Assembly (NCBI GenBank): GCA_945877315.1
Contig: CAMCRP010000009.1
Location: 1 to 64,000 of the forward strand
Reading direction: 5' to 3'
DNA from: an uncultured Ruminococcus sp.
Lineage (GTDB): Bacteria > Bacillota > Clostridia > Oscillospirales > Ruminococcaceae
Length of the DNA: 64,000 nt
The position numbers and the translations under genes were made by a program. Under the pieces are notes generated by a model, which worked only from the letters and a program-made list of their open reading frames with translations, was not told the origin of the DNA and made no database searches. Shown here one piece after another: positions 1 through 64,000 of this stretch. Numbering within the stretch: the stretch's first letter is position 1; every line of letters starts with the position of its first letter.

Positions 1-866
1 ATAACGTCCGCATCAAGCTTTATTTCCAGACCGCCCTCACCCTTGACCGCTCTCAGCACGTCCATAAGAGTGATGGATTTCATATTGGGGCAGATAAGAT
101 TCTTTGTCAGCGAATAGAATCTCTTATCTGGGCAGAGATATTCAAGCTGCTCCACAATGGAGATCTCGGTGCCGATAATAAAGCTCTTTGCGGTTGACTG
201 CTCGGCAAACTTCATAATAGCGGTAGTCGAACCGATAAAGTCAGCCTGCTCGGTAACTGCGGGAACACATTCGGGGTGAACCAGCAGCAGCGCATCGGGG
301 TGAGCCTCCTTCGCTCTTGCGGCATCATTAGCGGTAATTCTCGCATGAACAGGACAGCCGCCGTTCCAGAAAACAAACTGCTTATCGGGTATCATATCCG
401 CAACATAGGAGCCCAGGTTCCTGTCGGGAATGAAAAGTATCTTGTCATTTTCGATCTTGCGGCAGATATCGACCGCAGAAGCGGAGGTAACGCATACATC
501 GCATACGGTTTTCAGCGCCGCAGTCGTGTTTATGTAAGCAACAACCGTATAATCGGGGTGTTCCTTCTTAAACGCAACCACGTCCTCAACGGAAAACTGC
601 TCTGCCATGGGACAGCCTGCTATCTCCTGTGCAAGAACGACCTTCTTTTTGGGAGAAAGTATCTTAGCCGTTTCCGCCATAAAATGAACGCCGCACATAA
701 TACAGGTATCCGCATTATCCTTCTGCGCATCTCGGGAAAGCTTGAAGGAATCGCCGTTGTAATCGGCAATCTCAATTATCTCCTTTGCAACATAGTTATG
801 CGCAAGTATGGTAATGCCCTTTTCCTTTTTGAGCCTGAGTATTTCCTGCTGTATCTTAGAAATCAT
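1..866 (-). CDS. nadA: Quinolinate synthase NadA, 3' end cut by the window edge
   Basis: Condenses iminoaspartate with dihydroxyacetone phosphate to quinolinate in cytoplasmic de novo NAD synthesis, using an oxygen-sensitive [4Fe-4S] cluster. About 288 N-terminal residues are visible, starting MISKIQQEIL. The three expected cluster cysteines are present: GCPMAE (about residue 85), GGCPVH (about 171) and ICPNMK (about 260). The early AHNY motif of the family is also there. The ATG at 866 is preceded by GGGG at a suitable distance, and a strong promoter lies at 917-945. The C-terminus, and any nadB/nadC that usually follow in Clostridia, are beyond the left edge. Identity is certain from the motifs. 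Confidence 0.95.
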   Translation of the reverse strand, partial: MISKIQQEILRLKKEKGITILAHNYVAKEIIEIADYNGDSFKLSRDAQKDNADTCIMCGVHFMAETAKILSPKKKVVLAQEIAGCPMAEQFSVEDVVAFKKEHPDYTVVAYINTTAALKTVCDVCVTSASAVDICRKIENDKILFIPDRNLGSYVADMIPDKQFVFWNGGCPVHARITANDAARAKEAHPDALLLVHPECVPAVTEQADFIGSTTAIMKFAEQSTAKSFIIGTEISIVEQLEYLCPDKRFYSLTKNLICPNMKSITLMDVLRAVKGEGGLEIKLDADV

Positions 867-887
867 TATTATATCCCCATTTCATTA

Positions 888-915
888 AAAAAGCAGGCAA
901 ATTAATGCCTGCTTT
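888..915 (-). terminator. Intrinsic terminator-like hairpin between the AI-2E gene and nadA
   Basis: On the minus strand AAAGCAGGC pairs with GCCTGCTTT around an 8-nt AT loop and runs into a T tract. It lies downstream of the gene ending at 973, but it also overlaps the predicted start of the nadA transcript. It could therefore end the upstream unit or form the first hairpin of the nadA leader. Confidence 0.65.
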
Positions 916-916
916 A

Positions 917-945
917 ATATTACCATATCTGACGAAATATGTCAA
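917..945 (-). promoter_or_regulatory. Predicted sigma-A promoter of nadA
   Basis: Minus strand TTGACA at 945-940, a 17-bp spacer and TAATAT at 922-917, about 50 bp upstream of the nadA ATG. The -35 and spacing are consensus. No obvious NAD-responsive operator was recognised. Confidence 0.7.
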
Positions 946-972
946 CGGTTGCAGCCTACAAAAATAATAGGT

Positions 973-2241
973 TTAGCCGTCCTGATTTTCACTATTTTTA
1001 CATTCCTCAGGCTCAGATTTTACATTTGAGTAAATAAGCTCGCTGTTTTCGGAGAATTTACAGGGTTCCGAATAATCCTCTGTGTTTTCGGGGAGAGATT
1101 TTTTTGTGAGAAGTGCTCTTATGGCATCTCCGCAAAGCGTGTAGATAACCGCAAACACAGGCACACCCAGAAGCATTCCAGCAAAACCGAACAATCCACC
1201 GCCGACAATTATGGAGAACATTACCCAGAAAGCGGGCAGACCTGTGGAGTCCCCCAAAATCTTGGGACCGAGCACATTTCCGTCAAACTGCTGGAGTGCA
1301 AGAATGAAGATGATAAACGGAATGAACTGCTTCGGGTCGGCAAGAAGTATGACAAGTCCTGTTGGAATAGCACCGATAAACGGTCCGAAAAACGGTATAA
1401 CATTAGTCGCACCGATAATAACACTGATTAGCGTTACAAAGGGCATATCCATAAAGGTCATACCGATAAAGCAGATGATGCCGATAATAAACGAGTCCAG
1501 TATCTTTCCGCTGATAAATCCGCTGAGGGTGTTGTTGATAGTACCGCAAAGCTTGATAAACGATGCAGCCGATCTCTTCGGGAGAACAGCCACCGTAAGC
1601 CGCCTCAGCTGTGCAATAAACGTCTGCTTGCCCGCCAGCAGATAAAGTGCGACCATAAGACCCAGCAGAAAATCCTTGATGCCCATGGCAAATTTCCAGA
1701 CGCCCTGAGTAAGGCTTCCCGCCATTTCCACAAGCTTTGGCTGGAGATCGTTCAAAAGCGACATTATCTTATCTTCAAAATTATTGAACTGTCCCATTAA
1801 ATAATCGGACGCTTCGGGATACTTTTCAACAATACCGTTTAGCCAGTTCTGAATGGTGTCAATATACGACTTTGCGTTATTGAAAATGCTGATAATGCTG
1901 TCCACCATTTGCGGTAAAATAATGCCGATCAGTGCTGCGATTATAGCAATTACAGCAAGCATAGTAAGTGCAACGGTTGTTGCCTTTTTCAGCTTCGGGT
2001 GGGGCTTCTTCTTTTCAAACAGCTTTCCGAATGCCTTTTCGCAGCCCGTAAGTATGGGATTTGCAAGATAGGCTATCACTATTCCCCAGACAAAGGGGCT
2101 TAGTACCTTCCCCAGTGTTTTCAGAAAGCCCGATATTACGGGAAACTGCATAACAATGACGACCATCAGCAGGCAGACCGCAAAGGTCACCACGGTGTAA
2201 AAGGAAATGGTGTTGTATTTCTTGTTAAATCTAATTTTCAT
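973..2241 (-). CDS. AI-2E family transporter (PerM/YdbI-type membrane protein)
   Basis: A 422-residue polytopic membrane protein of the AI-2E exporter-like family. The family is broad (autoinducer export, ion/H+ exchange), so the substrate cannot be given. Visible are paired N-terminal membrane segments (about 14-65), a third near 90-110, an amphipathic middle section, and the conserved C-terminal signatures VIPFFGPFIGAIP and GNVLGPKILG followed by more membrane segments. The last 50 residues are hydrophilic and acidic. The start has a good site (AGGTGAGG) just upstream. It follows metY by about 50 bp on the same strand and may be co-transcribed with it. Confidence 0.85.
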   Translation of the reverse strand: MKIRFNKKYNTISFYTVVTFAVCLLMVVIVMQFPVISGFLKTLGKVLSPFVWGIVIAYLANPILTGCEKAFGKLFEKKKPHPKLKKATTVALTMLAVIAIIAALIGIILPQMVDSIISIFNNAKSYIDTIQNWLNGIVEKYPEASDYLMGQFNNFEDKIMSLLNDLQPKLVEMAGSLTQGVWKFAMGIKDFLLGLMVALYLLAGKQTFIAQLRRLTVAVLPKRSAASFIKLCGTINNTLSGFISGKILDSFIIGIICFIGMTFMDMPFVTLISVIIGATNVIPFFGPFIGAIPTGLVILLADPKQFIPFIIFILALQQFDGNVLGPKILGDSTGLPAFWVMFSIIVGGGLFGFAGMLLGVPVFAVIYTLCGDAIRALLTKKSLPENTEDYSEPCKFSENSELIYSNVKSEPEECKNSENQDG

Positions 2242-2293
2242 TATAACCTCACCTTAGTTTCAGAGGATATTCGGTTAAATGTGTAAATGCTTA

Positions 2294-3580
2294 TCAGATA
2301 TTGTCAAGTGCCTGCTTAGCGTCTGCAAGAATGTCCTCGATATTTTCCAGACCGCAGGAGAAACGGATAAGTCCGCCGTCAATTCCCGCAGCGGCAAGCT
2401 GTTCATCGGTCAGCTGACGGTGAGTTGCGGAAGCGGGGTGAAGCACGCAGGTACGTATATCCGCAACGTGAACCTCGTTGGAAGCAAGCTTTAAGCTGTC
2501 CATAAACTTGACGGCATTGTCCCTGCCGCCCTTGATAGACATGGAGATAACTCCGCTTGCGCCCTTGGGAAGATACTTCTGTGCCAGCGGGTAATACTTG
2601 TCCGATTTAAGGGACGGATAGTGCACCGACTGCACCTTGTCCGACTGCTCGAAAAATTCCGCAGCCTTCAGCGCATTCTCGCAGTATCTGTCCATTCTTA
2701 CAGCAAGAGTTTCCAGACCGAGATTAAGAAGGAAAGAACTGTTTGCGGCAGGATAGCAGCCGAAATCTCTCATAAGCTGCATTCTTGCCTTAACGATATA
2801 GGGTGCAAATGCGTAATCCTTAGTGTAGACAATGCCGTGATAGCTTTCGTCAGGCTCGGTCATGGAGGGGAATTTGCCGTTTGTCCAGTCGAACTTTCCG
2901 CTGTCAACGATAACTCCGCCTACCTGTACAGCGTGACCGTCCATATATTTGCTGGTGGAATGTATAACAATATCTGCGCCGTGTTCAATGGGACGGCAAA
3001 GGCAGGGAGTTGCAAAGGTGTTGTCAACTATCAGAGGAACTCCGTTTTTATGAGCAAGGTTTGCAATTCTCTCAATATCCAGAACGGTAAGAGCGGGATT
3101 TGCAATAGTTTCACCGAAAAACAGCTTTGTATTGGGCTTGACAAGCTTCTGTATCTCCTCGTCGGGGGCGTCAAAGTCAGCGAAAATGCACTCTATCCCC
3201 AGCTTGCGGAGAGTTACGTTGAACAGATTGATAGTTCCGCCGTAAATGGACGAGGACGCAATAAAGCTGTCCCCCGCCTGACAGATATTAAGTATTGAAC
3301 AAAGGGACGCTGCCTGTCCGCTGGAGGTACACATAGCAGCCACACCGCCTTCAAGAGCGGCAATTTTCTTTTCAACAACATCTGTTGTGGGATTTTCAAA
3401 TCGGGAATAAATAAGGCTCTTGGTGGGGTCGTCGAATACCGCAGCAACGTCATCGGTAGAGTCGTAAACATATGTGGTAGACTGTACGATGGGCATTACT
3501 CTCGGCTCGCCGTTTTTGGGCGAATAGCCGGAATGAAGGCATTTGGTTTCAATTCTTGCGTCTTTGCTGATTTCTTTCAT
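2294..3580 (-). CDS. metY: O-acetylhomoserine sulfhydrylase / aminocarboxypropyltransferase
   Basis: A 428-residue PLP enzyme of the Cys/Met-metabolism family, full length for the O-acetylhomoserine (thiol)-lyase group. It makes homocysteine (or methionine) from O-acetylhomoserine and sulfide (or methanethiol) in the cytoplasm. Seen: the opening [18 protein letters not shown], the cofactor-contact segment [14 protein letters not shown], and [10 protein letters not shown], whose Lys should form the Schiff base. The ATG at 3580 has AAAGGAA upstream. A promoter is at 3665-3693. No SAM riboswitch or T-box is visible in the short leader, so regulation is not evident. Confidence 0.93.
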
Positions 3581-3664
3581 TGCAATGTTCCTTTCAATAT
3601 CATTATTATGCAGTTAAATAGACAGTAAACATTTTTTGATAAACAAATAAGACTGTACTTATAT

Positions 3665-3693
3665 ATTATAGCACAGCCTTCAGCATATTGCAA
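3665..3693 (-). promoter_or_regulatory. Predicted promoter of metY
   Basis: Minus strand TTGCAA (3693-3688), 17-bp spacer, TATAAT (3670-3665). The start of transcription would lie about 75 bp upstream of the metY ATG, within the gap after the PPOX gene. Confidence 0.65.
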
Positions 3694-3707
3694 GCAAATC
3701 TGATATA

Positions 3708-4136
3708 TTATTGAGTAAAATCTATTTCGTAACGTGTTCCCTGTGAAAAAAGCACACCGTCTGTCAGATCAATTCGGAGAATAATAGTGTTTTCGTCCTC
3801 AAAATTGTTGTGACCGTTGTCTATCCATTCGGAAAACACCGTTCGCATTTTATCGGCAACAGCTTTGTTTTCGGGTTTTCCGAAATATCCCATATTCACT
3901 CCCCTGCCATGTGCGGAGAACCATTCTCCCGAAATTGCAACAACGGGATTTTCGGAGATCTGCTTCATCTTCGCCGAAAGTCCGTAGGTCAGCACATAAA
4001 ACGCTTTGTTCTCATAAAAAGCATCTACCGTACGGACATACGGAATATTGTCAGCGGCGGTCGCAAGGGCGATAAGTTTGTCCCCGCCAAATCTTTCAAG
4101 CATTATTTTTTCTGTTTCTGCCGTAAGCTTTTCCAT
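3708..4136 (-). CDS. Pyridoxamine 5'-phosphate oxidase-fold (FMN-binding) protein
   Basis: A 142-residue single-domain protein of the PPOX/FMN-binding split-barrel superfamily. Features are LIALATAADNIPYVRTVDAF near the N-terminus, the FYVLTYGLSAKMKQI strand-helix that usually contacts the flavin phosphate, and a C-terminal beta strand. The physiological substrate is unknown. Such small clostridial members are often flavin or F420-type reductases rather than PdxH. The ATG at 4136 has GGAGG 8 bp upstream. A 3' neighbour, metY, is on the same strand, but its own promoter suggests separate control. Confidence 0.8.
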   Translation of the reverse strand: MEKLTAETEKIMLERFGGDKLIALATAADNIPYVRTVDAFYENKAFYVLTYGLSAKMKQISENPVVAISGEWFSAHGRGVNMGYFGKPENKAVADKMRTVFSEWIDNGHNNFEDENTIILRIDLTDGVLFSQGTRYEIDFTQ

Positions 4137-4217
4137 TTTAAAGTCCTCCGTTTTTTTAGTGAGATAGCATACGATGTCTGAGTTTGCTTCATAGGGTGAG
4201 CTGAACCTCCGTAAGAA

Positions 4218-4240
4218 ATAAACCGCTTTGTCTGCGGTTT
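4218..4240. other. Small hairpin in the 4137-4303 gap
   Basis: AAACCGC and GCGGTTT flank a short loop between the PPOX gene and the left attachment repeat. No T tract clearly marks direction. The rest of this gap holds no gene that I can support. Confidence 0.35.
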
Positions 4241-4303
4241 GGTCAGATAATCATCAAATATTTTTACGATAATGCAATTTCAAAAACACATGAATATAAG
4301 AAG

Positions 4304-4371
4304 AACCTCTCAACTGACGTATTAGGTCATTTGAGAGGTTTGCTCTTCTGGTCGGAGTGACGGGACTTGAA
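4304..4371. repeat. Left attachment repeat (distal att)
   Basis: Identical over 68 bp to 13028-13095. With one mismatch the match extends left to 4294 / 13018. It contains 21 nt of the tRNA-Pro 3' end (T arm, acceptor strand, CCA) and the tRNA's terminator hairpin. It is not a functional tRNA. It marks the distal junction of the element. Confidence 0.92.
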
Positions 4372-4484
4372 AGTTATGCCGACATTGTACCTTGCTTTAG
4401 ACTGTTGGAGAAATGACAATTTTAAGCCATTTCCCGTGAATGTCGGATTTTGGTATTCGAGCTGTTTCGAGGGCATTTGATGTA

Positions 4485-4515
4485 AGTTGTCCCGAAAGTT
4501 GTCCGGGAGTTGTCC
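4485..4515. repeat. Three AGTTGTCC direct repeats, candidate left arm-type sites
   Basis: AGTTGTCC occurs at 4485-4492, 4497-4504 and 4508-4515, spaced 12 and 11 bp. A matching set of ATTTG(T/A)CC lies inside the right end. Paired helical-phase repeats inside both ends are typical arm-binding sites of Tn916-like tyrosine integrases. Confidence 0.6.
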
Positions 4516-4541
4516 TAGAAAATAATGCGGATTTAACAATA

Positions 4542-5636
4542 TTAACCAGGTATAGGCATTGTTTCCTCTTCAGGATTAGTATTTTCTTGAGTGCTTTCTT
4601 GAGAATTTGTTATGAGAGTAAACTGTAAAACATCAGTGCTATCAATAATAAATATTTGATTAAAATACTTTTCACATTCGTCTTCTGTAAATCCTAGTAA
4701 ATTAAGATATTCTCTTTTAGCATCATTTATGGCATCTAACAAAAGGTTTCTATATGTTCTATCATATTGCTTAAAATTTGTGCCATACTTAAAAATGATG
4801 ATTTTATTACCACTGTCCTTCCTTAACCAATTATTAATAACTATCCATCTGCTATGATCTGATTCACCAAATGAAATACCGTATGCATATATTATTTTAC
4901 TGTCATTTATCATTTGCACATATTTATTTTCAATTTGAGAGTAACCATATTCTTCGTTCATTTTTCTTTTAACACAGTATTTTTCAACAAAGTTATTGCT
5001 TTTCAAATCTTCATTTGATATTTGTTGTAATGAATCAATACCAATAATTATTAAATCATCTAAAGTACCATGTATATGTAGAATATCTCCAAGAGATTCA
5101 TTATAATTATTGTTTGTTCCATACTTACGTAAAACACCGGAATTATTATTTTTATTTATATATAATTCATATATCTGATCTAATGTATTAGTGTAATTAA
5201 AGTCAATAAAATTTACACGAATATTATCGTTGTTTTTCATACGAGATTCATATGCATTGTGCATTATTGATCTATCTCGTGTTTCTAATAAGTTACATGA
5301 ATTTGTTAGAAAAGATTTGAATTTCGATGAAATAGAATTATCATCATAATTGCATATTTTTAGTTGCTGTCTCAGATAGTTTGCAAATTTAATTGAAAAA
5401 TCACCTAAGATATTTCGTATCTCTTCAGGAGTACCTTCAATATTCTGAGCAAAAGCTAATTCAAAATCACTCCAAGTTTCGTGGTTAGGGTCTATTTTAT
5501 CGCAAAATTTCTTTATACAGTTTTCATTTGATAAATGAGCATTTGATTCAATATATTTATCATAAAAGTCTTTATATTTTGTTTTTAAGCCTAAATTAAC
5601 ATCGAATCCATTTCCAATAAGAAATGTGATATTCAT
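4542..5636 (-). CDS. abiH: AbiH-family abortive infection (phage defence) protein
   Basis: A 364-residue protein with the AbiH-family signatures: FLIGNGFDVNLGLKTKY at the extreme N-terminus, WSDFE near residue 57, DFNYTNTLDQ near 145, DILHIHGTLDD near 188 and IYAYGISFGESD near 252. AbiH from Lactococcus aborts phage infection; its biochemical activity is poorly known. The GNGFD loop suggests a nucleotide- or phosphate-binding N-terminus (inference). The gene is strongly AT-rich, has AAAGGAG upstream of the ATG, and lies next to the distal att, the usual cargo position. It is probably a recently acquired defence gene. Confidence 0.88.
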   Translation of the reverse strand: MNITFLIGNGFDVNLGLKTKYKDFYDKYIESNAHLSNENCIKKFCDKIDPNHETWSDFELAFAQNIEGTPEEIRNILGDFSIKFANYLRQQLKICNYDDNSISSKFKSFLTNSCNLLETRDRSIMHNAYESRMKNNDNIRVNFIDFNYTNTLDQIYELYINKNNNSGVLRKYGTNNNYNESLGDILHIHGTLDDLIIIGIDSLQQISNEDLKSNNFVEKYCVKRKMNEEYGYSQIENKYVQMINDSKIIYAYGISFGESDHSRWIVINNWLRKDSGNKIIIFKYGTNFKQYDRTYRNLLLDAINDAKREYLNLLGFTEDECEKYFNQIFIIDSTDVLQFTLITNSQESTQENTNPEEETMPIPG

Positions 5637-5797
5637 TATGAAATCTCCTTTACTAAAAAAACTTTACAGTGTATTTTAACCTGCTGTTTGAAAACGTCTA
5701 TATTCATTTATTTTTATGCATGATTTTTTTGGGGAAAAGAAGTTGAGCTTTTTCAAATTTTTCATGCTTTTGGGTAAAAAAGTCAGGAATCAAAAAA

Positions 5798-6958
5798 TTA
5801 TATTTCCGATAAAATTTCTCTTTTTCTCTCCTTATACTCCTCCTCAGAAATAAGCTCCATTTCAAAAAGGCTCTTCAATTTTTGTAACCTCTGAATTGTA
5901 GTATCAGCAGCAGGCTCAGCTGCTGCCGAAAGAGTGTTAGCGGTATTTCCTAAAGCAGCCTGCTTTTCCTTCTCTATAACGATCGCATATTTCTTATCCG
6001 GTAGAAATGTCTGCATAAAATTGAACATTTCCTGCGGAAGCTCAATATCAATATACTGTTTATGTTGTTGGGAATAATAATTCAGTATAATACTCCTATC
6101 GTCAATTTTCGTAATCTCAGAAGAAATGTTAAGTTTTGAGGGAGTGTATGTAGGCGGAGTATATTTAGCGGGAGTATATGATGACATTGCACCGACAGCC
6201 ATACCCATAGGACCAAAAAGCAATCCACCCAACACCGCTTTTCCCGTCGCTACCTTTCCTCCTACAAAGCTACCGCCAAAGAGTTGTCCGCTTGAATAAT
6301 CTGCATTAACAGTAGTTGCATAATGTACAGCACCTGCTTTCTCATAATAATGAATTTCATCATATGAAATCACACTATGTATTTCACAATTTGTTTGAAC
6401 ATCTATAAATAAGAAATTAAAACTTTTATCCTCACCAATAAAAACAACGAAACAATTCATATTCCCTTTGTCAAAAACATAAACCGGTGTGGATTCATGA
6501 ATATGAAAGTTGTAAATTGAATCATACTGAGCTTGAAGTTCTGCAAGATATGCGTTATGTTTTTCTTCACGTTCCTGCTGTCTCTTAATTCTTTCTTCCT
6601 CCATTATTTTTACTTTCGCATTATACTCATCAATGATATTTGTCAATTCATCAATAATTTCACTTATTGAATACTCTGCTGCTAACGGAAAAACGTATAT
6701 ATCATTCATGTCAGTCCCATGACGCTGTACGCATACTTTCATTCTTAATGCTTTTCCATTTTCAAAATCACATTCAGAATACTCAATAATATTACAGTAT
6801 TCAATATCTATTGACTCTTGAACATAACCTGAAAAATCCGACACCCTTAATGCGTTTCCTGTAATTCTCTCATCACGAAGAACAAGTACAATATTTATCC
6901 TTTTACTATTAAAAAGTCCATTTTTCTGAACATATACCGCTCTAAATTCTTTTCCCAT
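5798..6958 (-). CDS. PH-like / glycine-zipper / SHOCT-type protein (element cargo)
   Basis: A 386-residue protein from the second ATG (6958), chosen because AAAGGAG is 7 bp before it but only 1 bp before the first ATG (6964). Order of parts: beta-rich PH/GRAM-like N-terminal domain (about 1-115), charged coiled coil (115-150), a second beta-rich domain containing SYDEIHYYEKAG, a glycine-zipper stretch around GGLLFGPMGMAVGAM (240-260), and a C-terminal SHOCT-like helical pair (RLQKLKSLFEMELISEEEY). The whole layout matches the chromosomal protein at 42724-44085. Function unknown. Adjacent to AbiH on the same strand, so the two may be one cargo unit. Confidence 0.7.
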   Translation of the reverse strand: MGKEFRAVYVQKNGLFNSKRINIVLVLRDERITGNALRVSDFSGYVQESIDIEYCNIIEYSECDFENGKALRMKVCVQRHGTDMNDIYVFPLAAEYSISEIIDELTNIIDEYNAKVKIMEEERIKRQQEREEKHNAYLAELQAQYDSIYNFHIHESTPVYVFDKGNMNCFVVFIGEDKSFNFLFIDVQTNCEIHSVISYDEIHYYEKAGAVHYATTVNADYSSGQLFGGSFVGGKVATGKAVLGGLLFGPMGMAVGAMSSYTPAKYTPPTYTPSKLNISSEITKIDDRSIILNYYSQQHKQYIDIELPQEMFNFMQTFLPDKKYAIVIEKEKQAALGNTANTLSAAAEPAADTTIQRLQKLKSLFEMELISEEEYKERKREILSEI

Positions 6959-7113
6959 AACCATTCTCCTTTATAATACTTCATTCTTTTGGGTATATCT
7001 ATTCAATTATATTATATCATAATTTTTATAAATAATCAAGACACTGTTGCGAAATGCTTATTTAAAATTTTTGGGGAATTATAACATGAAAGTATGTTTT
7101 TTGAAAAATGCTT

Positions 7114-7240
7114 GCGGCGAAGCCGCCCAATTTAGCTTTGCTCCCGTCAAAGCTAACCCCTTAGTACTTTTGACAAGGCACAAGACCTCATCAAAAGTAC
7201 ACGGGGCTCTCCGAGGGGGATTTCGCTGTCTGCGGACAGC
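7114..7240. other. Chain of perfect hairpins, candidate structured RNA or dispersed repeat
   Basis: The gap 6959-7344 has no credible gene but contains four perfect stems: GCGGC/GCCGC (7114-7126), TTAGCTTTG/CAAAGCTAA (7132-7156), GTACTTTTGA/TCAAAAGTAC (7164-7200) and GCTGTC/GACAGC (7225-7240). This patch is clearly more GC-rich than its flanks. It may be a structured RNA, part of the relaxase 3' region, or a dispersed palindromic repeat. The short ORFs here have no ribosome binding site and follow the palindromes. Confidence 0.5.
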
Positions 7241-7281
7241 GAGCAGCCGTTCCCTCTGCACTCCCTGTTAACGGAAAAAGG

Positions 7282-7313
7282 AAAAATCCGTATCGTGCGT
7301 GATACGGATTTTT
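7282..7313. terminator. Strong terminator after the relaxase gene
   Basis: AAAAATCCGTATC and GATACGGATTTTT form a perfect 13-bp stem with a 6-nt loop. T tracts on both strands make it potentially bidirectional. It lies about 30 bp past the relaxase stop codon. Confidence 0.85.
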
Positions 7314-7344
7314 ACATAATATAGGGATAGGATATTTTGTAGGA

Positions 7345-9018
7345 TTATCTCTCTCGACCGTTATTCCCGAAAATGTAATTCAGCGAATAACCGCCAAGGC
7401 GTTTGTCCACGATTCTGTCAAAATCAATTTTCAGCTTGCTGCAGATGAAACGCCCGATCTCATACAACGTGTCGATCAGCCCATTCAGCCATTTGTTGTT
7501 GTTGGTGAGTTTCTCATTTTCTCCCGACAGGGTCTTGTTCGTTTCCGATAAACTGCTGTTCAGGGCATTGGCACTTTCCAGCTTTTCGGAAAGTTCGGAG
7601 ATTTCCTTTTTGTATTCCTCCGAGCTTTCTTCGCTTTCGGCACGCAGCTTTTCTATTTCCTTTGCAGCTTGCTTCTTCTGATAGGAAAACTCCGTTCTGA
7701 TCTCCTTCTCCGTTCTCCGACTCTGTGCAAGGTCTGCCATAAGATGCTCGTTGCTTGACTTGTATTTCTGAAGAAGCTCAGTCATATGCTCCTGTTCGTA
7801 TTTCATCTTTTCGGCTTCTTCCAAGGTTTTCTTTGCTCTTTGGAAAAGCGGATCAATCTCCGAATCCTTTACGAATGCTTTGTAGCTGTTGTGCTTCGCA
7901 TATTCGTTGTGTTCGGCAATTTCCTTCTGAAGCTCGTCAAGCTCCTGCTCCTTTTCAGCGATCCTGCTTTCTCGGATAACAAGCTGCTCTTGACTTTCAC
8001 TGAGCCTTTCCTCACGAATATCAAGATTCTTTTCTCTGGCGGACAGCTCCTCTGCTTTGGCTGAAACTGATTTTTTTAGATTCTCAATTCCCGATATTTC
8101 CGCTTCATCTATCATAAGCTTATGCAGGGGCATTTTCACAGCCTTTATTTCAGAAATTTCTACTAACGCTTTCCCTGCCGTGAGGGACTCTACCTCGTTC
8201 TGCAATACGTTTTTCTTATCGTTAAGGTCGCTCACTTCCGAGGATTTGGTTTCTATGTCCGCAGACAGCTTTTTAACCTTGACCTCAAGCTCAGAAACCT
8301 TTTTCTCATAGCCGTTTATGGTTTCCTTGTATTCCTTGTACGCCTCACAGCTATAACTGAATCCACGCCCTTTATCTTCATCGGCAATATGTAGCCCACG
8401 AATTTCGCAAATCTTGCGAAGCTCCTCACGTTCCGCTTTACGCCATCTGTTAATAGCGTCCTTTCCCTTGCCATATCCCATTTCAAACAGAGCCTGGGCA
8501 AGACCGTTCTGAACGGAAAGCCCCCTGTCGTAATGCCCGATGGGAATGTAATCAATATGAAGATGCGGAGTAGCTTCGTCCATATGCAAAACCGCATTGA
8601 AAACATAAAAGTTCGGATTTCGCCTTTGGAAATCTTCCATATAATCACTCAAAACAAATCTTGCTCTTTCACCGTCATCAGAACCGCTGCCCGTATCATC
8701 TTTTGTGCCTATCTGAACAACGTCCTCGTAGAAGCTCTTCTGTCCGTTGGGGGACTCCAGAACGGTGCTGCAGGGTGCGTGATGAAACAGATGCTCAAAA
8801 TAGCTCCCTTTTATCTTTCTGTCGCTCCGCTTCTGCTTGCTGTTGTATTCGTCAACAGCCTTTCCGAATAACTTATCGTAGCTGACGGCGATATTCTCCT
8901 GTATAAAATAGCTGTTATAGCAACGTCTTTCGGGATTTGTGTTTTTGGGGATAAATGTGCGGTTGTTGTGGGATAAACAGCCCTTACCATGAACGTGGGA
9001 TATCTTCTTTTCACTCAT
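7345..9018 (-). CDS. MobV-family relaxase (Mob/Pre plasmid mobilization protein)
   Basis: A 557-residue protein with the Mob/Pre relaxase domain in the first 230 residues, including the histidine-rich motif HMDEATPHLHIDYIPI (about 144-160) that binds the metal at the nicking site. The remainder, to about 520, is a long coiled coil (heptad-rich, Glu/Lys/Leu), as is usual for MobV proteins. It should nick oriT and start conjugative transfer of the element with a helper's secretion system. The start has GAAAGGAG 9 bp upstream. The 116-bp gap before repA contains inverted repeats and is the likely oriT. It is downstream of xis-repA on the same strand. Confidence 0.88.
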   Translation of the reverse strand: MSEKKISHVHGKGCLSHNNRTFIPKNTNPERRCYNSYFIQENIAVSYDKLFGKAVDEYNSKQKRSDRKIKGSYFEHLFHHAPCSTVLESPNGQKSFYEDVVQIGTKDDTGSGSDDGERARFVLSDYMEDFQRRNPNFYVFNAVLHMDEATPHLHIDYIPIGHYDRGLSVQNGLAQALFEMGYGKGKDAINRWRKAEREELRKICEIRGLHIADEDKGRGFSYSCEAYKEYKETINGYEKKVSELEVKVKKLSADIETKSSEVSDLNDKKNVLQNEVESLTAGKALVEISEIKAVKMPLHKLMIDEAEISGIENLKKSVSAKAEELSAREKNLDIREERLSESQEQLVIRESRIAEKEQELDELQKEIAEHNEYAKHNSYKAFVKDSEIDPLFQRAKKTLEEAEKMKYEQEHMTELLQKYKSSNEHLMADLAQSRRTEKEIRTEFSYQKKQAAKEIEKLRAESEESSEEYKKEISELSEKLESANALNSSLSETNKTLSGENEKLTNNNKWLNGLIDTLYEIGRFICSKLKIDFDRIVDKRLGGYSLNYIFGNNGRER

Positions 9019-9056
9019 AACTTGTAACTCCTTTCATATAGTCTGCAATCTTGCAC

Positions 9057-9130
9057 CCTTGCATTCTTGGCGATAATCGGCTATACAGCGTGTTTTGAGC
9101 CAACATTGCAAGAATGCAACAATGCAATCG
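9057..9130. other. Candidate oriT / iteron region upstream of the relaxase
   Basis: TTGCATTCTTG (9059-9069) is the exact inverse of CAAGAATGCAA (9109-9119). Further TGCAA/TTGCA copies flank both arms. MobV origins of transfer lie just upstream of mob and carry inverted repeats, which fits this position. A replication origin for the RepA-like protein is the alternative. No nick consensus could be assigned. Confidence 0.45.
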
Positions 9131-9134
9131 TCTG

Positions 9135-10211
9135 TCAATCGGGAAACACATAAAACCAATAATCTCCCGACTTTCGGGACGAAATATGCAGATTTTTCTT
9201 TGCCGTATCAAGAACACGCTTGCTGATGCCCTGCTCTTTGGCAGCGTATTCAACTTCCGTGCTTCGTATTTCTCTTTTTCCGTCAAACAGCTCCTTGAGA
9301 AAAAGCTCTGCCTGCTCCACCTTTGACGGTGCTTTTTCATAGGAATGTCCCATATCGGAGCAGACCTTGCTGATGTCAATATCGTCAAAGCCCTCCCAAG
9401 TGAGCTGCTCTCCTACGCTGAATAGAACAGCCCGACCTTCGGGAGCAAGGTTTGATTTTATGGGGATAATACAGCGTTTTCGCTTGTCATTGTCCCTGCG
9501 TCCCACAAACAGAACGCTCCTGGCTGCTGCCGTTATGTCGATAGAGCCAAGCCCCTTGTATTGAGCCTTTTTACCGCTTTTGTTCATATGCCCTATAAGG
9601 ACAACGGCACAGCTGTGTTTCTCGGCAATTGCTTCAAGTCTTGACATAACAGGCCGTATCTCATTTGCTCGGTGCATATCAACGTCTGCTCCGAGATATG
9701 CTTGTATCGGGTCCATTATCAAGAGCTTTGCTCCTGTTGATGCTATCGTATCTTCAAGCCGACTGTCGCAGAAGTGCAGAGCATCACTGCCCTCAATAAT
9801 GGTGCATATCCGACTGCAATCGGCATTGGCGGCGGTCAGTCTGGGCTTGATAGTGTCTGCAAGCCCGTCCTCGGCTGTCTGATAGATAGAAGTGATACTA
9901 TTATAAGAATATGTGTACTCCAATTCTGTCGGCAGACGCTCGCCCCTGCTCAGAATAGCGGCGATATTCAGGGCAAGGGTGGTCTTGCCTTCGCCCGGAT
10001 CACCCTGAATAATAGTCACTTTACCGAACGGAATGTACGGATACCACAGCCAATCAACGGTCGCTGCTTCGATTTCCGAGAAAAATTTTATGTCGGGGGT
10101 ATTGCATTGCGATTCTTCATATGGTATAATAGGTTCGTAATAATTATACGGAAGCTGTCCCTCGGCTGCGCCAACAGTCGGGAAAAGGACGGCTTCTTCT
10201 TTTTTATCCAT
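9135..10211 (-). CDS. RepA-type AAA ATPase / replicative helicase
   Basis: A 358-residue RecA-fold ATPase of the plasmid RepA / AAA_25 group. Walker A is GDPGEGKTT (about residue 70) and Walker B is KLLIMDPIQ (about 170), followed by VVLIGHMNKSG and the GSIDITAAARSVL segment of the RepA family. The C-terminal 70 residues form a winged-helix-like region (EYAAKEQGISKRVLD). It probably unwinds the excised circular element for replication or supports transfer. The ATG overlaps the end of the xis-like gene, so translation is coupled. Found in many integrative elements beside a HTH_17 protein and a relaxase. Confidence 0.82.
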   Translation of the reverse strand: MDKKEEAVLFPTVGAAEGQLPYNYYEPIIPYEESQCNTPDIKFFSEIEAATVDWLWYPYIPFGKVTIIQGDPGEGKTTLALNIAAILSRGERLPTELEYTYSYNSITSIYQTAEDGLADTIKPRLTAANADCSRICTIIEGSDALHFCDSRLEDTIASTGAKLLIMDPIQAYLGADVDMHRANEIRPVMSRLEAIAEKHSCAVVLIGHMNKSGKKAQYKGLGSIDITAAARSVLFVGRRDNDKRKRCIIPIKSNLAPEGRAVLFSVGEQLTWEGFDDIDISKVCSDMGHSYEKAPSKVEQAELFLKELFDGKREIRSTEVEYAAKEQGISKRVLDTAKKNLHISSRKSGDYWFYVFPD

Positions 10212-10416
10212 TCACCTCCGCCCCCTTAATATAGTTGTTGGGATCGTTGAGGAAGGAAACAAGCACATCAAAGTTGATGAACGTCCTTCTTCCAACGTGC
10301 AGGCAGGGGACTTCGTTGTTCCTGCACATACGTCTGAGGGTGTTTTCGGGCATAATGCCTGTCTTTGCCGCTTCGTGAATGGTCATAAGTGTTACAGGCT
10401 TGGTGTTTTCGGTCAT
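10204..10416 (-). CDS. Excisionase-like helix-turn-helix (HTH_17) protein
   Basis: A 70-residue DNA-binding protein of the excisionase/MerR-like HTH_17 type: IHEAAKTGIMPENTLRRMCR forms the helix-turn-helix, followed by VPCLHVGRRTFINFDVLVSFL, the typical wing and last helix. It probably directs excision with the integrase, or regulates the repA-mob operon of which it is the first gene. AAGGAGG lies 9 bp before the ATG, and its end overlaps repA by 8 bp. The promoter is predicted at 10493-10521. Confidence 0.8.
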   Translation of the reverse strand: MTENTKPVTLMTIHEAAKTGIMPENTLRRMCRNNEVPCLHVGRRTFINFDVLVSFLNDPNNYIKGAEVNG

Positions 10417-10492
10417 AAATCAATTCCTCCTTATTTTGTTTAATGTTGATTTTTTGCATTCAATAAATAAATATATCTATCGAATTATCTTG

Positions 10493-10521
10493 ATTATAGC
10501 GCAGTCAACTCTCAAAATCAA
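10493..10521 (-). promoter_or_regulatory. Predicted promoter of the xis-repA-mob operon
   Basis: Minus strand TTGATT (10521-10516), 17-bp spacer, TATAAT (10498-10493). It faces away from the promoter at 10597-10625. Confidence 0.6.
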
Positions 10522-10523
10522 GC

Positions 10524-10585
10524 GGGTTTTTTGCAATTTGTATAATTTCGTATATTTTGAATAAAACCGTGTGGGTTTTTTGCAA
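10524..10585. repeat. 13-bp direct repeat in the divergent control region
   Basis: GGGTTTTTTGCAA occurs exactly at 10524-10536 and 10573-10585, 49 bp apart, between the two divergent promoters of the mobile element. A shared operator is possible. Confidence 0.5.
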
Positions 10586-10596
10586 CAGTTTTGCTA

Positions 10597-10625
10597 TTGC
10601 CTTTTCCGAAAAAATTTGGTATAAT
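10597..10625 (+). promoter_or_regulatory. Predicted promoter of the zinc-ribbon gene
   Basis: TTGCCT (10597-10602), 17-bp spacer, TATAAT (10620-10625), 66 bp upstream of the ATG at 10692. The gap 10417-10691 otherwise contains only AT-rich sequence. Confidence 0.6.
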
Positions 10626-10691
10626 CGAAAATGAGCCAAGAAAATAGACGGAAATAGATTTGAAGCGTTTTTTTGAAATGGAGCTGATTTA

Positions 10692-11651
10692 ATGGCTGAT
10701 TACAAGTTTTTTGCGGATATGTGCATAGCGATATGCGTTGATTGTGACAATTTTAAAGAAATAATCATATACGGCGAGCCTAAAAAGGTGTTCAGATATA
10801 TAAATGGTGGGATTTTTGCAGATAAAAGCATAGAAAAAGCTGAAAGAGAGATAGGCTCGTTCCTGTTCGACCTTTCTTCCGACTGCAAAATGCTCAACTA
10901 TCTTAAAGGCAGCAGTGTTGCCGTTCCCGATGATAACGTGACGTGCGGTTATCTGAAAAAGGTAATTGATAAGGCTCTGTCTGCTCGTATCGGTGAGGAC
11001 GAGCTGGAGTGGCTCTGTAATCACCTTGAAATAACGCAGACCGTATTGATAGACAGGGATTTTGAATATCATCAGCGTCATATCAGCTTTACTCCTTCGA
11101 GAGATCCGAACACAGACCAGGCTATTGACTATCTGCTGGGCAAATACGTCAAGGACGATATGCCTATGATGATAATCAAGGGCAAGAACGGTGCGGAATA
11201 CGCTGTTACGGACGTTTCCTTGGTGTCAATGGTCGAATACTATATCCGACTGCTTTACAGCAAGAGCCTTTTCCCGAGATACTGTCTGAATTGCGGAAAG
11301 CTGTTCATTGCTAAATCGAGCCTGTTTGATGTGCTTTGCTCCGATGCTTGCAGGAAACATCGAAATTCCGAAAAGCTCAGCAGATATAAAGAAAAGCACA
11401 ATGATGAATACGAGGCTCAATATATGAAGGTGTATCAGCGGTGGTACACAAGAATAAGGCGAGCAAAGGAGAAAGGGCAGCTGGCAGGGGATAATCTGCA
11501 GCTTTGCAATGACATCTTCTCCAACTTTACATCGGAAAGCTATGAAAAGCGTAACGGTGTCCGAAACGGAGATATCTCGCCCGAAGCGTTTTCACGATGG
11601 ATCGACAATTTTGAGATTCAGATGAATATGCTTTGGGTTGATATAAAATAA
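10692..11651 (+). CDS. Zinc-ribbon protein of the element, DUF6076-like
   Basis: A 319-residue cytoplasmic protein of unknown function. A Cys4-type zinc site is visible near residue 198: YCLNCGKLFIAKSSLFDVLCSDACRK, i.e. CxxC and CxxxC separated by 14 residues, followed by a basic helical region (RKHRNSEKLSRYKEKHN) that could bind nucleic acid. This resembles DUF6076 proteins found next to integrases in clostridial elements (recalled family resemblance, not searched). GGAG is 8 bp before the ATG. It is transcribed toward the integrase and may regulate excision or replication. Confidence 0.65.
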   Translation: MADYKFFADMCIAICVDCDNFKEIIIYGEPKKVFRYINGGIFADKSIEKAEREIGSFLFDLSSDCKMLNYLKGSSVAVPDDNVTCGYLKKVIDKALSARIGEDELEWLCNHLEITQTVLIDRDFEYHQRHISFTPSRDPNTDQAIDYLLGKYVKDDMPMMIIKGKNGAEYAVTDVSLVSMVEYYIRLLYSKSLFPRYCLNCGKLFIAKSSLFDVLCSDACRKHRNSEKLSRYKEKHNDEYEAQYMKVYQRWYTRIRRAKEKGQLAGDNLQLCNDIFSNFTSESYEKRNGVRNGDISPEAFSRWIDNFEIQMNMLWVDIK

Positions 11652-11654
11652 AAA

Positions 11655-11688
11655 AATCTCCCCATCTGCTGGCACAGACAGGGAGATT
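11655..11688. terminator. Hairpin between the zinc-ribbon gene and the integrase
   Basis: AATCTCCC (11655-11662) pairs with GGGAGATT (11681-11688), with an extra TCTG/CAGA pairing inside. The clear T tract is on the minus strand, so it would best stop leftward transcription. Rightward termination is less certain. Confidence 0.5.
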
Positions 11689-11738
11689 ATAGAAGGTATC
11701 CACCCAGAAAGGACAGATCCCATCCACACGTTATTTGT

Positions 11739-11758
11739 CCTTTCGCAACCACGAAAGG
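11739..11758 (+). promoter_or_regulatory. Hairpin sequestering the integrase ribosome binding site
   Basis: CCTTTCG (11739-11745) pairs perfectly with CGAAAGG (11752-11758) around CAACCA. The 3' arm contains most of the AAAGGAG (11754-11760) that serves the integrase, so folding would mask it. Confidence 0.5.
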
Positions 11759-11768
11759 AGTAATGTCG

Positions 11769-12974
11769 ATGAACATTACAAAAAGAGAAAATGCTTACCG
11801 AGTCAGAGTATTCAATGGTAAGGACGCAGACGGGAAATTCCTCTATTCGAGTATGACCATCAGATTTGATGATCCTCGCTTTGAGGGAATGACCGAAAAG
11901 AAACGTGACAAGGCAGCCGAAGCTATTGCCTTTGAGTTTGAACAGCAGGTCAACGCTCTGGCTGTTCTTCCCAATGTCACCTTTAAGACATTTGCCGAAA
12001 GATGGTTTGTTGACTATGCAGATATTCAGCACGCAACAACCACACGGGAACGCTGTGAGGACTTCAAAGAAAGGACTTACGAAGCACTTGGCGATATGAG
12101 AATGGATAAAATCAAGACTATCCACGTTCAGAGCTTCATCAATTCGCTTACAAAGCCCGGTGTAAACAAGGTTGACCCCGAAAAGGGACTCTCTCGCAAG
12201 ACGATAAAGCATTATCTGTCATTTGTATCGAGCATCTTCGATTACGCTATTAGAATTGAAATGCTCACAAAAAATCCCTGCACCAACGTAAAGCTTCCGC
12301 CCGAGATACATTCGGAAAAGAAGATATACACTCCCGAACAGGCAGAAGGATTTGTCGATCTGCTTTACTCGGAAGCTCCTCTAAAGCATCAGCTTTTCGC
12401 AACAATCGCTATAATATGCGGTTTAAGGCGTTCCGAGATTGTCGGACTCAGGTATTGCGACATTGACGTTGACACGCATATCCTCAGAATTAAGAGGGCT
12501 GCCAACTATTCGAGAAAGAAGAAGGAAATGTATGTGGGCAACACCAAGACCGAAAGCTCTATGCGAGTGATAAAGCTCCCTCAGATCGTCATAGACCTCT
12601 TTGAAAAGTACAAGGCTCAGGAGATTCATCAGAAGAAGTTTATGGGTATAAGGCATTCCGATGAAGATTTCCTTTTCTGTGACACGACATACACTAAGAT
12701 AATGTATAACGGAATACCGTACAATTATCTCAAGAAAATGTGTGAAAAGCACGGTATGGACTTTTACGGCATTCACTCAATGCGGCACTTTGTAGCTTCT
12801 GCAATGATTTCAAAGGGAACAGATGCTAAGACCGTTTCGGAGATACTTGGGCACTCGACGCCTGCAACGACTTTGGGGATATACACTCACGCCTTCAACG
12901 AAGTCAAGGCAAGGGCAACGGACGAAATAGTCGATATGCTCCACATCAACGAAAAATATTGCCGTCAGGCTTGA
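11769..12974 (+). CDS. int: Tyrosine site-specific integrase
   Basis: A phage/Tn916-type integrase of 401 residues from the second ATG (11769). That start is chosen because AAAGGAG ends 8 bp before it and only 2 bp before the ATG at 11763. The N-terminal arm-binding domain (about 1-55) is followed by a SAM-like core-binding domain (about 60-170) and the catalytic domain. The catalytic set is complete: Arg in GLRRSE (about 220), HxxR in HSMRH (336, 339), the His of LGHS (about 361) and Tyr in GIYTH (about 372). It ends 53 bp from the right attachment repeat, and the stop codon overlaps the first arm-type repeat. It should insert and excise the element at tRNA-Pro. Confidence 0.95.
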   Translation: MNITKRENAYRVRVFNGKDADGKFLYSSMTIRFDDPRFEGMTEKKRDKAAEAIAFEFEQQVNALAVLPNVTFKTFAERWFVDYADIQHATTTRERCEDFKERTYEALGDMRMDKIKTIHVQSFINSLTKPGVNKVDPEKGLSRKTIKHYLSFVSSIFDYAIRIEMLTKNPCTNVKLPPEIHSEKKIYTPEQAEGFVDLLYSEAPLKHQLFATIAIICGLRRSEIVGLRYCDIDVDTHILRIKRAANYSRKKKEMYVGNTKTESSMRVIKLPQIVIDLFEKYKAQEIHQKKFMGIRHSDEDFLFCDTTYTKIMYNGIPYNYLKKMCEKHGMDFYGIHSMRHFVASAMISKGTDAKTVSEILGHSTPATTLGIYTHAFNEVKARATDEIVDMLHINEKYCRQA

Positions 12975-13002
12975 TTTGTCCCGATTTGACCAAAATTTGA
13001 CC
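12974..13002. repeat. Three ATTTG(T/A)CC repeats, candidate right arm-type sites
   Basis: ATTTGTCC at 12974-12981 and ATTTGACC at 12984-12991 and 12995-13002, about one helical turn apart and in the same orientation as the AGTTGTCC set inside the left end. Probably integrase arm-binding sites. Confidence 0.6.
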
Positions 13003-13027
13003 AAAGCCCATAATCTGATATAAGAAT

Positions 13028-13064
13028 AACCTCTCAACTGACGTATTAGGTCATTTGAGAGGTT
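13028..13064 (-). terminator. tRNA-Pro terminator hairpin within the right attachment repeat
   Basis: AACCTCTCAA and TTGAGAGGTT pair around an inner TGAC/GTCA stem, just past the tRNA CCA end. The same hairpin is duplicated at 4304-4340 by integration. Confidence 0.75.
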
Positions 13065-13095
13065 TGCTCTTCTGGTCGGAGTGACGGGACTTGAA
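13028..13095. repeat. Right attachment repeat (tRNA-proximal att)
   Basis: 68 bp identical to 4304-4371. It covers the last 23 nt of tRNA-Pro and its terminator. Because the integrase lies on this side, this copy came with the element and rebuilds the tRNA 3' end. Confidence 0.92.
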
Positions 13096-13149
13096 CCCAC
13101 GGCCTCTACCACCCCAAGGTAGCGCGCTACCAATCTGCGCCACACCCCG
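13073..13149 (-). tRNA. tRNA-Pro (anticodon GGG)
   Basis: A 77-nt cloverleaf with encoded CCA: acceptor CGGGGTG/CACTCCG, D arm with GGTAGCGC, anticodon stem CTACC/GGTAG with loop TTGGGGT (anticodon GGG), variable loop AGGCC, and T arm GTGGG-TTCAAGT-CCCGT-type. It is the integration target of the element to its left. Confidence 0.95.
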
Positions 13150-13300
13150 ACATTTGGTATTTTTGTTTGTCGTTCCTGACGACTATTATATCTTACCACA
13201 TTTAAATCCATTTGTCAAGGGTTTTTTCAAAATTTTTTTCACTTTTTTTGAAATAACCCCGCAAACCGCCATTTTACGAGGTTTTTCTTCAAAAAAATTT

Positions 13301-13756
13301 TTAATCAGAGCAGGAAACTTCATTAGGACGTTGAGATTCTTGTATATCACCATTATCATTTACATAAATATATCGAATAAAATCCTCATCAATCAATAAC
13401 AGATACGGACTAAAAAAGGTCCAATTATCAATATCAAGTAAAAAAGCCTCGTATTTACCATAAATATAAGTCTTTAATAATTCCTCCGAGCCGCACAGAA
13501 AACATAAATACATATTATTGTGCGATGTAGGATAATTATCATTTACATCAATATGTCCGGGTGCTGAAAAATGCAGATTACTGACAAACATATCTAATTT
13601 ATTAATTTCTATGTCATTTGCAAATCTATATTTTATATCAAAATCATTAACGTTGTCTTTGATAAATGATATTTGCTTGTCAAGTTTTATTTTCTCTTGT
13701 TTTCTTTTATTATCTGCCAATTTGGTTTGAAGCAAGTTCTTGTATTTGTCATCCAC
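13301..13756 (-). CDS. Hypothetical AT-rich protein
   Basis: About 151 residues from a GTG at 13756, chosen because GAGG lies 8 bp upstream; an in-frame GTG at 13765 would overlap that site. The N-terminal 35 residues are a charged helix (KYKNLLQTKLADNKRKQEKIKLDKQ is split around it), and the rest is beta-rich with LCFLCGSEELLKTYIYGKYEAF and FFSPYLLLIDEDFIRYIY. I do not recognise a family. The fold pattern faintly resembles SUKH/SMI1-type small proteins, but no signature supports it. It lies just outside the tRNA end of the mobile element and is AT-rich, so it may be a remnant of an earlier insertion. Confidence 0.55.
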   Translation of the reverse strand: MDDKYKNLLQTKLADNKRKQEKIKLDKQISFIKDNVNDFDIKYRFANDIEINKLDMFVSNLHFSAPGHIDVNDNYPTSHNNMYLCFLCGSEELLKTYIYGKYEAFLLDIDNWTFFSPYLLLIDEDFIRYIYVNDNGDIQESQRPNEVSCSD

Positions 13757-13795
13757 ACAAAACACCTCACATATTCCAATTTAGCATTCATTTAT

Positions 13796-13892
13796 CTAAA
13801 CACCATTTAAATCACGGAGAAGAAATCGGCGTAAAAAGCTTGCGTTTATGGGTTTTTACGCCGAGAGATTCCCGTGATTAATGGGTGTTTAG
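13796..13892. mobile_element. Palindromic MITE-like element, copy 1
   Basis: 97 bp that folds almost end to end. The ends are CTAAACACC and GGTGTTTAG, with an inner stem ATCGGCGTAAAAA/TTTTTACGCCGA. It matches the reverse complement of 28289-28385 at 96 of 97 positions. There is no coding capacity. It sits between an unknown gene and the rubrerythrin terminator. Confidence 0.8.
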
Positions 13893-13940
13893 TATTACAC
13901 ACATTATACCATACTCCCCCGCAAAAATCAATTGCAAATC

Positions 13941-13985
13941 AAAAAAACTGTGCCCCCGAAAGAAAAATCTCCCGAAAGCACAGCC
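13941..13985 (-). terminator. Terminator after rubrerythrin
   Basis: Minus strand CTGTGC pairs with GCACAG, with TTTCGGG/CCCGAAA-like inner pairing, then a seven-T run. It lies directly downstream of the gene ending at 14008. Confidence 0.7.
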
Positions 13986-14007
13986 TAAATCCTTATTTAA
14001 GAAAAGA

Positions 14008-14556
14008 TTAACCGAAGTATCTCTTGAGCAGACCTTCAAATGCGCAGCCGTGGCGAGCCTCGTCCTTAGCCATCTCGTGAACGGTATCGTGGATAGCGTC
14101 AAGGTTCTGCTGCTTAGCCATTGTAGCCAGCTTCTTCTTGCCCTCGCAAGCGCCGTTCTCAGCCATAACTCTCAGCTCAAGGTTCTTCTTTGTGGAAGAA
14201 GTAACTACCTCGCCCAGCAGCTCAGCAAACTTAGCAGCGTGCTCAGCCTCCTCGTATGCAGCCTTCTCGTAGTACATACCAACCTCGGGATATCCCTCTC
14301 TGAAAGCAACTCTAGCCATTGCAAGGTACATACCAACCTCGGAGCACTCGCCGTTGAAGTTCTCTCTCAGACCCTGTACGATCTCGGGGTCAACATCCTT
14401 TGCAACGCCTACAACGTGCTGATCAGCCCAAGCCAGACCGCCCTCGGAAGTTACCTCGTTGAACTTGCTTGCAGGAGCCTTACACTGAGGACATTTCTCG
14501 GGAGCAGCATCGCCCTCGAACACATAACCGCATACTGAGCATACAAATTTCTTCAT
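14008..14556 (-). CDS. Reverse rubrerythrin (N-terminal rubredoxin, C-terminal ferritin-like)
   Basis: 182 residues from the ATG at 14556, which has GGAGGT 7 bp upstream; the in-frame TTG further up overlaps that site. The N-terminal rubredoxin-like domain has [12 protein letters not shown] and CPQCKAP, two CxxC pairs for one iron. The ferritin-like diiron domain follows with [22 protein letters not shown] and KDEARHG. This domain order defines reverse rubrerythrin, an H2O2/O2 reductase fed by NADH-rubredoxin systems in anaerobic Clostridia. Its own terminator lies downstream; a TATAAT lies upstream near 14665 but no clear PerR box. Confidence 0.92.
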
Positions 14557-14714
14557 ATTGATTACCTCCAAATTTTACATTTATGTCAAACTCGCAAAGG
14601 AATTCGACATGATTTCTGTGAATAATGTAATTTACAACATTATTATAACATAGAGGCAATTGACATTCATCAACAAACAGTGAATTAAATTTAAATAATA
14701 ATAACTATTACTGA

Positions 14715-17069
14715 TTAGGATTTGCTATTAAGAAGCTGCTCTGTTTTAAAGATAAATTTGCCATCTTCCAGGCAAAGCACTGCCTTATCGCCCTTTCGGA
14801 TAGTCCCGCCGATTATGCCCGAGGACAGCAGGTTTTCCACCGAACCTGCAATGCTTTTCCGCAACCTGCGTGCGCCGTCCGATGCGCCTTCACAGTCGGA
14901 CAATGCCGCCACTGATTCGGGAGTGAATTCCAAAGCTATCTCCAAAGCGGCAGCCCTGTTTTTCAGCTCGTCTAGCAGCTTTTCGGCAATGCGTTTCATC
15001 TCCGCAGAACCCAAAGAGTGAAAAACAACTATCTCGTCAATTCTTCCCAGAAATTCGGGACGAAAATGCAGCTTCATCTCATCAAGCACGTTCTTTTCGT
15101 CCTCCTTACCCTCTGTTCCGCCAAAGCCGATGGACGAACGCCGTTTCAGCTTATCCGCACCGATATTGGACGTCATAACGATTATTGAACTGCGGAAGCT
15201 GACTGTCCGTCCGTGGCTGTCCGTAAGAATTCCGTCATCGAGAATTTGCAGCAGCAGATTGAAAATATCCGGGTGAGCCTTTTCAATCTCGTCAAAAAGC
15301 ACCACCGAATAGGGATTTCTGCGTATCTTCTCCGTCAGCTGTCCACCGTCCTCAAAGCCGATATAGCCCGGGGGAGAACCGATAAGCTTGGAAACGCTGT
15401 GTTTCTCCATAAATTCCGACATATCCAGCCGAATGAGCGATTCCTCACTGTCAAAAAGAGTCGCCGCCAACGCCTTGGAAAGCTCGGTTTTCCCCACACC
15501 CGTAGGCCCCGCAAAGACAAATGAGCCTATGGGTCGGCGAGGGTCACGCAGCCCCACCCTGCTCCTGCGTATAGCCGCCGCAACCGCCGAAACAGCTTCG
15601 TCCTGCCCCACTACCTTGTTTTTCAGCTCCGTTTCCAGAGATGCCAGACGCTCGCTTTCACCGCAGGTAAGCCGTCCCACGGGTATCCCCGTTCGCTGAC
15701 AGACTATCTCTGCAATGTTTTCCGCCGTTATAGGAATAATCTTTCGTTCGCTGTCGGAATACCAGCTGGGTAGGTCGGCTTTGGGATATTTTGCCGATTT
15801 TTTTCCAACAAGCCGATTAAGCTCGTCGGACAGCTCCTTAATAGTTTCGGGCTTATCACCCGCTTTAAGACGTGCCCTTGACGCCGCCTCGTCAATGAGG
15901 TCAATCGCCTTATCGGGCAGAAAACGGTCGTTGATATATCGCTTTGACATTGTAACAGCAGCCTCCACCGCATCATCGGTTATTTTAACGCCGTGAAATT
16001 CCTCGTAACGCTCCCGCAGACCGCCCAAAATTCCGATAGCTTCTTCCTCTGACGGTTCGTCTATCATAACCTGCTGAAAACGCCGTTCAAGGGCACTGTC
16101 CTTTTCGATATATCTGCGGTATTCATCAAGAGTTGTGGCACCGATTATCTGGACAGTTCCCCGTGCAAGGGCGGGTTTTAAAATATTGGCGGCATCAATT
16201 GCTCCCTCCGCCGCTCCCGCCCCCACAATGGTGTGCAGCTCATCTATAAACAGAATAATGTTGCCATTTTCCGTAACTTCCTCAATACATTGGCGAATTC
16301 TTTCCTCGAAATCCCCCCTGTATTTCGCACCCGACAGCATAGCCGTCAGGTCAAGGGAAAGAATTCGCTTATCTCGCAGAGCAATAGGCGCTTTTCCGCT
16401 TGCGATCATCTCTGCAATGCCCTCTGCAACAGCTGTTTTTCCTACACCCGCTTCTCCCGTCAGACAGGGATTGTTCTTCGTCCGACGTGTGAGTATCTGC
16501 AAAACCTGCTCAATCTCCTTGTCACGGCAGAATACCGGATCACATTGATTTTCCGAAGCAAGCATAGTCAGGTCAACGGTGTATTTCGACAACGCCATTG
16601 ATTTTGAAATAGGCTCATAAATGCGAGTTCCCGAAGGGTCAATCCCACGGCAGGCATCACGAATTTTCGCAAGACTGCCCCCCGTTTCGCTGATAACAAC
16701 TGCCAGCGAACAGTTTTCCTTGGACGCCGCAGCCATCAGCAGATGCTCCGTCCCCGCCAGTCGTGCCCCCGCCGTGACAGCCAGCTTTATCGCCCCTTCA
16801 ATAATGCTCCTCATAATGGGCGTAAAATCCGTTTCATCGGGCGCAGTAATATCCCCCGCACCGATAATATCTATTATCCTTTTCCTGATCTTGTCGGACT
16901 TTATACCGCAGGAACGCAGAACACCGTAAGCCGCCGTGCCCTGTTCCTCAAGCATAGCAAGCAGCAGATGCTCGCTGCCCACATAGGTGTGCCCCAGCCT
17001 GCCCGATTGCAAAAACGCCTTATTCAGAACAAGATTCGCCTTCTTAGTCAGTCTTTCGTTAGTATACAT
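14715..17069 (-). CDS. clpC: ClpC-type AAA+ unfoldase of the Clp protease
   Basis: 784 residues from MYTNERLTKKAN at 17069; the ATG has AAAGGAG upstream, whereas the longer reading frame has no site. Two Clp_N repeats (about 1-145), first AAA+ domain with Walker A GEAGVGKTA (about 203) and IDELHT, a short middle region, second AAA+ domain with GPTGVGKTE and LFDEIEKAHPD, then a Clp D2-small domain. It unfolds damaged or tagged proteins for ClpP. The middle region is short and shows no clear UVR motif of Bacillus ClpC, and there are no ctsR or mcsA/mcsB neighbours, so it may be a divergent ClpC/ClpA-like member. Confidence 0.88.
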   Translation of the reverse strand: MYTNERLTKKANLVLNKAFLQSGRLGHTYVGSEHLLLAMLEEQGTAAYGVLRSCGIKSDKIRKRIIDIIGAGDITAPDETDFTPIMRSIIEGAIKLAVTAGARLAGTEHLLMAAASKENCSLAVVISETGGSLAKIRDACRGIDPSGTRIYEPISKSMALSKYTVDLTMLASENQCDPVFCRDKEIEQVLQILTRRTKNNPCLTGEAGVGKTAVAEGIAEMIASGKAPIALRDKRILSLDLTAMLSGAKYRGDFEERIRQCIEEVTENGNIILFIDELHTIVGAGAAEGAIDAANILKPALARGTVQIIGATTLDEYRRYIEKDSALERRFQQVMIDEPSEEEAIGILGGLRERYEEFHGVKITDDAVEAAVTMSKRYINDRFLPDKAIDLIDEAASRARLKAGDKPETIKELSDELNRLVGKKSAKYPKADLPSWYSDSERKIIPITAENIAEIVCQRTGIPVGRLTCGESERLASLETELKNKVVGQDEAVSAVAAAIRRSRVGLRDPRRPIGSFVFAGPTGVGKTELSKALAATLFDSEESLIRLDMSEFMEKHSVSKLIGSPPGYIGFEDGGQLTEKIRRNPYSVVLFDEIEKAHPDIFNLLLQILDDGILTDSHGRTVSFRSSIIVMTSNIGADKLKRRSSIGFGGTEGKEDEKNVLDEMKLHFRPEFLGRIDEIVVFHSLGSAEMKRIAEKLLDELKNRAAALEIALEFTPESVAALSDCEGASDGARRLRKSIAGSVENLLSSGIIGGTIRKGDKAVLCLEDGKFIFKTEQLLNSKS

Positions 17070-17385
17070 TTTAACCGCTCCTTTACCCGACAGTCCGAAA
17101 ACTGATTTTTCCTGTTTATTGGCTGTCGATATGGGATTATTATTGCACAAATTATCCGCATTATTTGTCAGAACTTATGATTATCAAAAAATATCTATAA
17201 GCTTACAAAACTAGTGCGGAAATCCCTGTTATCACAGAAATAACCTTTTCATTGACACCATATATATTTATGCACTTTTAAAAACTGTAACACTTTTCCG
17301 CCGCCGCCATATAATGCAGTATGAAACATCGACGGAAACACCGTCTGAGGGGTTTCAAATACATTATTAAAAGGAGCGTTCGTAT

Positions 17386-17544
17386 ATGAACAATTGTGGA
17401 TTTGGTTTTGGCGGAGGTAACTGCTGTTGGATCATTATCCTTATCATTATCCTGTTCTACTGCTGCGGTAACGGCAGCTGGGGCAACAACGGCAGTGGCT
17501 GCGGATGTGGCTGCAACAACAACGACTGTGGCTGTGGATGCTGA
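17386..17544 (+). CDS. 52-residue Cys/Gly-rich membrane-type small protein
   Basis: A small gene with AAAGGAG 9 bp before the ATG. The N-terminus is glycine-rich (MNNCGFGFGGGNCC), followed by a hydrophobic segment WIIILIIILFYCC, then Gly/Asn/Ser and paired cysteines (GCGCGC, DCGCGC). Ten or more Cys in 52 residues suggest metal binding or disulfide-rich assembly. The layout resembles small Gly-rich sporulation/spore-coat proteins such as YjcZ-type, but no firm family match is claimed. A strong terminator follows at 17605-17646, supporting a real single-gene unit. Confidence 0.7.
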   Translation: MNNCGFGFGGGNCCWIIILIIILFYCCGNGSWGNNGSGCGCGCNNNDCGCGC

Positions 17545-17604
17545 TTTATCTAAAATAGCACAGTAAACCGTCTGTTCGACAGATAACCAAAAGTCGGACA
17601 TAAA

Positions 17605-17646
17605 AAACGACCGTCTTTGCAGAAATATCTGCAGAGGCGGTCGTTT
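17605..17646 (+). terminator. Terminator of the 52-residue protein gene
   Basis: AAACGACCG and CGGTCGTTT pair, with inner TTTGCAG/CTGCAGA pairing, about 60 bp past the stop codon. The stretch 17647-17879 holds no gene or other signal that I can support. Confidence 0.8.
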
Positions 17647-17879
17647 CCTTGTTGTATATCATATGAGATAATGCGCATAATTGCTCATAATAATGAGTGT
17701 TTTTCAACAAAAAATCATATTCATAAAACAGGGTAACTTAGTAGAATATCACATATGCAAGCAAATGTCAAGAGTTTTCGATTCGGAAAAATCAAAAATA
17801 TCCCGAATCGAAAATTATTGAAAAATCGCCCGCAAAATGCTAGAATGAGCATAGAAAAAAGTCGAAAGCGGTGACAAAA

Positions 17880-17999
17880 ATGAAGATATTTTTTGCGGTA
17901 ACAGCAGTATTAACAGCGTTTTTGCTCGGTGTAACGGGAACGATTTTACTTGAAAAACGGCTTTGCAAAAATGACCCTACTGCTCCTGAAGAGCCTTAA
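17880..17999 (+). CDS. Possible 39-residue membrane peptide
   Basis: Reads MKIFFAVTAVLTAFLLGVTG then a short charged tail ending in PEEP. It has one membrane-spanning segment, and only a weak GGTG lies upstream. Its 3' end overlaps the convergent XRE gene by 23 bp. Small single-pass proteins of this kind are common, but the coding evidence is limited to length and hydrophobic pattern. Confidence 0.4.
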   Translation: MKIFFAVTAVLTAFLLGVTGTILLEKRLCKNDPTAPEEP

Positions 18000-18312
18000 C
18001 ACGGGCTATCTCCTCAGCAACGCTCTTTTCAAAATCGCACAGCACCTTGTATCTGGCAAATTCGGGGACACTCTTGTAAAGATTTACCAATCGCTGACAA
18101 TCGGCAGTCATATCTGCACGGAACTCACCTGTTATGAGATAGTCTACCGATGTCCCGAGATAGTCTGCCATTTTTATGAGTATCTCGCCGCCGGGGAGCT
18201 TTCCCCGCTTCCAGTTCCCCGTGCTTCCCGTGCTCAGTTCGAGATCATTCAGCATTGCGGATATGGTCGTGCCCCTTGCTTTGCAGAGCGCTTTCAGTCT
18301 TTCATAAAACAT
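17977..18312 (-). CDS. XRE-family transcriptional regulator
   Basis: A 111-residue protein with a Cro/C1-type helix-turn-helix: FYERLKALCKARGTTISAML, LELSTGSTGNWKRGKLP and ILIKMADYLGTSVDYLITGE are the classic helices, followed by a 45-residue C-terminal helical tail. It probably binds the inverted repeat ATCTCA-N6-TGAGAT just upstream (18350-18367) and controls itself and/or the divergent 635-residue gene. GGCAGGAG precedes the ATG. Known regulators of this size occur in mobile and stress-response loci. Confidence 0.85.
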   Translation of the reverse strand: MFYERLKALCKARGTTISAMLNDLELSTGSTGNWKRGKLPGGEILIKMADYLGTSVDYLITGEFRADMTADCQRLVNLYKSVPEFARYKVLCDFEKSVAEEIARVKALQEQ

Positions 18313-18349
18313 ACAAATCTCCTGCCTTCCTTTTGTGGGATTTGTCGAA

Positions 18350-18367
18350 ATCTCATTATTTTGAGAT
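18350..18367. promoter_or_regulatory. Inverted repeat, candidate XRE operator
   Basis: ATCTCA (18350-18355) and TGAGAT (18362-18367) are exact inverses with a 6-bp spacer. It lies 38 bp upstream of the XRE start and 29 bp from the -35 of the divergent promoter. Confidence 0.5.
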
Positions 18368-18395
18368 ATAATATCATTGATTATCGAATTTTAGC

Positions 18396-18424
18396 TTGAC
18401 ATTTGATACAAATATTGTTATAAT
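18396..18424 (+). promoter_or_regulatory. Perfect-consensus promoter of the 635-residue gene
   Basis: TTGACA (18396-18401), 17-bp spacer, TATAAT (18419-18424). The ATG is at 18540, giving a leader of about 110 nt. Confidence 0.8.
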
Positions 18425-18539
18425 TATGTTGTAATGAGTTGTGCAACTCGCTTAGAGTTTTAACTTTTATTATAACATATTTTGCGGGAAATATCAAGCA
18501 TTACTGTCATACAGAATTTAAGAATAAAGGAGTCCGGCT

Positions 18540-20447
18540 ATGTCCACAAGTTTCGATGAACTAAAAGCCTATAAAGAATTTGAAGATATCAACGTTACTA
18601 TGTGTTCTCTAAAATTTAAAGTTGATAAGAATATTTTATTCTATGAACAATTCGAGAGCTATTTTGATAAATATTCCAGAAATATATGCAAAACATATCC
18701 GATAATCCACCGCAATTTCTCAAATGCTCCGGATTTTTTAGACGGTTTCTGGACAATTTTCGATAGACTTATTAATGACGCAGTCAACGACACAGCCAAA
18801 TATCTATTTGAAAAAACAGATTACCCTGATGCTAATCCTTCAACTATAAACAAATTTATTGCTAAAACAAAAAGTTATCAATATATCTGTACATTATACA
18901 TCAAAATTGCCGAGCATTATTTGCAAATATGCCGAAATCATAGTGCTGAAGTATTAGTTCGAGAGATAAAGAAGAATTGCCGAGGACGCTTTATTGGCGG
19001 CGGCTATGGCATAGAAGGCGCTATCAAAGGAGCTGCCCTTGCAGGAACTTTGAATGCAGCATATGGTGCAGCTTATTCTGCTTTTAACTTTGTAGGAAAC
19101 ATTTCATCGGAGATGAATAGAATTAGTTCCGAAAGAGGATTGATTCAAGATCAATTTGTTGTTGATGTGTTTACCAGCTGTATGATTAGCATTATTCAAT
19201 GTATGCCCAGAATCATATATAAAGCAGTCGTAGGAGGTAACAGACCCTCTGCCGGTCCAAGTAAAGAATTATTTGAAAAAATGCTACATGAAAAGCCTGA
19301 TGGAGCAGAAAGGCTTCAAATGTACAAGCAAATGTTTTCCACAAATCCTTATGACTATGCTTTTTATGCTCAATTCTTTATAGATTATGGTAATAATTAC
19401 GGTAATAAAGGAGGATATGTATCCGGTGCTGCAAAGTACTTCGGGTGTTATGAGGATTTTAAATCAATACTATGTTCTACGTACGTAAAAGAGTGTAACA
19501 AAATTAATAAAATAGGCAAGTCCAGTGAACAGCTATTGTTAGAAATGACTCAAGTTTTAAAGAGACTTCACCTGGATGAAGATGATGAAATCTATGAAAG
19601 TATTTACACAATGAAAATCGAATCATTGGATAACCTTTCTTTAGGCAAAGCCATAGATGATTATAGAACAATAGCCGGTGTACGATACGCAACACTTGAA
19701 GAAGCAACTAACGTAAGAAACAACATGGTTTATGCTTCTACATTAGTTCAAAAAGCTGATCCAAAAGATATAGAAAGCGTAAATGCTTGCATTGCCAAGA
19801 TTTCATCTCTCAATATTCCAACAAAGGATATTTTTATCAATCAAATTAAGGAATTATACGAGAACGAGCAAAAGAAAGCTATTGAAAGAAAAGAAGCTGA
19901 AGCGAAATTAGCCGAGTATAATGAATATTTTAAAACGCATTGCAATAACTTACCATTTGAGGACTTTTCAAAAGACAGCTATACCTTAATAAAATCCGTT
20001 CTTGATAATATTACAGCTAAATATGGAGATATTGCAGATAAAGAACTCGTCGAACAATGCAAAAAGTACATGGATATGTATGAAGAGAAGCAAAGTCAGC
20101 CAATAGTACTTACAATCTGCATAATATTTGGAGCTATTTCTTTAGTATTAACAAAAAAGGTTTGGTTTGCTCGATTAATATGGAAGGTATTATTTTTACC
20201 GATCCTATTAGTAATGGATTTGGGATTTGTGGCTTCATGTATATGGGCAATATCCGAGTTGATAAAGTTTTTTATAAAAAAAATGAGTAGAAAGAATAAA
20301 TCAGTAAACAATAAAGAATCCAACCAAATACCCCAAAATTTCTCCAACCAATTACAAGAAACAAAGACACAAGAGAGAATCGAAAACAAGGGAAATAATA
20401 GTGAAAATCAAACCAAGCAAAAATCAGGTCGAATAGATTTCCGTTGA
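18540..20447 (+). CDS. Unknown 635-residue protein with glycine zipper and C-terminal membrane segments
   Basis: Not recognised. The N-terminal 150 residues are helical with several Cys and aromatic residues. Residues about 155-195 are Gly/Ala-rich (GGGYGIEGAIKGAALAGTL and onward), a glycine-zipper pattern suggesting membrane insertion or oligomer packing. A long helical middle (about 280-520) includes a Lys/Glu coiled coil near 445-465. Two hydrophobic segments (about 525-545 and 555-585) precede a very hydrophilic Asn/Gln/Lys tail. It is AT-rich with a start site AAAGGAG. Driven by a consensus promoter, divergent from an XRE regulator and followed by a lipoprotein, it could be a membrane stress or defence effector, which is speculation. 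Confidence 0.75.
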   Translation: MSTSFDELKAYKEFEDINVTMCSLKFKVDKNILFYEQFESYFDKYSRNICKTYPIIHRNFSNAPDFLDGFWTIFDRLINDAVNDTAKYLFEKTDYPDANPSTINKFIAKTKSYQYICTLYIKIAEHYLQICRNHSAEVLVREIKKNCRGRFIGGGYGIEGAIKGAALAGTLNAAYGAAYSAFNFVGNISSEMNRISSERGLIQDQFVVDVFTSCMISIIQCMPRIIYKAVVGGNRPSAGPSKELFEKMLHEKPDGAERLQMYKQMFSTNPYDYAFYAQFFIDYGNNYGNKGGYVSGAAKYFGCYEDFKSILCSTYVKECNKINKIGKSSEQLLLEMTQVLKRLHLDEDDEIYESIYTMKIESLDNLSLGKAIDDYRTIAGVRYATLEEATNVRNNMVYASTLVQKADPKDIESVNACIAKISSLNIPTKDIFINQIKELYENEQKKAIERKEAEAKLAEYNEYFKTHCNNLPFEDFSKDSYTLIKSVLDNITAKYGDIADKELVEQCKKYMDMYEEKQSQPIVLTICIIFGAISLVLTKKVWFARLIWKVLFLPILLVMDLGFVASCIWAISELIKFFIKKMSRKNKSVNNKESNQIPQNFSNQLQETKTQERIENKGNNSENQTKQKSGRIDFR

Positions 20448-20536
20448 TTCAAACTATTGATTTCAATCAACAGAAACAATAAGCCAGACTATCAACCCTA
20501 TTTGGGTTTGGGACAATGAGGAGAATCAAAATAACA

Positions 20537-21328
20537 ATGAAAAATCATAAAAAACATATTCTATGCGCAGTTCTGATATCCACAGCAGCGCTATTTAACG
20601 CTTGTTCCTCCGAACAAGCAGCCACAATTGCTGAAAACATTGGCAGTGCCGCAGAATCAGTAATAAGTCAAAAAGCTGAGGAAGTAGCCGACCTCACATA
20701 TTTAGGAACCAACGAGGAATTACGCAGCTTGTCAATTTCTATGCTTTCGCCATCAATTGACAGTTCAATAAAGAAAAGCCAGCTGTACGACGTTCTCACA
20801 GAAATAGTCAGCAGTGACGGATATAGTTGCTTTGTGTCGGTAATAAACTGCGCAACCTTTGTATCGGGTACTAAAACGCTGACTATGTATGACGATATAA
20901 TGCTCCTTCAATCACCGGAAAGCACAGTCTATTACTTCTCTACTTACAAAAAATTCTATTCCGCCGGTTTATTAGATAAATATTACAGAAAAAGGGAAAA
21001 ATTAGCTCTGCTTGAAACTATGGGAGATGTCATTACCAATTTTAAAGTAAAGAACAGCGGGCATACAGATTACAATGGAAATGATTATTATTACGAAGTA
21101 ATACGTTCAAAAGAAACCGATGAAGAACTAACGGTTATTTATGCAGGAAAAGGCATTATAATAAATGGATTTGACGGTTACTCATCATTAACAAGCATTA
21201 ATTTAGAACCATTTACTAATGATCTTGCTTCTATTGTGGATGCCGCAATAGAAGATGGCTATGAAGAAATGACTAAAAAGGAATTTGAAGAAATGCTTGA
21301 ACTCTACCCCGAGTATTTTCAAAATTGA
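20537..21328 (+). CDS. Predicted lipoprotein of unknown function
   Basis: 263 residues from the ATG at 20537; an in-frame ATG at 20516 would give an unusually long n-region and overlap the GAGGAG site. MKNHKKHILCAVLISTAALFNAC is a lipoprotein signal peptide, quoted here only for its ends: basic start, hydrophobic core, lipobox LFNAC with the acylated Cys at 23. The mature part is a mixed alpha/beta domain with no recognised family, ending in an acidic helix. It lies about 90 bp after the 635-residue gene on the same strand and is likely co-expressed. Confidence 0.72.
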   Translation: MKNHKKHILCAVLISTAALFNACSSEQAATIAENIGSAAESVISQKAEEVADLTYLGTNEELRSLSISMLSPSIDSSIKKSQLYDVLTEIVSSDGYSCFVSVINCATFVSGTKTLTMYDDIMLLQSPESTVYYFSTYKKFYSAGLLDKYYRKREKLALLETMGDVITNFKVKNSGHTDYNGNDYYYEVIRSKETDEELTVIYAGKGIIINGFDGYSSLTSINLEPFTNDLASIVDAAIEDGYEEMTKKEFEEMLELYPEYFQN

Positions 21329-21341
21329 CTCCAAAAAAACC

Positions 21342-21379
21342 ACCGGCGGACTCCCCAAACAAGGACTCCGCCGGTATTT
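21342..21379. terminator. Bidirectional terminator between convergent genes
   Basis: ACCGGCGGA pairs with TCCGCCGGT; ATTTT follows on the plus strand and a run of seven Ts on the minus strand. It separates the rightward lipoprotein gene from the leftward coaD cluster. Confidence 0.85.
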
Positions 21380-21390
21380 TCATATCAAAA

Positions 21391-21846
21391 TCACTGCTTA
21401 TTAACCTGCTTAACCGCCTGCCTGGTCTTTTTCAGGTCGGTAAGATTAGCCGCAAGAACCTGCTCTGCCTGATTGAGAACATTTTCGATATACTCATTGG
21501 TTGCGTTGCGAATTTCCTTGGATTTAGCCTGTGCCTGAGTGATTATCTCGGCGGCTCTCTGCTTTGCCTGAATGGTTATCTCGTTGTTGGAGATGATCTG
21601 CTTAGCCCTCTCCTCCGCCTGACGGATAATTCTCTCCTCTTCCTTTTTCGCCTCTTCCATAATGGACTTTCTGTCCTGCACGATAAGCTTTGCCTGCTTG
21701 ACCTCCTGAGGAATGGACATTCTGATAGCATTCAGACAATCCCTCACCTGGTCAATGTCAACGATACCCTTTTTCACCGAGAACGGAACGCTCTGGGCGT
21801 GTTCTATAATATCATCGAGCATTTCGATATTTTCATCTATAGTCAT
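21391..21846 (-). CDS. Coiled-coil protein downstream of coaD
   Basis: A 151-residue, almost wholly helical protein. Residues about 50-135 are a long charged coiled coil (EEAKKEEERIIRQAEERAKQ and similar), resembling the stalk of ATP-synthase subunit b or DivIVA-type scaffolds without their membrane or lipid-binding segment. Homologues typically sit beside coaD in Clostridia. The function is not established. GAAAGGAAG lies 8 bp before the ATG, 17 bp after coaD, so it is probably the last gene of the rsmD-coaD operon. Confidence 0.7.
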   Translation of the reverse strand: MTIDENIEMLDDIIEHAQSVPFSVKKGIVDIDQVRDCLNAIRMSIPQEVKQAKLIVQDRKSIMEEAKKEEERIIRQAEERAKQIISNNEITIQAKQRAAEIITQAQAKSKEIRNATNEYIENVLNQAEQVLAANLTDLKKTRQAVKQVNKQ

Positions 21847-21863
21847 GACAAAATCTTCCTTTC

Positions 21864-22346
21864 TTATCTTTTTACAAGTCTTTTTCGTATATCATCAAGT
21901 ATATTTTCGGGGACAAAATGGCTTATATCTCCCCCGAAGCTTGCGATCTGCTTTACGACGCTGGAGCTGAGATACATATTCTCGGTGGTAGTGGTCAGGA
22001 ACACCGTTTCCGCTCCGTCATACAGCTTTCTGTTCGCCAGAGCCATCTGAAACTCATATTCAAAGTCGGACACGGCACGAAGTCCCTTGACAATTGCCGC
22101 TGCGCCGACTTTTTTTACATAATCCACAAGCAGCCCGTCATCTGTGTCAACGGTAACATTGGAAAACTCCGTCGTTACCGCCCTCAGCATCGCAACACGC
22201 TCCTCGGTAGAAAAGCTTGGGTGCTTGACGGCATTCACCGAAACAAGAACAATGACCTCATCAAAAAGCCTTGAAGCCCTCGCAATAATATCCTTATGCC
22301 CGTTGGTAACGGGGTCGAAGCTTCCGGGATAAACAGCCAGCTTCAT
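21864..22346 (-). CDS. coaD: Phosphopantetheine adenylyltransferase
   Basis: A 160-residue nucleotidyltransferase making dephospho-CoA from 4'-phosphopantetheine and ATP, the fourth step of CoA synthesis. Seen: YPGSFDPVTNGHKDII (the T/HxGH nucleotide-binding loop), VVKGLRAVSDFEYE, and the ISSS-like signature here as YLSSSVVKQIASFGGD. The ATG at 22346 is chosen: GAGGAGG is 7 bp upstream and the codon shares one base with the rsmD stop, so translation is coupled. Length is normal for the family. Confidence 0.95.
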   Translation of the reverse strand: MKLAVYPGSFDPVTNGHKDIIARASRLFDEVIVLVSVNAVKHPSFSTEERVAMLRAVTTEFSNVTVDTDDGLLVDYVKKVGAAAIVKGLRAVSDFEYEFQMALANRKLYDGAETVFLTTTTENMYLSSSVVKQIASFGGDISHFVPENILDDIRKRLVKR

Positions 22347-22897
22347 CAAACCGCCTCCTCGTCGGGGACGATATACAGCGTGACCTCGACCTTACCGTAT
22401 TTATAGTGCCTTGCCTTTTCCAGCCTGCCAATTTTTTCGGGGAGAACAAGCTTCTCCTCATGCTCGCAGATGACCTTTCCACCCGCCTTTATCCTGCTTT
22501 CCAGACCCTCCAGAGCGGGAACGATAAGTCCCTTTCCGTAAGGCGGGTCTAAGAGCGCAATGGAAAAGCTTCGGTTTGTAGTCTTTGCAAACTGCACGCT
22601 GTCGGTATTGAAGATAAACGACTTATCCTCAAAGCCCGTACTTCTGATATTTTCCAAAGTAACGTCAATAGAACTGCGGCTCTTGTCAACAAAGCAGCAG
22701 CTTTCTGCCCCTCTGCTAAGCGCCTCGATTCCCAGCTGACCGGAACCCGAAAAAAGGTCCAGCACTGCCGCACCCGGCACATCGAACTGTATAACAGAGA
22801 ATATGGCTTCCTTCACCTTATCGGTAGTGGGGCGAACGTCCATACCCTCCAATGTTTTAAGCTTTCTGCCTCTTGCAGAACCTGTAATAACACGCAT
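22346..22897 (-). CDS. rsmD: 16S rRNA (guanine966-N2)-methyltransferase
   Basis: A 183-residue SAM-dependent methyltransferase. It opens MRVITGSARGRKLKTLEG, then RPTTDKVKEAIFS, the SAM-binding loop DLFSGSGQLGIEALSRGA and the catalytic LDPPYGKG. It modifies G966 of 16S rRNA during 30S assembly. rsmD followed by coaD is a conserved pair in Firmicutes. Confidence 0.95.
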   Translation of the reverse strand: MRVITGSARGRKLKTLEGMDVRPTTDKVKEAIFSVIQFDVPGAAVLDLFSGSGQLGIEALSRGAESCCFVDKSRSSIDVTLENIRSTGFEDKSFIFNTDSVQFAKTTNRSFSIALLDPPYGKGLIVPALEGLESRIKAGGKVICEHEEKLVLPEKIGRLEKARHYKYGKVEVTLYIVPDEEAV

Positions 22898-22984
22898 TTT
22901 AAAATCCTAACCGCCCATGGGCATTTTTTCTCTTTAAAGAGATACATATATATTATAACCCAACAAAACGAATTTGTCTACACT

Positions 22985-24829
22985 TTACAGCTGATTTTGT
23001 ATAAATTCATAAACCTGACGGGCAAGCTCGGCATTAATTCCCGCAGTTTGGGCAATTTCTTCGGGAGAAGCTGCCCGCAAAGCGTCCTTTGTCTTGAATT
23101 TAAGATACAATTTCTGTGCCTTTTTCTCTCCGATACCCTTGATTTTTGTGATCTCCAAAGCAAAAGTGTTTTTGCTGTGTCTGCTTCTCTGGTATGAAAT
23201 GGCAAATCTGTGCACCTCGTCCTGTATGCGGGTAACAAGCATAAATGCCGAACCCTTTGTTGGAACGGCTATCTCCCCTCCCGACGATGTGACTGCTCTC
23301 GTCCGATGCTTGCTGTCCTTGACCATACCGAACACGGGAACATTTATCCCCATCTCCCGAAGAAGCGGCTCCACAGCGTTTATCTGCCCCTGTCCGCCGT
23401 CCAGAAGAATAAGGTCGGGCAGCCTTGCAAAGCCCTCGTCCTTCTCGTTTTCGTCAAGATAATGCTCAAATCTGCGCCGCAAAACCTCCTGCATACAGCC
23501 CACATCGTTCTGAATGACATTTTCCTTAATGGAAAAACGCTTGTACGCCTTCTTCTGCGGTCTGCCGTTTTCGAAAACTATCATTCCCGCAACCATGGAC
23601 GTTGAAGCAAGGTTTGAAATATCGTAGGACTCAATGTAAAGAGGAGTTTTTCCCAGACCGAGAAGCTTCGCCAATTCTTCCAAAGCAGCAATTTCCTTCC
23701 CCGTCCTGCCAACCTTTACCGACAGAAATTCCTCCGAATTTGACTTTGCCAACGCTGTCAGACGGGAAAGCCGTCCCCTCTGCGGGGTTGTCAGTTCCAC
23801 CGCATGACCGCAGCGTTCCCTGAGAATGGAATGTATAAGCTCACTGTCCGTCAGCTCATTTTCCACAAGTATCATTCGGGGAATTTCACGTTCGCCGCTG
23901 TAATACTGCAAAATGAAATCCGCACACATTTCCTCCTCGCTGTCGCTGTCCCCGAGAAAATACTGATAACGGTCAAAAAGCCGCCCTCCCCGATAGGTCA
24001 GCACGGAAACGCAGGCGTCCGAACCGTTCTGCGCAAAAGCGATAACGTCCGTGTCGGGCAGAGAGCTGTCCATAATTTTCTGAGTATCTGCCGCCTTTGA
24101 AACGGCTCTTATGCGGTCACGAAGCTTTGCCGCAAGCTCGAAATCCAATTCCTCCGCAGCCTTGTTCATCTGCTCGGTCATCTTTTCAACGCTGCTTCGG
24201 CTGCCGCTTCTGATATAATCCTCGGCGTCCTTGATTATTTCCGCATACTCATTTTCGGAGATTTTTCCCATGCAAACACCCATACACTGTCCGATATGAT
24301 GATTCAGACAGGGACGGTATTTCCCAAAATCCTGCGGGAATTTTCGATGGCAGGTAGGCAGCATAAATACCTTGTTCACTTCATTGACGGTTTGTGTGGT
24401 AACAAATCCGCCTGTGTAAGGTCCCAGATATTTCCCACCGCCGCTTTTCTGCTTTTCAGCAGTAATTCTCGGATATGGGTCGTCGGAAATTCGTATATAA
24501 TGATACCCCTTGTCGTCCTTCAAAAGGATATTGTACTTGGGCGAAAACTGCTTTATCATTGAACATTCCAGCACCAACGCCTCATATTCCGTATCCGTAA
24601 CGATAAAGTCGTAATCGTAAACATGGGAAACCATTTTCGCCACCTTGGGCGTGTGGTCGGGATTTTCCCTGAAATAGCTTGTGACCCTGTTTTTCAGATT
24701 TTTCGCCTTGCCCACATATATGATATTACCCGTTTTGTCCCGCATACGGTAAACGCCCGGCTTCGTGGTAAGCTTACCTGTCTTTTCCCTGAGATATGGC
24801 AAACGCTCGTTCAAATTATCACGCTCCAT
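22985..24829 (-). CDS. uvrC: Excinuclease ABC subunit C
   Basis: About 614 residues. It makes the dual incisions in nucleotide excision repair with UvrB. The GIY-YIG nuclease domain is at the N-terminus (KPGVYRMRDKTGNIIYVGKAK), followed by a UVR motif (VEKMTEQMNKAAEELDFELA), the RNase H-like C-terminal endonuclease domain (YIESYDISN, LPDLILLDGGQGQ) and helix-hairpin-helix motifs (ITKIKGIGEKKAQKL). The start is uncertain: ATG 24829 has only a weak site, while a TTG at 24814 has GGAG 9 bp upstream and matches the usual MNERLPYLREK beginning. Further upstream starts lie before the predicted transcript start and are excluded. Confidence 0.93.
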   Translation of the reverse strand: MERDNLNERLPYLREKTGKLTTKPGVYRMRDKTGNIIYVGKAKNLKNRVTSYFRENPDHTPKVAKMVSHVYDYDFIVTDTEYEALVLECSMIKQFSPKYNILLKDDKGYHYIRISDDPYPRITAEKQKSGGGKYLGPYTGGFVTTQTVNEVNKVFMLPTCHRKFPQDFGKYRPCLNHHIGQCMGVCMGKISENEYAEIIKDAEDYIRSGSRSSVEKMTEQMNKAAEELDFELAAKLRDRIRAVSKAADTQKIMDSSLPDTDVIAFAQNGSDACVSVLTYRGGRLFDRYQYFLGDSDSEEEMCADFILQYYSGEREIPRMILVENELTDSELIHSILRERCGHAVELTTPQRGRLSRLTALAKSNSEEFLSVKVGRTGKEIAALEELAKLLGLGKTPLYIESYDISNLASTSMVAGMIVFENGRPQKKAYKRFSIKENVIQNDVGCMQEVLRRRFEHYLDENEKDEGFARLPDLILLDGGQGQINAVEPLLREMGINVPVFGMVKDSKHRTRAVTSSGGEIAVPTKGSAFMLVTRIQDEVHRFAISYQRSRHSKNTFALEITKIKGIGEKKAQKLYLKFKTKDALRAASPEEIAQTAGINAELARQVYEFIQNQL

Positions 24830-24851
24830 AGGATAAGTTTTCCCTACAATA

Positions 24852-24879
24852 ATTATACCATAAAATCTGCACATATCAA
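24852..24879 (-). promoter_or_regulatory. Predicted promoter of uvrC
   Basis: Minus strand TTGATA (24879-24874), 16-bp spacer, TATAAT (24857-24852). The leader is only about 15-30 nt, which limits the possible uvrC starts. Confidence 0.6.
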
Positions 24880-24937
24880 GCGTATCGGGGAACAATATTT
24901 TGTGAAATTTTTTCCTATGAAAATTGTGTGATTTCTC

Positions 24938-24966
24938 TTGCAAAATGCTGATATATGTGATAAAAT
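24938..24966 (+). promoter_or_regulatory. Predicted promoter of the MBOAT-DHHW operon
   Basis: TTGCAA (24938-24943), 17-bp spacer, TAAAAT (24961-24966), about 130 bp upstream of the MBOAT start and divergent from the uvrC promoter. Confidence 0.5.
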
Positions 24967-25094
24967 ATTTATATGTGCCGACAAAGCACTGCTTTTGGCG
25001 GGATTTCTTATCAATCGACCGACAGACAGCGAAACGCTGCATCTGCCCGCATAATTCAGAAATTGTTTCCATTCGTAAAAGGAGTTAATATACA

Positions 25095-26510
25095 TTGATT
25101 TTCGCAGATCTCATATTTATATTTATATTTCTGCCGCTTTTTCTCATATGCTATTTTGCGGCAACGAAAAAAACGCTTAAAAACCTTGTTCTGGCGATTT
25201 TTTCACTGTTTTTCTATGCCTGGGGCGAGCCCGTATGGGTGCTTCTGCTCATAGGCAGCGCACTTGTTGACTACTGCAACGGCTTGTTTATCGGCAAATT
25301 CCGAGGGCGGAAGATAGCCGTTCTGGGCGTAATAAGCTCACTTGTAATAAATCTCGGAGTGCTTGCCGCCTTCAAATACAGTGGATTTATCATGGAAAAT
25401 ATCAATCTGCTGTTTAAGACAAGCTTTGATGTACCGAATTTCAGACTCCCCATTGGAATTTCATTCTATACATTTCAGACGATCTCCTACACAATAGATG
25501 TTTACCGTGACAACGTAAAGCCCCAGAAGAATTTCATCAGCTTTCTGATGTACGTTTCAATGTTTTTTCAATTGGTGGCAGGTCCTATCGTCCGATACAG
25601 TGACGTTGCCAAGGAGATCGACCGCCGAAGCATTACCCTTGCAGACTTTAACACAGGCTTGGTGCGGTTCATCTACGGTCTGGGAAAGAAAGTGCTTATC
25701 GCAAATGCTGTCGGCGAGCTGGCAGACAAGTATCTTATCTTTGACATCACACCCAACTCCACCGCAGCCGCATGGTTCGGTCTGATAATGTTCACACTTC
25801 AAATTTACTACGATTTTTCGGGATATTCCGATATGGCTATCGGTCTGGGACTTATGTGCGGATTCCATTTCCCCGAGAACTTCAACTACCCCTATGTTTC
25901 CCGCTCGGCAACGGAATTTTGGCGCAGATGGCATATTTCCCTGGGCAGCTTCTTCCGTGATTACCTCTACATTCCTATGGGCGGAAACAGGAACCATCAG
26001 CTGTTAAACCTTGCTGTTGTGTGGTTTCTCACAGGCTTATGGCACGGCGCAAGCTGGAATTTTATCCTCTGGGGCTGCTACTTCGGTGTGCTGGTAATAC
26101 TCGAAAAATTCTGTTACGGAAAGCTGCTGGAAAAGCTGCCGAAGCTTATTTCACACATATATATGTTCTTCGTGACCGTTATCGGCTGGGGACTTTTCTA
26201 CTTCACAGACCTTACGAAATTCGGCAAATGCGTTTCGGCAATGTTCGGATTTGGCGATATTCCTCTTACAGATGAACTGTCCAAGGCAGACCTTACGGCA
26301 AACATCTTCCTGATAGCCGCAGCTGTTATCCTCTGTTTCCCCCTGTTCAGATTTATCAGGGAAAAGGCTCTGGCAGCGGAGGAAAAATCGAGTGCCGCTG
26401 TAGTAGTGTTCAAATCGGCGCAGACTATCCTGCTGATAGCGATACTCGGTTGCTCGGCTGTTATGCTGGCATCGGGCACAAGCAATCCGTTCCTGTATTT
26501 TAACTTCTGA
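25095..26510 (+). CDS. MBOAT-family membrane O-acyltransferase (AlgI-like)
   Basis: A 471-residue polytopic membrane enzyme of the AlgI/PatA/DltB group, which moves acyl groups across the membrane onto exported polymers. Many membrane segments are visible. Family motifs are YFAATKKTLKN near the start, ISFYTFQTISYTIDVYR, QLVAGPIVR, the YYDFSGYSDMAIGLGLM block, WRRWHISLGSFFRDY and, with the catalytic His, FLTGLWHGASWNF. It starts at TTG with AAAGGAG 10 bp upstream. It is followed after 46 bp by a DHHW protein, the usual partner, suggesting O-acetylation of a cell-wall or secreted polysaccharide. Confidence 0.92.
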   Translation: MIFADLIFIFIFLPLFLICYFAATKKTLKNLVLAIFSLFFYAWGEPVWVLLLIGSALVDYCNGLFIGKFRGRKIAVLGVISSLVINLGVLAAFKYSGFIMENINLLFKTSFDVPNFRLPIGISFYTFQTISYTIDVYRDNVKPQKNFISFLMYVSMFFQLVAGPIVRYSDVAKEIDRRSITLADFNTGLVRFIYGLGKKVLIANAVGELADKYLIFDITPNSTAAAWFGLIMFTLQIYYDFSGYSDMAIGLGLMCGFHFPENFNYPYVSRSATEFWRRWHISLGSFFRDYLYIPMGGNRNHQLLNLAVVWFLTGLWHGASWNFILWGCYFGVLVILEKFCYGKLLEKLPKLISHIYMFFVTVIGWGLFYFTDLTKFGKCVSAMFGFGDIPLTDELSKADLTANIFLIAAAVILCFPLFRFIREKALAAEEKSSAAVVVFKSAQTILLIAILGCSAVMLASGTSNPFLYFNF

Positions 26511-26556
26511 TTTTCGGCAAGACCAACCGCTTAAAAATCAGAAAGGGTAATAAAAT

Positions 26557-28140
26557 ATGAAAAGAAAAAATAAGAAAAACCGCTATTCCGCCGAGGAAAT
26601 GCGCAAGAAAAGAAAGCTGAAAAAGCAAAGAGCTTCTGCCGACAGAATAAACATTATTGTGCTGCTGAGTACAATATTTTTCGGTACTCTATGTCTTGTT
26701 TTCCTAAAACGTCCCACCCATTCGGAGCTGGAAAACAGAAAGCTTGCGGAGTTTCCGAAATTCAGTTGGGAAAGCTATTTCTCGGGCGAATATAACGATA
26801 AGCTTTCGGAGTATTTCAACGATACCGTCCCCTACCGTGACGACATTCACGAGCTGGGCGCATATATGAAAAAAGCTCAGGGGATACAGAGTGATGACAC
26901 CTACGTTTTTCACGGCGATGTGGCAGTTGTGGCAGATGATGACGGAAATGTTCTGGAAACAGAGGAACCCGTTACCGAAACGCAAAAGCCGGTAGTTACC
27001 GAGATCACCGAAAATCCCGACGAAACCTCCCCCGCTTCTCCCGTTGACACCGCTCCCCCCGAAACCACTGTTTCCGAAACGGAAACCGAGCCTGAGGAGG
27101 AGCAGAATGTTTCCGAATTTTCCCATAACGGCATTGTTCAGATCACGCTTAATGACAAGCCCGCAGGAATCATGCTTTTCGGCGGCAGCGAGAAACAGGG
27201 CATTCGCTATGCAGAAACCATCAACGCATATAAAGAAGCCTTGGGCGATGACGTAAATGTGTACAATATGATAGTTCCCACCTCCGTTGAGTTCTATCTG
27301 CCCGATAAGCTGAGAAAATATTCCGCATCGGAAAAGGACAATATTGAGAAGATATACTCCCACCTTTCCGAGGACGTTATCCACATTGACGCCTACTCAA
27401 AGCTGCAGGAACACAGCAATGAATACGTCTACTTCCGCACCGACCACCACTGGACACCTCTGGGAGCATATTACGCATATACCGCATTTTCGGAGGCTCT
27501 GGGAAATACTCCCCTGCCCATCACCGAATATGAAGCAAAGACCAAGGAAGGCTTTGTAGGCTCACTTTACGGATATTCAAACCTTATCGACCTGAAAAAT
27601 AACCCCGACACATTCACCTACTATATCCCCCCCGTTGATTGGACGACCTCCTATTACGACTATAAAACGCTGGCATTCAAGTACAACGGCGTGCTGTTTC
27701 ACGAATATGTTGAGGGCGAAAACTGCTACGGAATGTTCCTTGGCGCAGACGCTATCCACACAAAGATAGTTACCGAGAACAAAAACGGCAGAAAAATAGT
27801 AGTTTTCAAGGAGTCCTACGGAAACGCATTCGTACCCTTCCTTGTTTCGGATTTCGAGGAAATTTACGTTATCGACATAAGATTTTTCGAGAAAAATGCT
27901 GTTGATTATATCAAACAGATAGGCGCAACCGATGTGCTGTTTCTGAACAACGCATTTGCGGCAAACACCTCAAAGCTTATCAGCGGCATAGAAAATCTGC
28001 TGTATTCACCCTTCGGAACAGCAGGCGGCGGCATTCCCACAGAAACAGCTTCAACGGAAACTACCGTTTCAGCCGCAGAAACCTCCGCTCCACCGCAGGA
28101 AACAGCCGCTCCCCCGAAAGCAACTGCAACAGCACAATAA
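26557..28140 (+). CDS. DHHW-family (AlgJ/AlgX-like) polymer O-acetylation partner
   Basis: A 527-residue protein with a very basic cytoplasmic N-terminus (about 1-30), one membrane anchor (IIVLLSTIFFGTLCLVFL) and an extracellular SGNH-like domain. The namesake motif YFRTDHHWTPLGAYYAY is near residue 290, and GFVGSLYGYS and VVFKESYGNAFVPFL are further DHHW signatures. A Thr/Glu/Pro-rich insert (about 130-190) and a Thr/Pro/Ala tail look like flexible wall-spanning linkers and contain near-repeated ETE/TET units. It probably receives acyl groups from the MBOAT protein upstream. The polymer target is unknown. Confidence 0.85.
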   Translation: MKRKNKKNRYSAEEMRKKRKLKKQRASADRINIIVLLSTIFFGTLCLVFLKRPTHSELENRKLAEFPKFSWESYFSGEYNDKLSEYFNDTVPYRDDIHELGAYMKKAQGIQSDDTYVFHGDVAVVADDDGNVLETEEPVTETQKPVVTEITENPDETSPASPVDTAPPETTVSETETEPEEEQNVSEFSHNGIVQITLNDKPAGIMLFGGSEKQGIRYAETINAYKEALGDDVNVYNMIVPTSVEFYLPDKLRKYSASEKDNIEKIYSHLSEDVIHIDAYSKLQEHSNEYVYFRTDHHWTPLGAYYAYTAFSEALGNTPLPITEYEAKTKEGFVGSLYGYSNLIDLKNNPDTFTYYIPPVDWTTSYYDYKTLAFKYNGVLFHEYVEGENCYGMFLGADAIHTKIVTENKNGRKIVVFKESYGNAFVPFLVSDFEEIYVIDIRFFEKNAVDYIKQIGATDVLFLNNAFAANTSKLISGIENLLYSPFGTAGGGIPTETASTETTVSAAETSAPPQETAAPPKATATAQ

Positions 28141-28147
28141 AAATCAA

Positions 28148-28184
28148 AGGGTTGTCACTTAGATAAAGTGGCAGCCCTATTTTA
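28148..28184 (+). terminator. Terminator of the MBOAT-DHHW operon
   Basis: AGGGTTGTCACTT pairs with AAGTGGCAGCCCT (one G-T pair) around a short loop and is followed by ATTTTAATT, just past the stop at 28140. Confidence 0.85.
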
Positions 28185-28241
28185 ATTGCAATTATCTGTG
28201 ATTTTTAATGAAAATTTCACAAATGTTGGTTTTGAACGTGC

Positions 28242-28247
28242 TATAAT
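28242..28247 (+). promoter_or_regulatory. Possible -10 box for the histidine kinase operon
   Basis: TATAAT without a convincing -35, about 300 bp upstream of the kinase start. If it is used, the palindromic element and the long GC hairpin at 28436-28468 would lie in the untranslated leader. Confidence 0.35.
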
Positions 28248-28273
28248 ATTGTAAAGAATATTGAAAACTACGG

Positions 28274-28476
28274 AACTGCTGATTAATACTAAACACCCAT
28301 TAATCACGGGAATCTCTCGGCGTAAAAACCCATAAATGCAAGCTTTTTACGCCGATTTCTTCTCCGTGATTTAAATGGTGTTTAGTATAAATAGACATTT
28401 CTACTTTTCTTGTTGCCTAAGTGACGTATCTAGGTGGGTGTTCCCCCGCCGAAGGCGGGGGAACACCCATTAATCA
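28274..28476. repeat. Nested dispersed repeat with long GC hairpin
   Basis: Sequence on both sides of copy 2 (28274-28288 and 28386-28443) matches 35726-35789 as a continuous unit: AACTGCTGAT, GACATTTCTA and GTGGGTGTTC blocks are in the same order. It ends in a perfect hairpin GGGTGTTCCCCCGCC-GAA-GGCGGGGGAACACCC (28436-28468), then TTAATCAG, which inverts the CTGATTAA at 28278. The palindromic element therefore inserted into an older repeat. Confidence 0.65.
28289..28385. mobile_element. Palindromic MITE-like element, copy 2
   Basis: 97 bp, reverse orientation relative to copy 1 with one mismatch. The ends CTAAACACC and GGTGTTTAG are directly flanked by TA on both sides, the signature of IS630/Tc1-mariner-type insertion. 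It lies inside another dispersed repeat (see 28274-28476). Confidence 0.8.
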
Positions 28477-28549
28477 GTATTTTCCTACTTGTGTCTGTAT
28501 TTCTATCTCGGCCAAATTACATTTCCCCAAAGGAAGGACGGTGCAATGC

Positions 28550-30349
28550 TTGTTTAAATTTATACATAATTTCAAGATCCGAAACAAAATGATGTTCATC
28601 TACATTGTTGTTATCGTCCCCATATTCCTTGCGGGAATTTTCAATATCTTGAATATGGTCAAAATCCTTGAGGAAAGTATCATCAACACCTCATTCAACA
28701 ACGCCGACCGTCTGAAAACACGTCTTAGCGATATGATAGCCACGGTGGACGGCATTGCGCAGCAGATATATGTAAACGAGGACATATGCGAATTTCTCGC
28801 AGGCGGATACGAAACACCCAAGGAATGTAAGGATTTTTACTCCACCAACTCCTTTTTCGGCAGCTATATAAATGCGTATAATCAGGTCAAAAAAATGCGG
28901 ATATACGTTGAGCGTCCACTTCCTCTCTATAATGACGAGTTTTACCGCACAACATCTTCCATTCGTGAAAGCAAGTGGTATAATGAAGCAATTGCCAACA
29001 AGGGCGTTTCCAAGGTCACAGTTTTTCAGGACAAGACAGACAGCAATGTTTATCTCCATCTCATAAAAGCAATATTTTCCGAGGATAAATGCGTTGGCGT
29101 GCTGGACATTATCATAAATCCCGATTGGATAGATAATCTAATGGCAAATGAAACGGACGATGTTGTGTTCTCCACCGAACGGGGCAAGGTCTTTTACAGC
29201 AATATCGAAAATTTCAAGATAGGCAGCGTCATCGGAGCACCCGACCATGACCTGCTTGAACCAAATCTCAGAACACTGACAGACATTGCCTTTGACAGGG
29301 GCGACACCTATAATGTCCTCGAAACCTTTGAGTATGAAAACACAAAAAACATCTTCCAGATATTTCTAATTACCCCCGCAAACACCATAAATGCACAGAC
29401 CAGCTCCGCCTATAACCTCTATATGTGGTATATGATGCTCTGCTTTTTCCTGTCATTTTTGATAATCATACTCTTTACAAGTATGTTCTCAAACCGAATC
29501 GACCAATTAAAGCATCAGATGCACAGCGTTGCCACGGGCGATTTTTCCATGAGCTGCGAGATCGAGGGAAATGACGAGGTTACGGAGCTTAACGAGGACC
29601 TCCGCCGAATGGTCAACAGTATGCAGATTCTTATCAAGGAGGCATATAACGCCAAGCTACAGGCAGAGCAATTGAAGCTGTCCCAGTCCGAAGCTGAATT
29701 CAAGGCACTTGCCAGCCAGATAAATCCGCATTTTCTGTACAATTCTCTTGAAACTATCCGTATGAAGGCGTTTTGCAGCGGCGACAAGGAAACCGCCGTT
29801 CTGGTCAAAAAGCTGGGAAAAATTCTCCGCCGCTGTCTGGAGGTAAAGGACACCAATGTCACCCTCGGTTCCGAGCTGGAATTTACCGAAAATTACCTTG
29901 AACTCCAGAAAGCGCGTTTCGGCGACAGGATAACCTACAGCATTATCTGCGATGTGGAAAAGGATTACCTCATACTCCCGCTGATAATCCAGCCTATTGT
30001 TGAAAACGCCTTTGTTCACGGTGTTGAAAGCAGCACTGTTGACGGAAAGATCGACATTAAGATAACACGTAAGGGCAGCGATGTTGTCATTACAGTTATA
30101 GACAACGGCTGCGGAATGACACCCGAGCGTTTGGCGGAAATCGAGCAAAAGCTTATTGATAATGACACATCTTCGGGAAAAAGCATCGGTCTTACCAATG
30201 TTAATTCCAGAATTAAAATGGCACACGGCTCCGAATACGGACTGCATATATCCAGCGTGGAGGGCAAGGGCACAAAAGTCACTGTCACCCTTCCCGCATA
30301 CAGCGAACGCAAAACATCTACAGACAAGGAGGACACTCTGAATGCTTAA
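28550..30349 (+). CDS. YesM-type sensor histidine kinase
   Basis: About 599 residues from a TTG at 28550, placed near GGAAGG and giving a normal short N-terminus before the first membrane segment (MMFIYIVVIVPIFLAGIF). In-frame starts as far up as 28421 lie inside repeat DNA and are unlikely. Order: membrane segment, extracytoplasmic sensor domain of about 250 residues, second membrane segment (about 290-315), HAMP, His_kinase domain with the phospho-acceptor in SQINPHFLYNSLE, and HATPase_c (VENAFVHG, DNGCGM, GLTNVNSRI). It senses an external signal, often sugars in this family, and pairs with the response regulator that overlaps it by 8 bp. Confidence 0.9.
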   Translation: MFKFIHNFKIRNKMMFIYIVVIVPIFLAGIFNILNMVKILEESIINTSFNNADRLKTRLSDMIATVDGIAQQIYVNEDICEFLAGGYETPKECKDFYSTNSFFGSYINAYNQVKKMRIYVERPLPLYNDEFYRTTSSIRESKWYNEAIANKGVSKVTVFQDKTDSNVYLHLIKAIFSEDKCVGVLDIIINPDWIDNLMANETDDVVFSTERGKVFYSNIENFKIGSVIGAPDHDLLEPNLRTLTDIAFDRGDTYNVLETFEYENTKNIFQIFLITPANTINAQTSSAYNLYMWYMMLCFFLSFLIIILFTSMFSNRIDQLKHQMHSVATGDFSMSCEIEGNDEVTELNEDLRRMVNSMQILIKEAYNAKLQAEQLKLSQSEAEFKALASQINPHFLYNSLETIRMKAFCSGDKETAVLVKKLGKILRRCLEVKDTNVTLGSELEFTENYLELQKARFGDRITYSIICDVEKDYLILPLIIQPIVENAFVHGVESSTVDGKIDIKITRKGSDVVITVIDNGCGMTPERLAEIEQKLIDNDTSSGKSIGLTNVNSRIKMAHGSEYGLHISSVEGKGTKVTVTLPAYSERKTSTDKEDTLNA

Positions 30350-31877
30350 AGTGCTTTTAGTTGACGACGAGCCCAATATCAGGGCAGGCATAAAAATGAT
30401 AATCCCCTGGGAGGAGCTGGGCTTTGAGGTCTGCGGCGAAGGCGAAAACGGTGAGGACGGACTGAAAAAGATATTCGAACTGCAGCCTGACCTGGTTCTT
30501 GCAGATGTGAGAATGCCCGGAATGACAGGAATACAGCTTATTGAGGCGGCAAAAAATCAGGGTGCAGACTGCCGTTTTATGATAGTTTCGGGCTACTCTG
30601 ACTTTACCTACGCAAAAGAAGCCATCTCCCTGGGCGTTGAGGGATTTATCCTAAAGCCCATTGACGAGGACGAGCTTACCGAAAACCTGAAAACCGTCAG
30701 GGATAAAATACTGGCGGAAAAGGAACGCACTATCCGCGAAAATGAAAGCGGTGAGTATCTCAGAGAGCAAAAACTCCGAAGTATTCTTATGGGCGAAACA
30801 AACGGCGAGAATATTCTGAGCGGCTGCACTTCATTTGATATTGCTCTTATTGAAGCCATCCACCCCGATTATTCAAACGGTCAGCGGAATATCGTCAACG
30901 AGATAAAGGATTTCCTCGGAAATACGAATGACTGCGACATTGTTTCCGCCCACCTGCTGACATCTATTGCGGTTATTTTCCGAAATAAGCCGAACGGTGA
31001 AGCGGAAGATATTCTCAGACGCTTCAAGCAGCTTCACGGCGGCGATATTTTCATCACCATGGGCGAAAGGACCGACGATCCGTCGCAGATAAGGAATTCC
31101 TATCTCTCAGCCGAAGCACTTATGCGTGACCGATTCCTCTACTCCGACTGCGAGCTGCTGACACCCGAAATGCGTGCAGATACCCGTGAGGAAGCAGACC
31201 TTGACAGCTATGCCGACACTATCTATGCCTTTATTGAAATAAATGACACCGCAAAGCTGAAAAAATGTATGGACGATTTCTGTTCTTCTCTCAGAAAATG
31301 CGGATATTCCGCAGAACGCTGCAAGGTAGCCTGCATTACCCTTGTTATGGACATAAACACAAAAATGATAAAAAATATCGGAGAAAAGAAAACGGAACAG
31401 ATCTTTAACTGTGACCTGATCAGAGATAAGATCGGCAGCTGCGGCGGACTTTTCGACATTATCGAGCTGATGCAGCAGACCTTTACCGAGATATCCAACG
31501 TGCATTTCGGAAAGACCACCAAGAGCACCATGGAACGTGTCGTTCGGTACATTCAGGCAAACTATAATCAGGAGCTGCGTCTGGAAATGCTGGCGGGAAT
31601 TTTCGGCTACAACAGCGCATATCTGGGAAAGGTGTTCCACCAGTACACGGGGGAAAACTTCAACAACTATCTTGATAAAATACGAATTACCGAAGCCAAG
31701 CGGCTCCTTGCCATGGAGGAATACAAGGTCTACAAGGTTGCGGAAATGGTGGGATATACCAATATCAACTATTTCCACAATAAGTTCAAAAAATATGTGG
31801 GAGTCAGCCCTCTGAGCTACAAAAAAAGCTGCGGAAAAGGCGGTTCCGAATCAGACAGCGAGGAAAACGAGGAATAA
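30342..31877 (+). CDS. YesN-type response regulator with AraC DNA-binding domain
   Basis: 511 residues: receiver domain at the N-terminus (VLLVDDEPNIRAG, phospho-Asp in LADVRMPGMTG near residue 54, VSGYSDF, and the Lys of ILKPIDE), a long middle region of about 270 residues with coiled coil, and a C-terminal AraC-type double helix-turn-helix (LEMLAGIFGYNSAYLGKVF and VAEMVGYTNINYFHNKFKKYVGVSP). It forms a two-component pair with the upstream kinase by overlapping genes. YesMN-type systems commonly activate sugar transport and polysaccharide-use genes, but no such target lies adjacent here. Confidence 0.92.
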   Translation: MLKVLLVDDEPNIRAGIKMIIPWEELGFEVCGEGENGEDGLKKIFELQPDLVLADVRMPGMTGIQLIEAAKNQGADCRFMIVSGYSDFTYAKEAISLGVEGFILKPIDEDELTENLKTVRDKILAEKERTIRENESGEYLREQKLRSILMGETNGENILSGCTSFDIALIEAIHPDYSNGQRNIVNEIKDFLGNTNDCDIVSAHLLTSIAVIFRNKPNGEAEDILRRFKQLHGGDIFITMGERTDDPSQIRNSYLSAEALMRDRFLYSDCELLTPEMRADTREEADLDSYADTIYAFIEINDTAKLKKCMDDFCSSLRKCGYSAERCKVACITLVMDINTKMIKNIGEKKTEQIFNCDLIRDKIGSCGGLFDIIELMQQTFTEISNVHFGKTTKSTMERVVRYIQANYNQELRLEMLAGIFGYNSAYLGKVFHQYTGENFNNYLDKIRITEAKRLLAMEEYKVYKVAEMVGYTNINYFHNKFKKYVGVSPLSYKKSCGKGGSESDSEENEE

Positions 31878-31887
31878 GGAGTACCGC

Positions 31888-32401
31888 ATGGAAGAAAAAT
31901 TAAAGGAGCTTTTGCCCGAAGATACGCTGAAAATGTGGTATGCCTTGACAGCCGAAATGTATAAGCTATATGACGTTGACAGAACATGGAATAAAGGCTT
32001 CGGCTGTTGGGATATCGAATACAAATACCGCAGGGGCGGAAAAACGCTCTGCACCCTTTATGCGAAAAAAAGACGCAGCAATTCTTCTTATAATAATTTT
32101 CTATCATAAAGTTGACAAAAAATCTGTGCAAAAGCTTGCGTATATGGGTTTTGTGCGGATTTTGAAATCTCTGATTTTGTCTATACTTTGATTAGAAATT
32201 AGTATTATCACATACGGCAAAGCGGAAAGAGAAAAATTTGAATGTATAAGAAGCTCAGTTTCCGAGGACATACAAGCTATCTACGACAAAACAACAACGT
32301 ATCACGACGGAAAATGGCTGTGGATACCGATTGACAATCAGCTGAACATTTCGGATATTATGATTATGCTGAAAATCAAAAGAAAACCAAACAGAAAATA
32401 A
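31888..32401 (+). pseudogene. DUF3788-like gene, frameshifted and interrupted by a palindromic element
   Basis: The first part reads MEEKLKELLPEDTLKMWYAL then WNKGFGCWDIEYKYRRGGKTLCTLYAKK. After a run of seven As the expected continuation (DAAILLII) is in the +1 frame, and then a 106-bp palindrome intervenes. The 3' part resumes at about 32210 as TYGKAEREKFECIRSSVSED and later IYDKTTTYHDGKWLWIPI, ending KIKRKPNRK at 32401. Together these resemble a DUF3788-family protein. It starts 10 bp after the response regulator stop. It is probably inactive; both lesions must be real or undone for function. Confidence 0.75.
32095..32200. mobile_element. Palindromic MITE-like element inside the DUF3788 gene
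   Basis: About 106 bp with imperfect inverted ends (AATTTTCTATCATAAAG against AATTTCTAATCAAAG) and inner GACAAAA/TTTTGTC stem. Its centre AAAAGCTTGCGTATATGGG matches the centre of the 97-bp elements (AAAAAGCTTGCGTTTATGGG), so it is a divergent relative. Confidence 0.7.
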
Positions 32402-32406
32402 AAACA

Positions 32407-32437
32407 GCGTCACAATGTTCAAAAAGCACTGTGACGC
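32407..32437. terminator. Bidirectional terminator
   Basis: GCGTCACA pairs with TGTGACGC; T-rich stretches follow on both strands. It lies between the DUF3788 remnant and the convergent DUF368 gene, whose stop it abuts. Confidence 0.75.
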
Positions 32438-32444
32438 CGATTTT

Positions 32445-33344
32445 TTATTCTTCGGATTTTTGGGAAAGACGTCCGGGAAGCTCGGTAAGAAAAGGAAGTG
32501 CAGCACCGATAATCAAAGTAATTATCGAAGCTATTCCACTGCCGTTCAGAGCAAAGCTTTCGCCCTCGGCAAATGCGTAAGAGTAAATTGCATACACAGA
32601 GCCGACCATCAGCCCCGCTATAACGCAGTAGGTTCCCTGACGGAATTTTTTCAGCAAAATTGAAATTATCTTCGCCGCCGCAAAAACGCCCACAACAATG
32701 CCGATTCCCGCCGGTATCAGGGGCAGACAAGCTGTAATGCGTTCGCTCATGCTTATTCCCGAAGATGTTATGGTGTCGATAGACGCAATTATGGTATCAT
32801 ATGCACCGAAAACCTTCAAAACCATTGAACCGCTGAGCCCCGGAAGTATCATAGCGACCATTGCCGCAAATCCCACAACAGCGAGATAAATCGCATATCC
32901 CACCGTCAGCGTGTCAGAACCGCCCGCAATAGGCGTTCCCGAGGTCAGCAGCGTAAAGCCAACCATTGCCGCCGCACCGCAGATAAACGGGATAACATTC
33001 ACACCTTTGAGCTTTGACTCCTTAACGCTTTCCTTGTAGATCATGGGCAGACTTCCCAGCACAATTCCGATAAAGAAAAACTGCGTCGGCTGATTGTACC
33101 GTTCAAACAGCACAGTCAGCACCTTTGCCGTAAGTATGATTCCGATGCCCATTCCCAGAACAACGGAAACCAGAAAACCGAAATTTTCCTTTATCTTCTT
33201 TATGTTCAAGTCGATAGCGTCCATAAGCCTGTCATAAAGCTTGAGAACGACTGCCAGCGTTCCTCCGCTGACACCCGGGACGGCGTTTGCAATGCCTATG
33301 GCAGTACCCTTTAATGTGTTTACAATAAATTCCTTGATATTCAT
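32445..33344 (-). CDS. DUF368 membrane protein, putative undecaprenyl-phosphate translocase (PopT type)
   Basis: 299 residues from MNIKEFIVNTLKG at 33344; the longer frame extends upstream of the predicted promoter. The polytopic membrane protein shows the DUF368 signatures GIANAVPGVSGGTLAVVLKLYDRLMDA (only its ends matter here) and MILPGLSGSMVLKVFGAYD, an internal repeat of the P-G-x-SG motif. DUF368/PopT proteins recycle undecaprenyl phosphate across the membrane for peptidoglycan and polymer synthesis (established for other bacteria); function here is by family. A promoter is predicted at 33385-33413. Confidence 0.88.
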   Translation of the reverse strand: MNIKEFIVNTLKGTAIGIANAVPGVSGGTLAVVLKLYDRLMDAIDLNIKKIKENFGFLVSVVLGMGIGIILTAKVLTVLFERYNQPTQFFFIGIVLGSLPMIYKESVKESKLKGVNVIPFICGAAAMVGFTLLTSGTPIAGGSDTLTVGYAIYLAVVGFAAMVAMILPGLSGSMVLKVFGAYDTIIASIDTITSSGISMSERITACLPLIPAGIGIVVGVFAAAKIISILLKKFRQGTYCVIAGLMVGSVYAIYSYAFAEGESFALNGSGIASIITLIIGAALPFLTELPGRLSQKSEE

Positions 33345-33384
33345 TTTTTCCTCCGAAAGCTTAATTGTTTTTTCATACAGTAAT

Positions 33385-33413
33385 ATTATCCCACAATCCT
33401 TCCCAAAATGCAA
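33385..33413 (-). promoter_or_regulatory. Predicted promoter of the DUF368 gene
   Basis: Minus strand TTGCAT (33413-33408), 17-bp spacer, GATAAT (33390-33385), about 40 bp before the ATG at 33344. Confidence 0.55.
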
Positions 33414-33460
33414 GAGTTATGCACAAATTTATATTTATTGGATTTTAATAAATTTATCTC

Positions 33461-33489
33461 TTGATTTTTTTGCTGATTTGTGATATTAT
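33461..33489 (+). promoter_or_regulatory. Predicted promoter of the cytidylate-kinase-like gene
   Basis: TTGATT (33461-33466), 17-bp spacer, TATTAT (33484-33489), 40 bp before the ATG at 33529. Confidence 0.55.
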
Positions 33490-33528
33490 ATAAATATAAC
33501 CTATTTACGGAAAGGATTGATCACTGCT

Positions 33529-34131
33529 ATGAAATCTGTTATTACTATCGGCCGTCAGTTTGGAAGCGGAGGACGCGAGATCGGAAGGCTCCTTGCGGAA
33601 AAGTACGATATTCCTTTCTATGACAATGAGCTTTTAAAGGCAGCCTCGGAGCACAGCGGAATTGCCGAGGAGTTCTTTATCGAAAACGACGAAAAGCCCG
33701 TAAACAGTCTGCTTTATATGCTTTCCACCACCTATTCGCAGGACACACTGCCGTTTAATCATCAGCTGTTTCTTGCACAGTTTGAAGCTATCAGACGCAT
33801 CGCAAATGAAGGTCCCTGCGTTATTGTCGGAAGATGTGCCGACTACGCTTTGAAGGACAAGAAAAATGTGGTAAACGTCTTTATCCACGCATCAATGGAC
33901 GCAAGGCTTGACAGGGCTATAAAGGTCTACAACATTCCCGCAAAAAAGGCAGAAGAATACATTCTGCGCAAGGATAAGCAGCGTGCGGCGTACTATAATT
34001 TCTACGCCTGCCGCAAATGGGGCGCAGTTGATAACTATCATATGACCATAGACAGCAGCTATATTCCCTACGAGGAATGTGTGGAAATGATAGGCAAGCT
34101 TGTTGAGCTTCGTGAAAGCTGCGGCTGCTGA
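33529..34131 (+). CDS. Cytidylate kinase-like family protein
   Basis: 200 residues from the ATG at 33529 (MKSVITIGRQFGSGGREIGR), with GGAAAGGA somewhat far upstream; an in-frame TTG at 33517 abuts that site and is unlikely. It has the P-loop-like GRQFGSGGREIG of the Cmk-like family, PFYDNELL, IVGRCADYAL and VFIHASMDAR motifs. Clostridial members are not the essential Cmk; their substrate is uncertain. It is followed after 8 bp by a small membrane protein, probably in the same transcript with the EAL gene. Confidence 0.85.
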   Translation: MKSVITIGRQFGSGGREIGRLLAEKYDIPFYDNELLKAASEHSGIAEEFFIENDEKPVNSLLYMLSTTYSQDTLPFNHQLFLAQFEAIRRIANEGPCVIVGRCADYALKDKKNVVNVFIHASMDARLDRAIKVYNIPAKKAEEYILRKDKQRAAYYNFYACRKWGAVDNYHMTIDSSYIPYEECVEMIGKLVELRESCGC

Positions 34132-34139
34132 TACGTCCT

Positions 34140-34496
34140 ATGAAAAAGTATCTTTCGGATTATATTGCCTTCATCGAAAAGGCTCTTGCTGACAATTCCC
34201 TCAGCCGTGAGGAGTTGGAAAGGATATTTGCCGAAATGCCTATGCAAATAGGCTTTATGCAGCATGAACGGCTTATACATCTTATTGTGACCGTGCTGTT
34301 TGCGCTGCTGCTGTTTATTTCAATGGCAGCGGCGGCAGCACTAAAAATTCCTGCGTTTTTTCTGCTTTCTCTGCTGCTGCTTGCTTTGCTTATTCCTTAC
34401 ATATCTCACTACTACTTTTTAGAAAATAACGTGCAGAAGCTTTACTCACTTTATAACGCTCTGAATGAAAAAATCAGAAAATCCCATAATCCATAG
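34140..34496 (+). CDS. Small membrane protein with two transmembrane segments
   Basis: 118 residues, not recognised. A helical N-terminal 45 residues (DYIAFIEKALADNSLSREEL) precede two adjacent hydrophobic segments (about 45-67 and 72-92) rich in Leu and Ala, then a helical tail. The start lies 8 bp after the kinase-like gene without a strong site, which suggests translational coupling. The next gene, EAL, starts 17 bp later. The trio may act together at the membrane. Confidence 0.65.
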   Translation: MKKYLSDYIAFIEKALADNSLSREELERIFAEMPMQIGFMQHERLIHLIVTVLFALLLFISMAAAAALKIPAFFLLSLLLLALLIPYISHYYFLENNVQKLYSLYNALNEKIRKSHNP

Positions 34497-34513
34497 CTAG
34501 GAGTTTTGCCCCT

Positions 34514-35719
34514 ATGAATATTACAAATGACATGGTCGCTTCGGTGATCGAAAACGGTGACATCTACGTTGACTTCCAGCCCATATTCAGCCTTAACACG
34601 AAAAAAGTCATAGGAATGGAGGCTCTCAGCCGAGGTGTCTACGACGGCGAGATAGTGTCCCCCTACTTTATGTTTACATACGCCAGAGAGAACGGCGCAG
34701 TCCTAAAGCTTGACAGACTCTGCCGCGAAAAGGCAATGAAGGCATTCAGCAGCCAGAGCAGCGAGGCAATGCTTTTCATAAACTTTGAAACCTCCGTACT
34801 GAACGAGGTCATTTCGGGCACGGGTGAGATACTGCGCACCGCCGAGGAAAACAGGCTTTCCAGCCGAAATATCGTTATTGAGCTGAACGAGTCTATGGTA
34901 AAGGACAATTTCAATCTGATGAAATTTGTGGATTTTTACCGCAGCCGTGGTTTCCTAATAGCCCTTGACAATGTTGGTACGGGCTTTGACACACTAAACC
35001 GTATCCGCCTTGTAAACCCCGATATTATCAAGATCGACAAAATGATCGTCACAGGCATTGAATCCAACAACTATAATCAGGAGGTTTTCAAGTCCATTAT
35101 AAATACTGCCAGACAGTGCGGCGCAATGACTGTTGCCGAGGGCGTTGAAACGGTGGACGAGGTCATCACATGTATGCTTATGGGAGTTGACTATTTCCAG
35201 GGCTTCTACTTCTCCCGCCCCGACAAGTTCAACACGCTTTTCTCCAATGACACAAGAATTCGCCTTGAAGCGGCGGCACAAAAGCTCAACATCAGCATAA
35301 AGAAAAATCCCACCGTTGTTACCATGCAGGTGGAAACCTATAAGCGTATCATCTACGATCTGGTAAACCGTCTTAGCTGCTCCGACGGCACAGACTATGA
35401 CCATGAGCTGGAGGAATATATGTCTGAGCATGACGAACTGGAGGCAGCATTCCTTATTGACAAAAACGGCGTTCAGATAACGCATACAGTTATGCACCCC
35501 GACCAGGAGATAATGAACGGCTTTTCTCCCGCCGTCCCCGGAGATAATCACGGCATAAAGAATTATTTTTATGCCGTCAGCGAGCAGATAGAGGACCCGT
35601 TTATTTCGGGCTGGTACATTTCCGCCGCAACGGGTATGTCCTGCAAAACCATTTCATCGAAGTTTTACAGCAAAACAGGCGATTTTATCGTTGCATGCGT
35701 TGACCTCAAAAAATTCTGA
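34514..35719 (+). CDS. EAL-domain protein with one altered metal-site residue
   Basis: 401 residues: EAL domain (about 1-245) and a C-terminal PDC/Cache-like sensory domain (about 265-400, with AAFLIDKNGVQITHT and FISGWYISAATG). EAL phosphodiesterases hydrolyse c-di-GMP. Most catalytic positions are present: EAL at 36-38, N90, E123, D152, K173, E209 and Q229. However, the DDFGTG motif reads DNVGTG, so the second metal-contacting Asp is Asn153. It could be an inactive c-di-GMP receptor or a weakened enzyme. The site TAGGAG precedes the ATG. Confidence 0.88.
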   Translation: MNITNDMVASVIENGDIYVDFQPIFSLNTKKVIGMEALSRGVYDGEIVSPYFMFTYARENGAVLKLDRLCREKAMKAFSSQSSEAMLFINFETSVLNEVISGTGEILRTAEENRLSSRNIVIELNESMVKDNFNLMKFVDFYRSRGFLIALDNVGTGFDTLNRIRLVNPDIIKIDKMIVTGIESNNYNQEVFKSIINTARQCGAMTVAEGVETVDEVITCMLMGVDYFQGFYFSRPDKFNTLFSNDTRIRLEAAAQKLNISIKKNPTVVTMQVETYKRIIYDLVNRLSCSDGTDYDHELEEYMSEHDELEAAFLIDKNGVQITHTVMHPDQEIMNGFSPAVPGDNHGIKNYFYAVSEQIEDPFISGWYISAATGMSCKTISSKFYSKTGDFIVACVDLKKF

Positions 35720-35725
35720 CTTGGC

Positions 35726-35789
35726 AACTGCTGATATAATTGACATTTCTATTTTTCTGTTGCTTGAGTGAGTTATTAAGTGGGTGTTC
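35726..35789. repeat. Dispersed repeat, uninterrupted copy
   Basis: Matches the sequence flanking the palindromic element at 28274-28443 with the insertion removed: AACTGCTGAT, TGACATTTCTA, GTTGC, GTGGGTGTTC in the same order. It lies between the EAL stop and the DUF4364 terminator. No coding potential. Confidence 0.6.
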
Positions 35790-35798
35790 GACAATGCA

Positions 35799-35836
35799 AA
35801 ACCGCCGTTTCCGAGAAAAATTCGGAAACGGCGGTT
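35799..35836. terminator. Terminator between the EAL gene and the aro operon end
   Basis: AACCGCCGTTTCCGA pairs perfectly with TCGGAAACGGCGGTT around GAAAAAT; ATTTTT follows on the plus strand. It is well placed for the EAL gene and probably also for the leftward DUF4364 gene. Confidence 0.85.
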
Positions 35837-35840
35837 ATTT

Positions 35841-36395
35841 TTACGGTTCTTCTTCCTTATTGTCGAGAACAAAATCTATTACCTTACGGTAAAATTCAAC
35901 AGGGTCGGCGAAAATCTTGTCCTTCATAAACTCCGCCTGCTCACGGTCGGGAGCGTATATGCTCATTTTCAGCAGATCAAAACCGCTGTCCTTTATAACT
36001 GTATTGAGATAGCAGCCGTTGGGAGCGTCGGTAATGGTGTTGTCAACAATGGCGTTCCTGCGCTTTACCGACATATGCCGCAGCGCAGCCGTCATAAGAC
36101 GCTTTCTGAATATCTCGTGCACATTATCGGAGAAAAACTCGGCACTCATTCTGCCCTTTTCGCCCAAGGTATAGACCTTCTTACCGTCCCTTTCACTGAC
36201 AATGACCGCACCCGTTTCTTCAAGGACGGCAATAGCGTCGGAAAAATAGAAATAGTTGATTATCTCGCTTTCCATAATGATCTCCACAAGCTCGTCGTGT
36301 GTTATGGGGACATTCAGCTTGTTAAGAAGATAGCAAAGCAAGACCTTGACCGAATGAAGCGAATTCACTTCAATGTGTGAAATATCTTCGTCCAT
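35841..36395 (-). CDS. DUF4364 family protein, putative regulator
   Basis: 184 residues from the ATG at 36395, preceded by GGGAGGG; the ATG at 36419 is less well placed. N-terminal winged-helix features (VKVLLCYLLNKLNVPITHDELVEI, quoted for its pattern only) and a C-terminal alpha/beta domain match DUF4364, a clostridial family thought to be transcriptional regulators. It follows aroC by 41 bp on the same strand and is the last gene of the shikimate cluster. Whether it regulates that cluster is unknown. Confidence 0.8.
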   Translation of the reverse strand: MDEDISHIEVNSLHSVKVLLCYLLNKLNVPITHDELVEIIMESEIINYFYFSDAIAVLEETGAVIVSERDGKKVYTLGEKGRMSAEFFSDNVHEIFRKRLMTAALRHMSVKRRNAIVDNTITDAPNGCYLNTVIKDSGFDLLKMSIYAPDREQAEFMKDKIFADPVEFYRKVIDFVLDNKEEEP

Positions 36396-36436
36396 TTTAC
36401 CCTCCCAAACCCTCGTCACAATCGGCGTAAATTCTA

Positions 36437-37528
36437 TCAGAAATTAGGATAATCCAACATATGGGAAAGAATTGCAATGTTCGCAGCCGCCTCAACACAG
36501 GGAACTGCTCTGGGCACAACACAGGGGTCATGTCTGCCCTTGACGGTGATAACATCGTTTGTCATGGTGGAGTAATCAATGGTGTTCTGCTCCCTGGCAA
36601 TTGACGGAGTAGGCTTGAAGGCTGTGCGGAACACAATAGGCATTCCCGAGGAAATACCGCCCAGAATACCGCCGTGATTGTTGGTTTTCGTGAGAACGTG
36701 TCCCTGCTCGTTCACATAGAATTCGTCATTATTCTGACTTCCCGTGAGATTTACCACGTTAAAGCCCGCACCGAACTCAATTCCCTTAACAGCAGGAATT
36801 CCGAAAACAAGCCGTGAAATGCTGTTTTCCAGTCCCTCAAACATAGGCGAACCGACGCCTGCGGGAACGTTGATAACAGCACATTCGATAATGCCGCCCA
36901 GACTGTCCAGAGATGTTCTTGCAGCATCGATATCAGCGATCATTGCCTCGCCCTTTTTATCATTGATAACGGGGAATTTCTTGTGTCTGAGAGCAATAGC
37001 CTGTTCTCTGGTGACGTTAATGGGATCAAAAGAAGTGTCCTTTATCTTGTGTATCTGCTTAATATGAGTAGCGGTGTAAATGCCACGTCTTTCAAGTATC
37101 TGACCGCAGATAGCACCCGCAAAAACCAGCGGAGCAGTCAGACGTCCCGAGAAATGTCCGCCGCCTCTTACGTCATTGAAGCCCTTGTAACGCAGTGCAC
37201 CCGTATAATCTGCATGACCGGGACGGGCAAGCTTTGCCACGTTTCCGTAGTCCTGAGAATGTTGGTCGGTGTTGTTGATGAAAACAGCCAGCGGTGTGCC
37301 TGTGGTCCTGCCGTTGTAAACGCCCGACATAATGTTTGGCATATCGCTTTCTCTGCGCTGTGTAGAGGTTTTGTCCTTTTTGGGTGCCCTTCTTTCCATA
37401 AACGAAAGAAGCTCCTCCATGTCAATTGCTTCCCCGGGAGGAAGGTTGTCAATAACTGCGCCGATGGCAGGTCCGTGTGATTCTCCGAATATAGAAATTG
37501 TAATGTTGTGATTCCAGAAAGATGACAA
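36437..37528 (-). CDS. aroC: Chorismate synthase
   Basis: A 363-residue enzyme forming chorismate from EPSP with reduced FMN, the last common step to aromatic amino acids. Signatures: GESHGPAIGAVIDNLPPG near the N-terminus, RRAPKKDKTSTQRRESD, GRPGHADYTG-like RPGHADYTGALRYKG, RGGGHFSGR, and GGISSGMPIVFR. It is full length. It starts 23 bp after aroA in the leftward aroB-aroA-aroC run. Confidence 0.96.
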   Translation of the reverse strand: MSSFWNHNITISIFGESHGPAIGAVIDNLPPGEAIDMEELLSFMERRAPKKDKTSTQRRESDMPNIMSGVYNGRTTGTPLAVFINNTDQHSQDYGNVAKLARPGHADYTGALRYKGFNDVRGGGHFSGRLTAPLVFAGAICGQILERRGIYTATHIKQIHKIKDTSFDPINVTREQAIALRHKKFPVINDKKGEAMIADIDAARTSLDSLGGIIECAVINVPAGVGSPMFEGLENSISRLVFGIPAVKGIEFGAGFNVVNLTGSQNNDEFYVNEQGHVLTKTNNHGGILGGISSGMPIVFRTAFKPTPSIAREQNTIDYSTMTNDVITVKGRHDPCVVPRAVPCVEAAANIAILSHMLDYPNF

Positions 37529-37551
37529 GAAGCTTCAACCCTTTCTAAATT

Positions 37552-38796
37552 TTATCCTGTGATTTCGATTTTTCCGCCAAGCCTTGTAAGATCATCAAAG
37601 AAGGTGGGATAGGATTTATTCACCGCTTCTGCACCCAGAATGGTAACGGGAGCATCTGCCCTGAGAGCCGCAATTGCTGCTGACATTACTATTCTGTGGT
37701 CATTGCAGCCGTCAACAGTGCCGCCCTTGAAGCCGTGAACGGGAATAATCTCCAGCCTGTCGTCAAATGACTTGACATTTCCGCCGATGGCATTCAGCGC
37801 ATTTGCAATAGCCGTCAGACGGTCACTTTCCTTGATTTTAAGCCGCTTTGCGCCGACAATTTCCGACTTTTCGGACGTAAAAGAAGCAAGCACCGTCAGT
37901 ATCGGCACAAGGTCGGGAATGTCGGTGGCGTCCGCCGTAAATCCGCCTAAAACACCGCTATTTTTATTATAACCTATTTCATCTAAAATTTCAAGGATTT
38001 TCTTGTCACCTTGTACAGAATTTTTATTAAGATTTTTCACATCGACAGATGAACCCAGCGCATTTGCGGTAAAAAAGAATGCCGCCTGCGAAAAATCTCC
38101 CTCAACAGCGCAGTTTTTCGCCCGGTAACGCTGATTTCCTCGGATAAGATAGCAAAGCTGTCCGTCAATGTTAGCTTCTCTTACGGAAATACCGAAATCC
38201 CGAAGAACGGAAACCGTCATATCCGCATAAGGCTTAGATTCCAGACGGGATCTGAGCTTTATTACAGAATCCCCTCCGCAAAGAGGCAGTGCAAACAGCA
38301 GTCCCGTTATAAACTGAGAAGAAATGTCCCCTTCAAGCTCATATTCTCCCGGACAAAGTCTTCCACTGACGGAAAAGGGCATAGTGTTATTGTAATCGAA
38401 GGCAACGCCCTTTTTGCTCATTTCCCTGATATAGGGGGTGATGGGTCTTTCGGGCAGCTTTCCCCTTCCACGAAATTCTGCGGAAATTCCCAAAGCAGAC
38501 GCTACGGGAATTAGAAAACGCAGTGTGGAACCGCTTTCGCAGCAATTGATTACAGCGGACGATTTCGGGGACGAAATGCCCTTCACCGTGTACTCGCTGC
38601 CGTTCACGGAAATCTCGGCACCCATTGCCGTCATAGCCGAAACAGTTGCCGCAATGTCCACGGAATTTGTAACGTTGGACACCACCGACACTCCGTCGGA
38701 AAGTGCCGCAGCTATCAGACAGCGGTGCGAGAAGCTTTTTGAGGACGGTATATCCACACTTCCCGAAAGCTTACCGGGATAAACGGTAACGTTCAT
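37552..38796 (-). CDS. aroA: 3-phosphoshikimate 1-carboxyvinyltransferase (EPSP synthase)
   Basis: 414 residues, catalysing shikimate-3-phosphate plus PEP to EPSP. The substrate motifs are visible: PSSKSFSHRCLIAAAL at the N-terminus, GSTLRFLIPV, LPERPI, SSQFITGLLFALPL, GDFSQAAFFF, KESDRL and NDHRIVMSAAI. The Gly of the GNAGTA-type region is replaced by CESGSTLRF, seen in class II-type enzymes of Gram-positives. It begins 4 bp after the aroB stop, a tight operon link. Confidence 0.95.
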   Translation of the reverse strand: MNVTVYPGKLSGSVDIPSSKSFSHRCLIAAALSDGVSVVSNVTNSVDIAATVSAMTAMGAEISVNGSEYTVKGISSPKSSAVINCCESGSTLRFLIPVASALGISAEFRGRGKLPERPITPYIREMSKKGVAFDYNNTMPFSVSGRLCPGEYELEGDISSQFITGLLFALPLCGGDSVIKLRSRLESKPYADMTVSVLRDFGISVREANIDGQLCYLIRGNQRYRAKNCAVEGDFSQAAFFFTANALGSSVDVKNLNKNSVQGDKKILEILDEIGYNKNSGVLGGFTADATDIPDLVPILTVLASFTSEKSEIVGAKRLKIKESDRLTAIANALNAIGGNVKSFDDRLEIIPVHGFKGGTVDGCNDHRIVMSAAIAALRADAPVTILGAEAVNKSYPTFFDDLTRLGGKIEITG

Positions 38797-38800
38797 ATTA

Positions 38801-39859
38801 TCATCCTTTCAGCATCTCTAAAAACTCGGGAACGGGCATTTTCCTGATAAACGATTTTCCCGAATCCTCGCAGATAATTATGTTAATGGAACCGCCCATT
38901 CTCTTCTTGTCGTTGAGAGCGGCTTCTCCCAATTCATAGGGCTTGGGCTCAACGGAAATATTCAGCTTGTAACGTTCAAGGCAAGCCGTCAGCTCCTCGG
39001 TCAGACCCTTGCGGCAAAGTCCGTTATCCTCCGCAAGACGGGTTATCATCATCATACCGACAGAAACCGCCTTGCCGTGGGAAATTCCGGTGTAATTGTA
39101 ATACTGCTCAATGGAATGAGCCAGCGTGTGACCGAAGTTGAGAAGCATTCTCTCCCCCGTGTCAAACTCGTCATTTTCCACCACGTCACGCTTGATGGAA
39201 ACACATTCGGCAATAACTTCTTCCAGAATTTCGCCTATATTTTCCAAATCGTGACGGGACAGCTTGTCAAAAAGTCCCGCAGATTTTATCATTCCGTACT
39301 TAACGACCTCGCCCATTCCGTCAATGAAAAATTCCTCGGGAAGGGTGGAAAGAGCGTCAATATCGCAGATAACAAGCTTTGGCTGCTTGAATGCGCCGAC
39401 GAGATTTTTTCCCGCCTTGATGTCAACAGCAGTTTTTCCGCCGACAGAGGAATCCACCTGTGCCAGCAGAGTTGTGGGAATCTGAACAAAATCTATCCCC
39501 CTGAGATATGCCGCAGACGCAAATCCCGCCATATCTCCCGTAACACCGCCGCCCAGGGCAACCAGCACGTCCGAACGTGTAATATGATTTTCCGCAAGAA
39601 AATCGAAAATTTCCGAAAGAACAGCAATGCTCTTTGAAGCCTCGCCATGAGGGAATGTAAAGCTTACCACCTCAAATCCCGCAGCTTTAAGGGACTTTTC
39701 CACCCGCTCACCGTATAAGCCGTAAACCGTATCATCGGAAACTATCGCCGCCTTTGCCGCCTTTGTGACCTGTCTGATACGTTCACCGCAGCTGTCAAGC
39801 AGTTCATGTCCGATAATAACATCGTAGCTTTGAGATGCTTTTACACTGATAGTCTGCAT
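38801..39859 (-). CDS. aroB: 3-dehydroquinate synthase
   Basis: A 352-residue NAD- and metal-dependent enzyme turning DAHP into 3-dehydroquinate. Seen: FPHGEASKS, ALGGGVTGDMAGFASAAYLRG (shown only for its start and end), TTLLAQVDSSVGGKTAVD, GMGEVVKYGMI and LNFGHTLAHSIE with metal-binding His. It is full length. A site AAAGGAG precedes the ATG. The gap to aroF (39860-39982) has a long hairpin, so aroB-aroA-aroC may have its own promoter near a TATAAC at about 39905. Confidence 0.95.
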   Translation of the reverse strand: MQTISVKASQSYDVIIGHELLDSCGERIRQVTKAAKAAIVSDDTVYGLYGERVEKSLKAAGFEVVSFTFPHGEASKSIAVLSEIFDFLAENHITRSDVLVALGGGVTGDMAGFASAAYLRGIDFVQIPTTLLAQVDSSVGGKTAVDIKAGKNLVGAFKQPKLVICDIDALSTLPEEFFIDGMGEVVKYGMIKSAGLFDKLSRHDLENIGEILEEVIAECVSIKRDVVENDEFDTGERMLLNFGHTLAHSIEQYYNYTGISHGKAVSVGMMMITRLAEDNGLCRKGLTEELTACLERYKLNISVEPKPYELGEAALNDKKRMGGSINIIICEDSGKSFIRKMPVPEFLEMLKG

Positions 39860-39932
39860 GATTATTTCTCCTTTAAAAAATGCTGAGAAAATGCCGAAAA
39901 CTCGTTATAGTATGATAGTAATGTGTTTTTTC

Positions 39933-39969
39933 GTCATTCTTTCCCCGCCTTCGGCGGGAAAAGAATGAC
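39933..39969. terminator. Long hairpin between aroF and aroB
   Basis: GTCATTCTTT pairs with AAAGAATGAC outside, and CCCGCC-TTC-GGCGGG inside, with one mismatch. There is no T tract on the leftward strand, so it may be an RNA-stabilising or repeat-derived element and not a true terminator. The inner stem resembles that at 28441-28463. Confidence 0.55.
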
Positions 39970-39982
39970 ACCAAGCAGCTTA

Positions 39983-40996
39983 TCAGCCGATGGTACGTCC
40001 CATGAATTTAGCAGCAGCGTTTATCCTCTCCATAACCTCCGCAAAACGTGCGGGTGTCAGCTGCTGACCGCCGTCGGAAAGTGCGCTTCTAGGGTCGTTG
40101 TGAACTTCAATTTCAAGAGCATCTGCACCCGCAACGATAGCTGCCAGAGAAAGGGGTTCGATAAGAGATGTCAGACCGCCTGCATGAGAAGGGTCTGCAC
40201 ATACGGGCAGATGAGATTTCTGCTTGATAAGCGGGATTGCGGAAACATCGAAGGTGTTTCTTGTCATGGTTTCAAAGGTTCTGATACCTCTTTCGCAGAG
40301 AATTACCTGCTGATTTCCCTCGGACATTATGTACTCTGCAGACATAAGAAGCTCTTCAATGGTGTTTGCAAGACCTCTTTTCAGAAGAACAGGCTTGTTT
40401 ACACGTCCGAGAGCCTTCAGAAGCTCAAAGTTCTGCATATTTCTTGCACCTACCTGGATTACGTCAATATCTGCAAAAAGGTCAATATCCGCAGCACTCA
40501 TTATCTCGGTAACGATAGGCAGACCTGTAATGCTTCTTGCCTTAATAAGCAGCTCAATGCCCTTTTCACGGAGTCCCTGGAAGGAGTAGGGAGATGTTCT
40601 GGGCTTGAATGCGCCGCCTCTGAGCATTGTTGCGCCTGCTTCCTTAACGGCAACAGCTGTTGTGATTATCTGCTCCTCGGACTCAACGGAGCAGGGACCC
40701 GCAATTATCTGTAAAGAACCGTTTCCGATCTTTACGCTGCCGCAGTCGATAACGGTATCCTCGGGGTGGAACTTTCTGTTGGCGTTCTTGTAAGGCTCCT
40801 GTACACGCTGAACGTTTTCAACGCAATCCTGAGCCATAAGGGATTCGATATCAATGTGAGATGTATCACCTACCAGACCCATAATGTTCTTGTGGGCACC
40901 TGTGATCTCGTTTATTTTGACATCATGCTTGTCCAGTACGGAACGAAGTCTGTCAATGCTTTCCTGTGCAGCATTCTGCTTTAAAATAATGATCAT
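39983..40996 (-). CDS. aroF: DAHP synthase (AroA-beta type) with N-terminal regulatory domain
   Basis: 337 residues from the ATG at 40996 (MIIILKQNAAQES), preceded by AGGAGG. It makes DAHP from PEP and erythrose 4-phosphate, the first step of the shikimate pathway. The N-terminal ferredoxin-like regulatory domain (about 1-70) precedes the barrel with AGPCSVESEEQI, RGGAFKPRTSPYSFQG, VGARNMQN, KRGLANTIEE, LCERGIRTFE and DPSHAGG. In Thermotoga this domain mediates Tyr/Phe feedback inhibition. Upstream lies a Phe/Tyr-rich leader ORF and terminator (41021-41254), so expression is probably also attenuated. Confidence 0.95.
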   Translation of the reverse strand: MIIILKQNAAQESIDRLRSVLDKHDVKINEITGAHKNIMGLVGDTSHIDIESLMAQDCVENVQRVQEPYKNANRKFHPEDTVIDCGSVKIGNGSLQIIAGPCSVESEEQIITTAVAVKEAGATMLRGGAFKPRTSPYSFQGLREKGIELLIKARSITGLPIVTEIMSAADIDLFADIDVIQVGARNMQNFELLKALGRVNKPVLLKRGLANTIEELLMSAEYIMSEGNQQVILCERGIRTFETMTRNTFDVSAIPLIKQKSHLPVCADPSHAGGLTSLIEPLSLAAIVAGADALEIEVHNDPRSALSDGGQQLTPARFAEVMERINAAAKFMGRTIG

Positions 40997-41010
40997 CTGA
41001 AAATTCCTCC

Positions 41011-41050
41011 TAAAATAAAAAAGCTGCGAACTACACAAATAGCCGCAGTT
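41011..41050 (-). terminator. Attenuator terminator in the aroF leader
   Basis: Minus strand CTGCG-CTA pairs with TAG-CGCAG (41048-41022 region) and is followed by TTTTTTATTTT, 25 nt before the aroF ribosome binding site. It lies between the leader ORF stop (41086) and aroF, where a premature terminator of an attenuator should be. GCTGCA at 41099-41094 can alternatively pair with TGCGGC at 41047-41042. Confidence 0.75.
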
Positions 41051-41085
41051 AAGATACAATATTTATCGGGCATACGCCTGAAATA

Positions 41086-41193
41086 CTACCTGTTGCAGCA
41101 ATTCTTATTTTTTGCATGATAAAATCGTCCGAAGCTATAAAAGCTCAGACCCGCAAAAAACATGAAATTTACCGCAGCAAAAAGGTTAATCAT
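41086..41193 (-). CDS. Phe/Tyr-rich leader peptide ORF of aroF
   Basis: 35 codons beginning MINLFAAVNFMFF and continuing with GLSFYSFGRFYH before a basic Asn/Lys/Cys tail. Seven Phe and two Tyr codons are concentrated in residues 5-25. GGGAG lies 9 bp before the ATG. It starts about 30 nt after the predicted transcript start. Stalling at the Phe/Tyr codons near 41119-41141 would leave 41094-41099 free to block the terminator. The hydrophobic pattern could also make a small membrane protein, which is the main alternative. Confidence 0.65.
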   Translation of the reverse strand: MINLFAAVNFMFFAGLSFYSFGRFYHAKNKNCCNR

Positions 41194-41225
41194 GGCGAAT
41201 TACTCCCAATAATTTTTACTTTTTT

Positions 41226-41254
41226 ATTATAAACCCAAATTTTTCTGCTGTCAA
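41226..41254 (-). promoter_or_regulatory. Perfect-consensus promoter of the aroF leader
   Basis: Minus strand TTGACA (41254-41249), 17-bp spacer, TATAAT (41231-41226). The transcript would carry the leader ORF, the terminator and aroF. Confidence 0.85.
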
Positions 41255-41353
41255 GTAGTATTTGCAGATATTAATTTTTTGTACACAAAATCGTTAAAAT
41301 ACTCCGCTGTCAAAACCTGTCAAACGGCATAATATAAACTGAGGTGACTTATT

Positions 41354-41533
41354 ATGATATGCGGAGAATCTGTGGCTGCGGGGATAACCGCCATTGCAGC
41401 CACCATTTCGAGCGGACGTTCTGCCGAAAAGATAGCCGTCCTCGCAGCAATTTTCGTGCATCTGGGCGACACACTTGAAACAATTTCCGTTTTTCGGGCA
41501 AAACAGGAGCAATGTACCGAAAAAAGCCGTTAA
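41354..41533 (+). CDS. Small 59-residue protein, DUF6774-like
   Basis: Starts MICGESVAAGITAIAATIS with GAGGTG 7 bp upstream, continues SAEKIAVLAAIFVHLGDTLETIS and ends in a charged tail. Two short amphipathic/hydrophobic helices suggest a small cytoplasmic or membrane-associated protein. The pattern (helix, SAEE/K-type turn, LGDTL) resembles small clostridial DUF6774 proteins by memory only. A terminator directly follows. Confidence 0.6.
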   Translation: MICGESVAAGITAIAATISSGRSAEKIAVLAAIFVHLGDTLETISVFRAKQEQCTEKSR

Positions 41534-41568
41534 AAAACCGCCGATGAATGATTTGTCGGCGGCTTTTT
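41534..41568. terminator. Terminator between the small gene and the exchanger gene
   Basis: CCGCCGA (41538-41544) pairs with TCGGCGG (41556-41562), followed by CTTTTT on the plus strand and TTTTTT on the minus strand. It serves both convergent genes. Confidence 0.8.
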
Positions 41569-41575
41569 GATCAAT

Positions 41576-42538
41576 TTATCTCATAACAATGTAGACCATA
41601 TATGCAGCATAAAGCAGCACAAGAATGATACCCTCAACTCTGGAAACCTTCCGTGATGTAATGCAGAAAACGTAAACCAGCAGCATAACAAAAATCAGGA
41701 TAACAAGGTCGATGATGTTTTCCATGCTGATATTCAGCGGGTGAACAGCAGCTGATGAAGCCAGAACGAAGAACACGTTGAAAATGTTGGAGCCCACAAC
41801 GTTTCCCACAGCCATATCACTTTCGCCTTTTTTTGCCGCAACAACGCTTGTCACCAGCTCGGGAAGGGACGTTCCCACCGCAACTATGGTCAAGGCAACC
41901 AGCGCCTCGCTGATACCGAAGGCGTATGCGATTTCCGTTGCGGAATTTACCACCAGCTGACCGCCGCCGATAATTCCCGCAAGACCGAGAATCGAGAAGA
42001 TAACCGCCTTGCCTATGGTGTACTTCGGCTGAACATTTTCCTCGGGCGGTGAATTCTTTATGGAATCAAGCGCAGTTGACAATACCGAATACAGGAACAC
42101 ACCGAAGAACAACAGCAGTATAATACCGTCCGAACGTGACAGCACATTTGCCTTGCCCTCGCCAAGATATAGATCTCCCGAAAGCACTATCAGTGCAAAC
42201 ACCGCCAGCATTGAGAATGGGTATTCCCTGGCAATTATCGCCTTTTCGATATTTATTGGACGAATTGCGGCGCAGATACCGATAACCGCCAAAAGATTAA
42301 ACAGGTTTGAACCGATGACATTTCCCATAGCAATGTCATTCTGTCCCTTTACGCCCGCAATAATGCTTACCGCAGCCTCGGGCGCACTTGTGCCGAACGC
42401 AACTATTGTCAGACCGATTATCAATGACGGAACCTTTAGCTTTACGGCGATGGACGAGCTTCCGTCAACAAAAAAATCTGCTCCTTTGACCAGCAGGACA
42501 AGCCCCACAGCCAAAAGTAAAATTTGTACAATTATCAT
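41576..42538 (-). CDS. Calcium/sodium antiporter (CaCA family, YrbG type)
   Basis: 320 residues from the ATG at 42538, which has GGGAGG 5 bp upstream; longer versions run into the upstream small ORF. About ten membrane segments form two inverted halves, each with an alpha repeat: GLTIVAFGTSAPEAAVS with GNVIGSNLFNLL, and ALTIVAVGTSLPELVTS with GNVVGSNIFNVF. The conserved acidic residues in both repeats bind cations. It exchanges Ca2+ (or K+) for Na+ across the membrane. The physiological direction is not given by sequence. Confidence 0.9.
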   Translation of the reverse strand: MIIVQILLLAVGLVLLVKGADFFVDGSSSIAVKLKVPSLIIGLTIVAFGTSAPEAAVSIIAGVKGQNDIAMGNVIGSNLFNLLAVIGICAAIRPINIEKAIIAREYPFSMLAVFALIVLSGDLYLGEGKANVLSRSDGIILLLFFGVFLYSVLSTALDSIKNSPPEENVQPKYTIGKAVIFSILGLAGIIGGGQLVVNSATEIAYAFGISEALVALTIVAVGTSLPELVTSVVAAKKGESDMAVGNVVGSNIFNVFFVLASSAAVHPLNISMENIIDLVILIFVMLLVYVFCITSRKVSRVEGIILVLLYAAYMVYIVMR

Positions 42539-42551
42539 TTTATCCTCCCAA

Positions 42552-42638
42552 TCATTCGGTGAAGCTTGTGAGAGTGAGCAGCACCGAAAGCATATTTTCC
42601 TTGCCTTTACCGCAGGAATTATCGACTGCAACTATCAT
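42552..42638 (-). CDS. Possible 28-residue ORF upstream of the antiporter
   Basis: ATG at 42638 with GAAAGGG upstream; encodes MIVAVDNSCGKGKENMLSVL and a short tail, ending 13 bp before the antiporter start. It could be a regulatory upstream ORF or chance. No family match. Confidence 0.35.
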   Translation of the reverse strand: MIVAVDNSCGKGKENMLSVLLTLTSFTE

Positions 42639-42653
42639 TATTATCACCCTTTC

Positions 42654-42687
42654 AAAAAAGTATTCCGCACAGCAATGCCGCACGGAA
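42654..42687 (-). terminator. Terminator after the PH/SHOCT-like gene
   Basis: Minus strand TTCCGTGC pairs with GTGCGGAA (two G-T pairs), followed by ATAC and six Ts. It lies 37 bp past the stop at 42724. A nearby GTACCAACGCCATTTG (42692-42707) resembles the end of the 57.1-kb palindromic element and may be a remnant. Confidence 0.65.
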
Positions 42688-42723
42688 CACCATGGTACCA
42701 ACGCCATTTGACATCGGCTATTA

Positions 42724-44085
42724 TCAATAAAGCATAGAAAGAAGCTTTTCCTTCTCAGTCTTGAACTCCTTTGCGGATATAAGGTCATTGTCCCTCATGC
42801 TCTTGAGCTTCTTAACGGCAACCTCGAATTCCTCCAATGTCATATCGGGGAGAACCTCCTGAGCGCCTGCCATTTCGGAAACCTTGGGAGCAGCCTCAGC
42901 CTGAGCGGATTCCATTATCTCGGCAAATGCCTGTTCAGCAGCGTTCTGACGCTCGCCTTCCATAATAAGTCCGTACTTCTTTTCGGGGAAATAGGTCTGG
43001 AAGAAGCTGTAGGATTCGGGAGAAAGCTCCAGCTCAATGTATCTCTTAAGCGTCTGGGACATAAATCTCAGCACCACATTATCCTCGGCAACGGTGTATC
43101 TGTAAGCGTCCACCTGTATCTCGCTGGGATATTTTTCAATGGTATTGTCGCCGTCGCCTGCGGGAGTAATTCCCATAGGACCGAACATTGCGCCCTTAAT
43201 AACATCGGAGATTATGGAACGTGAACGGATAAGGAAGGTTCCACCAAAGGAGCTGGACAGAGCATGAGCTTCATAGCCCAGAGTCTGACATTTTTCGTAA
43301 TAATTGATGTCGTCATAAGCAATGACACCATGAGCATACTTCTTCCCTTCCCCGTCGATAACAAGGAAATTCAGGCTGTTGTCCTCGCCCGCATAGATGT
43401 ATGCGCCGCCGTTGTCGCTCTTCTGAAGCTCTGCAACAGGACGTTCAGTGCTGCCGATAAATCTCGCATATATCTCGTCGGCATATGTATTGGCAACAGC
43501 GGGAGCTTCCTGTACAGGCTCTGCTGCGGGAGCGGGAGCAGCCGGTTCTGCGGGAGCTGTCGGTGCAGGTGCGGGAGCAGCCTGTGCGGGTTCAGCATCA
43601 GCAGCTTCGACAGGTGCAGCGGAGGAATTTCTCTCAGCCGCCTCAGCAGCGATCTTCTCCTCAATACGCTTTCTGCGAAGCTCCTCCTCCTTCTTGGCAC
43701 GCTTTTCAACAAGTTCGTCATATTCAGCCTTAACGTCGTATATCTTCTTGATAACGTTATCAATAGCATCAAGACAAGGGAGAATGATACGCTTTCTGTT
43801 CATATAACCCTTTGACGTGTCCTCAAGCTGGATATAAAGGGGGCTGGCCTTCTTGTTTTCATTTACATAAATTTTTGTAATCTGATCAAGTGAACAATTG
43901 AATCTGCAATACTCGGGATCGGTTTCCTGAGTGCCCTTCTGCTCGCAGACAAAGCCCTGACCGTAAATATGAGCCGAAGTAATTGTCAGGTTGATCTCCT
44001 GCGGCTTGGCAAGCACTGATGGTCTGTAAAGAGATTCATAGTACGCAAGCTTTTCTTCGTTGTACATATTTGCCTGATTACTCAT
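42724..44085 (-). CDS. PH-like / SHOCT-type protein, chromosomal paralogue
   Basis: A 453-residue protein with the same order of parts as the mobile-element protein at 5798-6958: beta-rich N-terminal domain (about 1-120), charged coiled coil (KRAKKEEELRRKRIEEKI), a second beta domain with IAYDDINYYEKCQTLG (compare ISYDEIHYYEKAG), GAMFGPMG (compare GLLFGPMG), FQTYFPEKKYGLIME (compare MQTFLPDKKYAIVIE), and a C-terminal SHOCT-like LKSMRDNDLISAKEF. A Pro/Ala/Glu-rich linker of about 60 residues is unique to this copy. Function unknown. A promoter with 17-bp spacing lies at 44213-44241. Confidence 0.75.
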   Translation of the reverse strand: MSNQANMYNEEKLAYYESLYRPSVLAKPQEINLTITSAHIYGQGFVCEQKGTQETDPEYCRFNCSLDQITKIYVNENKKASPLYIQLEDTSKGYMNRKRIILPCLDAIDNVIKKIYDVKAEYDELVEKRAKKEEELRRKRIEEKIAAEAAERNSSAAPVEAADAEPAQAAPAPAPTAPAEPAAPAPAAEPVQEAPAVANTYADEIYARFIGSTERPVAELQKSDNGGAYIYAGEDNSLNFLVIDGEGKKYAHGVIAYDDINYYEKCQTLGYEAHALSSSFGGTFLIRSRSIISDVIKGAMFGPMGITPAGDGDNTIEKYPSEIQVDAYRYTVAEDNVVLRFMSQTLKRYIELELSPESYSFFQTYFPEKKYGLIMEGERQNAAEQAFAEIMESAQAEAAPKVSEMAGAQEVLPDMTLEEFEVAVKKLKSMRDNDLISAKEFKTEKEKLLSMLY

Positions 44086-44212
44086 TTTTCAACACTACTT
44101 TCCGCAATAATATTAATATGCCCTAAAATAAGGACGGTTTAAACCCTCGGGACACAATAATCCCGATTTAGAAATATTGTGAACCGAAGGTAATATTTTT
44201 TCATCTACAATA

Positions 44213-44241
44213 AGTATATCATAGATAAACAATAAAGTCAA
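44213..44241 (-). promoter_or_regulatory. Predicted promoter of the PH/SHOCT-like gene
   Basis: Minus strand TTGACT (44241-44236), 17-bp spacer, TATACT (44218-44213), with a leader of about 120 nt before the ATG at 44085. Confidence 0.7.
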
Positions 44242-44307
44242 CCCATTTTATTCATTTAGCATTAATAAAATTTTCTGCAAGCCAATATTTGACAAATTGC
44301 ACAAAAA

Positions 44308-45135
44308 TCAGCCTAAGGATTTAACAGCTTCAACAGCCTTTTCAAGCCAATTTCCGTTAAATCCCTCAATAGTACCGCTGTCACAAGCCGCCGTGATCTC
44401 GGGTGCAACGGGAATTCTGCCCAGCAGCGGAACGCCGTACTCCTTTGCCGTTTCCTCGATATGACTTTCGCCGTATATCATAATTTTCTTACCGCAGTCG
44501 GGACATTCCACATAGCTCATATTCTCCACAAATCCGAGAATAGGTATCTCCATAACTCTCGCCATAGTAACTGCCTTTGCGACTACCATGGAAACCAGAT
44601 CCTGCGGAGAAGTAACGATAATAACGCCGTCCAGCGGGATAGACTGGAATACCGTCAGAGGCACATCGCCCGTTCCCGGAGGCATATCAACAAACATATA
44701 GTCAACATCGTCCCAGATAACGTCTGTCCAGAACTGCTTAACAACTCCCGCTATAACGGGACCCCTCCAGATAACGGGATCTGTGGGATTTTCCAGCAGG
44801 AGATTAATGGACATAACGCCGATGCCGCCGGCAGTTTTTACAGGGAGTATACCGTCCTCAACGGAGATCGCCCGCTCGTTCAAACCGAACATTTTCGGGA
44901 TAGACGGACCCGTTATATCGGCGTCCATTATGGCAGTTTTCTTGCCCTCTCTTGACATAAGAACAGACATCATACCTGTAACAAGGGACTTTCCGACACC
45001 GCCCTTTCCGCTTATAACGCCGATAACCTTTTTAATATTGCTTTTTGCGTGGGGCTGCTCGATAAAGCTCTGCTTCTCGGTTCTTTCGGAGCAGTTTGAG
45101 GAGCAGCTGCTGCAATCGTGTGTACATTCACTCAT
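44308..45135 (-). CDS. Mrp/NBP35-type ATP-binding iron-sulfur carrier
   Basis: A 275-residue P-loop ATPase that carries and delivers Fe-S clusters to apo-proteins. The N-terminal tail is Cys-rich (CTHDCSSCSSNC), a likely cluster site as in NBP35. The deviant Walker A is GVISGKGGVGKS, followed by ADITGPSIPKMFGL, DYMFVDMPPGTGD, and the CxxC pair in YVECPDCGKK used for the bridging cluster. It has its own promoter at 45179-45207. Fe-S-rich neighbours (nfnAB, nadA) would be natural clients, but no direct link is visible. Confidence 0.92.
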   Translation of the reverse strand: MSECTHDCSSCSSNCSERTEKQSFIEQPHAKSNIKKVIGVISGKGGVGKSLVTGMMSVLMSREGKKTAIMDADITGPSIPKMFGLNERAISVEDGILPVKTAGGIGVMSINLLLENPTDPVIWRGPVIAGVVKQFWTDVIWDDVDYMFVDMPPGTGDVPLTVFQSIPLDGVIIVTSPQDLVSMVVAKAVTMARVMEIPILGFVENMSYVECPDCGKKIMIYGESHIEETAKEYGVPLLGRIPVAPEITAACDSGTIEGFNGNWLEKAVEAVKSLG

Positions 45136-45178
45136 ATTTTTATTTCCTTTCCGTTAGCCATTTTTCGGCTATATTTAT

Positions 45179-45207
45179 AGTATACCATATCGGTTTGATA
45201 TTGTCAA
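45179..45207 (-). promoter_or_regulatory. Predicted promoter of the Mrp gene
   Basis: Minus strand TTGACA (45207-45202), 17-bp spacer, TATACT (45184-45179), with a short leader before the ATG at 45135. Confidence 0.75.
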
Positions 45208-45273
45208 TAGTTTATGAAAAATCTCACGTACAATGTATGCGGTTGTGTAATATCAACAAATATTATTTTGTCA

Positions 45274-45318
45274 AAAATCCCCCGACTTGCGTATTTTTCC
45301 GCAAATCGGGGGATTTTA
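45274..45318 (-). terminator. Terminator of the sodium/proline symporter gene
   Basis: AATCCCCCGA pairs with TCGGGGGATT, with inner TTGCG/CGCAA pairing, followed by TTTTT on the minus strand, just past the stop at 45325. Confidence 0.85.
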
Positions 45319-45324
45319 TAATAA

Positions 45325-46872
45325 TTATTCCTTAACTATATTATCGGAAACAGCCTCATCAAAAAGCTCCTGAACCTCAGTATCGGGGGCTTTGTCTATG
45401 AGAGAAACAACAACCGTCACAATGCAGGAAAGTGCAAATCCGGGAACAATGGAGTATAGCACTCCGTCAAGATGGAGAATGTTCGACCAGAGCAGAACCA
45501 TTCCGCCGCCTGCGATGATTCCCGCAACAGTGCCCTTTAGAGTAACTCTCTTCCAATACAGCGAGAAGAGGATCGCGGGGCCGAACGCCGCACCAAATCC
45601 CGCCCAAGCGTTGGAAACGATGCCCATAATGGAATCGTTGGGGTTCAGAGCCAGAATACAAGCAATAACGGAAATAACGATAACCGCAATTCTGCTGACC
45701 CACATAAGCTGCTTGTCGCTTGCCTTCTTGTTGAGAACAACGGAGTAAAAATCGTTTGCAACAGCCGAAGCGGTAACCAGCAGCTGAGAATCCGCCGTAC
45801 TCATAATGGAAGCCAGCACCGCCGACAGGAACACGCCCGCCAGCACGCCGGGGAACATATCCTTAACGACCTTGATAAAGATAAGCTCCTGCTCGCCAGC
45901 AGAAAGTGTAACGCCGATGCTGTCCAGATAAACACGTCCCAGAATACCGATAAGAACAGCGGCAGTCAGAGAAATGATTACCCATACAACAGCGATGATT
46001 CCCGACTTCTTGACCATCTTGCTGTCCTTGATTGCCATAAATCTTACAAGGATATGAGGCATACCGAAGTAGCCCAGTGCCCATGCAAGGTCGCTGATAA
46101 TAGCATTTGCACTGCGTCCCTCAAACATAGACGCATAACCCGCAGTAGATGCACCCTCGGCAGCTATCTTCTGAGTTTCCGCTATCATCTCGGGAGAAAA
46201 ATTTGCGATGGAGTTCACCAGAGCGATAGGCAGCGCAACGATCGCCATTATCATCAGCATACCCTGAATGAAATCCGTCCACGCAACGGCGTAGAATCCG
46301 CCCAGGAATGTGTAGGAAATGATGATAACAGCGGAAATTATAACAGCCGCCTTCACATAAGTTTCATTTGTCGAATCAATATTGAAAACTATCTGAAACA
46401 GCTTTCCGCCCGAAACGAACGCCGAAGTGGTGTACACTAAGAAGAACACGAAAATTACCGCCGCACAGACAACTCTTACCACAGGGCTGTCCGTCTTGAA
46501 ACGGTTCTGGAAATACTGCGGGATAGTGATAGAATCCCCCGCCACCTCGGTGAACCGTCTGAGCCTTTTTGCCACGAACACCCAGTTGAGAAGCGTTCCT
46601 ACAGCAAGACCGATAGCTATCCAGTAGTTGCCCATACCGCTTGCGTATGCGGCACCGGGAAGTCCCATAAGCAGCCAGCCGCTCATATCCGAAGCCTGAG
46701 CGGACATTGCGGTTACCCAGCTGTTGAGCTGTCTTCCTGCAAGGAAATACTCGCTCATTTTCTTGGAGCGCTTGGTAAAATAGAAGCCTATTCCCAGCAT
46801 TATCAGGAGATAGACCGCAAATGTGGCAAGTACGTCAACATCTGCATTTTTGAAAAAATCCATTGCTTTCAC
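45325..46872 (-). CDS. putP: Sodium/proline symporter
   Basis: A 515-residue member of the sodium/solute symporter family (SSS), full length for PutP with about 13 membrane segments. Signatures: YFLAGRQLNSWVTAMSAQASDMSGWLLMGLPGA (start and end only), WVFVAKRLRRFTE, QGMLMIMAIVALP, FGMPHILVRFMAI and AVLASIMSTADSQLLV. Together these are the classic PutP sodium and proline site regions. It imports proline as nutrient or osmoprotectant. The transcript is ended by 45274-45318. A gap of 145 bp separates it from the ABC exporter genes. Confidence 0.93.
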   Translation of the reverse strand: MKAMDFFKNADVDVLATFAVYLLIMLGIGFYFTKRSKKMSEYFLAGRQLNSWVTAMSAQASDMSGWLLMGLPGAAYASGMGNYWIAIGLAVGTLLNWVFVAKRLRRFTEVAGDSITIPQYFQNRFKTDSPVVRVVCAAVIFVFFLVYTTSAFVSGGKLFQIVFNIDSTNETYVKAAVIISAVIIISYTFLGGFYAVAWTDFIQGMLMIMAIVALPIALVNSIANFSPEMIAETQKIAAEGASTAGYASMFEGRSANAIISDLAWALGYFGMPHILVRFMAIKDSKMVKKSGIIAVVWVIISLTAAVLIGILGRVYLDSIGVTLSAGEQELIFIKVVKDMFPGVLAGVFLSAVLASIMSTADSQLLVTASAVANDFYSVVLNKKASDKQLMWVSRIAVIVISVIACILALNPNDSIMGIVSNAWAGFGAAFGPAILFSLYWKRVTLKGTVAGIIAGGGMVLLWSNILHLDGVLYSIVPGFALSCIVTVVVSLIDKAPDTEVQELFDEAVSDNIVKE

Positions 46873-46976
46873 CCATTCTAAAAGTTTTATATCGAAATAC
46901 CGACTATATTATTTTAGCACATTATCAGGTATTATATATGGATATTTTCTGAATTTTGGAAAATTTCCGCAAAAAA

Positions 46977-47013
46977 GTCCCGCCAAAGCATTTCTATATG
47001 CCTTGACGGGAAC
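46977..47013 (-). terminator. Terminator of the MacAB-like operon
   Basis: Minus strand TCCCGTCAAGGCAT pairs with ATGCTTTGGCGGGA (G-T pairs included), followed by CTTTTTT, directly after the permease stop at 47018. Confidence 0.8.
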
Positions 47014-47017
47014 AAAA

Positions 47018-48283
47018 TTATTCGTATCTGAGTGCTTCTATAGGATCGTACTTTGCCGCCTTGTTTGCGGGGTAATATCCGAAGAAAACACCGATAGCCA
47101 TGGAGAATGTAACTGCAATGATTATTGCACTTACCGAAGCAGGCGCAGTCATTCCAATAGCCATTCCGACAATATTTCCCAGAAGCAGACCGAGAAGTAT
47201 GCCGATAACACCGCCGATAAGACAGATTATCATAGATTCGGTGATAAACTGCATTCTGATGGAACCGTTTGTGGCACCAAGCGCCTTTCTGACACCTATC
47301 TCACGGGTACGCTCGGTAACGGAAACCAGCATAATATTCATAACGCCAATACCGCCAACAAGCAGGGAAATTCCCGCAATGATCGTGATGACTGTTGAAA
47401 CGATGCCTATCATACTTGAGAACATGGAAAGCTCCTGTTCTGCGGTATAGCTCATAACCTCAACGGCATCATTGTCGCGGTAATAGCGGGTGTTGAAAAA
47501 CTCCACAGCGTCCGCTGCCAGCTCGGGTACGGATTCATCTGCGTTACCCATAAATGTGAAATAGTAGAAATATCCAACGCTTGTAATATCTCCGAAAGAA
47601 GCCATAAGCTGTGCTGTCGTGACAGGGATATAGATAGTGGTGTCCCAGTCCTCCCCTGTCATATTTACCATTGCGCTCATAAGCTTTGACATTGAGGACT
47701 TATACACGCCTACCACCGTGAAATCATATGAAAGACTATTGTATGTGAATGTAAATATCTTTCCGATAGGATTTTCATCACCGTAGATCTTTGCCGCCTG
47801 CTTTTCGGAAATTACACAGACCTGACGGTATGCGTCCATATCCTTGTCGGTGATATATCGTCCTTTTACCAGCTCGGTCATGCTGCCGTTGATGGACCCG
47901 GGGCTGACACCGGCTATGTCAACAGACAGATTTTCTCTGTTGACTCTGACAGTACCGCTTCCCGCACTGTCTGACATAGAAACGCTCGTTACCCTGCCCT
48001 CAAACTTACTTTCAAACTCCTCGATCATCTCGGAGCTTATAAAATCGCCGAATTCAAAATAGTCCCTGTCGGCGTCAGGTTTGGTATGAAGACCTATCTG
48101 AACAAGAGTGGTGCCCAGCGCATCATAGGTATCGGTAACGCTCTTTTCCATAATTCCGCCGAGAGTGGTAATGGTAATAACGGAGCTGATACCGATGATG
48201 ATACCCAGCATAGTGAGGAAAGCCCTCATTTTGTTTGCTTTCAGGCTGGCAAATGCCAACGCTATATTTTCCCAAAGATTCAC
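47018..48283 (-). CDS. ABC transporter permease, MacB/FtsX-type
   Basis: 421 residues with the MacB layout: an N-terminal membrane segment (MRAFLTMLGIIIGISSVITI), a large extracytoplasmic domain of about 230 residues, then three membrane segments near the C-terminus including GGIGVMNIMLVSVTERTREIGVRKALGAT, quoted for its conserved ERTREIG-RKALGA core. It couples to the ATPase whose gene overlaps its start by 4 bp. With the adaptor upstream it forms a MacAB-like exporter, in Gram-positives typically for peptides, antibiotics or lipids. The substrate is unknown. Confidence 0.9.
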   Translation of the reverse strand: MNLWENIALAFASLKANKMRAFLTMLGIIIGISSVITITTLGGIMEKSVTDTYDALGTTLVQIGLHTKPDADRDYFEFGDFISSEMIEEFESKFEGRVTSVSMSDSAGSGTVRVNRENLSVDIAGVSPGSINGSMTELVKGRYITDKDMDAYRQVCVISEKQAAKIYGDENPIGKIFTFTYNSLSYDFTVVGVYKSSMSKLMSAMVNMTGEDWDTTIYIPVTTAQLMASFGDITSVGYFYYFTFMGNADESVPELAADAVEFFNTRYYRDNDAVEVMSYTAEQELSMFSSMIGIVSTVITIIAGISLLVGGIGVMNIMLVSVTERTREIGVRKALGATNGSIRMQFITESMIICLIGGVIGILLGLLLGNIVGMAIGMTAPASVSAIIIAVTFSMAIGVFFGYYPANKAAKYDPIEALRYE

Positions 48284-49089
48284 TTTCCTTCACCGCCCTT
48301 TTTCATTTCTGCGGGATCTCTGCCCGTCATACGGTAAATATCGTCCATTGTACGCTTTGGATTTATCTTTTGTGAAATGATATTTCCGTCCTTCATGGTA
48401 AGTATTCTGTCGGTTTCCTCCGCAAGCTCGTTGTTGTGGGTGATAAGCACGATGGTCTTCCCCTGCTCCTTGTTCAGCTTGTGGAAAATGTCCATTACAA
48501 GGCGTCCCGTGTAGCTGTCCAGAGCACCCGTAGGCTCGTCGGCAAGAATAATTGCGGGGTCGTTTGCCATTGCCCTTGCGATAGCTATTCTCTGCTTCTG
48601 ACCGCCCGAAAGCTCGTTGGGAAGATGATTTATTCTGTCCTCCATCTCCACCATTTTCAGAAGCTGCTTTGCCCGTTCATCACGCTGCTTTTTGGGCATT
48701 CCGCCGTAAAGCATAGGCAGCTCCACATTTTTCAGCGCATTTGTACGGGAGATAAGATTGAAGTTCTGAAATACAAAGCCTATCTTCTTGTTTCTGATGC
48801 CCGAAAGCTCCTTGTCTGCGATCTTCGAAATATCAACGCCGTCTAAATAATATTCACCCGCCGACGGTCTGTCGAGAACACCGATAATATTCATCAGCGT
48901 AGATTTACCCGAACCCGACGCACCCACAACGGAAATAAACTCACCCTCAAAGACCGCAAGGCTTATTCCGTGGAGTATCTCCAGCTGATTTGGAGTACCG
49001 ATGTAAAACGCCTTAAATATCCCTCTCATATCAATGACGGGACGGCGTACGGGCTGACCTGCTGCAGGGTTCTTCTTAGTTTCTTCCAA
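48280..49089 (-). CDS. ABC transporter ATP-binding protein, MacB/LolD-type
   Basis: 269 residues with all ABC motifs: Walker A VGASGSGKSTLMN, Q loop FQNFNLI, signature LSGGQKQRIAIARA, Walker B IILADEPTGALD and switch His in LITHNNEL. The 25 N-terminal residues before the domain are a hydrophilic extension. It powers the permease encoded immediately downstream (ATGA-type overlap) and lies 5 bp after the adaptor gene, so the three form one operon. Confidence 0.93.
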   Translation of the reverse strand: MEETKKNPAAGQPVRRPVIDMRGIFKAFYIGTPNQLEILHGISLAVFEGEFISVVGASGSGKSTLMNIIGVLDRPSAGEYYLDGVDISKIADKELSGIRNKKIGFVFQNFNLISRTNALKNVELPMLYGGMPKKQRDERAKQLLKMVEMEDRINHLPNELSGGQKQRIAIARAMANDPAIILADEPTGALDSYTGRLVMDIFHKLNKEQGKTIVLITHNNELAEETDRILTMKDGNIISQKINPKRTMDDIYRMTGRDPAEMKKGGEGK

Positions 49090-49094
49090 CTTTA

Positions 49095-50849
49095 TCAGCC
49101 CTCGCTTTCGGAAGCTTCGGATTCCTTATCCTGACCTCTGAGCTTTACGGTCATACCGTCGGAAACCTTGTTTGTGTTTTCAATGATAAGCATACCCTCG
49201 GTCAGACCGTCGCCCGACACCTCAACCATTGACTCTGTTTCCAGACCGAGTGTTACGGGAACAGCCTTAACGGTATATCCTTCGCCGTTCTTTTCAGCAG
49301 TATAAACGATGTCGTTTCCGTCCTCGTCCTCGGCAAGCATATCATATCTTACGGAGAAAACATTCTCCTTCTCCTCGGTGATAATGGACAGCTTTGCGCT
49401 CATTCCGATAAGCAGCTGTGTATCCTCATCGGAAACGGAAACCTCAACGCCGTAGCTGCCGTTTTCAACAGTAGAACCGTCGGGACCCTTCTGAGTTACG
49501 GGAGAAACCTTTGTAACAACGCCGTCATACTCAATATCGCCGCCCAGTGCGCCCGACTTGATGATCACGTCCTGACCTTCCTCGATTCCGATAATATCAA
49601 ACTCCTTCACAGCGGAGGTGACCTTCAGCTTGTTCATATCCTCGATAACGAACAGCAGACCGTTGGCATAGGAGCCTTCTACCGCATAAACCGCCGTAAC
49701 AACGCCGTCTGCGGGGGCTTCAACAAGAGCCTCGTCCAGCTTCTTTTTCAGTTGGTCCATACGGAACTCATAGCCGCTGTTGCCCGAAAGTACCCTTGCC
49801 TTTTCCGCATTGATGCGCAGCGTTTCAAGCTGATTTTCAACGCTCTTTACAGTGTAATTATACGTATTTTCCGCAATTTCAAGATTTTTCTTTGCCGCTG
49901 AAACAGCGTCCTCATATTCGGAAAGCTGCAGCTCATTTCCGCTCTTGACATCGGAAATGCTGTTTTCTGCATTGGTCACGCTTTTCCGGCATAAGGTAAC
50001 ATTCTTTTCCGCAAGAGAAACAGCGTCCTCAAGCGTTTTCATGAGCTTTTCCTTTGCATCGTCATACTTTTTCTGTGCTTCGTCCAGCTTTTTCTTTGCT
50101 TCGGTAATGGAAATGGCAGTATCAACCTGACTGTCGCCGTCGATCTCCTCATAACCGTATCTGTTGACCTTTACCGCATTGTCGTAAACCTTTTCCGCAG
50201 CCTTGACCGCTTCGTCCAGCATTTCCAGAGAGGAAAGGTCGGGATTTTCAAAATTCGACTTTGCGTCTGCCAGATTTTTCTCTGCATATTCAAGATCGAT
50301 CTTGGCTGTTTCCAAAGCAGATTCAGCCGAACGCAGCTGAGAATCCTTGTCACTGTTCTTGATTTTCAGCGCATCGTCATACTTTTCCTGTGCCTTTGCC
50401 AGGGAATCCTTTGCGCTGTCCAGATTGTTCTTGGCATTGGTGATCTCACGGTTCTCACCGTCGTTGTATTCCTTTAACGCTTTGGAATATGCTTCTTCTG
50501 CCTCGGTAACGGAATATCCCGCAGATACGCCGTTTCTGTCTATCTCGTCCTGAAGCTGCAGGATCTGCTCATTGACCGATTCGGTGTTAAGGGACGCAAG
50601 AATATCGCCCTTTTTGACGGTATCGCCAACTTCAACATTGACAGTTTCTATTTTCAGATCGGAAGCGGAATAAACCTTAGATGTGTTCTTGCTCTCAACA
50701 AGTCCCGATGTGGCAATGGAAGACCGCAGAGTGTCCTTGGAAAGCTCCGTAACATCAACATAGACCGACTTTTCCCCGCCCGAGCAGCCCGCAAGCAGCA
50801 CAGCCGCCGAGAGAACCGAAACCGCAGTTAAAGCCTTTTTCTTTTTCAT
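49095..50849 (-). CDS. HlyD/MacA-like membrane adaptor with very long coiled coil
   Basis: A 584-residue periplasmic-adaptor-type subunit, longer than typical MacA (about 370). The N-terminus KKKKALTAVSVLSAAVLLAGC is a lipoprotein signal with Cys after LLAG. A biotinyl-lipoyl-like half (VEVGDTVKKGDILA) precedes about 250 residues of coiled coil with repeated KNNLDSAKDSL-like heptads, then the second lipoyl half (EAPADGVVTAVYAVEGSYA) and a beta-barrel domain. In a Gram-positive it would span the cell wall and guide substrate for the ABC exporter. A perfect promoter lies at 50901-50929. Confidence 0.88.
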   Translation of the reverse strand: MKKKKALTAVSVLSAAVLLAGCSGGEKSVYVDVTELSKDTLRSSIATSGLVESKNTSKVYSASDLKIETVNVEVGDTVKKGDILASLNTESVNEQILQLQDEIDRNGVSAGYSVTEAEEAYSKALKEYNDGENREITNAKNNLDSAKDSLAKAQEKYDDALKIKNSDKDSQLRSAESALETAKIDLEYAEKNLADAKSNFENPDLSSLEMLDEAVKAAEKVYDNAVKVNRYGYEEIDGDSQVDTAISITEAKKKLDEAQKKYDDAKEKLMKTLEDAVSLAEKNVTLCRKSVTNAENSISDVKSGNELQLSEYEDAVSAAKKNLEIAENTYNYTVKSVENQLETLRINAEKARVLSGNSGYEFRMDQLKKKLDEALVEAPADGVVTAVYAVEGSYANGLLFVIEDMNKLKVTSAVKEFDIIGIEEGQDVIIKSGALGGDIEYDGVVTKVSPVTQKGPDGSTVENGSYGVEVSVSDEDTQLLIGMSAKLSIITEEKENVFSVRYDMLAEDEDGNDIVYTAEKNGEGYTVKAVPVTLGLETESMVEVSGDGLTEGMLIIENTNKVSDGMTVKLRGQDKESEASESEG

Positions 50850-50900
50850 ATGAATTACTCCTTTATGTAGTCTGGATATTTTTCTGTTCGAATTGTTTAT

Positions 50901-50929
50901 ATTATATCATCTATAATATGCTTTGTCAA
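50901..50929 (-). promoter_or_regulatory. Perfect-consensus promoter of the MacAB-like operon
   Basis: Minus strand TTGACA (50929-50924), 17-bp spacer, TATAAT (50906-50901), about 50 bp before the adaptor ATG. Confidence 0.85.
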
Positions 50930-51021
50930 TCAGCATTTTGCATAATATTCGTCGCCTGTTTCAGCTGTACTATGTGACATAATACAGATATTATATCAAT
51001 TGGCTTTTTGCAAAATATTCA

Positions 51022-51040
51022 TTATGATAATCATTATAAG
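51022..51040. promoter_or_regulatory. Fur/PerR-like operator
   Basis: TGATAATCATTATAA (51025-51039) has one mismatch to the PerR box TTATAATNATTATAA, and the 19-mer around it matches the Fur box at about 16 of 19 positions. It lies about 95 bp upstream of the exporter promoter -35 in a gene-free stretch (50850-51197). No other gene start is near on either strand. Confidence 0.5.
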
Positions 51041-51166
51041 GATCTATCCTAAGAAAATCCTTTAAAAAGTCTAAGAAAAACATAAAGATTTTCCGTTGAT
51101 TTCCTTCGAACGCAAATATAGCTTACCACATATTTTGTCAAATGTCAATATAATTTACTAATAATC

Positions 51167-51193
51167 CAAAAAAATCTGCCCATTACAGGCAGA
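51167..51193 (-). terminator. Terminator of the LysR gene
   Basis: TCTGCC pairs with GGCAGA around a 7-nt loop, followed by seven or more Ts on the minus strand, next to the stop at 51198. Confidence 0.8.
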
Positions 51194-51197
51194 CAGT

Positions 51198-52079
51198 TCA
51201 GCATTTTGTTTTCAGAATATCGCAGAATGTCCTCTGTTCGGCGGACAGCTCCCGTCCCCGACGGTAAACTATCATATCACAGAAGCTGCTCGGGGAGTCT
51301 GAAATAGGACGGCATATCAAACCGCTGCCTTCAAGCAGGCTGTTCTCAACGGGAGCCGTAATAAAAAATCCGTTTTTCACCGTGCGCAAGAGCGATACCG
51401 CCTGACCGCCCGGCACAGAGATCGTTTGACGTTTGAAAGCTATCCCCAACTGCGCACCGCCGCTGCGGGACGGCGAAACTATCTCCGTACAGCCGCAGAG
51501 AGAGTCTGTTGAAACGGTTTCCGACTGTGCAGACGGATTTTCCTCATTCATTATAGCGCAGGGACGGAATATCCCCACCGATTCACAGGTCAGTCCAAGC
51601 TCGTCTATCTCCCTCGGATAGCTGTCGGCGTCGCTTTCATCGGCGGCAAATCGCACAATACCAATGTCGGCATATCCCTCGGAAACGTTTTTCAGTGTGG
51701 TGTGAAAATCTGCTTCGGAAAACTCAAAACAGCAGTCCGACGCATAAACCGCAAATCTCCCGATTGCCTCGGAAATATATCCGCTGTAAACTCCCAACAC
51801 CGACAGACGCTTAGCCGCCGTTTCCGCAGACCTGTAAGCCCCCTCCAGCTCACAAAACTGCGCAAGCACAAACTTTGCCTTCTCTATGAATTCTCGTCCC
51901 TCCGACGTGGGCTCAACTCCCTTGGTGGTGCGGCGGAAGATTTTTATCCCCAGCTCGTTTTCCAACTCACGAACCGCCTTGCTGAGATTTGGCTGTCCCA
52001 TAAACAGGTTAGCTGCCGCCTTTGTGATAGAGCCTGTTTTCTCTATCTCCGCAATATATCTGATATGTGAAATATTCAA
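51198..52079 (-). CDS. LysR-family transcriptional regulator
   Basis: 293 residues from a TTG at 52079 (NISHIRYIAEIEKTGSITKA), chosen because it gives the usual LysR start and has GGGAT upstream; the longer frame adds a basic tail absent in the family. The N-terminal winged helix-turn-helix includes GSITKAAANLFMGQPNLSKAV and IKIFRRTTKGVEPTSEG. The C-terminal part is the co-inducer-binding domain. It is divergent from nfnAB with a 230-bp gap and may control it. The inducer is unknown. Confidence 0.88.
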   Translation of the reverse strand: MNISHIRYIAEIEKTGSITKAAANLFMGQPNLSKAVRELENELGIKIFRRTTKGVEPTSEGREFIEKAKFVLAQFCELEGAYRSAETAAKRLSVLGVYSGYISEAIGRFAVYASDCCFEFSEADFHTTLKNVSEGYADIGIVRFAADESDADSYPREIDELGLTCESVGIFRPCAIMNEENPSAQSETVSTDSLCGCTEIVSPSRSGGAQLGIAFKRQTISVPGGQAVSLLRTVKNGFFITAPVENSLLEGSGLICRPISDSPSSFCDMIVYRRGRELSAEQRTFCDILKTKC

Positions 52080-52267
52080 TTTATCCCACAACCTTTTATA
52101 ATAGTATAGCTTCGATATTCTCAAAAAGAATGTCACCTATATAAATTATACATTACACAAAACCGTTTGTAAATGGTAAAATTATAGTAACTGAAAATTC
52201 GACGTTTTAAACAAAGATTTGCATTAAGGTTGGAGTTTTTTTGCTGTAATTTTCGGTGTAATCCTTC

Positions 52268-52289
52268 CGCAAAATTAACTTTTTGCGGA
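52268..52289 (+). other. Hairpin just upstream of nfnA
   Basis: CCGCAAAA pairs with TTTTTGCGG (one offset) about 20 bp before the nfnA ATG and next to its AAAGGA site. There is no T tract after it; it may influence translation. Confidence 0.4.
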
Positions 52290-52311
52290 TAATATGTAAA
52301 GGACTGAAAAT

Positions 52312-53148
52312 ATGTATAAGATTGTAAGAAAAAAAGAGCTTAATCCCACTGTTACCCTGATGGAGATCGAAGCTCCCAAAGTCGCAAAGAAGGCAGAACC
52401 GGGGCAGTTTATCATTCTCAGAGTTGATGAAAACGGAGAAAGAATTCCCCTAACCGTTGCGGATTTTGACCGTGAAAAGGGCACTGTCACAATCATCTTC
52501 CAGATCGTAGGCGCAACTACCGAAAAGCTGAACCACAAGAACGAGGGCGAGTTCATTCAGGACTTTGTAGGTCCTCTCGGTGTTCCCTCTCATGTTGACG
52601 GACTGAAAAAGGTCGCTGTTGTAGGCGGCGGCGTTGGCTGTGCAATTGCATATCCTATCGCTAAGAAGCTGCACGCTCTGGGCTGCGAGGTACATTCCAT
52701 AGTTGGCTTCAGAAACAAGGATCTTGTTATTCTCGAGGACGAATTCAAGGCTTCCAGCGACGTTCTCAAGATGATGACCGATGACGGTTCCTACGGCGAA
52801 AAGGGTCTTGTTACCAACGCTTTGAAGGAGCTTATCGAAGCAGGAAATCAGTACGATGAGGTTATCGCAATCGGACCCCTGATAATGATGAAATTTGTAT
52901 GCGCACTCACAAAGGAGTACGGCGTAAAGACCGTTGTTTCCATGAACCCCATTATGATCGACGGCACGGGAATGTGCGGCGGCTGCCGTCTTACCGTTGG
53001 CGGCGAAACAAAGTTTGCCTGTGTTGACGGACCCGATTTTGACGGACATCTTGTTGACTTTGACGAAGCTATGGCTCGTTCTACTATGTACAAGCCCTTT
53101 GAACGTCAGCGTCACGAGGAAACCTGCAATCTGTTCAAGAACGCATAA
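52312..53148 (+). CDS. nfnA: NADH-dependent ferredoxin:NADP oxidoreductase subunit A (NfnA)
   Basis: A 278-residue FAD and [2Fe-2S] flavoprotein of the dihydroorotate dehydrogenase electron-transfer subunit type. Order: FAD-binding barrel with EPGQFIILRVDE and RIPLTVAD, NAD-binding region VVGGGVGCAIAYPIAKKL, and the C-terminal cluster motif GTGMCGGCRLTVGG plus a downstream CVDG. With NfnB it performs flavin-based electron bifurcation, coupling NADPH to NAD and ferredoxin, central to redox balance in anaerobes. The nfnB start follows 24 bp downstream. Confidence 0.9.
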   Translation: MYKIVRKKELNPTVTLMEIEAPKVAKKAEPGQFIILRVDENGERIPLTVADFDREKGTVTIIFQIVGATTEKLNHKNEGEFIQDFVGPLGVPSHVDGLKKVAVVGGGVGCAIAYPIAKKLHALGCEVHSIVGFRNKDLVILEDEFKASSDVLKMMTDDGSYGEKGLVTNALKELIEAGNQYDEVIAIGPLIMMKFVCALTKEYGVKTVVSMNPIMIDGTGMCGGCRLTVGGETKFACVDGPDFDGHLVDFDEAMARSTMYKPFERQRHEETCNLFKNA

Positions 53149-53172
53149 TTTACTGTAAAGGAAGATCAGAAA

Positions 53173-54564
53173 ATGGCTAATATGTCACTAAAGAAGAATG
53201 AAATGCCCTCTCAGGCACCCGATGTCCGCAATAAAAACTTTAAGGAAGTTACTCTCGGCTATACACCCGAGCAGGCAGTTGACGAGGCAAACAGATGCCT
53301 TAACTGCAAAAACAAGCCTTGCGTAGGCGGCTGTCCCGTTGCTATCGACATTCCCGAATTTATCTCAAAGGTAAAGGAGTCGGATTTCGAGGGCGCATAT
53401 CAGATAATCGCAAAGTCCAGTTCTCTCCCCGCTGTCTGCGGACGTGTTTGTCCTCAGGAAACACAGTGTGAGTCCAAGTGTGTAAGGGGTATCAAGGGCG
53501 AGCCTGTTGCTATCGGCAGACTGGAAAGATTTGTATCCGACTGGCACAATGCAAATGTAACCGCATCACCCGAGGTTCCCGCTTCCAACGGTCACAAGGT
53601 AGCAGTTGTAGGCGCAGGCCCCGCAGGTCTTACCTGTGCAGGAGATCTTGCTAAGATGGGCTACAAGGTAACTGTTTTCGAGGCACTTCACCTTGCAGGA
53701 GGCGTTCTGGTTTACGGTATTCCCGAATTCAGACTTCCCAAGGCTATCGTTCAGAAGGAAGTTGACAGTCTGAAGGCAATGGGCGTTGAAATCGAAACCA
53801 ATATGGTAATCGGTAAGGTAGAAACCGTTGACGAGCTGTTTGAGGAAGGCTTCGAAGCTGTATTTATCGGTTCGGGCGCAGGTCTGCCCAGATTTATGGG
53901 GATCCCCGGCGAGTCCCTCAAGGGCGTTTATTCCGCAAACGAGTTTCTCACCCGTGTAAACCTGATGAAGGCTTACAGAGAAGGTGCAGATACACCTATC
54001 AAGAAGAATACAAACGTTGCAGTCGTAGGCGGCGGTAACGTTGCAATGGACGCTGCAAGAAGTGCTCTCCGTCTTGGCGCAGAGAAGGTTTACATCGTTT
54101 ACAGACGTGGTATGGAGGAGCTTCCCGCACGTAAGGAGGAGATCGAGCATGCAGAGGAAGAGGGCGTAATCTTCAAAACTCTCACAAATCCCGTTGAAGT
54201 CCTCGGTGATGAAAACGGCTTTGTTAAGGGCATCAAGTGCGTTGAAATGGAGCTTGGCGAACCCGATGATTCAGGCAGACGCCGCCCTGTTGTAAAGCCC
54301 GATTCCGAGTTTGTTATTGATGTTGACTGCGTGATCATGTCCATCGGTACATCTCCCAATCCCCTTATCAAGTCCACCACAAAGGGACTTGACACAAATC
54401 GTCACGGCTGTATCGTTGCAGATGAAGCAACAGGTGCGACCTCCAGAGAGGGCGTATTCGCAGGCGGCGACGCTGTTACCGGTGCAGCTACCGTTATCCT
54501 CGCTATGGGCGCAGGCAAGGACGCTGCTAAGGCTATTGATGAATACATTAAGTCCAAGAGCTGA
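53173..54564 (+). CDS. nfnB: NfnB (GltA-like NADPH-dependent glutamate synthase small-subunit homologue)
   Basis: 463 residues: N-terminal [4Fe-4S] domain with CLNCKNKPCVGGCPV and CGRVCPQETQCESKC, FAD-binding GAGPAGLTCAGDLAKMG, NADP-binding GGGNVAMDAARSALRLGA, and a C-terminal FAD segment VFAGGDAVTGAATVILAMGAG (shown for its GGDA core). Alone such proteins are annotated GltA, but directly after nfnA this is the bifurcating subunit. The pair is followed by a strong terminator. Glutamate synthase large subunit is absent nearby, which supports the Nfn reading. Confidence 0.9.
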   Translation: MANMSLKKNEMPSQAPDVRNKNFKEVTLGYTPEQAVDEANRCLNCKNKPCVGGCPVAIDIPEFISKVKESDFEGAYQIIAKSSSLPAVCGRVCPQETQCESKCVRGIKGEPVAIGRLERFVSDWHNANVTASPEVPASNGHKVAVVGAGPAGLTCAGDLAKMGYKVTVFEALHLAGGVLVYGIPEFRLPKAIVQKEVDSLKAMGVEIETNMVIGKVETVDELFEEGFEAVFIGSGAGLPRFMGIPGESLKGVYSANEFLTRVNLMKAYREGADTPIKKNTNVAVVGGGNVAMDAARSALRLGAEKVYIVYRRGMEELPARKEEIEHAEEEGVIFKTLTNPVEVLGDENGFVKGIKCVEMELGEPDDSGRRRPVVKPDSEFVIDVDCVIMSIGTSPNPLIKSTTKGLDTNRHGCIVADEATGATSREGVFAGGDAVTGAATVILAMGAGKDAAKAIDEYIKSKS

Positions 54565-54586
54565 TTTTCTCGGACTATACCCTTTT

Positions 54587-54619
54587 GCGCCGCAGATTAT
54601 ACCGCATGATCTGCGGCGC
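54587..54619 (+). terminator. Terminator of nfnAB
   Basis: GCGCCGCAGAT pairs perfectly with ATCTGCGGCGC, followed by TTATTTAATTT, 23 bp past the stop codon. Confidence 0.85.
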
Positions 54620-54661
54620 TTATTTAATTTATGCAAAATATGATATGGGAGTGATCATTAA

Positions 54662-56974
54662 TTGAACAGAAAGAAATTATTAGCCGTTTTGACAGCTGTT
54701 ACTATGGCTGCAAGCGGAATGAGTCTGTCGGTGTCGGCTTATGATCTGTCTGAACCCATAGCTGTCGAATTCGTCGAAAACGAACCTATTATCTCCGAAG
54801 ATAATACGTTAAAATATAACGGAAGTGCTTTATCCTACAATGTGTCAAACGCTGTTGTAAGCAAAACAGCTCTTTCGGGAAGGGTAACAAGCAATATCTC
54901 CAATAATAACTACACTGTATGGAGCAAGCCTGTGAATTCCTACCTTTACGAAAGCAGCGACGGCACCTTTACCAGAGTAGAATACTCAAACAAAAGCTTG
55001 ACAGCAGAGTTATATTCAAAGGATAATAAGCTTATCAGCAGCAGTACTTTGGAAATGGCTTTGCCTATTTTCGGCGGATTTTACTGCGGCAATGAATACA
55101 ATTATTTAGTTTTCGGTCAGACAAATCCCAATGACAGTGACAGTGTAGAGGTCATGCGTGCAGTTAAATATACAAAGGACTGGAAATATGTTGATGCGCT
55201 TTCGGTTTACGGTGCAAACACCTATATTCCCTTTGATGCAGGCTCGCTGAGAATGACGGAAACAAACGGCTTGCTGTACATCTACACCTGTCATGAAATG
55301 TATATGTCGAGCGATGGTTATCATCATCAGGCAAATATGACATTTGTTGTTAATGAAGAGGATATGTCCTTAAATCAGTCATACTATGGCATTATGAATA
55401 TCAGCTATGGATATGTGAGCCACTCATTCAATGAATTCATACAAACTGACGGTGAATATGTTTACCGAGTAGACCACGGCGACGCATATCCCAGATCAGT
55501 CAGCATTACAAGATGTAAGGTAGGCGGCAGGATAACAAGCGTAAGCTACAGCCATGTCCTCCCGATAAAGATAGGAGCCACAGGAAATAATCCCACAGGC
55601 GTTGAGCTTTCGAAAAACAACTGCATAATTGTCGGAAATACTATCGATCAGAATAATTCGTCCGCAAGCTACAGTGATAAGAGAAACATCTTCGTTTCGG
55701 TAATGTCAAAGGATCTGAAAACCAATAATATGCTGCAGCTTACAAACTACCCCGCAGATTCTGATGTCACCGTCAGAACGCCGCAGCTTGTTAAGGTCGA
55801 TGATGATTTCTTTGCGGTGCTTTGGGAGGAGTACAACAGTACCTACAAGACAACCTCTGTAAAAGCTGTTACTATGGACGGCAGCGGAAACTGCTATAAT
55901 AATATGGAGTTGTCAAGTACCCGTCTGTCCGACTGTCAGCCGATAGTTACCTCATCTCAGACTATAAAATGGTATGTTTCCGATAATTTAAACGTCATCA
56001 TGTATGAATTCGATCCGTTTGAACGTCCCGGACACACCCACGAATTTGGCGAAGAATGGGAATCCGATGAAATCAGCCATTGGCATAAATGCTCCTGCGG
56101 AAAACGTTCGGTAAAGGAACTCCACACCCCCGACCATGGCACTCTTACAACAGAGCCTACAATGACAACTGAGGGATACGTACAGTTTCAATGCACCACA
56201 TGCGGTAATCAGATGCTCACACTGACCGTTCCCCCGCTCAGTGCAGAGGAAGATAACATCTCCCGTTTCGTTGAAAGGCTCTACAAAAATATTCTGAACA
56301 GAGATTCGGATATTGTAGGAAAAGCAATCCATATCTACAACCTGAAAAAAGGTCAAACCGCCTGCAAGGTAGCATACGACTTCGTATTCTCCAAGGAATT
56401 CCTTGAGCTTGACATTTCCAACGAAGAGCGAATCAATAGAATGTATCTCACCTTCCTTAACCGTGAAGCGGATCCCGCAGGTCTGGCGGACTGGACTTCC
56501 GTGCTTGATAACGGCTGCTCTATGGGACATATCTTCCACGGCTTTACTCAATCAAACGAGTTTATCGAAATATGCGCCGAATATGGCATAAACCGAGGAA
56601 CCTGGGAACCCACCGAAAACCGTGACAAGAGTTCAAAGCTGACTGCCTTTGTAGCCAGACTTTACACCAAGGCTATGGGCAGACCATATGACGTAAACGG
56701 TCTGAACGACCACACAGGCTCATATCTCGAAAACCGTGATCTCTATCAGCTGGCACATAACTTCATCTTCTCCAAGGAATTCATTGAAAAAAATCTCTCG
56801 GACGAAGAATTTGTTGATACTATGTACCACACCTTCTTCGACAGAGAACCCGATCCCGCAGGAAAAGCGGGCTGGCTTGACGAAATGAAGAATGGTATGT
56901 CAAGAGAAAACGTGCTTGCGGGCTTTGTCGGTTCGCAGGAGTGCGCCGATCTGGTAGCACGATTTGGCATTTGA
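54662..56974 (+). CDS. Secreted protein with C-terminal tandem DUF4214 module
   Basis: 770 residues from a TTG with GGGAG 8 bp upstream. Signal peptide (NRKKLLAVLTAVTMAASGMSL, cleavage near VSA-YD), then about 420 residues of beta-rich sequence with repeated WY/YT-type strands that I cannot assign, a His/Cys segment HWHKCSCGKRSV with later CTTCG, and two DUF4214 units (about 537-770) with FLNREADPAGLADW and FFDREPDPAGKAGW. The His/Cys segment recurs in the GH5 enzyme. Exported. The N-terminal part probably acts on or senses something outside the cell; the DUF4214 module may retain it at the surface (inference). Confidence 0.8.
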   Translation: MNRKKLLAVLTAVTMAASGMSLSVSAYDLSEPIAVEFVENEPIISEDNTLKYNGSALSYNVSNAVVSKTALSGRVTSNISNNNYTVWSKPVNSYLYESSDGTFTRVEYSNKSLTAELYSKDNKLISSSTLEMALPIFGGFYCGNEYNYLVFGQTNPNDSDSVEVMRAVKYTKDWKYVDALSVYGANTYIPFDAGSLRMTETNGLLYIYTCHEMYMSSDGYHHQANMTFVVNEEDMSLNQSYYGIMNISYGYVSHSFNEFIQTDGEYVYRVDHGDAYPRSVSITRCKVGGRITSVSYSHVLPIKIGATGNNPTGVELSKNNCIIVGNTIDQNNSSASYSDKRNIFVSVMSKDLKTNNMLQLTNYPADSDVTVRTPQLVKVDDDFFAVLWEEYNSTYKTTSVKAVTMDGSGNCYNNMELSSTRLSDCQPIVTSSQTIKWYVSDNLNVIMYEFDPFERPGHTHEFGEEWESDEISHWHKCSCGKRSVKELHTPDHGTLTTEPTMTTEGYVQFQCTTCGNQMLTLTVPPLSAEEDNISRFVERLYKNILNRDSDIVGKAIHIYNLKKGQTACKVAYDFVFSKEFLELDISNEERINRMYLTFLNREADPAGLADWTSVLDNGCSMGHIFHGFTQSNEFIEICAEYGINRGTWEPTENRDKSSKLTAFVARLYTKAMGRPYDVNGLNDHTGSYLENRDLYQLAHNFIFSKEFIEKNLSDEEFVDTMYHTFFDREPDPAGKAGWLDEMKNGMSRENVLAGFVGSQECADLVARFGI

Positions 56975-57082
56975 CCTAATTAATGACATCAGCTTATCAG
57001 GATTCTTACTCCAAAGGATCTTTAGTATCCGATTCTTACCGTAAACTTTACGGATAAACTGCTCAGTGATTTATAATTTATA

Positions 57083-57177
57083 CCAAACGCCATTTGAAAT
57101 ATGGAGAAAAATCGCCGAATGATCTTGCATATGCGCAGCTTGCGGCGAGGGATACCCACAATTCAACAGGTGTTTGG
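57083..57177. mobile_element. Palindromic MITE-like element, divergent copy
   Basis: 95 bp with ends CCAAACGCC and GGTGTTTGG and TA on both sides. The inner arms GGAGAAAAATCGCCG and CGGCGAGGGAT and the CTTGC-rich centre follow the same plan as the 97-bp elements (GGAGAAGAAATCGGCG, CGCCGAGAGAT). The gap 56975-57266 holds otherwise only a small CCGTAAA/TTTACGG hairpin (57039-57054). Confidence 0.7.
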
Positions 57178-57266
57178 TAGTTATCACAGCAGTAACCATA
57201 TTTTGGGCAAATCAAAGCATAACAAATATGGAGCTGACACATGAAACAAAAAGGAGTATGGTCAAA

Positions 57267-59165
57267 ATGAAAAGAGTAATTTCACTAATGCTTGCGGTGT
57301 TTATGACATTAACGCTGTGTGCTTTTCCCGCAAGTGCAGCGACATCAGAGGTATGGGACGGAAGCGTGAACACCTCATGGTACACAGGCACAAATAATTC
57401 CTATGACATCAGCACGCCTGCCGAGCTTGCAGGACTTGCAAAGCTGGTAAACGAAGGCAATATGGCTGAAAATGTTGTGATAAATCTTACCTCCGATATT
57501 CAGCTAAACGATACAAGCAATTGGAAAAATTGGTACACAACCCCTCCGAAAAACAAGTTCACCCCTATCGGTCTTTCGGGAGATCCAATTAACGGCTACA
57601 GTGCCTTCCGAGGCCTTTTTAACGGAAATGGACATTCCATAAGCGGACTGTATGTTAATAATTACCGTCTTGCTGGTCTGTTCGGATATCTTGACAGTGC
57701 CTGCGTTTCAAACGTGATCATTAAGGACAGTGTTATTATCGGTTACGATGACGGCAAGACAGAGCTTACAAATGATGGCGTTTACGTCGGAGCAATTGCG
57801 GGTATTGCTGAGGGTTCGGTAATTAATCAGTGCGAAAATGACGGCTTGGTGTACGCAGTCGGACCTTCCGATATTTTCAGCGGCGACCGTACTGCTTACG
57901 CAGGAGGTATCGTTGGCTCAATGCACACCGAGAACGTTTCGCAGGCGGTCATCGCAGGCGGATTTGCTGTGTTCGGAGTGTTCTATAATCCTTTCATTTT
58001 TACAGACGGAAATGGCGGACTGATAAAGAACAGCGGCGTTGTAAACTGCATAAACTTCAATACAGTAACCGCCACATGTGCAAACAGCGCATACAGCGGA
58101 GGTATTGCAGGCTGGGGAAACAATGGAATAATTCAGAATTGCCTTAATCTCTACAAACCTACCGCCACAGAAAATAAAAACAGCAAGGGAAAAATCGGTC
58201 AGATCGCAGGAGGTCTTTACAACTGCAGTATGATAAACTGCTATTACTGGTATGACGTAAGTAAGCTTAACGCTTTGGGAGATGATTGGAGTACTTCTGT
58301 TGTTGAAGTAAAGCGTGAAGCGACCGCCTGCACAACCGACGAAATAATGGAAAAGTCCTTCCCCCAAAGGCTGGGAACGGCTTTCATCTACGCTAAGAAC
58401 GACAGGCCTTACCTGTCCTGCGACCTTCGCAAGGCAGTAGATGATACCTCAGTTTCCAATTTTGTTGAGCGGCTTTACGAGAATATTCTGAACCGTTCCT
58501 CCGACGAAAACAATGTAACACATATTGGCAATCTGAAAGACGGCGAAACTGCATGCAAGGTAGCATACGACTTCGTATTCTCCAAGGAATTCCTTGAGCT
58601 TGACATTTCCAACGAAGAGCGAATCAATAGAATGTATCTCACCTTCCTTAACCGTGAAGCGGATCCCGCAGGTCTGGCGGACTGGACTTCCGTGCTTGAT
58701 AACGGCTGCTCTATGGGACATATCTTCCACGGCTTTACTCAATCAAACGAGTTTATCGAAATATGCGCCGAATATGGCATAAACCGAGGAACCTGGGAAC
58801 CCACCGAAAACCGTGACAAGAGTTCAAAGCTGACTGCCTTTGTAGCCAGACTTTACACCAAGGCTATGGGCAGACCATATGACGTAAACGGTCTGAACGA
58901 CCACACAGGCTCATATCTCGAAAACCGTGATCTCTATCAGCTGGCACATAACTTCATCTTCTCCAAGGAATTCATTGAAAAAAATCTCTCGGACGAAGAA
59001 TTTGTTGATACTATGTACCACACCTTCTTCGACAGAGAACCCGATCCCGCAGGAAAAGCGGGCTGGCTTGACGAAATGAAGAATGGTATGTCAAGAGAAA
59101 ACGTACTTGCGGGATTTGTAGGTTCACAGGAATGTGCCGATCTGGTAGCACGATTTGGCATTTAA
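57267..59165 (+). CDS. Secreted GLUG-motif-like protein with tandem DUF4214 module
   Basis: 632 residues from the ATG at 57267, 10 bp after GGAG; the longer frame begins inside the palindromic element. Signal peptide MKRVISLMLAVFMTLTLCAF ends near ASA. Residues about 50-370 contain right-handed-repeat features like GLUG motifs: GLFNGNGHSISGLYVNN, GLFGYLDSACVSNVII, VGAIAGIAEGSVINQC, AGGIVGSM and SGGIAGWGNNGIIQNC. Two DUF4214 units follow, identical in protein to those of the preceding gene from CKVAYDF on. Role is probably adhesion or surface binding. Confidence 0.82.
   Translation: MKRVISLMLAVFMTLTLCAFPASAATSEVWDGSVNTSWYTGTNNSYDISTPAELAGLAKLVNEGNMAENVVINLTSDIQLNDTSNWKNWYTTPPKNKFTPIGLSGDPINGYSAFRGLFNGNGHSISGLYVNNYRLAGLFGYLDSACVSNVIIKDSVIIGYDDGKTELTNDGVYVGAIAGIAEGSVINQCENDGLVYAVGPSDIFSGDRTAYAGGIVGSMHTENVSQAVIAGGFAVFGVFYNPFIFTDGNGGLIKNSGVVNCINFNTVTATCANSAYSGGIAGWGNNGIIQNCLNLYKPTATENKNSKGKIGQIAGGLYNCSMINCYYWYDVSKLNALGDDWSTSVVEVKREATACTTDEIMEKSFPQRLGTAFIYAKNDRPYLSCDLRKAVDDTSVSNFVERLYENILNRSSDENNVTHIGNLKDGETACKVAYDFVFSKEFLELDISNEERINRMYLTFLNREADPAGLADWTSVLDNGCSMGHIFHGFTQSNEFIEICAEYGINRGTWEPTENRDKSSKLTAFVARLYTKAMGRPYDVNGLNDHTGSYLENRDLYQLAHNFIFSKEFIEKNLSDEEFVDTMYHTFFDREPDPAGKAGWLDEMKNGMSRENVLAGFVGSQECADLVARFGI
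58554..59104 (+). repeat. 551-bp tract identical to 56363-56913
   Basis: Base-by-base reading shows identity across the DUF4214-coding region of two consecutive genes. Right after both ends, synonymous differences appear at once. This indicates recent gene conversion or duplication. Confidence 0.85.
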
Positions 59166-59182
59166 CAGAAATGGAGGTAAAA

Positions 59183-62020
59183 ATGAAAATCAAAAACACA
59201 CTAAAAAAAGCAGCCGCCATGCTGGTTTCCCTCGGCATGGCAGTTACAAGCACCCTTGCAACTGCTTCGGCGGCATTTAACACATCGGAATTTCCGTCGG
59301 GCTATACCTATCCCACGCAGATGAGGGGACTGACCGCATTCCAGATAGCTTCCGATATGGGCGCAGGCTGGAATCTGGGAAATTCCCTTGAATCTGAAAA
59401 TTACGAGGAATATTGGGGCAACCCCAAAACGACTAAGGCTATGATAGACACCATCGCCGCAAAGGGATTTACCACTCTGCGAGTTCCTGTTCGCTGGGAC
59501 GACCATTATTCAAACGCATCTACATATACTATTGACAGCACATTTATGGACAGAGTTGAAACGGTGGTAAACTATGGTCTTGCCAACGATATGTACGTTA
59601 TCCTCAACGTTCACCACTGCGATCTGCAAACAAAGGTAACTACCGATACTTCCGTCCAGAACAGCGTAAAAGCCGAGCTTGCAGCTATCTGGACGCAGGT
59701 TGCAAATCATTTCAAGAATTACGGCGACAAGCTTATTTTTGAAACCAACAACGAGCCCCGCTGCGGCGAGGACTGGAACGGAAACAGCGCATACTACGAC
59801 TGCGTAAATCAGTATAACGAAGCAGCAAGAGCTGCTATCAGAGCAACAGGCGGAAATAACACCGAACGTCTGGTAATGATGCCCACCTACTGCGCTTCCG
59901 CCGACGAAGCTAAGGTGCTGGGCTGGAAAAAGCTTGCAAATGACGATATGATAGCCGTTTCCACACACGCATATCTTCCCTTTGATTTTGCACATAAATT
60001 CCCTGGTGATTCAGAATGGGATCAGTCTGATTACAGCGAGCTGAAGGGCGTTTTCGACCGTCTTCACAAGAATTTTCTCAGCAAGGGTATCCCCGTTGTA
60101 ATGGGTGAATTTGGTGCCACCAATAAGGCAAATACTTCGGACAGAGAAGAATTCGCCGCTGATTATATAGGTCTTGCACGTTCCTTTGCCGAGCAGGATA
60201 TTCCCTGCGTTTGGTGGGATAATAACGGCTTTAACGACAACGCAAAAGAAAATTACGGTATTTTCAACAGAAGCAGCAATACATTTACATTTGATGGTAT
60301 TGCAAATGCGATAGTAAACGCATACAAGAATGAACCCGTTTACGAGGTTGCTTCATCGGGCGGTGATACGATTTTTGAGGGAAGCAGCAGCTGTTCAGGA
60401 TGGGGTCAAGCTTTTTCAACCGGAAACACGGCTGTTATTACCGCCATGACCGCAGGCAGTAAGCTATATGCTGAATACTCAGGAAGCAATTCTCCCGAGT
60501 TAATTATTCAAGGTGTATCAGCTCAGGACGGATGGTGCAAGATAGCCCCAGATTCCGCAAACGGTTCCGTTGCTGCTTGGTCATATTCAACTATTATGTC
60601 AGCATGCAATAATGATCTTAGCGGATTTTTCAAATGGTATATCGGTGCCACAGGCGCAGACCTGACAGTTACCAAAGTCTACACCGTTTCTTCCTCCCCC
60701 GCTCATACTCATCAGTATGACGGAACAGAACAGGTTCTCCTTGCAAGCACCGAGTACACCGAGGGCAAAAAGCTCATTTACTGCTCAGTATCTGGCTGTA
60801 CTGCTTACAAAACAGAAATTGTTCCCAAAAGCGGCGTACATACCCACAACTACGGAACAGCATGGAAATATGACGAAACCAACCATTGGCATAAATGCAG
60901 CTGCGGTGATACGACCGACACTGCGGCTCATACCTCCGACGGCGGCGTAGTTACAACTTCGCCTACAACAACCTCCACAGGCGTTAAGACCTATTCCTGC
61001 TCAGTATGCGGAAAGGTTCTGAAAACGGAAACTGTTGACAAGCTTACTCCCGATCATACTCACAGCTACAGCAGCGATTGGAAGTCGGACGCAAACAGTC
61101 ATTGGCATGAATGTGGCTGCGGTGATAAGACCGATACTGCTTCTCATATTTCCGACGGCGGCAAAATAACAACTCAGCCTACCACCTCCTCCGAGGGCAT
61201 TAAGACCTATTCATGTACCGTATGCGGCAAGGTGCTGAGTACCGAAAATATACCCGCTCTCACTCCCGACCCAACTCCCGATCCCACACCGGACCCTGAC
61301 GACCCTATCACCGCCTTTGTTGAGCGTCTTTATGTAAATATCCTCAACAGAGCTTCCGACCCCTCCAAGGTTACGCATATCGACAATCTGAACAATGGCG
61401 AATCTGCATGCAAGGTAGCTTTTGATTTCGTGTTCAGCTCGGAATTCGCAAATCTGCCTATCTCCAACGAGGAGAGGGTAAAGAGAATGTATCTCACCTT
61501 CCTTAACCGTGAGGCTGATCCCGCAGGTCTGGCGGACTGGACATCGGTACTTGACAACGGCTGTTCTATGGGACATATTTTCTACGGCTTTACTCAGTCA
61601 AACGAGTTTACCGAGATATGTGCTGAATACGGCATTAACCGAGGCACATGGGAATATACCGAAAACCGTGACAGAAGCTCCAAGCTCACCGCTTTCGTTG
61701 CACGTCTATACACCAAGGCTATGGGAAGAGCTTACGACGTAAACGGACTAAACGACCACACAGGCTCATATCTCAAAAACCGTGACCTTTATCAGCTTGC
61801 ATACAACTTCATCTTCTCGCAGGAATTCATTGAGAAAAATCTCTCGGACGAAGATTTTGTTGATACTATGTACAGCACCTTCTTCGACAGAGAAGCCGAT
61901 CCCGCCGGAAAAGCGGACTGGCTGGGCAAACTGAAAAGCGGTATGCCCAGAGAAGAAGTGCTTGCGGGATTTGTCGGTTCACAGGAATGTGCCGATCTTG
62001 TGGCTAAGTTTGGCATCTGA
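59183..62020 (+). CDS. Secreted GH5 cellulase with carbohydrate-binding-like, His/Cys repeat and DUF4214 domains
   Basis: 945 residues from the ATG at 59183 (GGAGGT just upstream). Signal peptide to about ATASA. GH5 catalytic domain (about 35-380) with GAGWNLGNSLE, RVPVRWDDHY, ILNVHHCD, the acid/base Glu191 in ETNNEPR and the nucleophile Glu309 in VVMGEFGATN. A beta-rich domain (about 390-515) is probably a carbohydrate-binding module. Two HWHKCSCGD / HWHECGCGD repeats (about 550-690) with CSVCGK / CTVCGK pairs, a Pro/Asp/Thr linker and two DUF4214 units (about 708-945) follow. It cleaves beta-1,4-glucans such as cellulose outside the cell. Confidence 0.92.
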   Translation: MKIKNTLKKAAAMLVSLGMAVTSTLATASAAFNTSEFPSGYTYPTQMRGLTAFQIASDMGAGWNLGNSLESENYEEYWGNPKTTKAMIDTIAAKGFTTLRVPVRWDDHYSNASTYTIDSTFMDRVETVVNYGLANDMYVILNVHHCDLQTKVTTDTSVQNSVKAELAAIWTQVANHFKNYGDKLIFETNNEPRCGEDWNGNSAYYDCVNQYNEAARAAIRATGGNNTERLVMMPTYCASADEAKVLGWKKLANDDMIAVSTHAYLPFDFAHKFPGDSEWDQSDYSELKGVFDRLHKNFLSKGIPVVMGEFGATNKANTSDREEFAADYIGLARSFAEQDIPCVWWDNNGFNDNAKENYGIFNRSSNTFTFDGIANAIVNAYKNEPVYEVASSGGDTIFEGSSSCSGWGQAFSTGNTAVITAMTAGSKLYAEYSGSNSPELIIQGVSAQDGWCKIAPDSANGSVAAWSYSTIMSACNNDLSGFFKWYIGATGADLTVTKVYTVSSSPAHTHQYDGTEQVLLASTEYTEGKKLIYCSVSGCTAYKTEIVPKSGVHTHNYGTAWKYDETNHWHKCSCGDTTDTAAHTSDGGVVTTSPTTTSTGVKTYSCSVCGKVLKTETVDKLTPDHTHSYSSDWKSDANSHWHECGCGDKTDTASHISDGGKITTQPTTSSEGIKTYSCTVCGKVLSTENIPALTPDPTPDPTPDPDDPITAFVERLYVNILNRASDPSKVTHIDNLNNGESACKVAFDFVFSSEFANLPISNEERVKRMYLTFLNREADPAGLADWTSVLDNGCSMGHIFYGFTQSNEFTEICAEYGINRGTWEYTENRDRSSKLTAFVARLYTKAMGRAYDVNGLNDHTGSYLKNRDLYQLAYNFIFSQEFIEKNLSDEDFVDTMYSTFFDREADPAGKADWLGKLKSGMPREEVLAGFVGSQECADLVAKFGI

Positions 62021-62052
62021 ACCCCGATAAAAGCTACATAAAACGCAAAAAT

Positions 62053-62097
62053 ACCGCCGTATAGTCGAGGTACTCCCCGATCATACGGCGGTTTTGT
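62053..62097. terminator. Terminator of the GH5 gene
   Basis: ACCGCCGTAT pairs with ATACGGCGGT, followed by TTTGTTATT on the plus strand; it also ends the convergent membrane protein gene. Confidence 0.85.
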
Positions 62098-62507
62098 TAT
62101 TGCCATTTGGCAGTTGAATATGTAGGAATAACATTGATAAGGTCAATAACATTGTACGCAAACAGAAGCAGCATCAGCACAAGAGTCGCTATACAAATTT
62201 TTCGCTCGGAAACTCCATGCATTGAATACCAAACCTCACTCAGAAACAAATTTAAGACAGGCAGTGCATTTCCCACAATAGCCAGCACATTTCCAATAAA
62301 TATATTTTCTAGCGAAATATAATACGGCGACCCCCAAATGCTCATAGGCGCACGGGCGAGCGCTCCGAATTCCATTATGACCAAAGAAAGCACCGCAAGA
62401 ATAATGAAGATCACAACACTGACGACCTTCACAGTCATATCCTCACGCTTCAAAAGCTCCTCACGCCGAAGCTCAGTCAGCCTTTCATTAACATCTTTTT
62501 TGTCCAT
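62097..62507 (-). CDS. Small membrane protein of unknown function
   Basis: 136 residues from the second ATG (62507), 6 bp after GGGAGG. A charged N-terminus (DKKDVNERLTELRREEL) precedes three or four hydrophobic segments: VVSVVIFIILAVLSLVIM (about 28-47), IGNVLAIVGNALPVLNLFL (about 70-90) and IATLVLMLLLFAYNVIDLI (about 105-125). I do not recognise the family. It directly follows the SUKH-like gene (12 bp), so the two may be co-expressed. Confidence 0.65.
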   Translation of the reverse strand: MDKKDVNERLTELRREELLKREDMTVKVVSVVIFIILAVLSLVIMEFGALARAPMSIWGSPYYISLENIFIGNVLAIVGNALPVLNLFLSEVWYSMHGVSERKICIATLVLMLLLFAYNVIDLINVIPTYSTAKWQ

Positions 62508-62521
62508 CATATTCCTCCCAA

Positions 62522-63007
62522 TCAGATAAACAGATCACCTAAAAGAATATTCCCATCATCAACGATATTTGAAAAAAATTCCTCCAGATTATCCGCACAA
62601 ACATTTACCTCTTCAAACTCAGGCTCCCACCCCTCCACAATACGTCCGGTGGAAAGCTCGATAGCATAGTAGCAGTAATCTCCGCCGACACACATCGCAA
62701 TGGGGAAATGATCGTCCCACCAAGCGGAAATCTCGGCTCTTTCGTCCTCGTCCTCACAGGCTTCTAAGGACATTCTCTGAAATGTGTCCCAGGCAAACAC
62801 ATCGGGGTCGGACTGGGTCAGGTCTTCATTGAGAATGAACCAACAGTTCTCCTCAAAATTGGATATCCGTGCATATTCCCTAATAATACGCTTGTAATCC
62901 TCGGGGATATTTTTATATTGCGATGGCAGATGAACCTCGCCGTTTCCCTTTTCAATTATCCAACCGCTTTTTTCGGCTGCCTTTATGAATTTTTCAAATG
63001 CTTCCAT
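62522..63007 (-). CDS. SUKH (SMI1/KNR4)-like protein
   Basis: 161 residues, acidic. The pattern LPSQYKNIPEDYKRIIREYA then CWFILNEDL, FAWDTFQRMS, FPIAMCVGGDYCYYAIE and VEGWEPEFEEV fits the SMI1/KNR4 (SUKH) fold, in which LP-x-DY and a gGd-like turn are typical. Bacterial members are often immunity proteins against toxins of contact-dependent systems, but no toxin gene lies here. AAGGAG precedes the ATG by 8 bp, and the SDR gene ends 12 bp upstream. Confidence 0.65.
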   Translation of the reverse strand: MEAFEKFIKAAEKSGWIIEKGNGEVHLPSQYKNIPEDYKRIIREYARISNFEENCWFILNEDLTQSDPDVFAWDTFQRMSLEACEDEDERAEISAWWDDHFPIAMCVGGDYCYYAIELSTGRIVEGWEPEFEEVNVCADNLEEFFSNIVDDGNILLGDLFI

Positions 63008-63019
63008 AATGTCAACTCC

Positions 63020-63784
63020 TTATATCGAAGGCATGACCCGACCGCCCGCCACGGGAATGAACGCCCCCGTAGTAAACGCCGCCAAATCGGAGGAAAGAAA
63101 CGCCGCCATATTTGCAATATCAACATCGGTTCCCCTGTGGCGGAGGGGAACGCTTTCGCAGTATTCGGGAGCAAGGTTCACGCCGTATTCACGCTCTTTG
63201 TCGGTAATGGTCCAACCCGGGGCTATCTGATTTACGGTAATGTTGTGGGGACCCACTTCCTTTGCAAGCACCCGCGCAATGCCGTCCAGACCCCTTTTTG
63301 CAGCAACATAAGCGGAAAATGTCGGCTCGGCGGCAATGGAACATTCGGTGTTCATGACAACCATTCGACCGTAATTCTGATTGATAAGGTGCGGCACGAA
63401 TGCCTTTGACATATACACCATCTGCATTACACAGCTTTCAAACTGGCTGTAATACGCCTTGATATCCTGTTCAAGAAGAACCCTTCTGTCGTACTGAATG
63501 ACGGCATTCACAATGACGATATCGGGCAGACCAAAGCTTTCCTCGATGTCATCGCGCATTTTGTAAACGCTGTTTTCATCGGTAATATCAGCCTGAAAAG
63601 CCTCACATTTTCTGCCCATATTTCTAAGCTCGTCAACTAAAATATCCGCACTTTTCTTGTCGGAATTGTAATGCACCGCAACGTCCGCACCGCACTCGGC
63701 AAGCGTCCTGACTATGGTTCGTCCCAGACCGCCGCTGCCGCCCGTAACGATAGCTCTTTTTCCCGTCAAATCGATTTTCATCAT
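63020..63784 (-). CDS. SDR-family NAD(P)-dependent oxidoreductase
   Basis: 254 residues of the short-chain dehydrogenase/reductase family. The cofactor loop is VTGGSGGLGRTIV; NAVIQYD marks the NNAG-equivalent strand; the catalytic Tyr/Lys are in YVAAKRG with an upstream Ser; WTITDKE follows the substrate region. The acceptor is unknown. FabG-like 3-ketoacyl reductases are the nearest common type. The start overlaps the stop of the ABC-F gene (ATGA), and GAGGAG is 8 bp upstream, so translation is coupled. Confidence 0.88.
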   Translation of the reverse strand: MMKIDLTGKRAIVTGGSGGLGRTIVRTLAECGADVAVHYNSDKKSADILVDELRNMGRKCEAFQADITDENSVYKMRDDIEESFGLPDIVIVNAVIQYDRRVLLEQDIKAYYSQFESCVMQMVYMSKAFVPHLINQNYGRMVVMNTECSIAAEPTFSAYVAAKRGLDGIARVLAKEVGPHNITVNQIAPGWTITDKEREYGVNLAPEYCESVPLRHRGTDVDIANMAAFLSSDLAAFTTGAFIPVAGGRVMPSI

Positions 63785-64000
63785 AAATCAAGCTCCTCGC
63801 AAAGAATTATCCATTCATCGGAGTATTCGGCGGAGAGATTTTTCAGCCGCTCAAATTCCGCACATTTCTCATTCATCAGCTGATAATCGGCGCAGACCTC
63901 GGGAGATGCCATTTCCTCCTGCAAGGCGGACATTTCCCCCTCCATACGCTCGATTTCCGCTTCAAGCTCCTTGATACGTCTGCGCTTTTCCGCATCTCTG
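63781..64000 (-). CDS. C-terminal end of an ABC-F ATPase, 5' part beyond the window
   Basis: The visible 72 residues are a charged coiled coil, KRRRIKELEAEIERMEGEMS then PEVCADYQLMNEKCAEF and EEWIILCEEL-type ending, matching the C-terminal domain of ABC-F proteins (Uup/EttA class), which act on ribosomes. The nucleotide-binding domains are not visible, so the subfamily cannot be named. It is the upstream gene of the SDR-SUKH-membrane protein run. Confidence 0.7.
   Translation of the reverse strand, partial: RDAEKRRRIKELEAEIERMEGEMSALQEEMASPEVCADYQLMNEKCAEFERLKNLSAEYSDEWIILCEELDL

Follow-up and report, generated by a model that had tools for sequence, protein, structure and literature searches.

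A predicted Phe/Tyr-responsive leader-peptide attenuator in front of aroF in an uncultured Ruminococcus and its relatives

The aroF-aroB-aroA-aroC operon in the window, the 64,000-nucleotide stretch of an uncultured Ruminococcus sp. genome that was analysed here, is very probably controlled by a ribosome-mediated transcription attenuator, and I infer that this attenuator responds mainly to Phe, with a contribution from Tyr. The features that mark the class are present: a leader ORF preceded by a Shine-Dalgarno (SD) sequence, codons for end products of the pathway, and an intrinsic terminator before the first gene. A mutually exclusive antiterminator was found as a property of the leader family and is predicted by folding in the window. 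The strength of the case comes from the comparison of relatives and not from the sequence of the window alone.

All parts of the leader lie on the minus strand and were read directly. A sigma-A type promoter, TTGACA-N17-TATAAT (41226-41254), matches the consensus at 12/12 positions and is retained in a congeneric genome (G001). It is followed by a leader ORF of 35 codons (41193-41086) with the SD sequence GGGAG and a stop codon at 41088-41086, whose product, MINLFAAVNFMFFAGLSFYSFGRFYHAKNKNCCNR, carries 7 Phe and 2 Tyr within residues 5-25 (F5, F10, F12, F13, F18, Y19, F21, F24, and Y25). Downstream lie an intrinsic terminator (41048-41012), which consists of a stem-loop at 41048-41024 (CTGCGGCTATTTGTGTAGTTCGCAG, then CTTTTTTATTTT; -10.3 kcal/mol by RNAfold) and a T-rich tail, and finally the aroF SD sequence AGGAGG and the aroF ATG at 40996. 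An earlier sequence-only reading of this DNA had proposed the promoter, ORF, ribosome site, stop, hairpin and aroF SD sequence, and each was found on the minus strand where it had been placed; translation likewise confirmed its nine aromatic codons. Within the leader family this terminator ranks with the weaker members, and a simple pattern scan missed it, its stem being interrupted. Taken by itself, the aromatic excess of the window leader is modest (P ~0.001 for at least 9 of 34 residues at an 8% background). A second promoter-like site, TTGACA-N16-TATTTT (41323-41296, minus strand), lies upstream of the leader promoter.

The gene behind the leader, aroF (39983-40996, minus strand), encodes an AroA-beta-type DAHP synthase (TIGR01361 / PRK08673), the enzyme with which the shikimate pathway begins, and heads an operon for the common pathway. 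It is followed on the same strand and at short gaps by aroB (3-dehydroquinate synthase, 38801-39859), aroA (EPSP synthase, 37552-38796), aroC (chorismate synthase, 36437-37528) and a gene for a DUF4364 protein (35841-36419), which, judged by its spacing, is probably the last gene of the operon. A strong hairpin without a T run, TTCTTTTCCCGCC-GAA-GGCGGGGAAAGAA (~39966-39936), sits between aroF and aroB and is perhaps a repeat or a processing site. Upstream, a Ca/Na antiporter gene has its end at 41576, with a terminator-like hairpin (41562-41538) behind it, and a small DUF6774 gene (41354-41533, plus strand) lies between that gene and the leader, divergent to the latter. The leader therefore probably starts its own transcription unit.

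Conservation was assessed in aroF upstream DNA from named genomes (Ruminococcus and Oscillospiraceae records), from relatives of the window genome, and from their second copies of the gene. ORFs of 8-60 codons preceded by an SD sequence were scored for their best Phe/Tyr-rich segment within the last 350 nt before aroF, and 145 other gene starts with free upstream DNA at the same loci served as a control. A score of at least 10 was reached by 79/131 aroF upstream regions and by 1/145 of the other gene starts (Fisher p 2e-32); dropping the SD requirement added ~10 leaders, nearly all with a terminator. The leader sequences diverge widely (for example FTYFFMSLSYFFGFKFFWR, AEYFYFYFSFTSFFGKA, and HYYYDYYLGYYY), while their aromatic content is kept: F and Y make up 28% of residues in frame, whereas the two alternative frames of this DNA give 10% and 14%, and Leu, Ile and Val together account for ~12% of leader residues. 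This pattern carries the signature of selection on codons rather than on a peptide or on hydrophobicity. At closer range, the window genome (G000) and G001 differ at 14/260 positions: none of the seven Phe codons has been lost, two substitutions within the ORF are silent, and one Tyr codon has become Ser. The last 130 nt, which hold both antiterminator arms and the terminator, contain a single difference, and the terminator is unchanged.

A hairpin of -9 kcal/mol or stronger directly before a T run follows 74/82 leaders, compared with 16% of dinucleotide shuffles. The stretch of RNA that runs from the last aromatic codon to the terminator shows complementarity to the terminator 5' arm, with a mean z of -1.6 against dinucleotide shuffles and of -1.3 against partners swapped between leaders (n=74 in both cases), the swap of this segment between leaders being a test for covariation of the partners. 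Shuffling the same segment lowered the modelled probability that the terminator arm is sequestered from 0.62 to 0.45 (p 2e-9). The pairing segment lies mostly in the last codons of the ORF and around its stop, a position in which it would be masked by a terminating ribosome. The proposal in the sequence-only reading that leaders of relatives be aligned has thus been followed through, and an aromatic-rich ORF of variable sequence, a terminator and a co-varying antiterminator were all retained; the outcome it had set against itself, a leader that is not conserved or is conserved as a peptide without aromatics, was not what the relatives displayed.

In the window, the nascent RNA was folded with the ribosome placed at successive positions, assuming a ribosome footprint and a kinetic order of folding. 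The predicted structure is an antiterminator of -18.5 to -18.8 kcal/mol for a ribosome at codon 19, 21, 24 or 25, whereas a ribosome at codon 31 or at the stop leaves only the terminator to form. The antiterminator 5' arm (segment 2, ATAAGAATTGCTGCA, 41108-41094) lies within the last codons of the ORF and is assigned from this nascent fold, with the ribosome at codons 19-25, and from the family-wide complementarity; the 3' arm (segment 3, 41047-41033), likewise taken from the nascent fold, overlaps the 5' arm and loop of the terminator. In the minimum-energy fold of the ribosome-free leader, segment 2 is instead predicted to pair with an upstream segment 1 (TTTTTGCTGCGGTAA, approximate limits 41184-41170), and the terminator forms as well. 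The shorter pairing suggested previously, GCTGCA (41099-41094) with TGCGGC (41047-41042), is indeed complementary and falls inside the predicted antiterminator. A ribosome-dependent alternative pairing accordingly stands as a property of the family and in the fold of the window, but the pairing of segments 2 and 3 in the window, taken alone, was not significant against shuffles (p 0.34 and 0.13 in two tests).

Put together, these parts suggest the following course of events. Transcription would start a short distance past the promoter at 41254-41226, with translation of the leader setting in at once. With ample charged Phe-tRNA (Tyr-tRNA counting for less), the ribosome would reach the stop codon and cover segment 2, leaving the hairpin at 41048-41024 and its U tail to end transcription. 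A shortage of charged tRNA would stall the ribosome at codons 19-25, and segments 2 and 3 could pair, so that the terminator would not form in time and RNA polymerase would read through into the operon. Without any translation, segments 1 and 2 would pair and termination would be the default.

The balance of Phe and Tyr codons in the leaders varied with the genes downstream. The Tyr share of leader F+Y had a median of 0.44 where tyrA lies next to aroF (n=41) and of 0.25 where aroB or pheA does (n=34; p 1e-7 between the groups). Phylogenetic regression of Tyr share on the presence of tyrA along the AroF tree gave a slope of 0.19 (p 6e-4 at lambda 1), while an independent-pairs test had 3 pairs on supported branches, too few to reach significance. 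The window leader, with 7 Phe and 2 Tyr before an operon without tyrA, fits the Phe-weighted type. Two genomes with a duplicated aroF carry both types: G034 has a leader of 7 Tyr and no Phe on aroF-tyrA and one of 9 Phe and 2 Tyr on aroF-aroB (L090 and L111), and G024 has 8 Tyr and 1 Phe before aroF with the start of tyrA and 11 Phe and 2 Tyr before aroF-aroB (L087 and L113). Amino acid control has apparently been split between the isoenzymes in these genomes. This recalls E. coli, where the DAHP synthases of aroF-tyrA (Tyr) and aroG (Phe) are isoenzymes under separate control, and G034 likewise pairs its Tyr leader with aroF-tyrA; the control of DAHP synthase in E. coli is repression by TyrR, however, whereas in G034 the codon content of the leader would do that job.

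This match of codons to operon also bears on what the attenuator senses. It might answer to some other cue, such as general translation speed or a ligand that induces arrest of the nascent chain, with the aromatic residues forming an arrest peptide. Arrest peptides do exist and could conceivably be at work here, but no fixed arrest motif was found: the leaders share aromatic codons and neither a common sequence nor a common position, and their Tyr/Phe ratio tracks tyrA versus aroB or pheA, which makes another cue very unlikely. Less likely still is a small membrane protein gene that is aromatic-rich by chance and co-transcribed with aroF, the alternative that the sequence-only reading had itself raised. 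The window peptide does have a hydrophobic middle and a basic tail, yet it belongs to no Pfam or NCBIfam family, and its relatives share the aromatic content without the sequence. The idea fails on the low content of Leu, Ile and Val, on the interchange of F and Y and on the F:Y ratio that follows the downstream genes; moreover, a terminator separates the ORF from aroF in the 74 of 82 cases given above.

Attenuation by the leader peptide was also compared with known RNA sensors. A search of 40950-41300 against Rfam at a permissive threshold returned chance matches only; neither the T-box covariance model (RF00230) nor the leader-peptide families (Phe_leader and others) matched the window leader, and a plasmid search gave no match. 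T-boxes were found before some aroF genes (L061, G038 C65, L214, L216, L221, L234, and L247) and, as matches below the Rfam gathering score, in the window genome upstream of pheS (C16:43532-43785; domain from 44151) and of trpE (C40:13310-13607; domain from 14325), but with no Rfam match in the region and a leader filled by an ORF of conserved aromatic content, it is extremely unlikely that the region is a T-box that binds tRNA, or some other riboswitch, in which the ORF is incidental. Since T-boxes precede pheS and trpE in the window genome, T-box and leader-peptide sensing would coexist in one genome. An upstream search and Rfam on both loci found neither leader nor T-box at its pheA and tyrA, and no such leader stood directly in front of pheA in the relatives. 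With T-boxes at pheS and trpE and neither element at pheA and tyrA, the aroF operon is, of the aromatic genes examined, the one place where the leader occurs.

Leader presence is clustered on the AroF tree, requiring 28 changes compared with 51.8 for shuffled labels (0/500 shuffles as low). Sampling across the phylum showed leaders beyond the order too, in several families, chiefly those whose AroF is nearest the query; the remaining families had hardly any, and some of their aroF genes follow a T-box. In the sister group nearest to the window (L001, L002, L004, L083, and L084) the aromatic leader has been lost, and a gene for an LRR lipoprotein precedes aroF there; a leader displaced upstream of that gene was considered and rejected, as nothing convincing was found at that place. 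Four contigs labelled Lentisphaerae/Oligosphaeraceae (L027, L036, L039, and L059) carry an aroF that belongs to the window's clade and is preceded by an F/Y leader and a terminator, which suggests transfer between phyla, or a binning error. It is quite possible, if somewhat short of probable, that a sensor tunable through its Phe:Tyr codons travels with one AroF clade, has been retuned when tyrA was gained or lost or aroF was duplicated, and has crossed from Bacillota to Lentisphaerota. At ~180-260 nt before one aroF (L112, G022 C75), aromatic codons and TGCTGC persist beyond an early stop and no terminator was found in the upstream region, which looks like a decayed leader. At L033, 300 nt before aroF, the leader ORF MKKNIIANAFYYFYFYGFNKS begins ~6 nt past a -10-like box and is perhaps a leaderless uORF.

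Ribosome-mediated attenuation as such is already known and of the classical kind, with pheL-pheA, pheM-pheST, trpL and hisL as enterobacterial examples. The likeness to pheA and trp noted earlier holds: the window shares with those attenuators a promoter, a short leader ORF with many codons for the regulated amino acid, a stop near the terminator and a 2:3 antiterminator. It differs from them in serving an AroA-beta DAHP synthase and the common shikimate pathway, in belonging to a Gram-positive clade, in mixing Phe and Tyr codons, and in having no matching Rfam leader family. Leader peptides in place of the T-boxes used by other Firmicutes have precedents for different amino acids and operons: a His leader peptide replaces the T-box at hisS/hisZ of bacilli (PMC2965389), a Leu leader peptide does so at ilv-leu of S. 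aureus (PMC5794164), and Lactococcus has a Leu/Phe leader, RF01743 (PMC2864571). The assertion that no Phe leader had been described for such genes needs softening. The predicted uORFC-13-1 motif, of which Acholeplasma and sequences without assignment supplied 24 representatives, combines a uORF containing at least one Phe with a promoter, an RBS and a terminator and occurs only before aroF (PMC8632094); its Phe uORF and terminator resemble those of the window. Figure 6b of a survey of five genomes, Clostridium novyi included (Stav 2019; PMC6429828), gives two uORF candidates with F and Y before shikimate metabolism genes, and these may or may not form one family with the window leader, which also combines Phe and Tyr. 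A search of open-access literature, outside which most subscription papers lie, turned up no account of a leader from Oscillospirales, of a match of codon ratio to operon or of paralogues split between Phe and Tyr. What is new, then, is a predicted clade-wide family of leaders whose codon ratio matches the operon.

T-boxes are held to be the usual amino acid sensor of biosynthetic operons in Firmicutes. A large family of leader attenuators at the entry step of aromatic biosynthesis in gut bacteria, beside T-boxes in one and the same genome, would mean that the choice between the two sensors is made separately for each gene. The comparative series of leaders is unusually informative in this respect: with varied Phe:Tyr ratios before varied sets of genes, it amounts to a ready natural experiment in which the effect of codon composition on the input logic of an attenuator can be followed.
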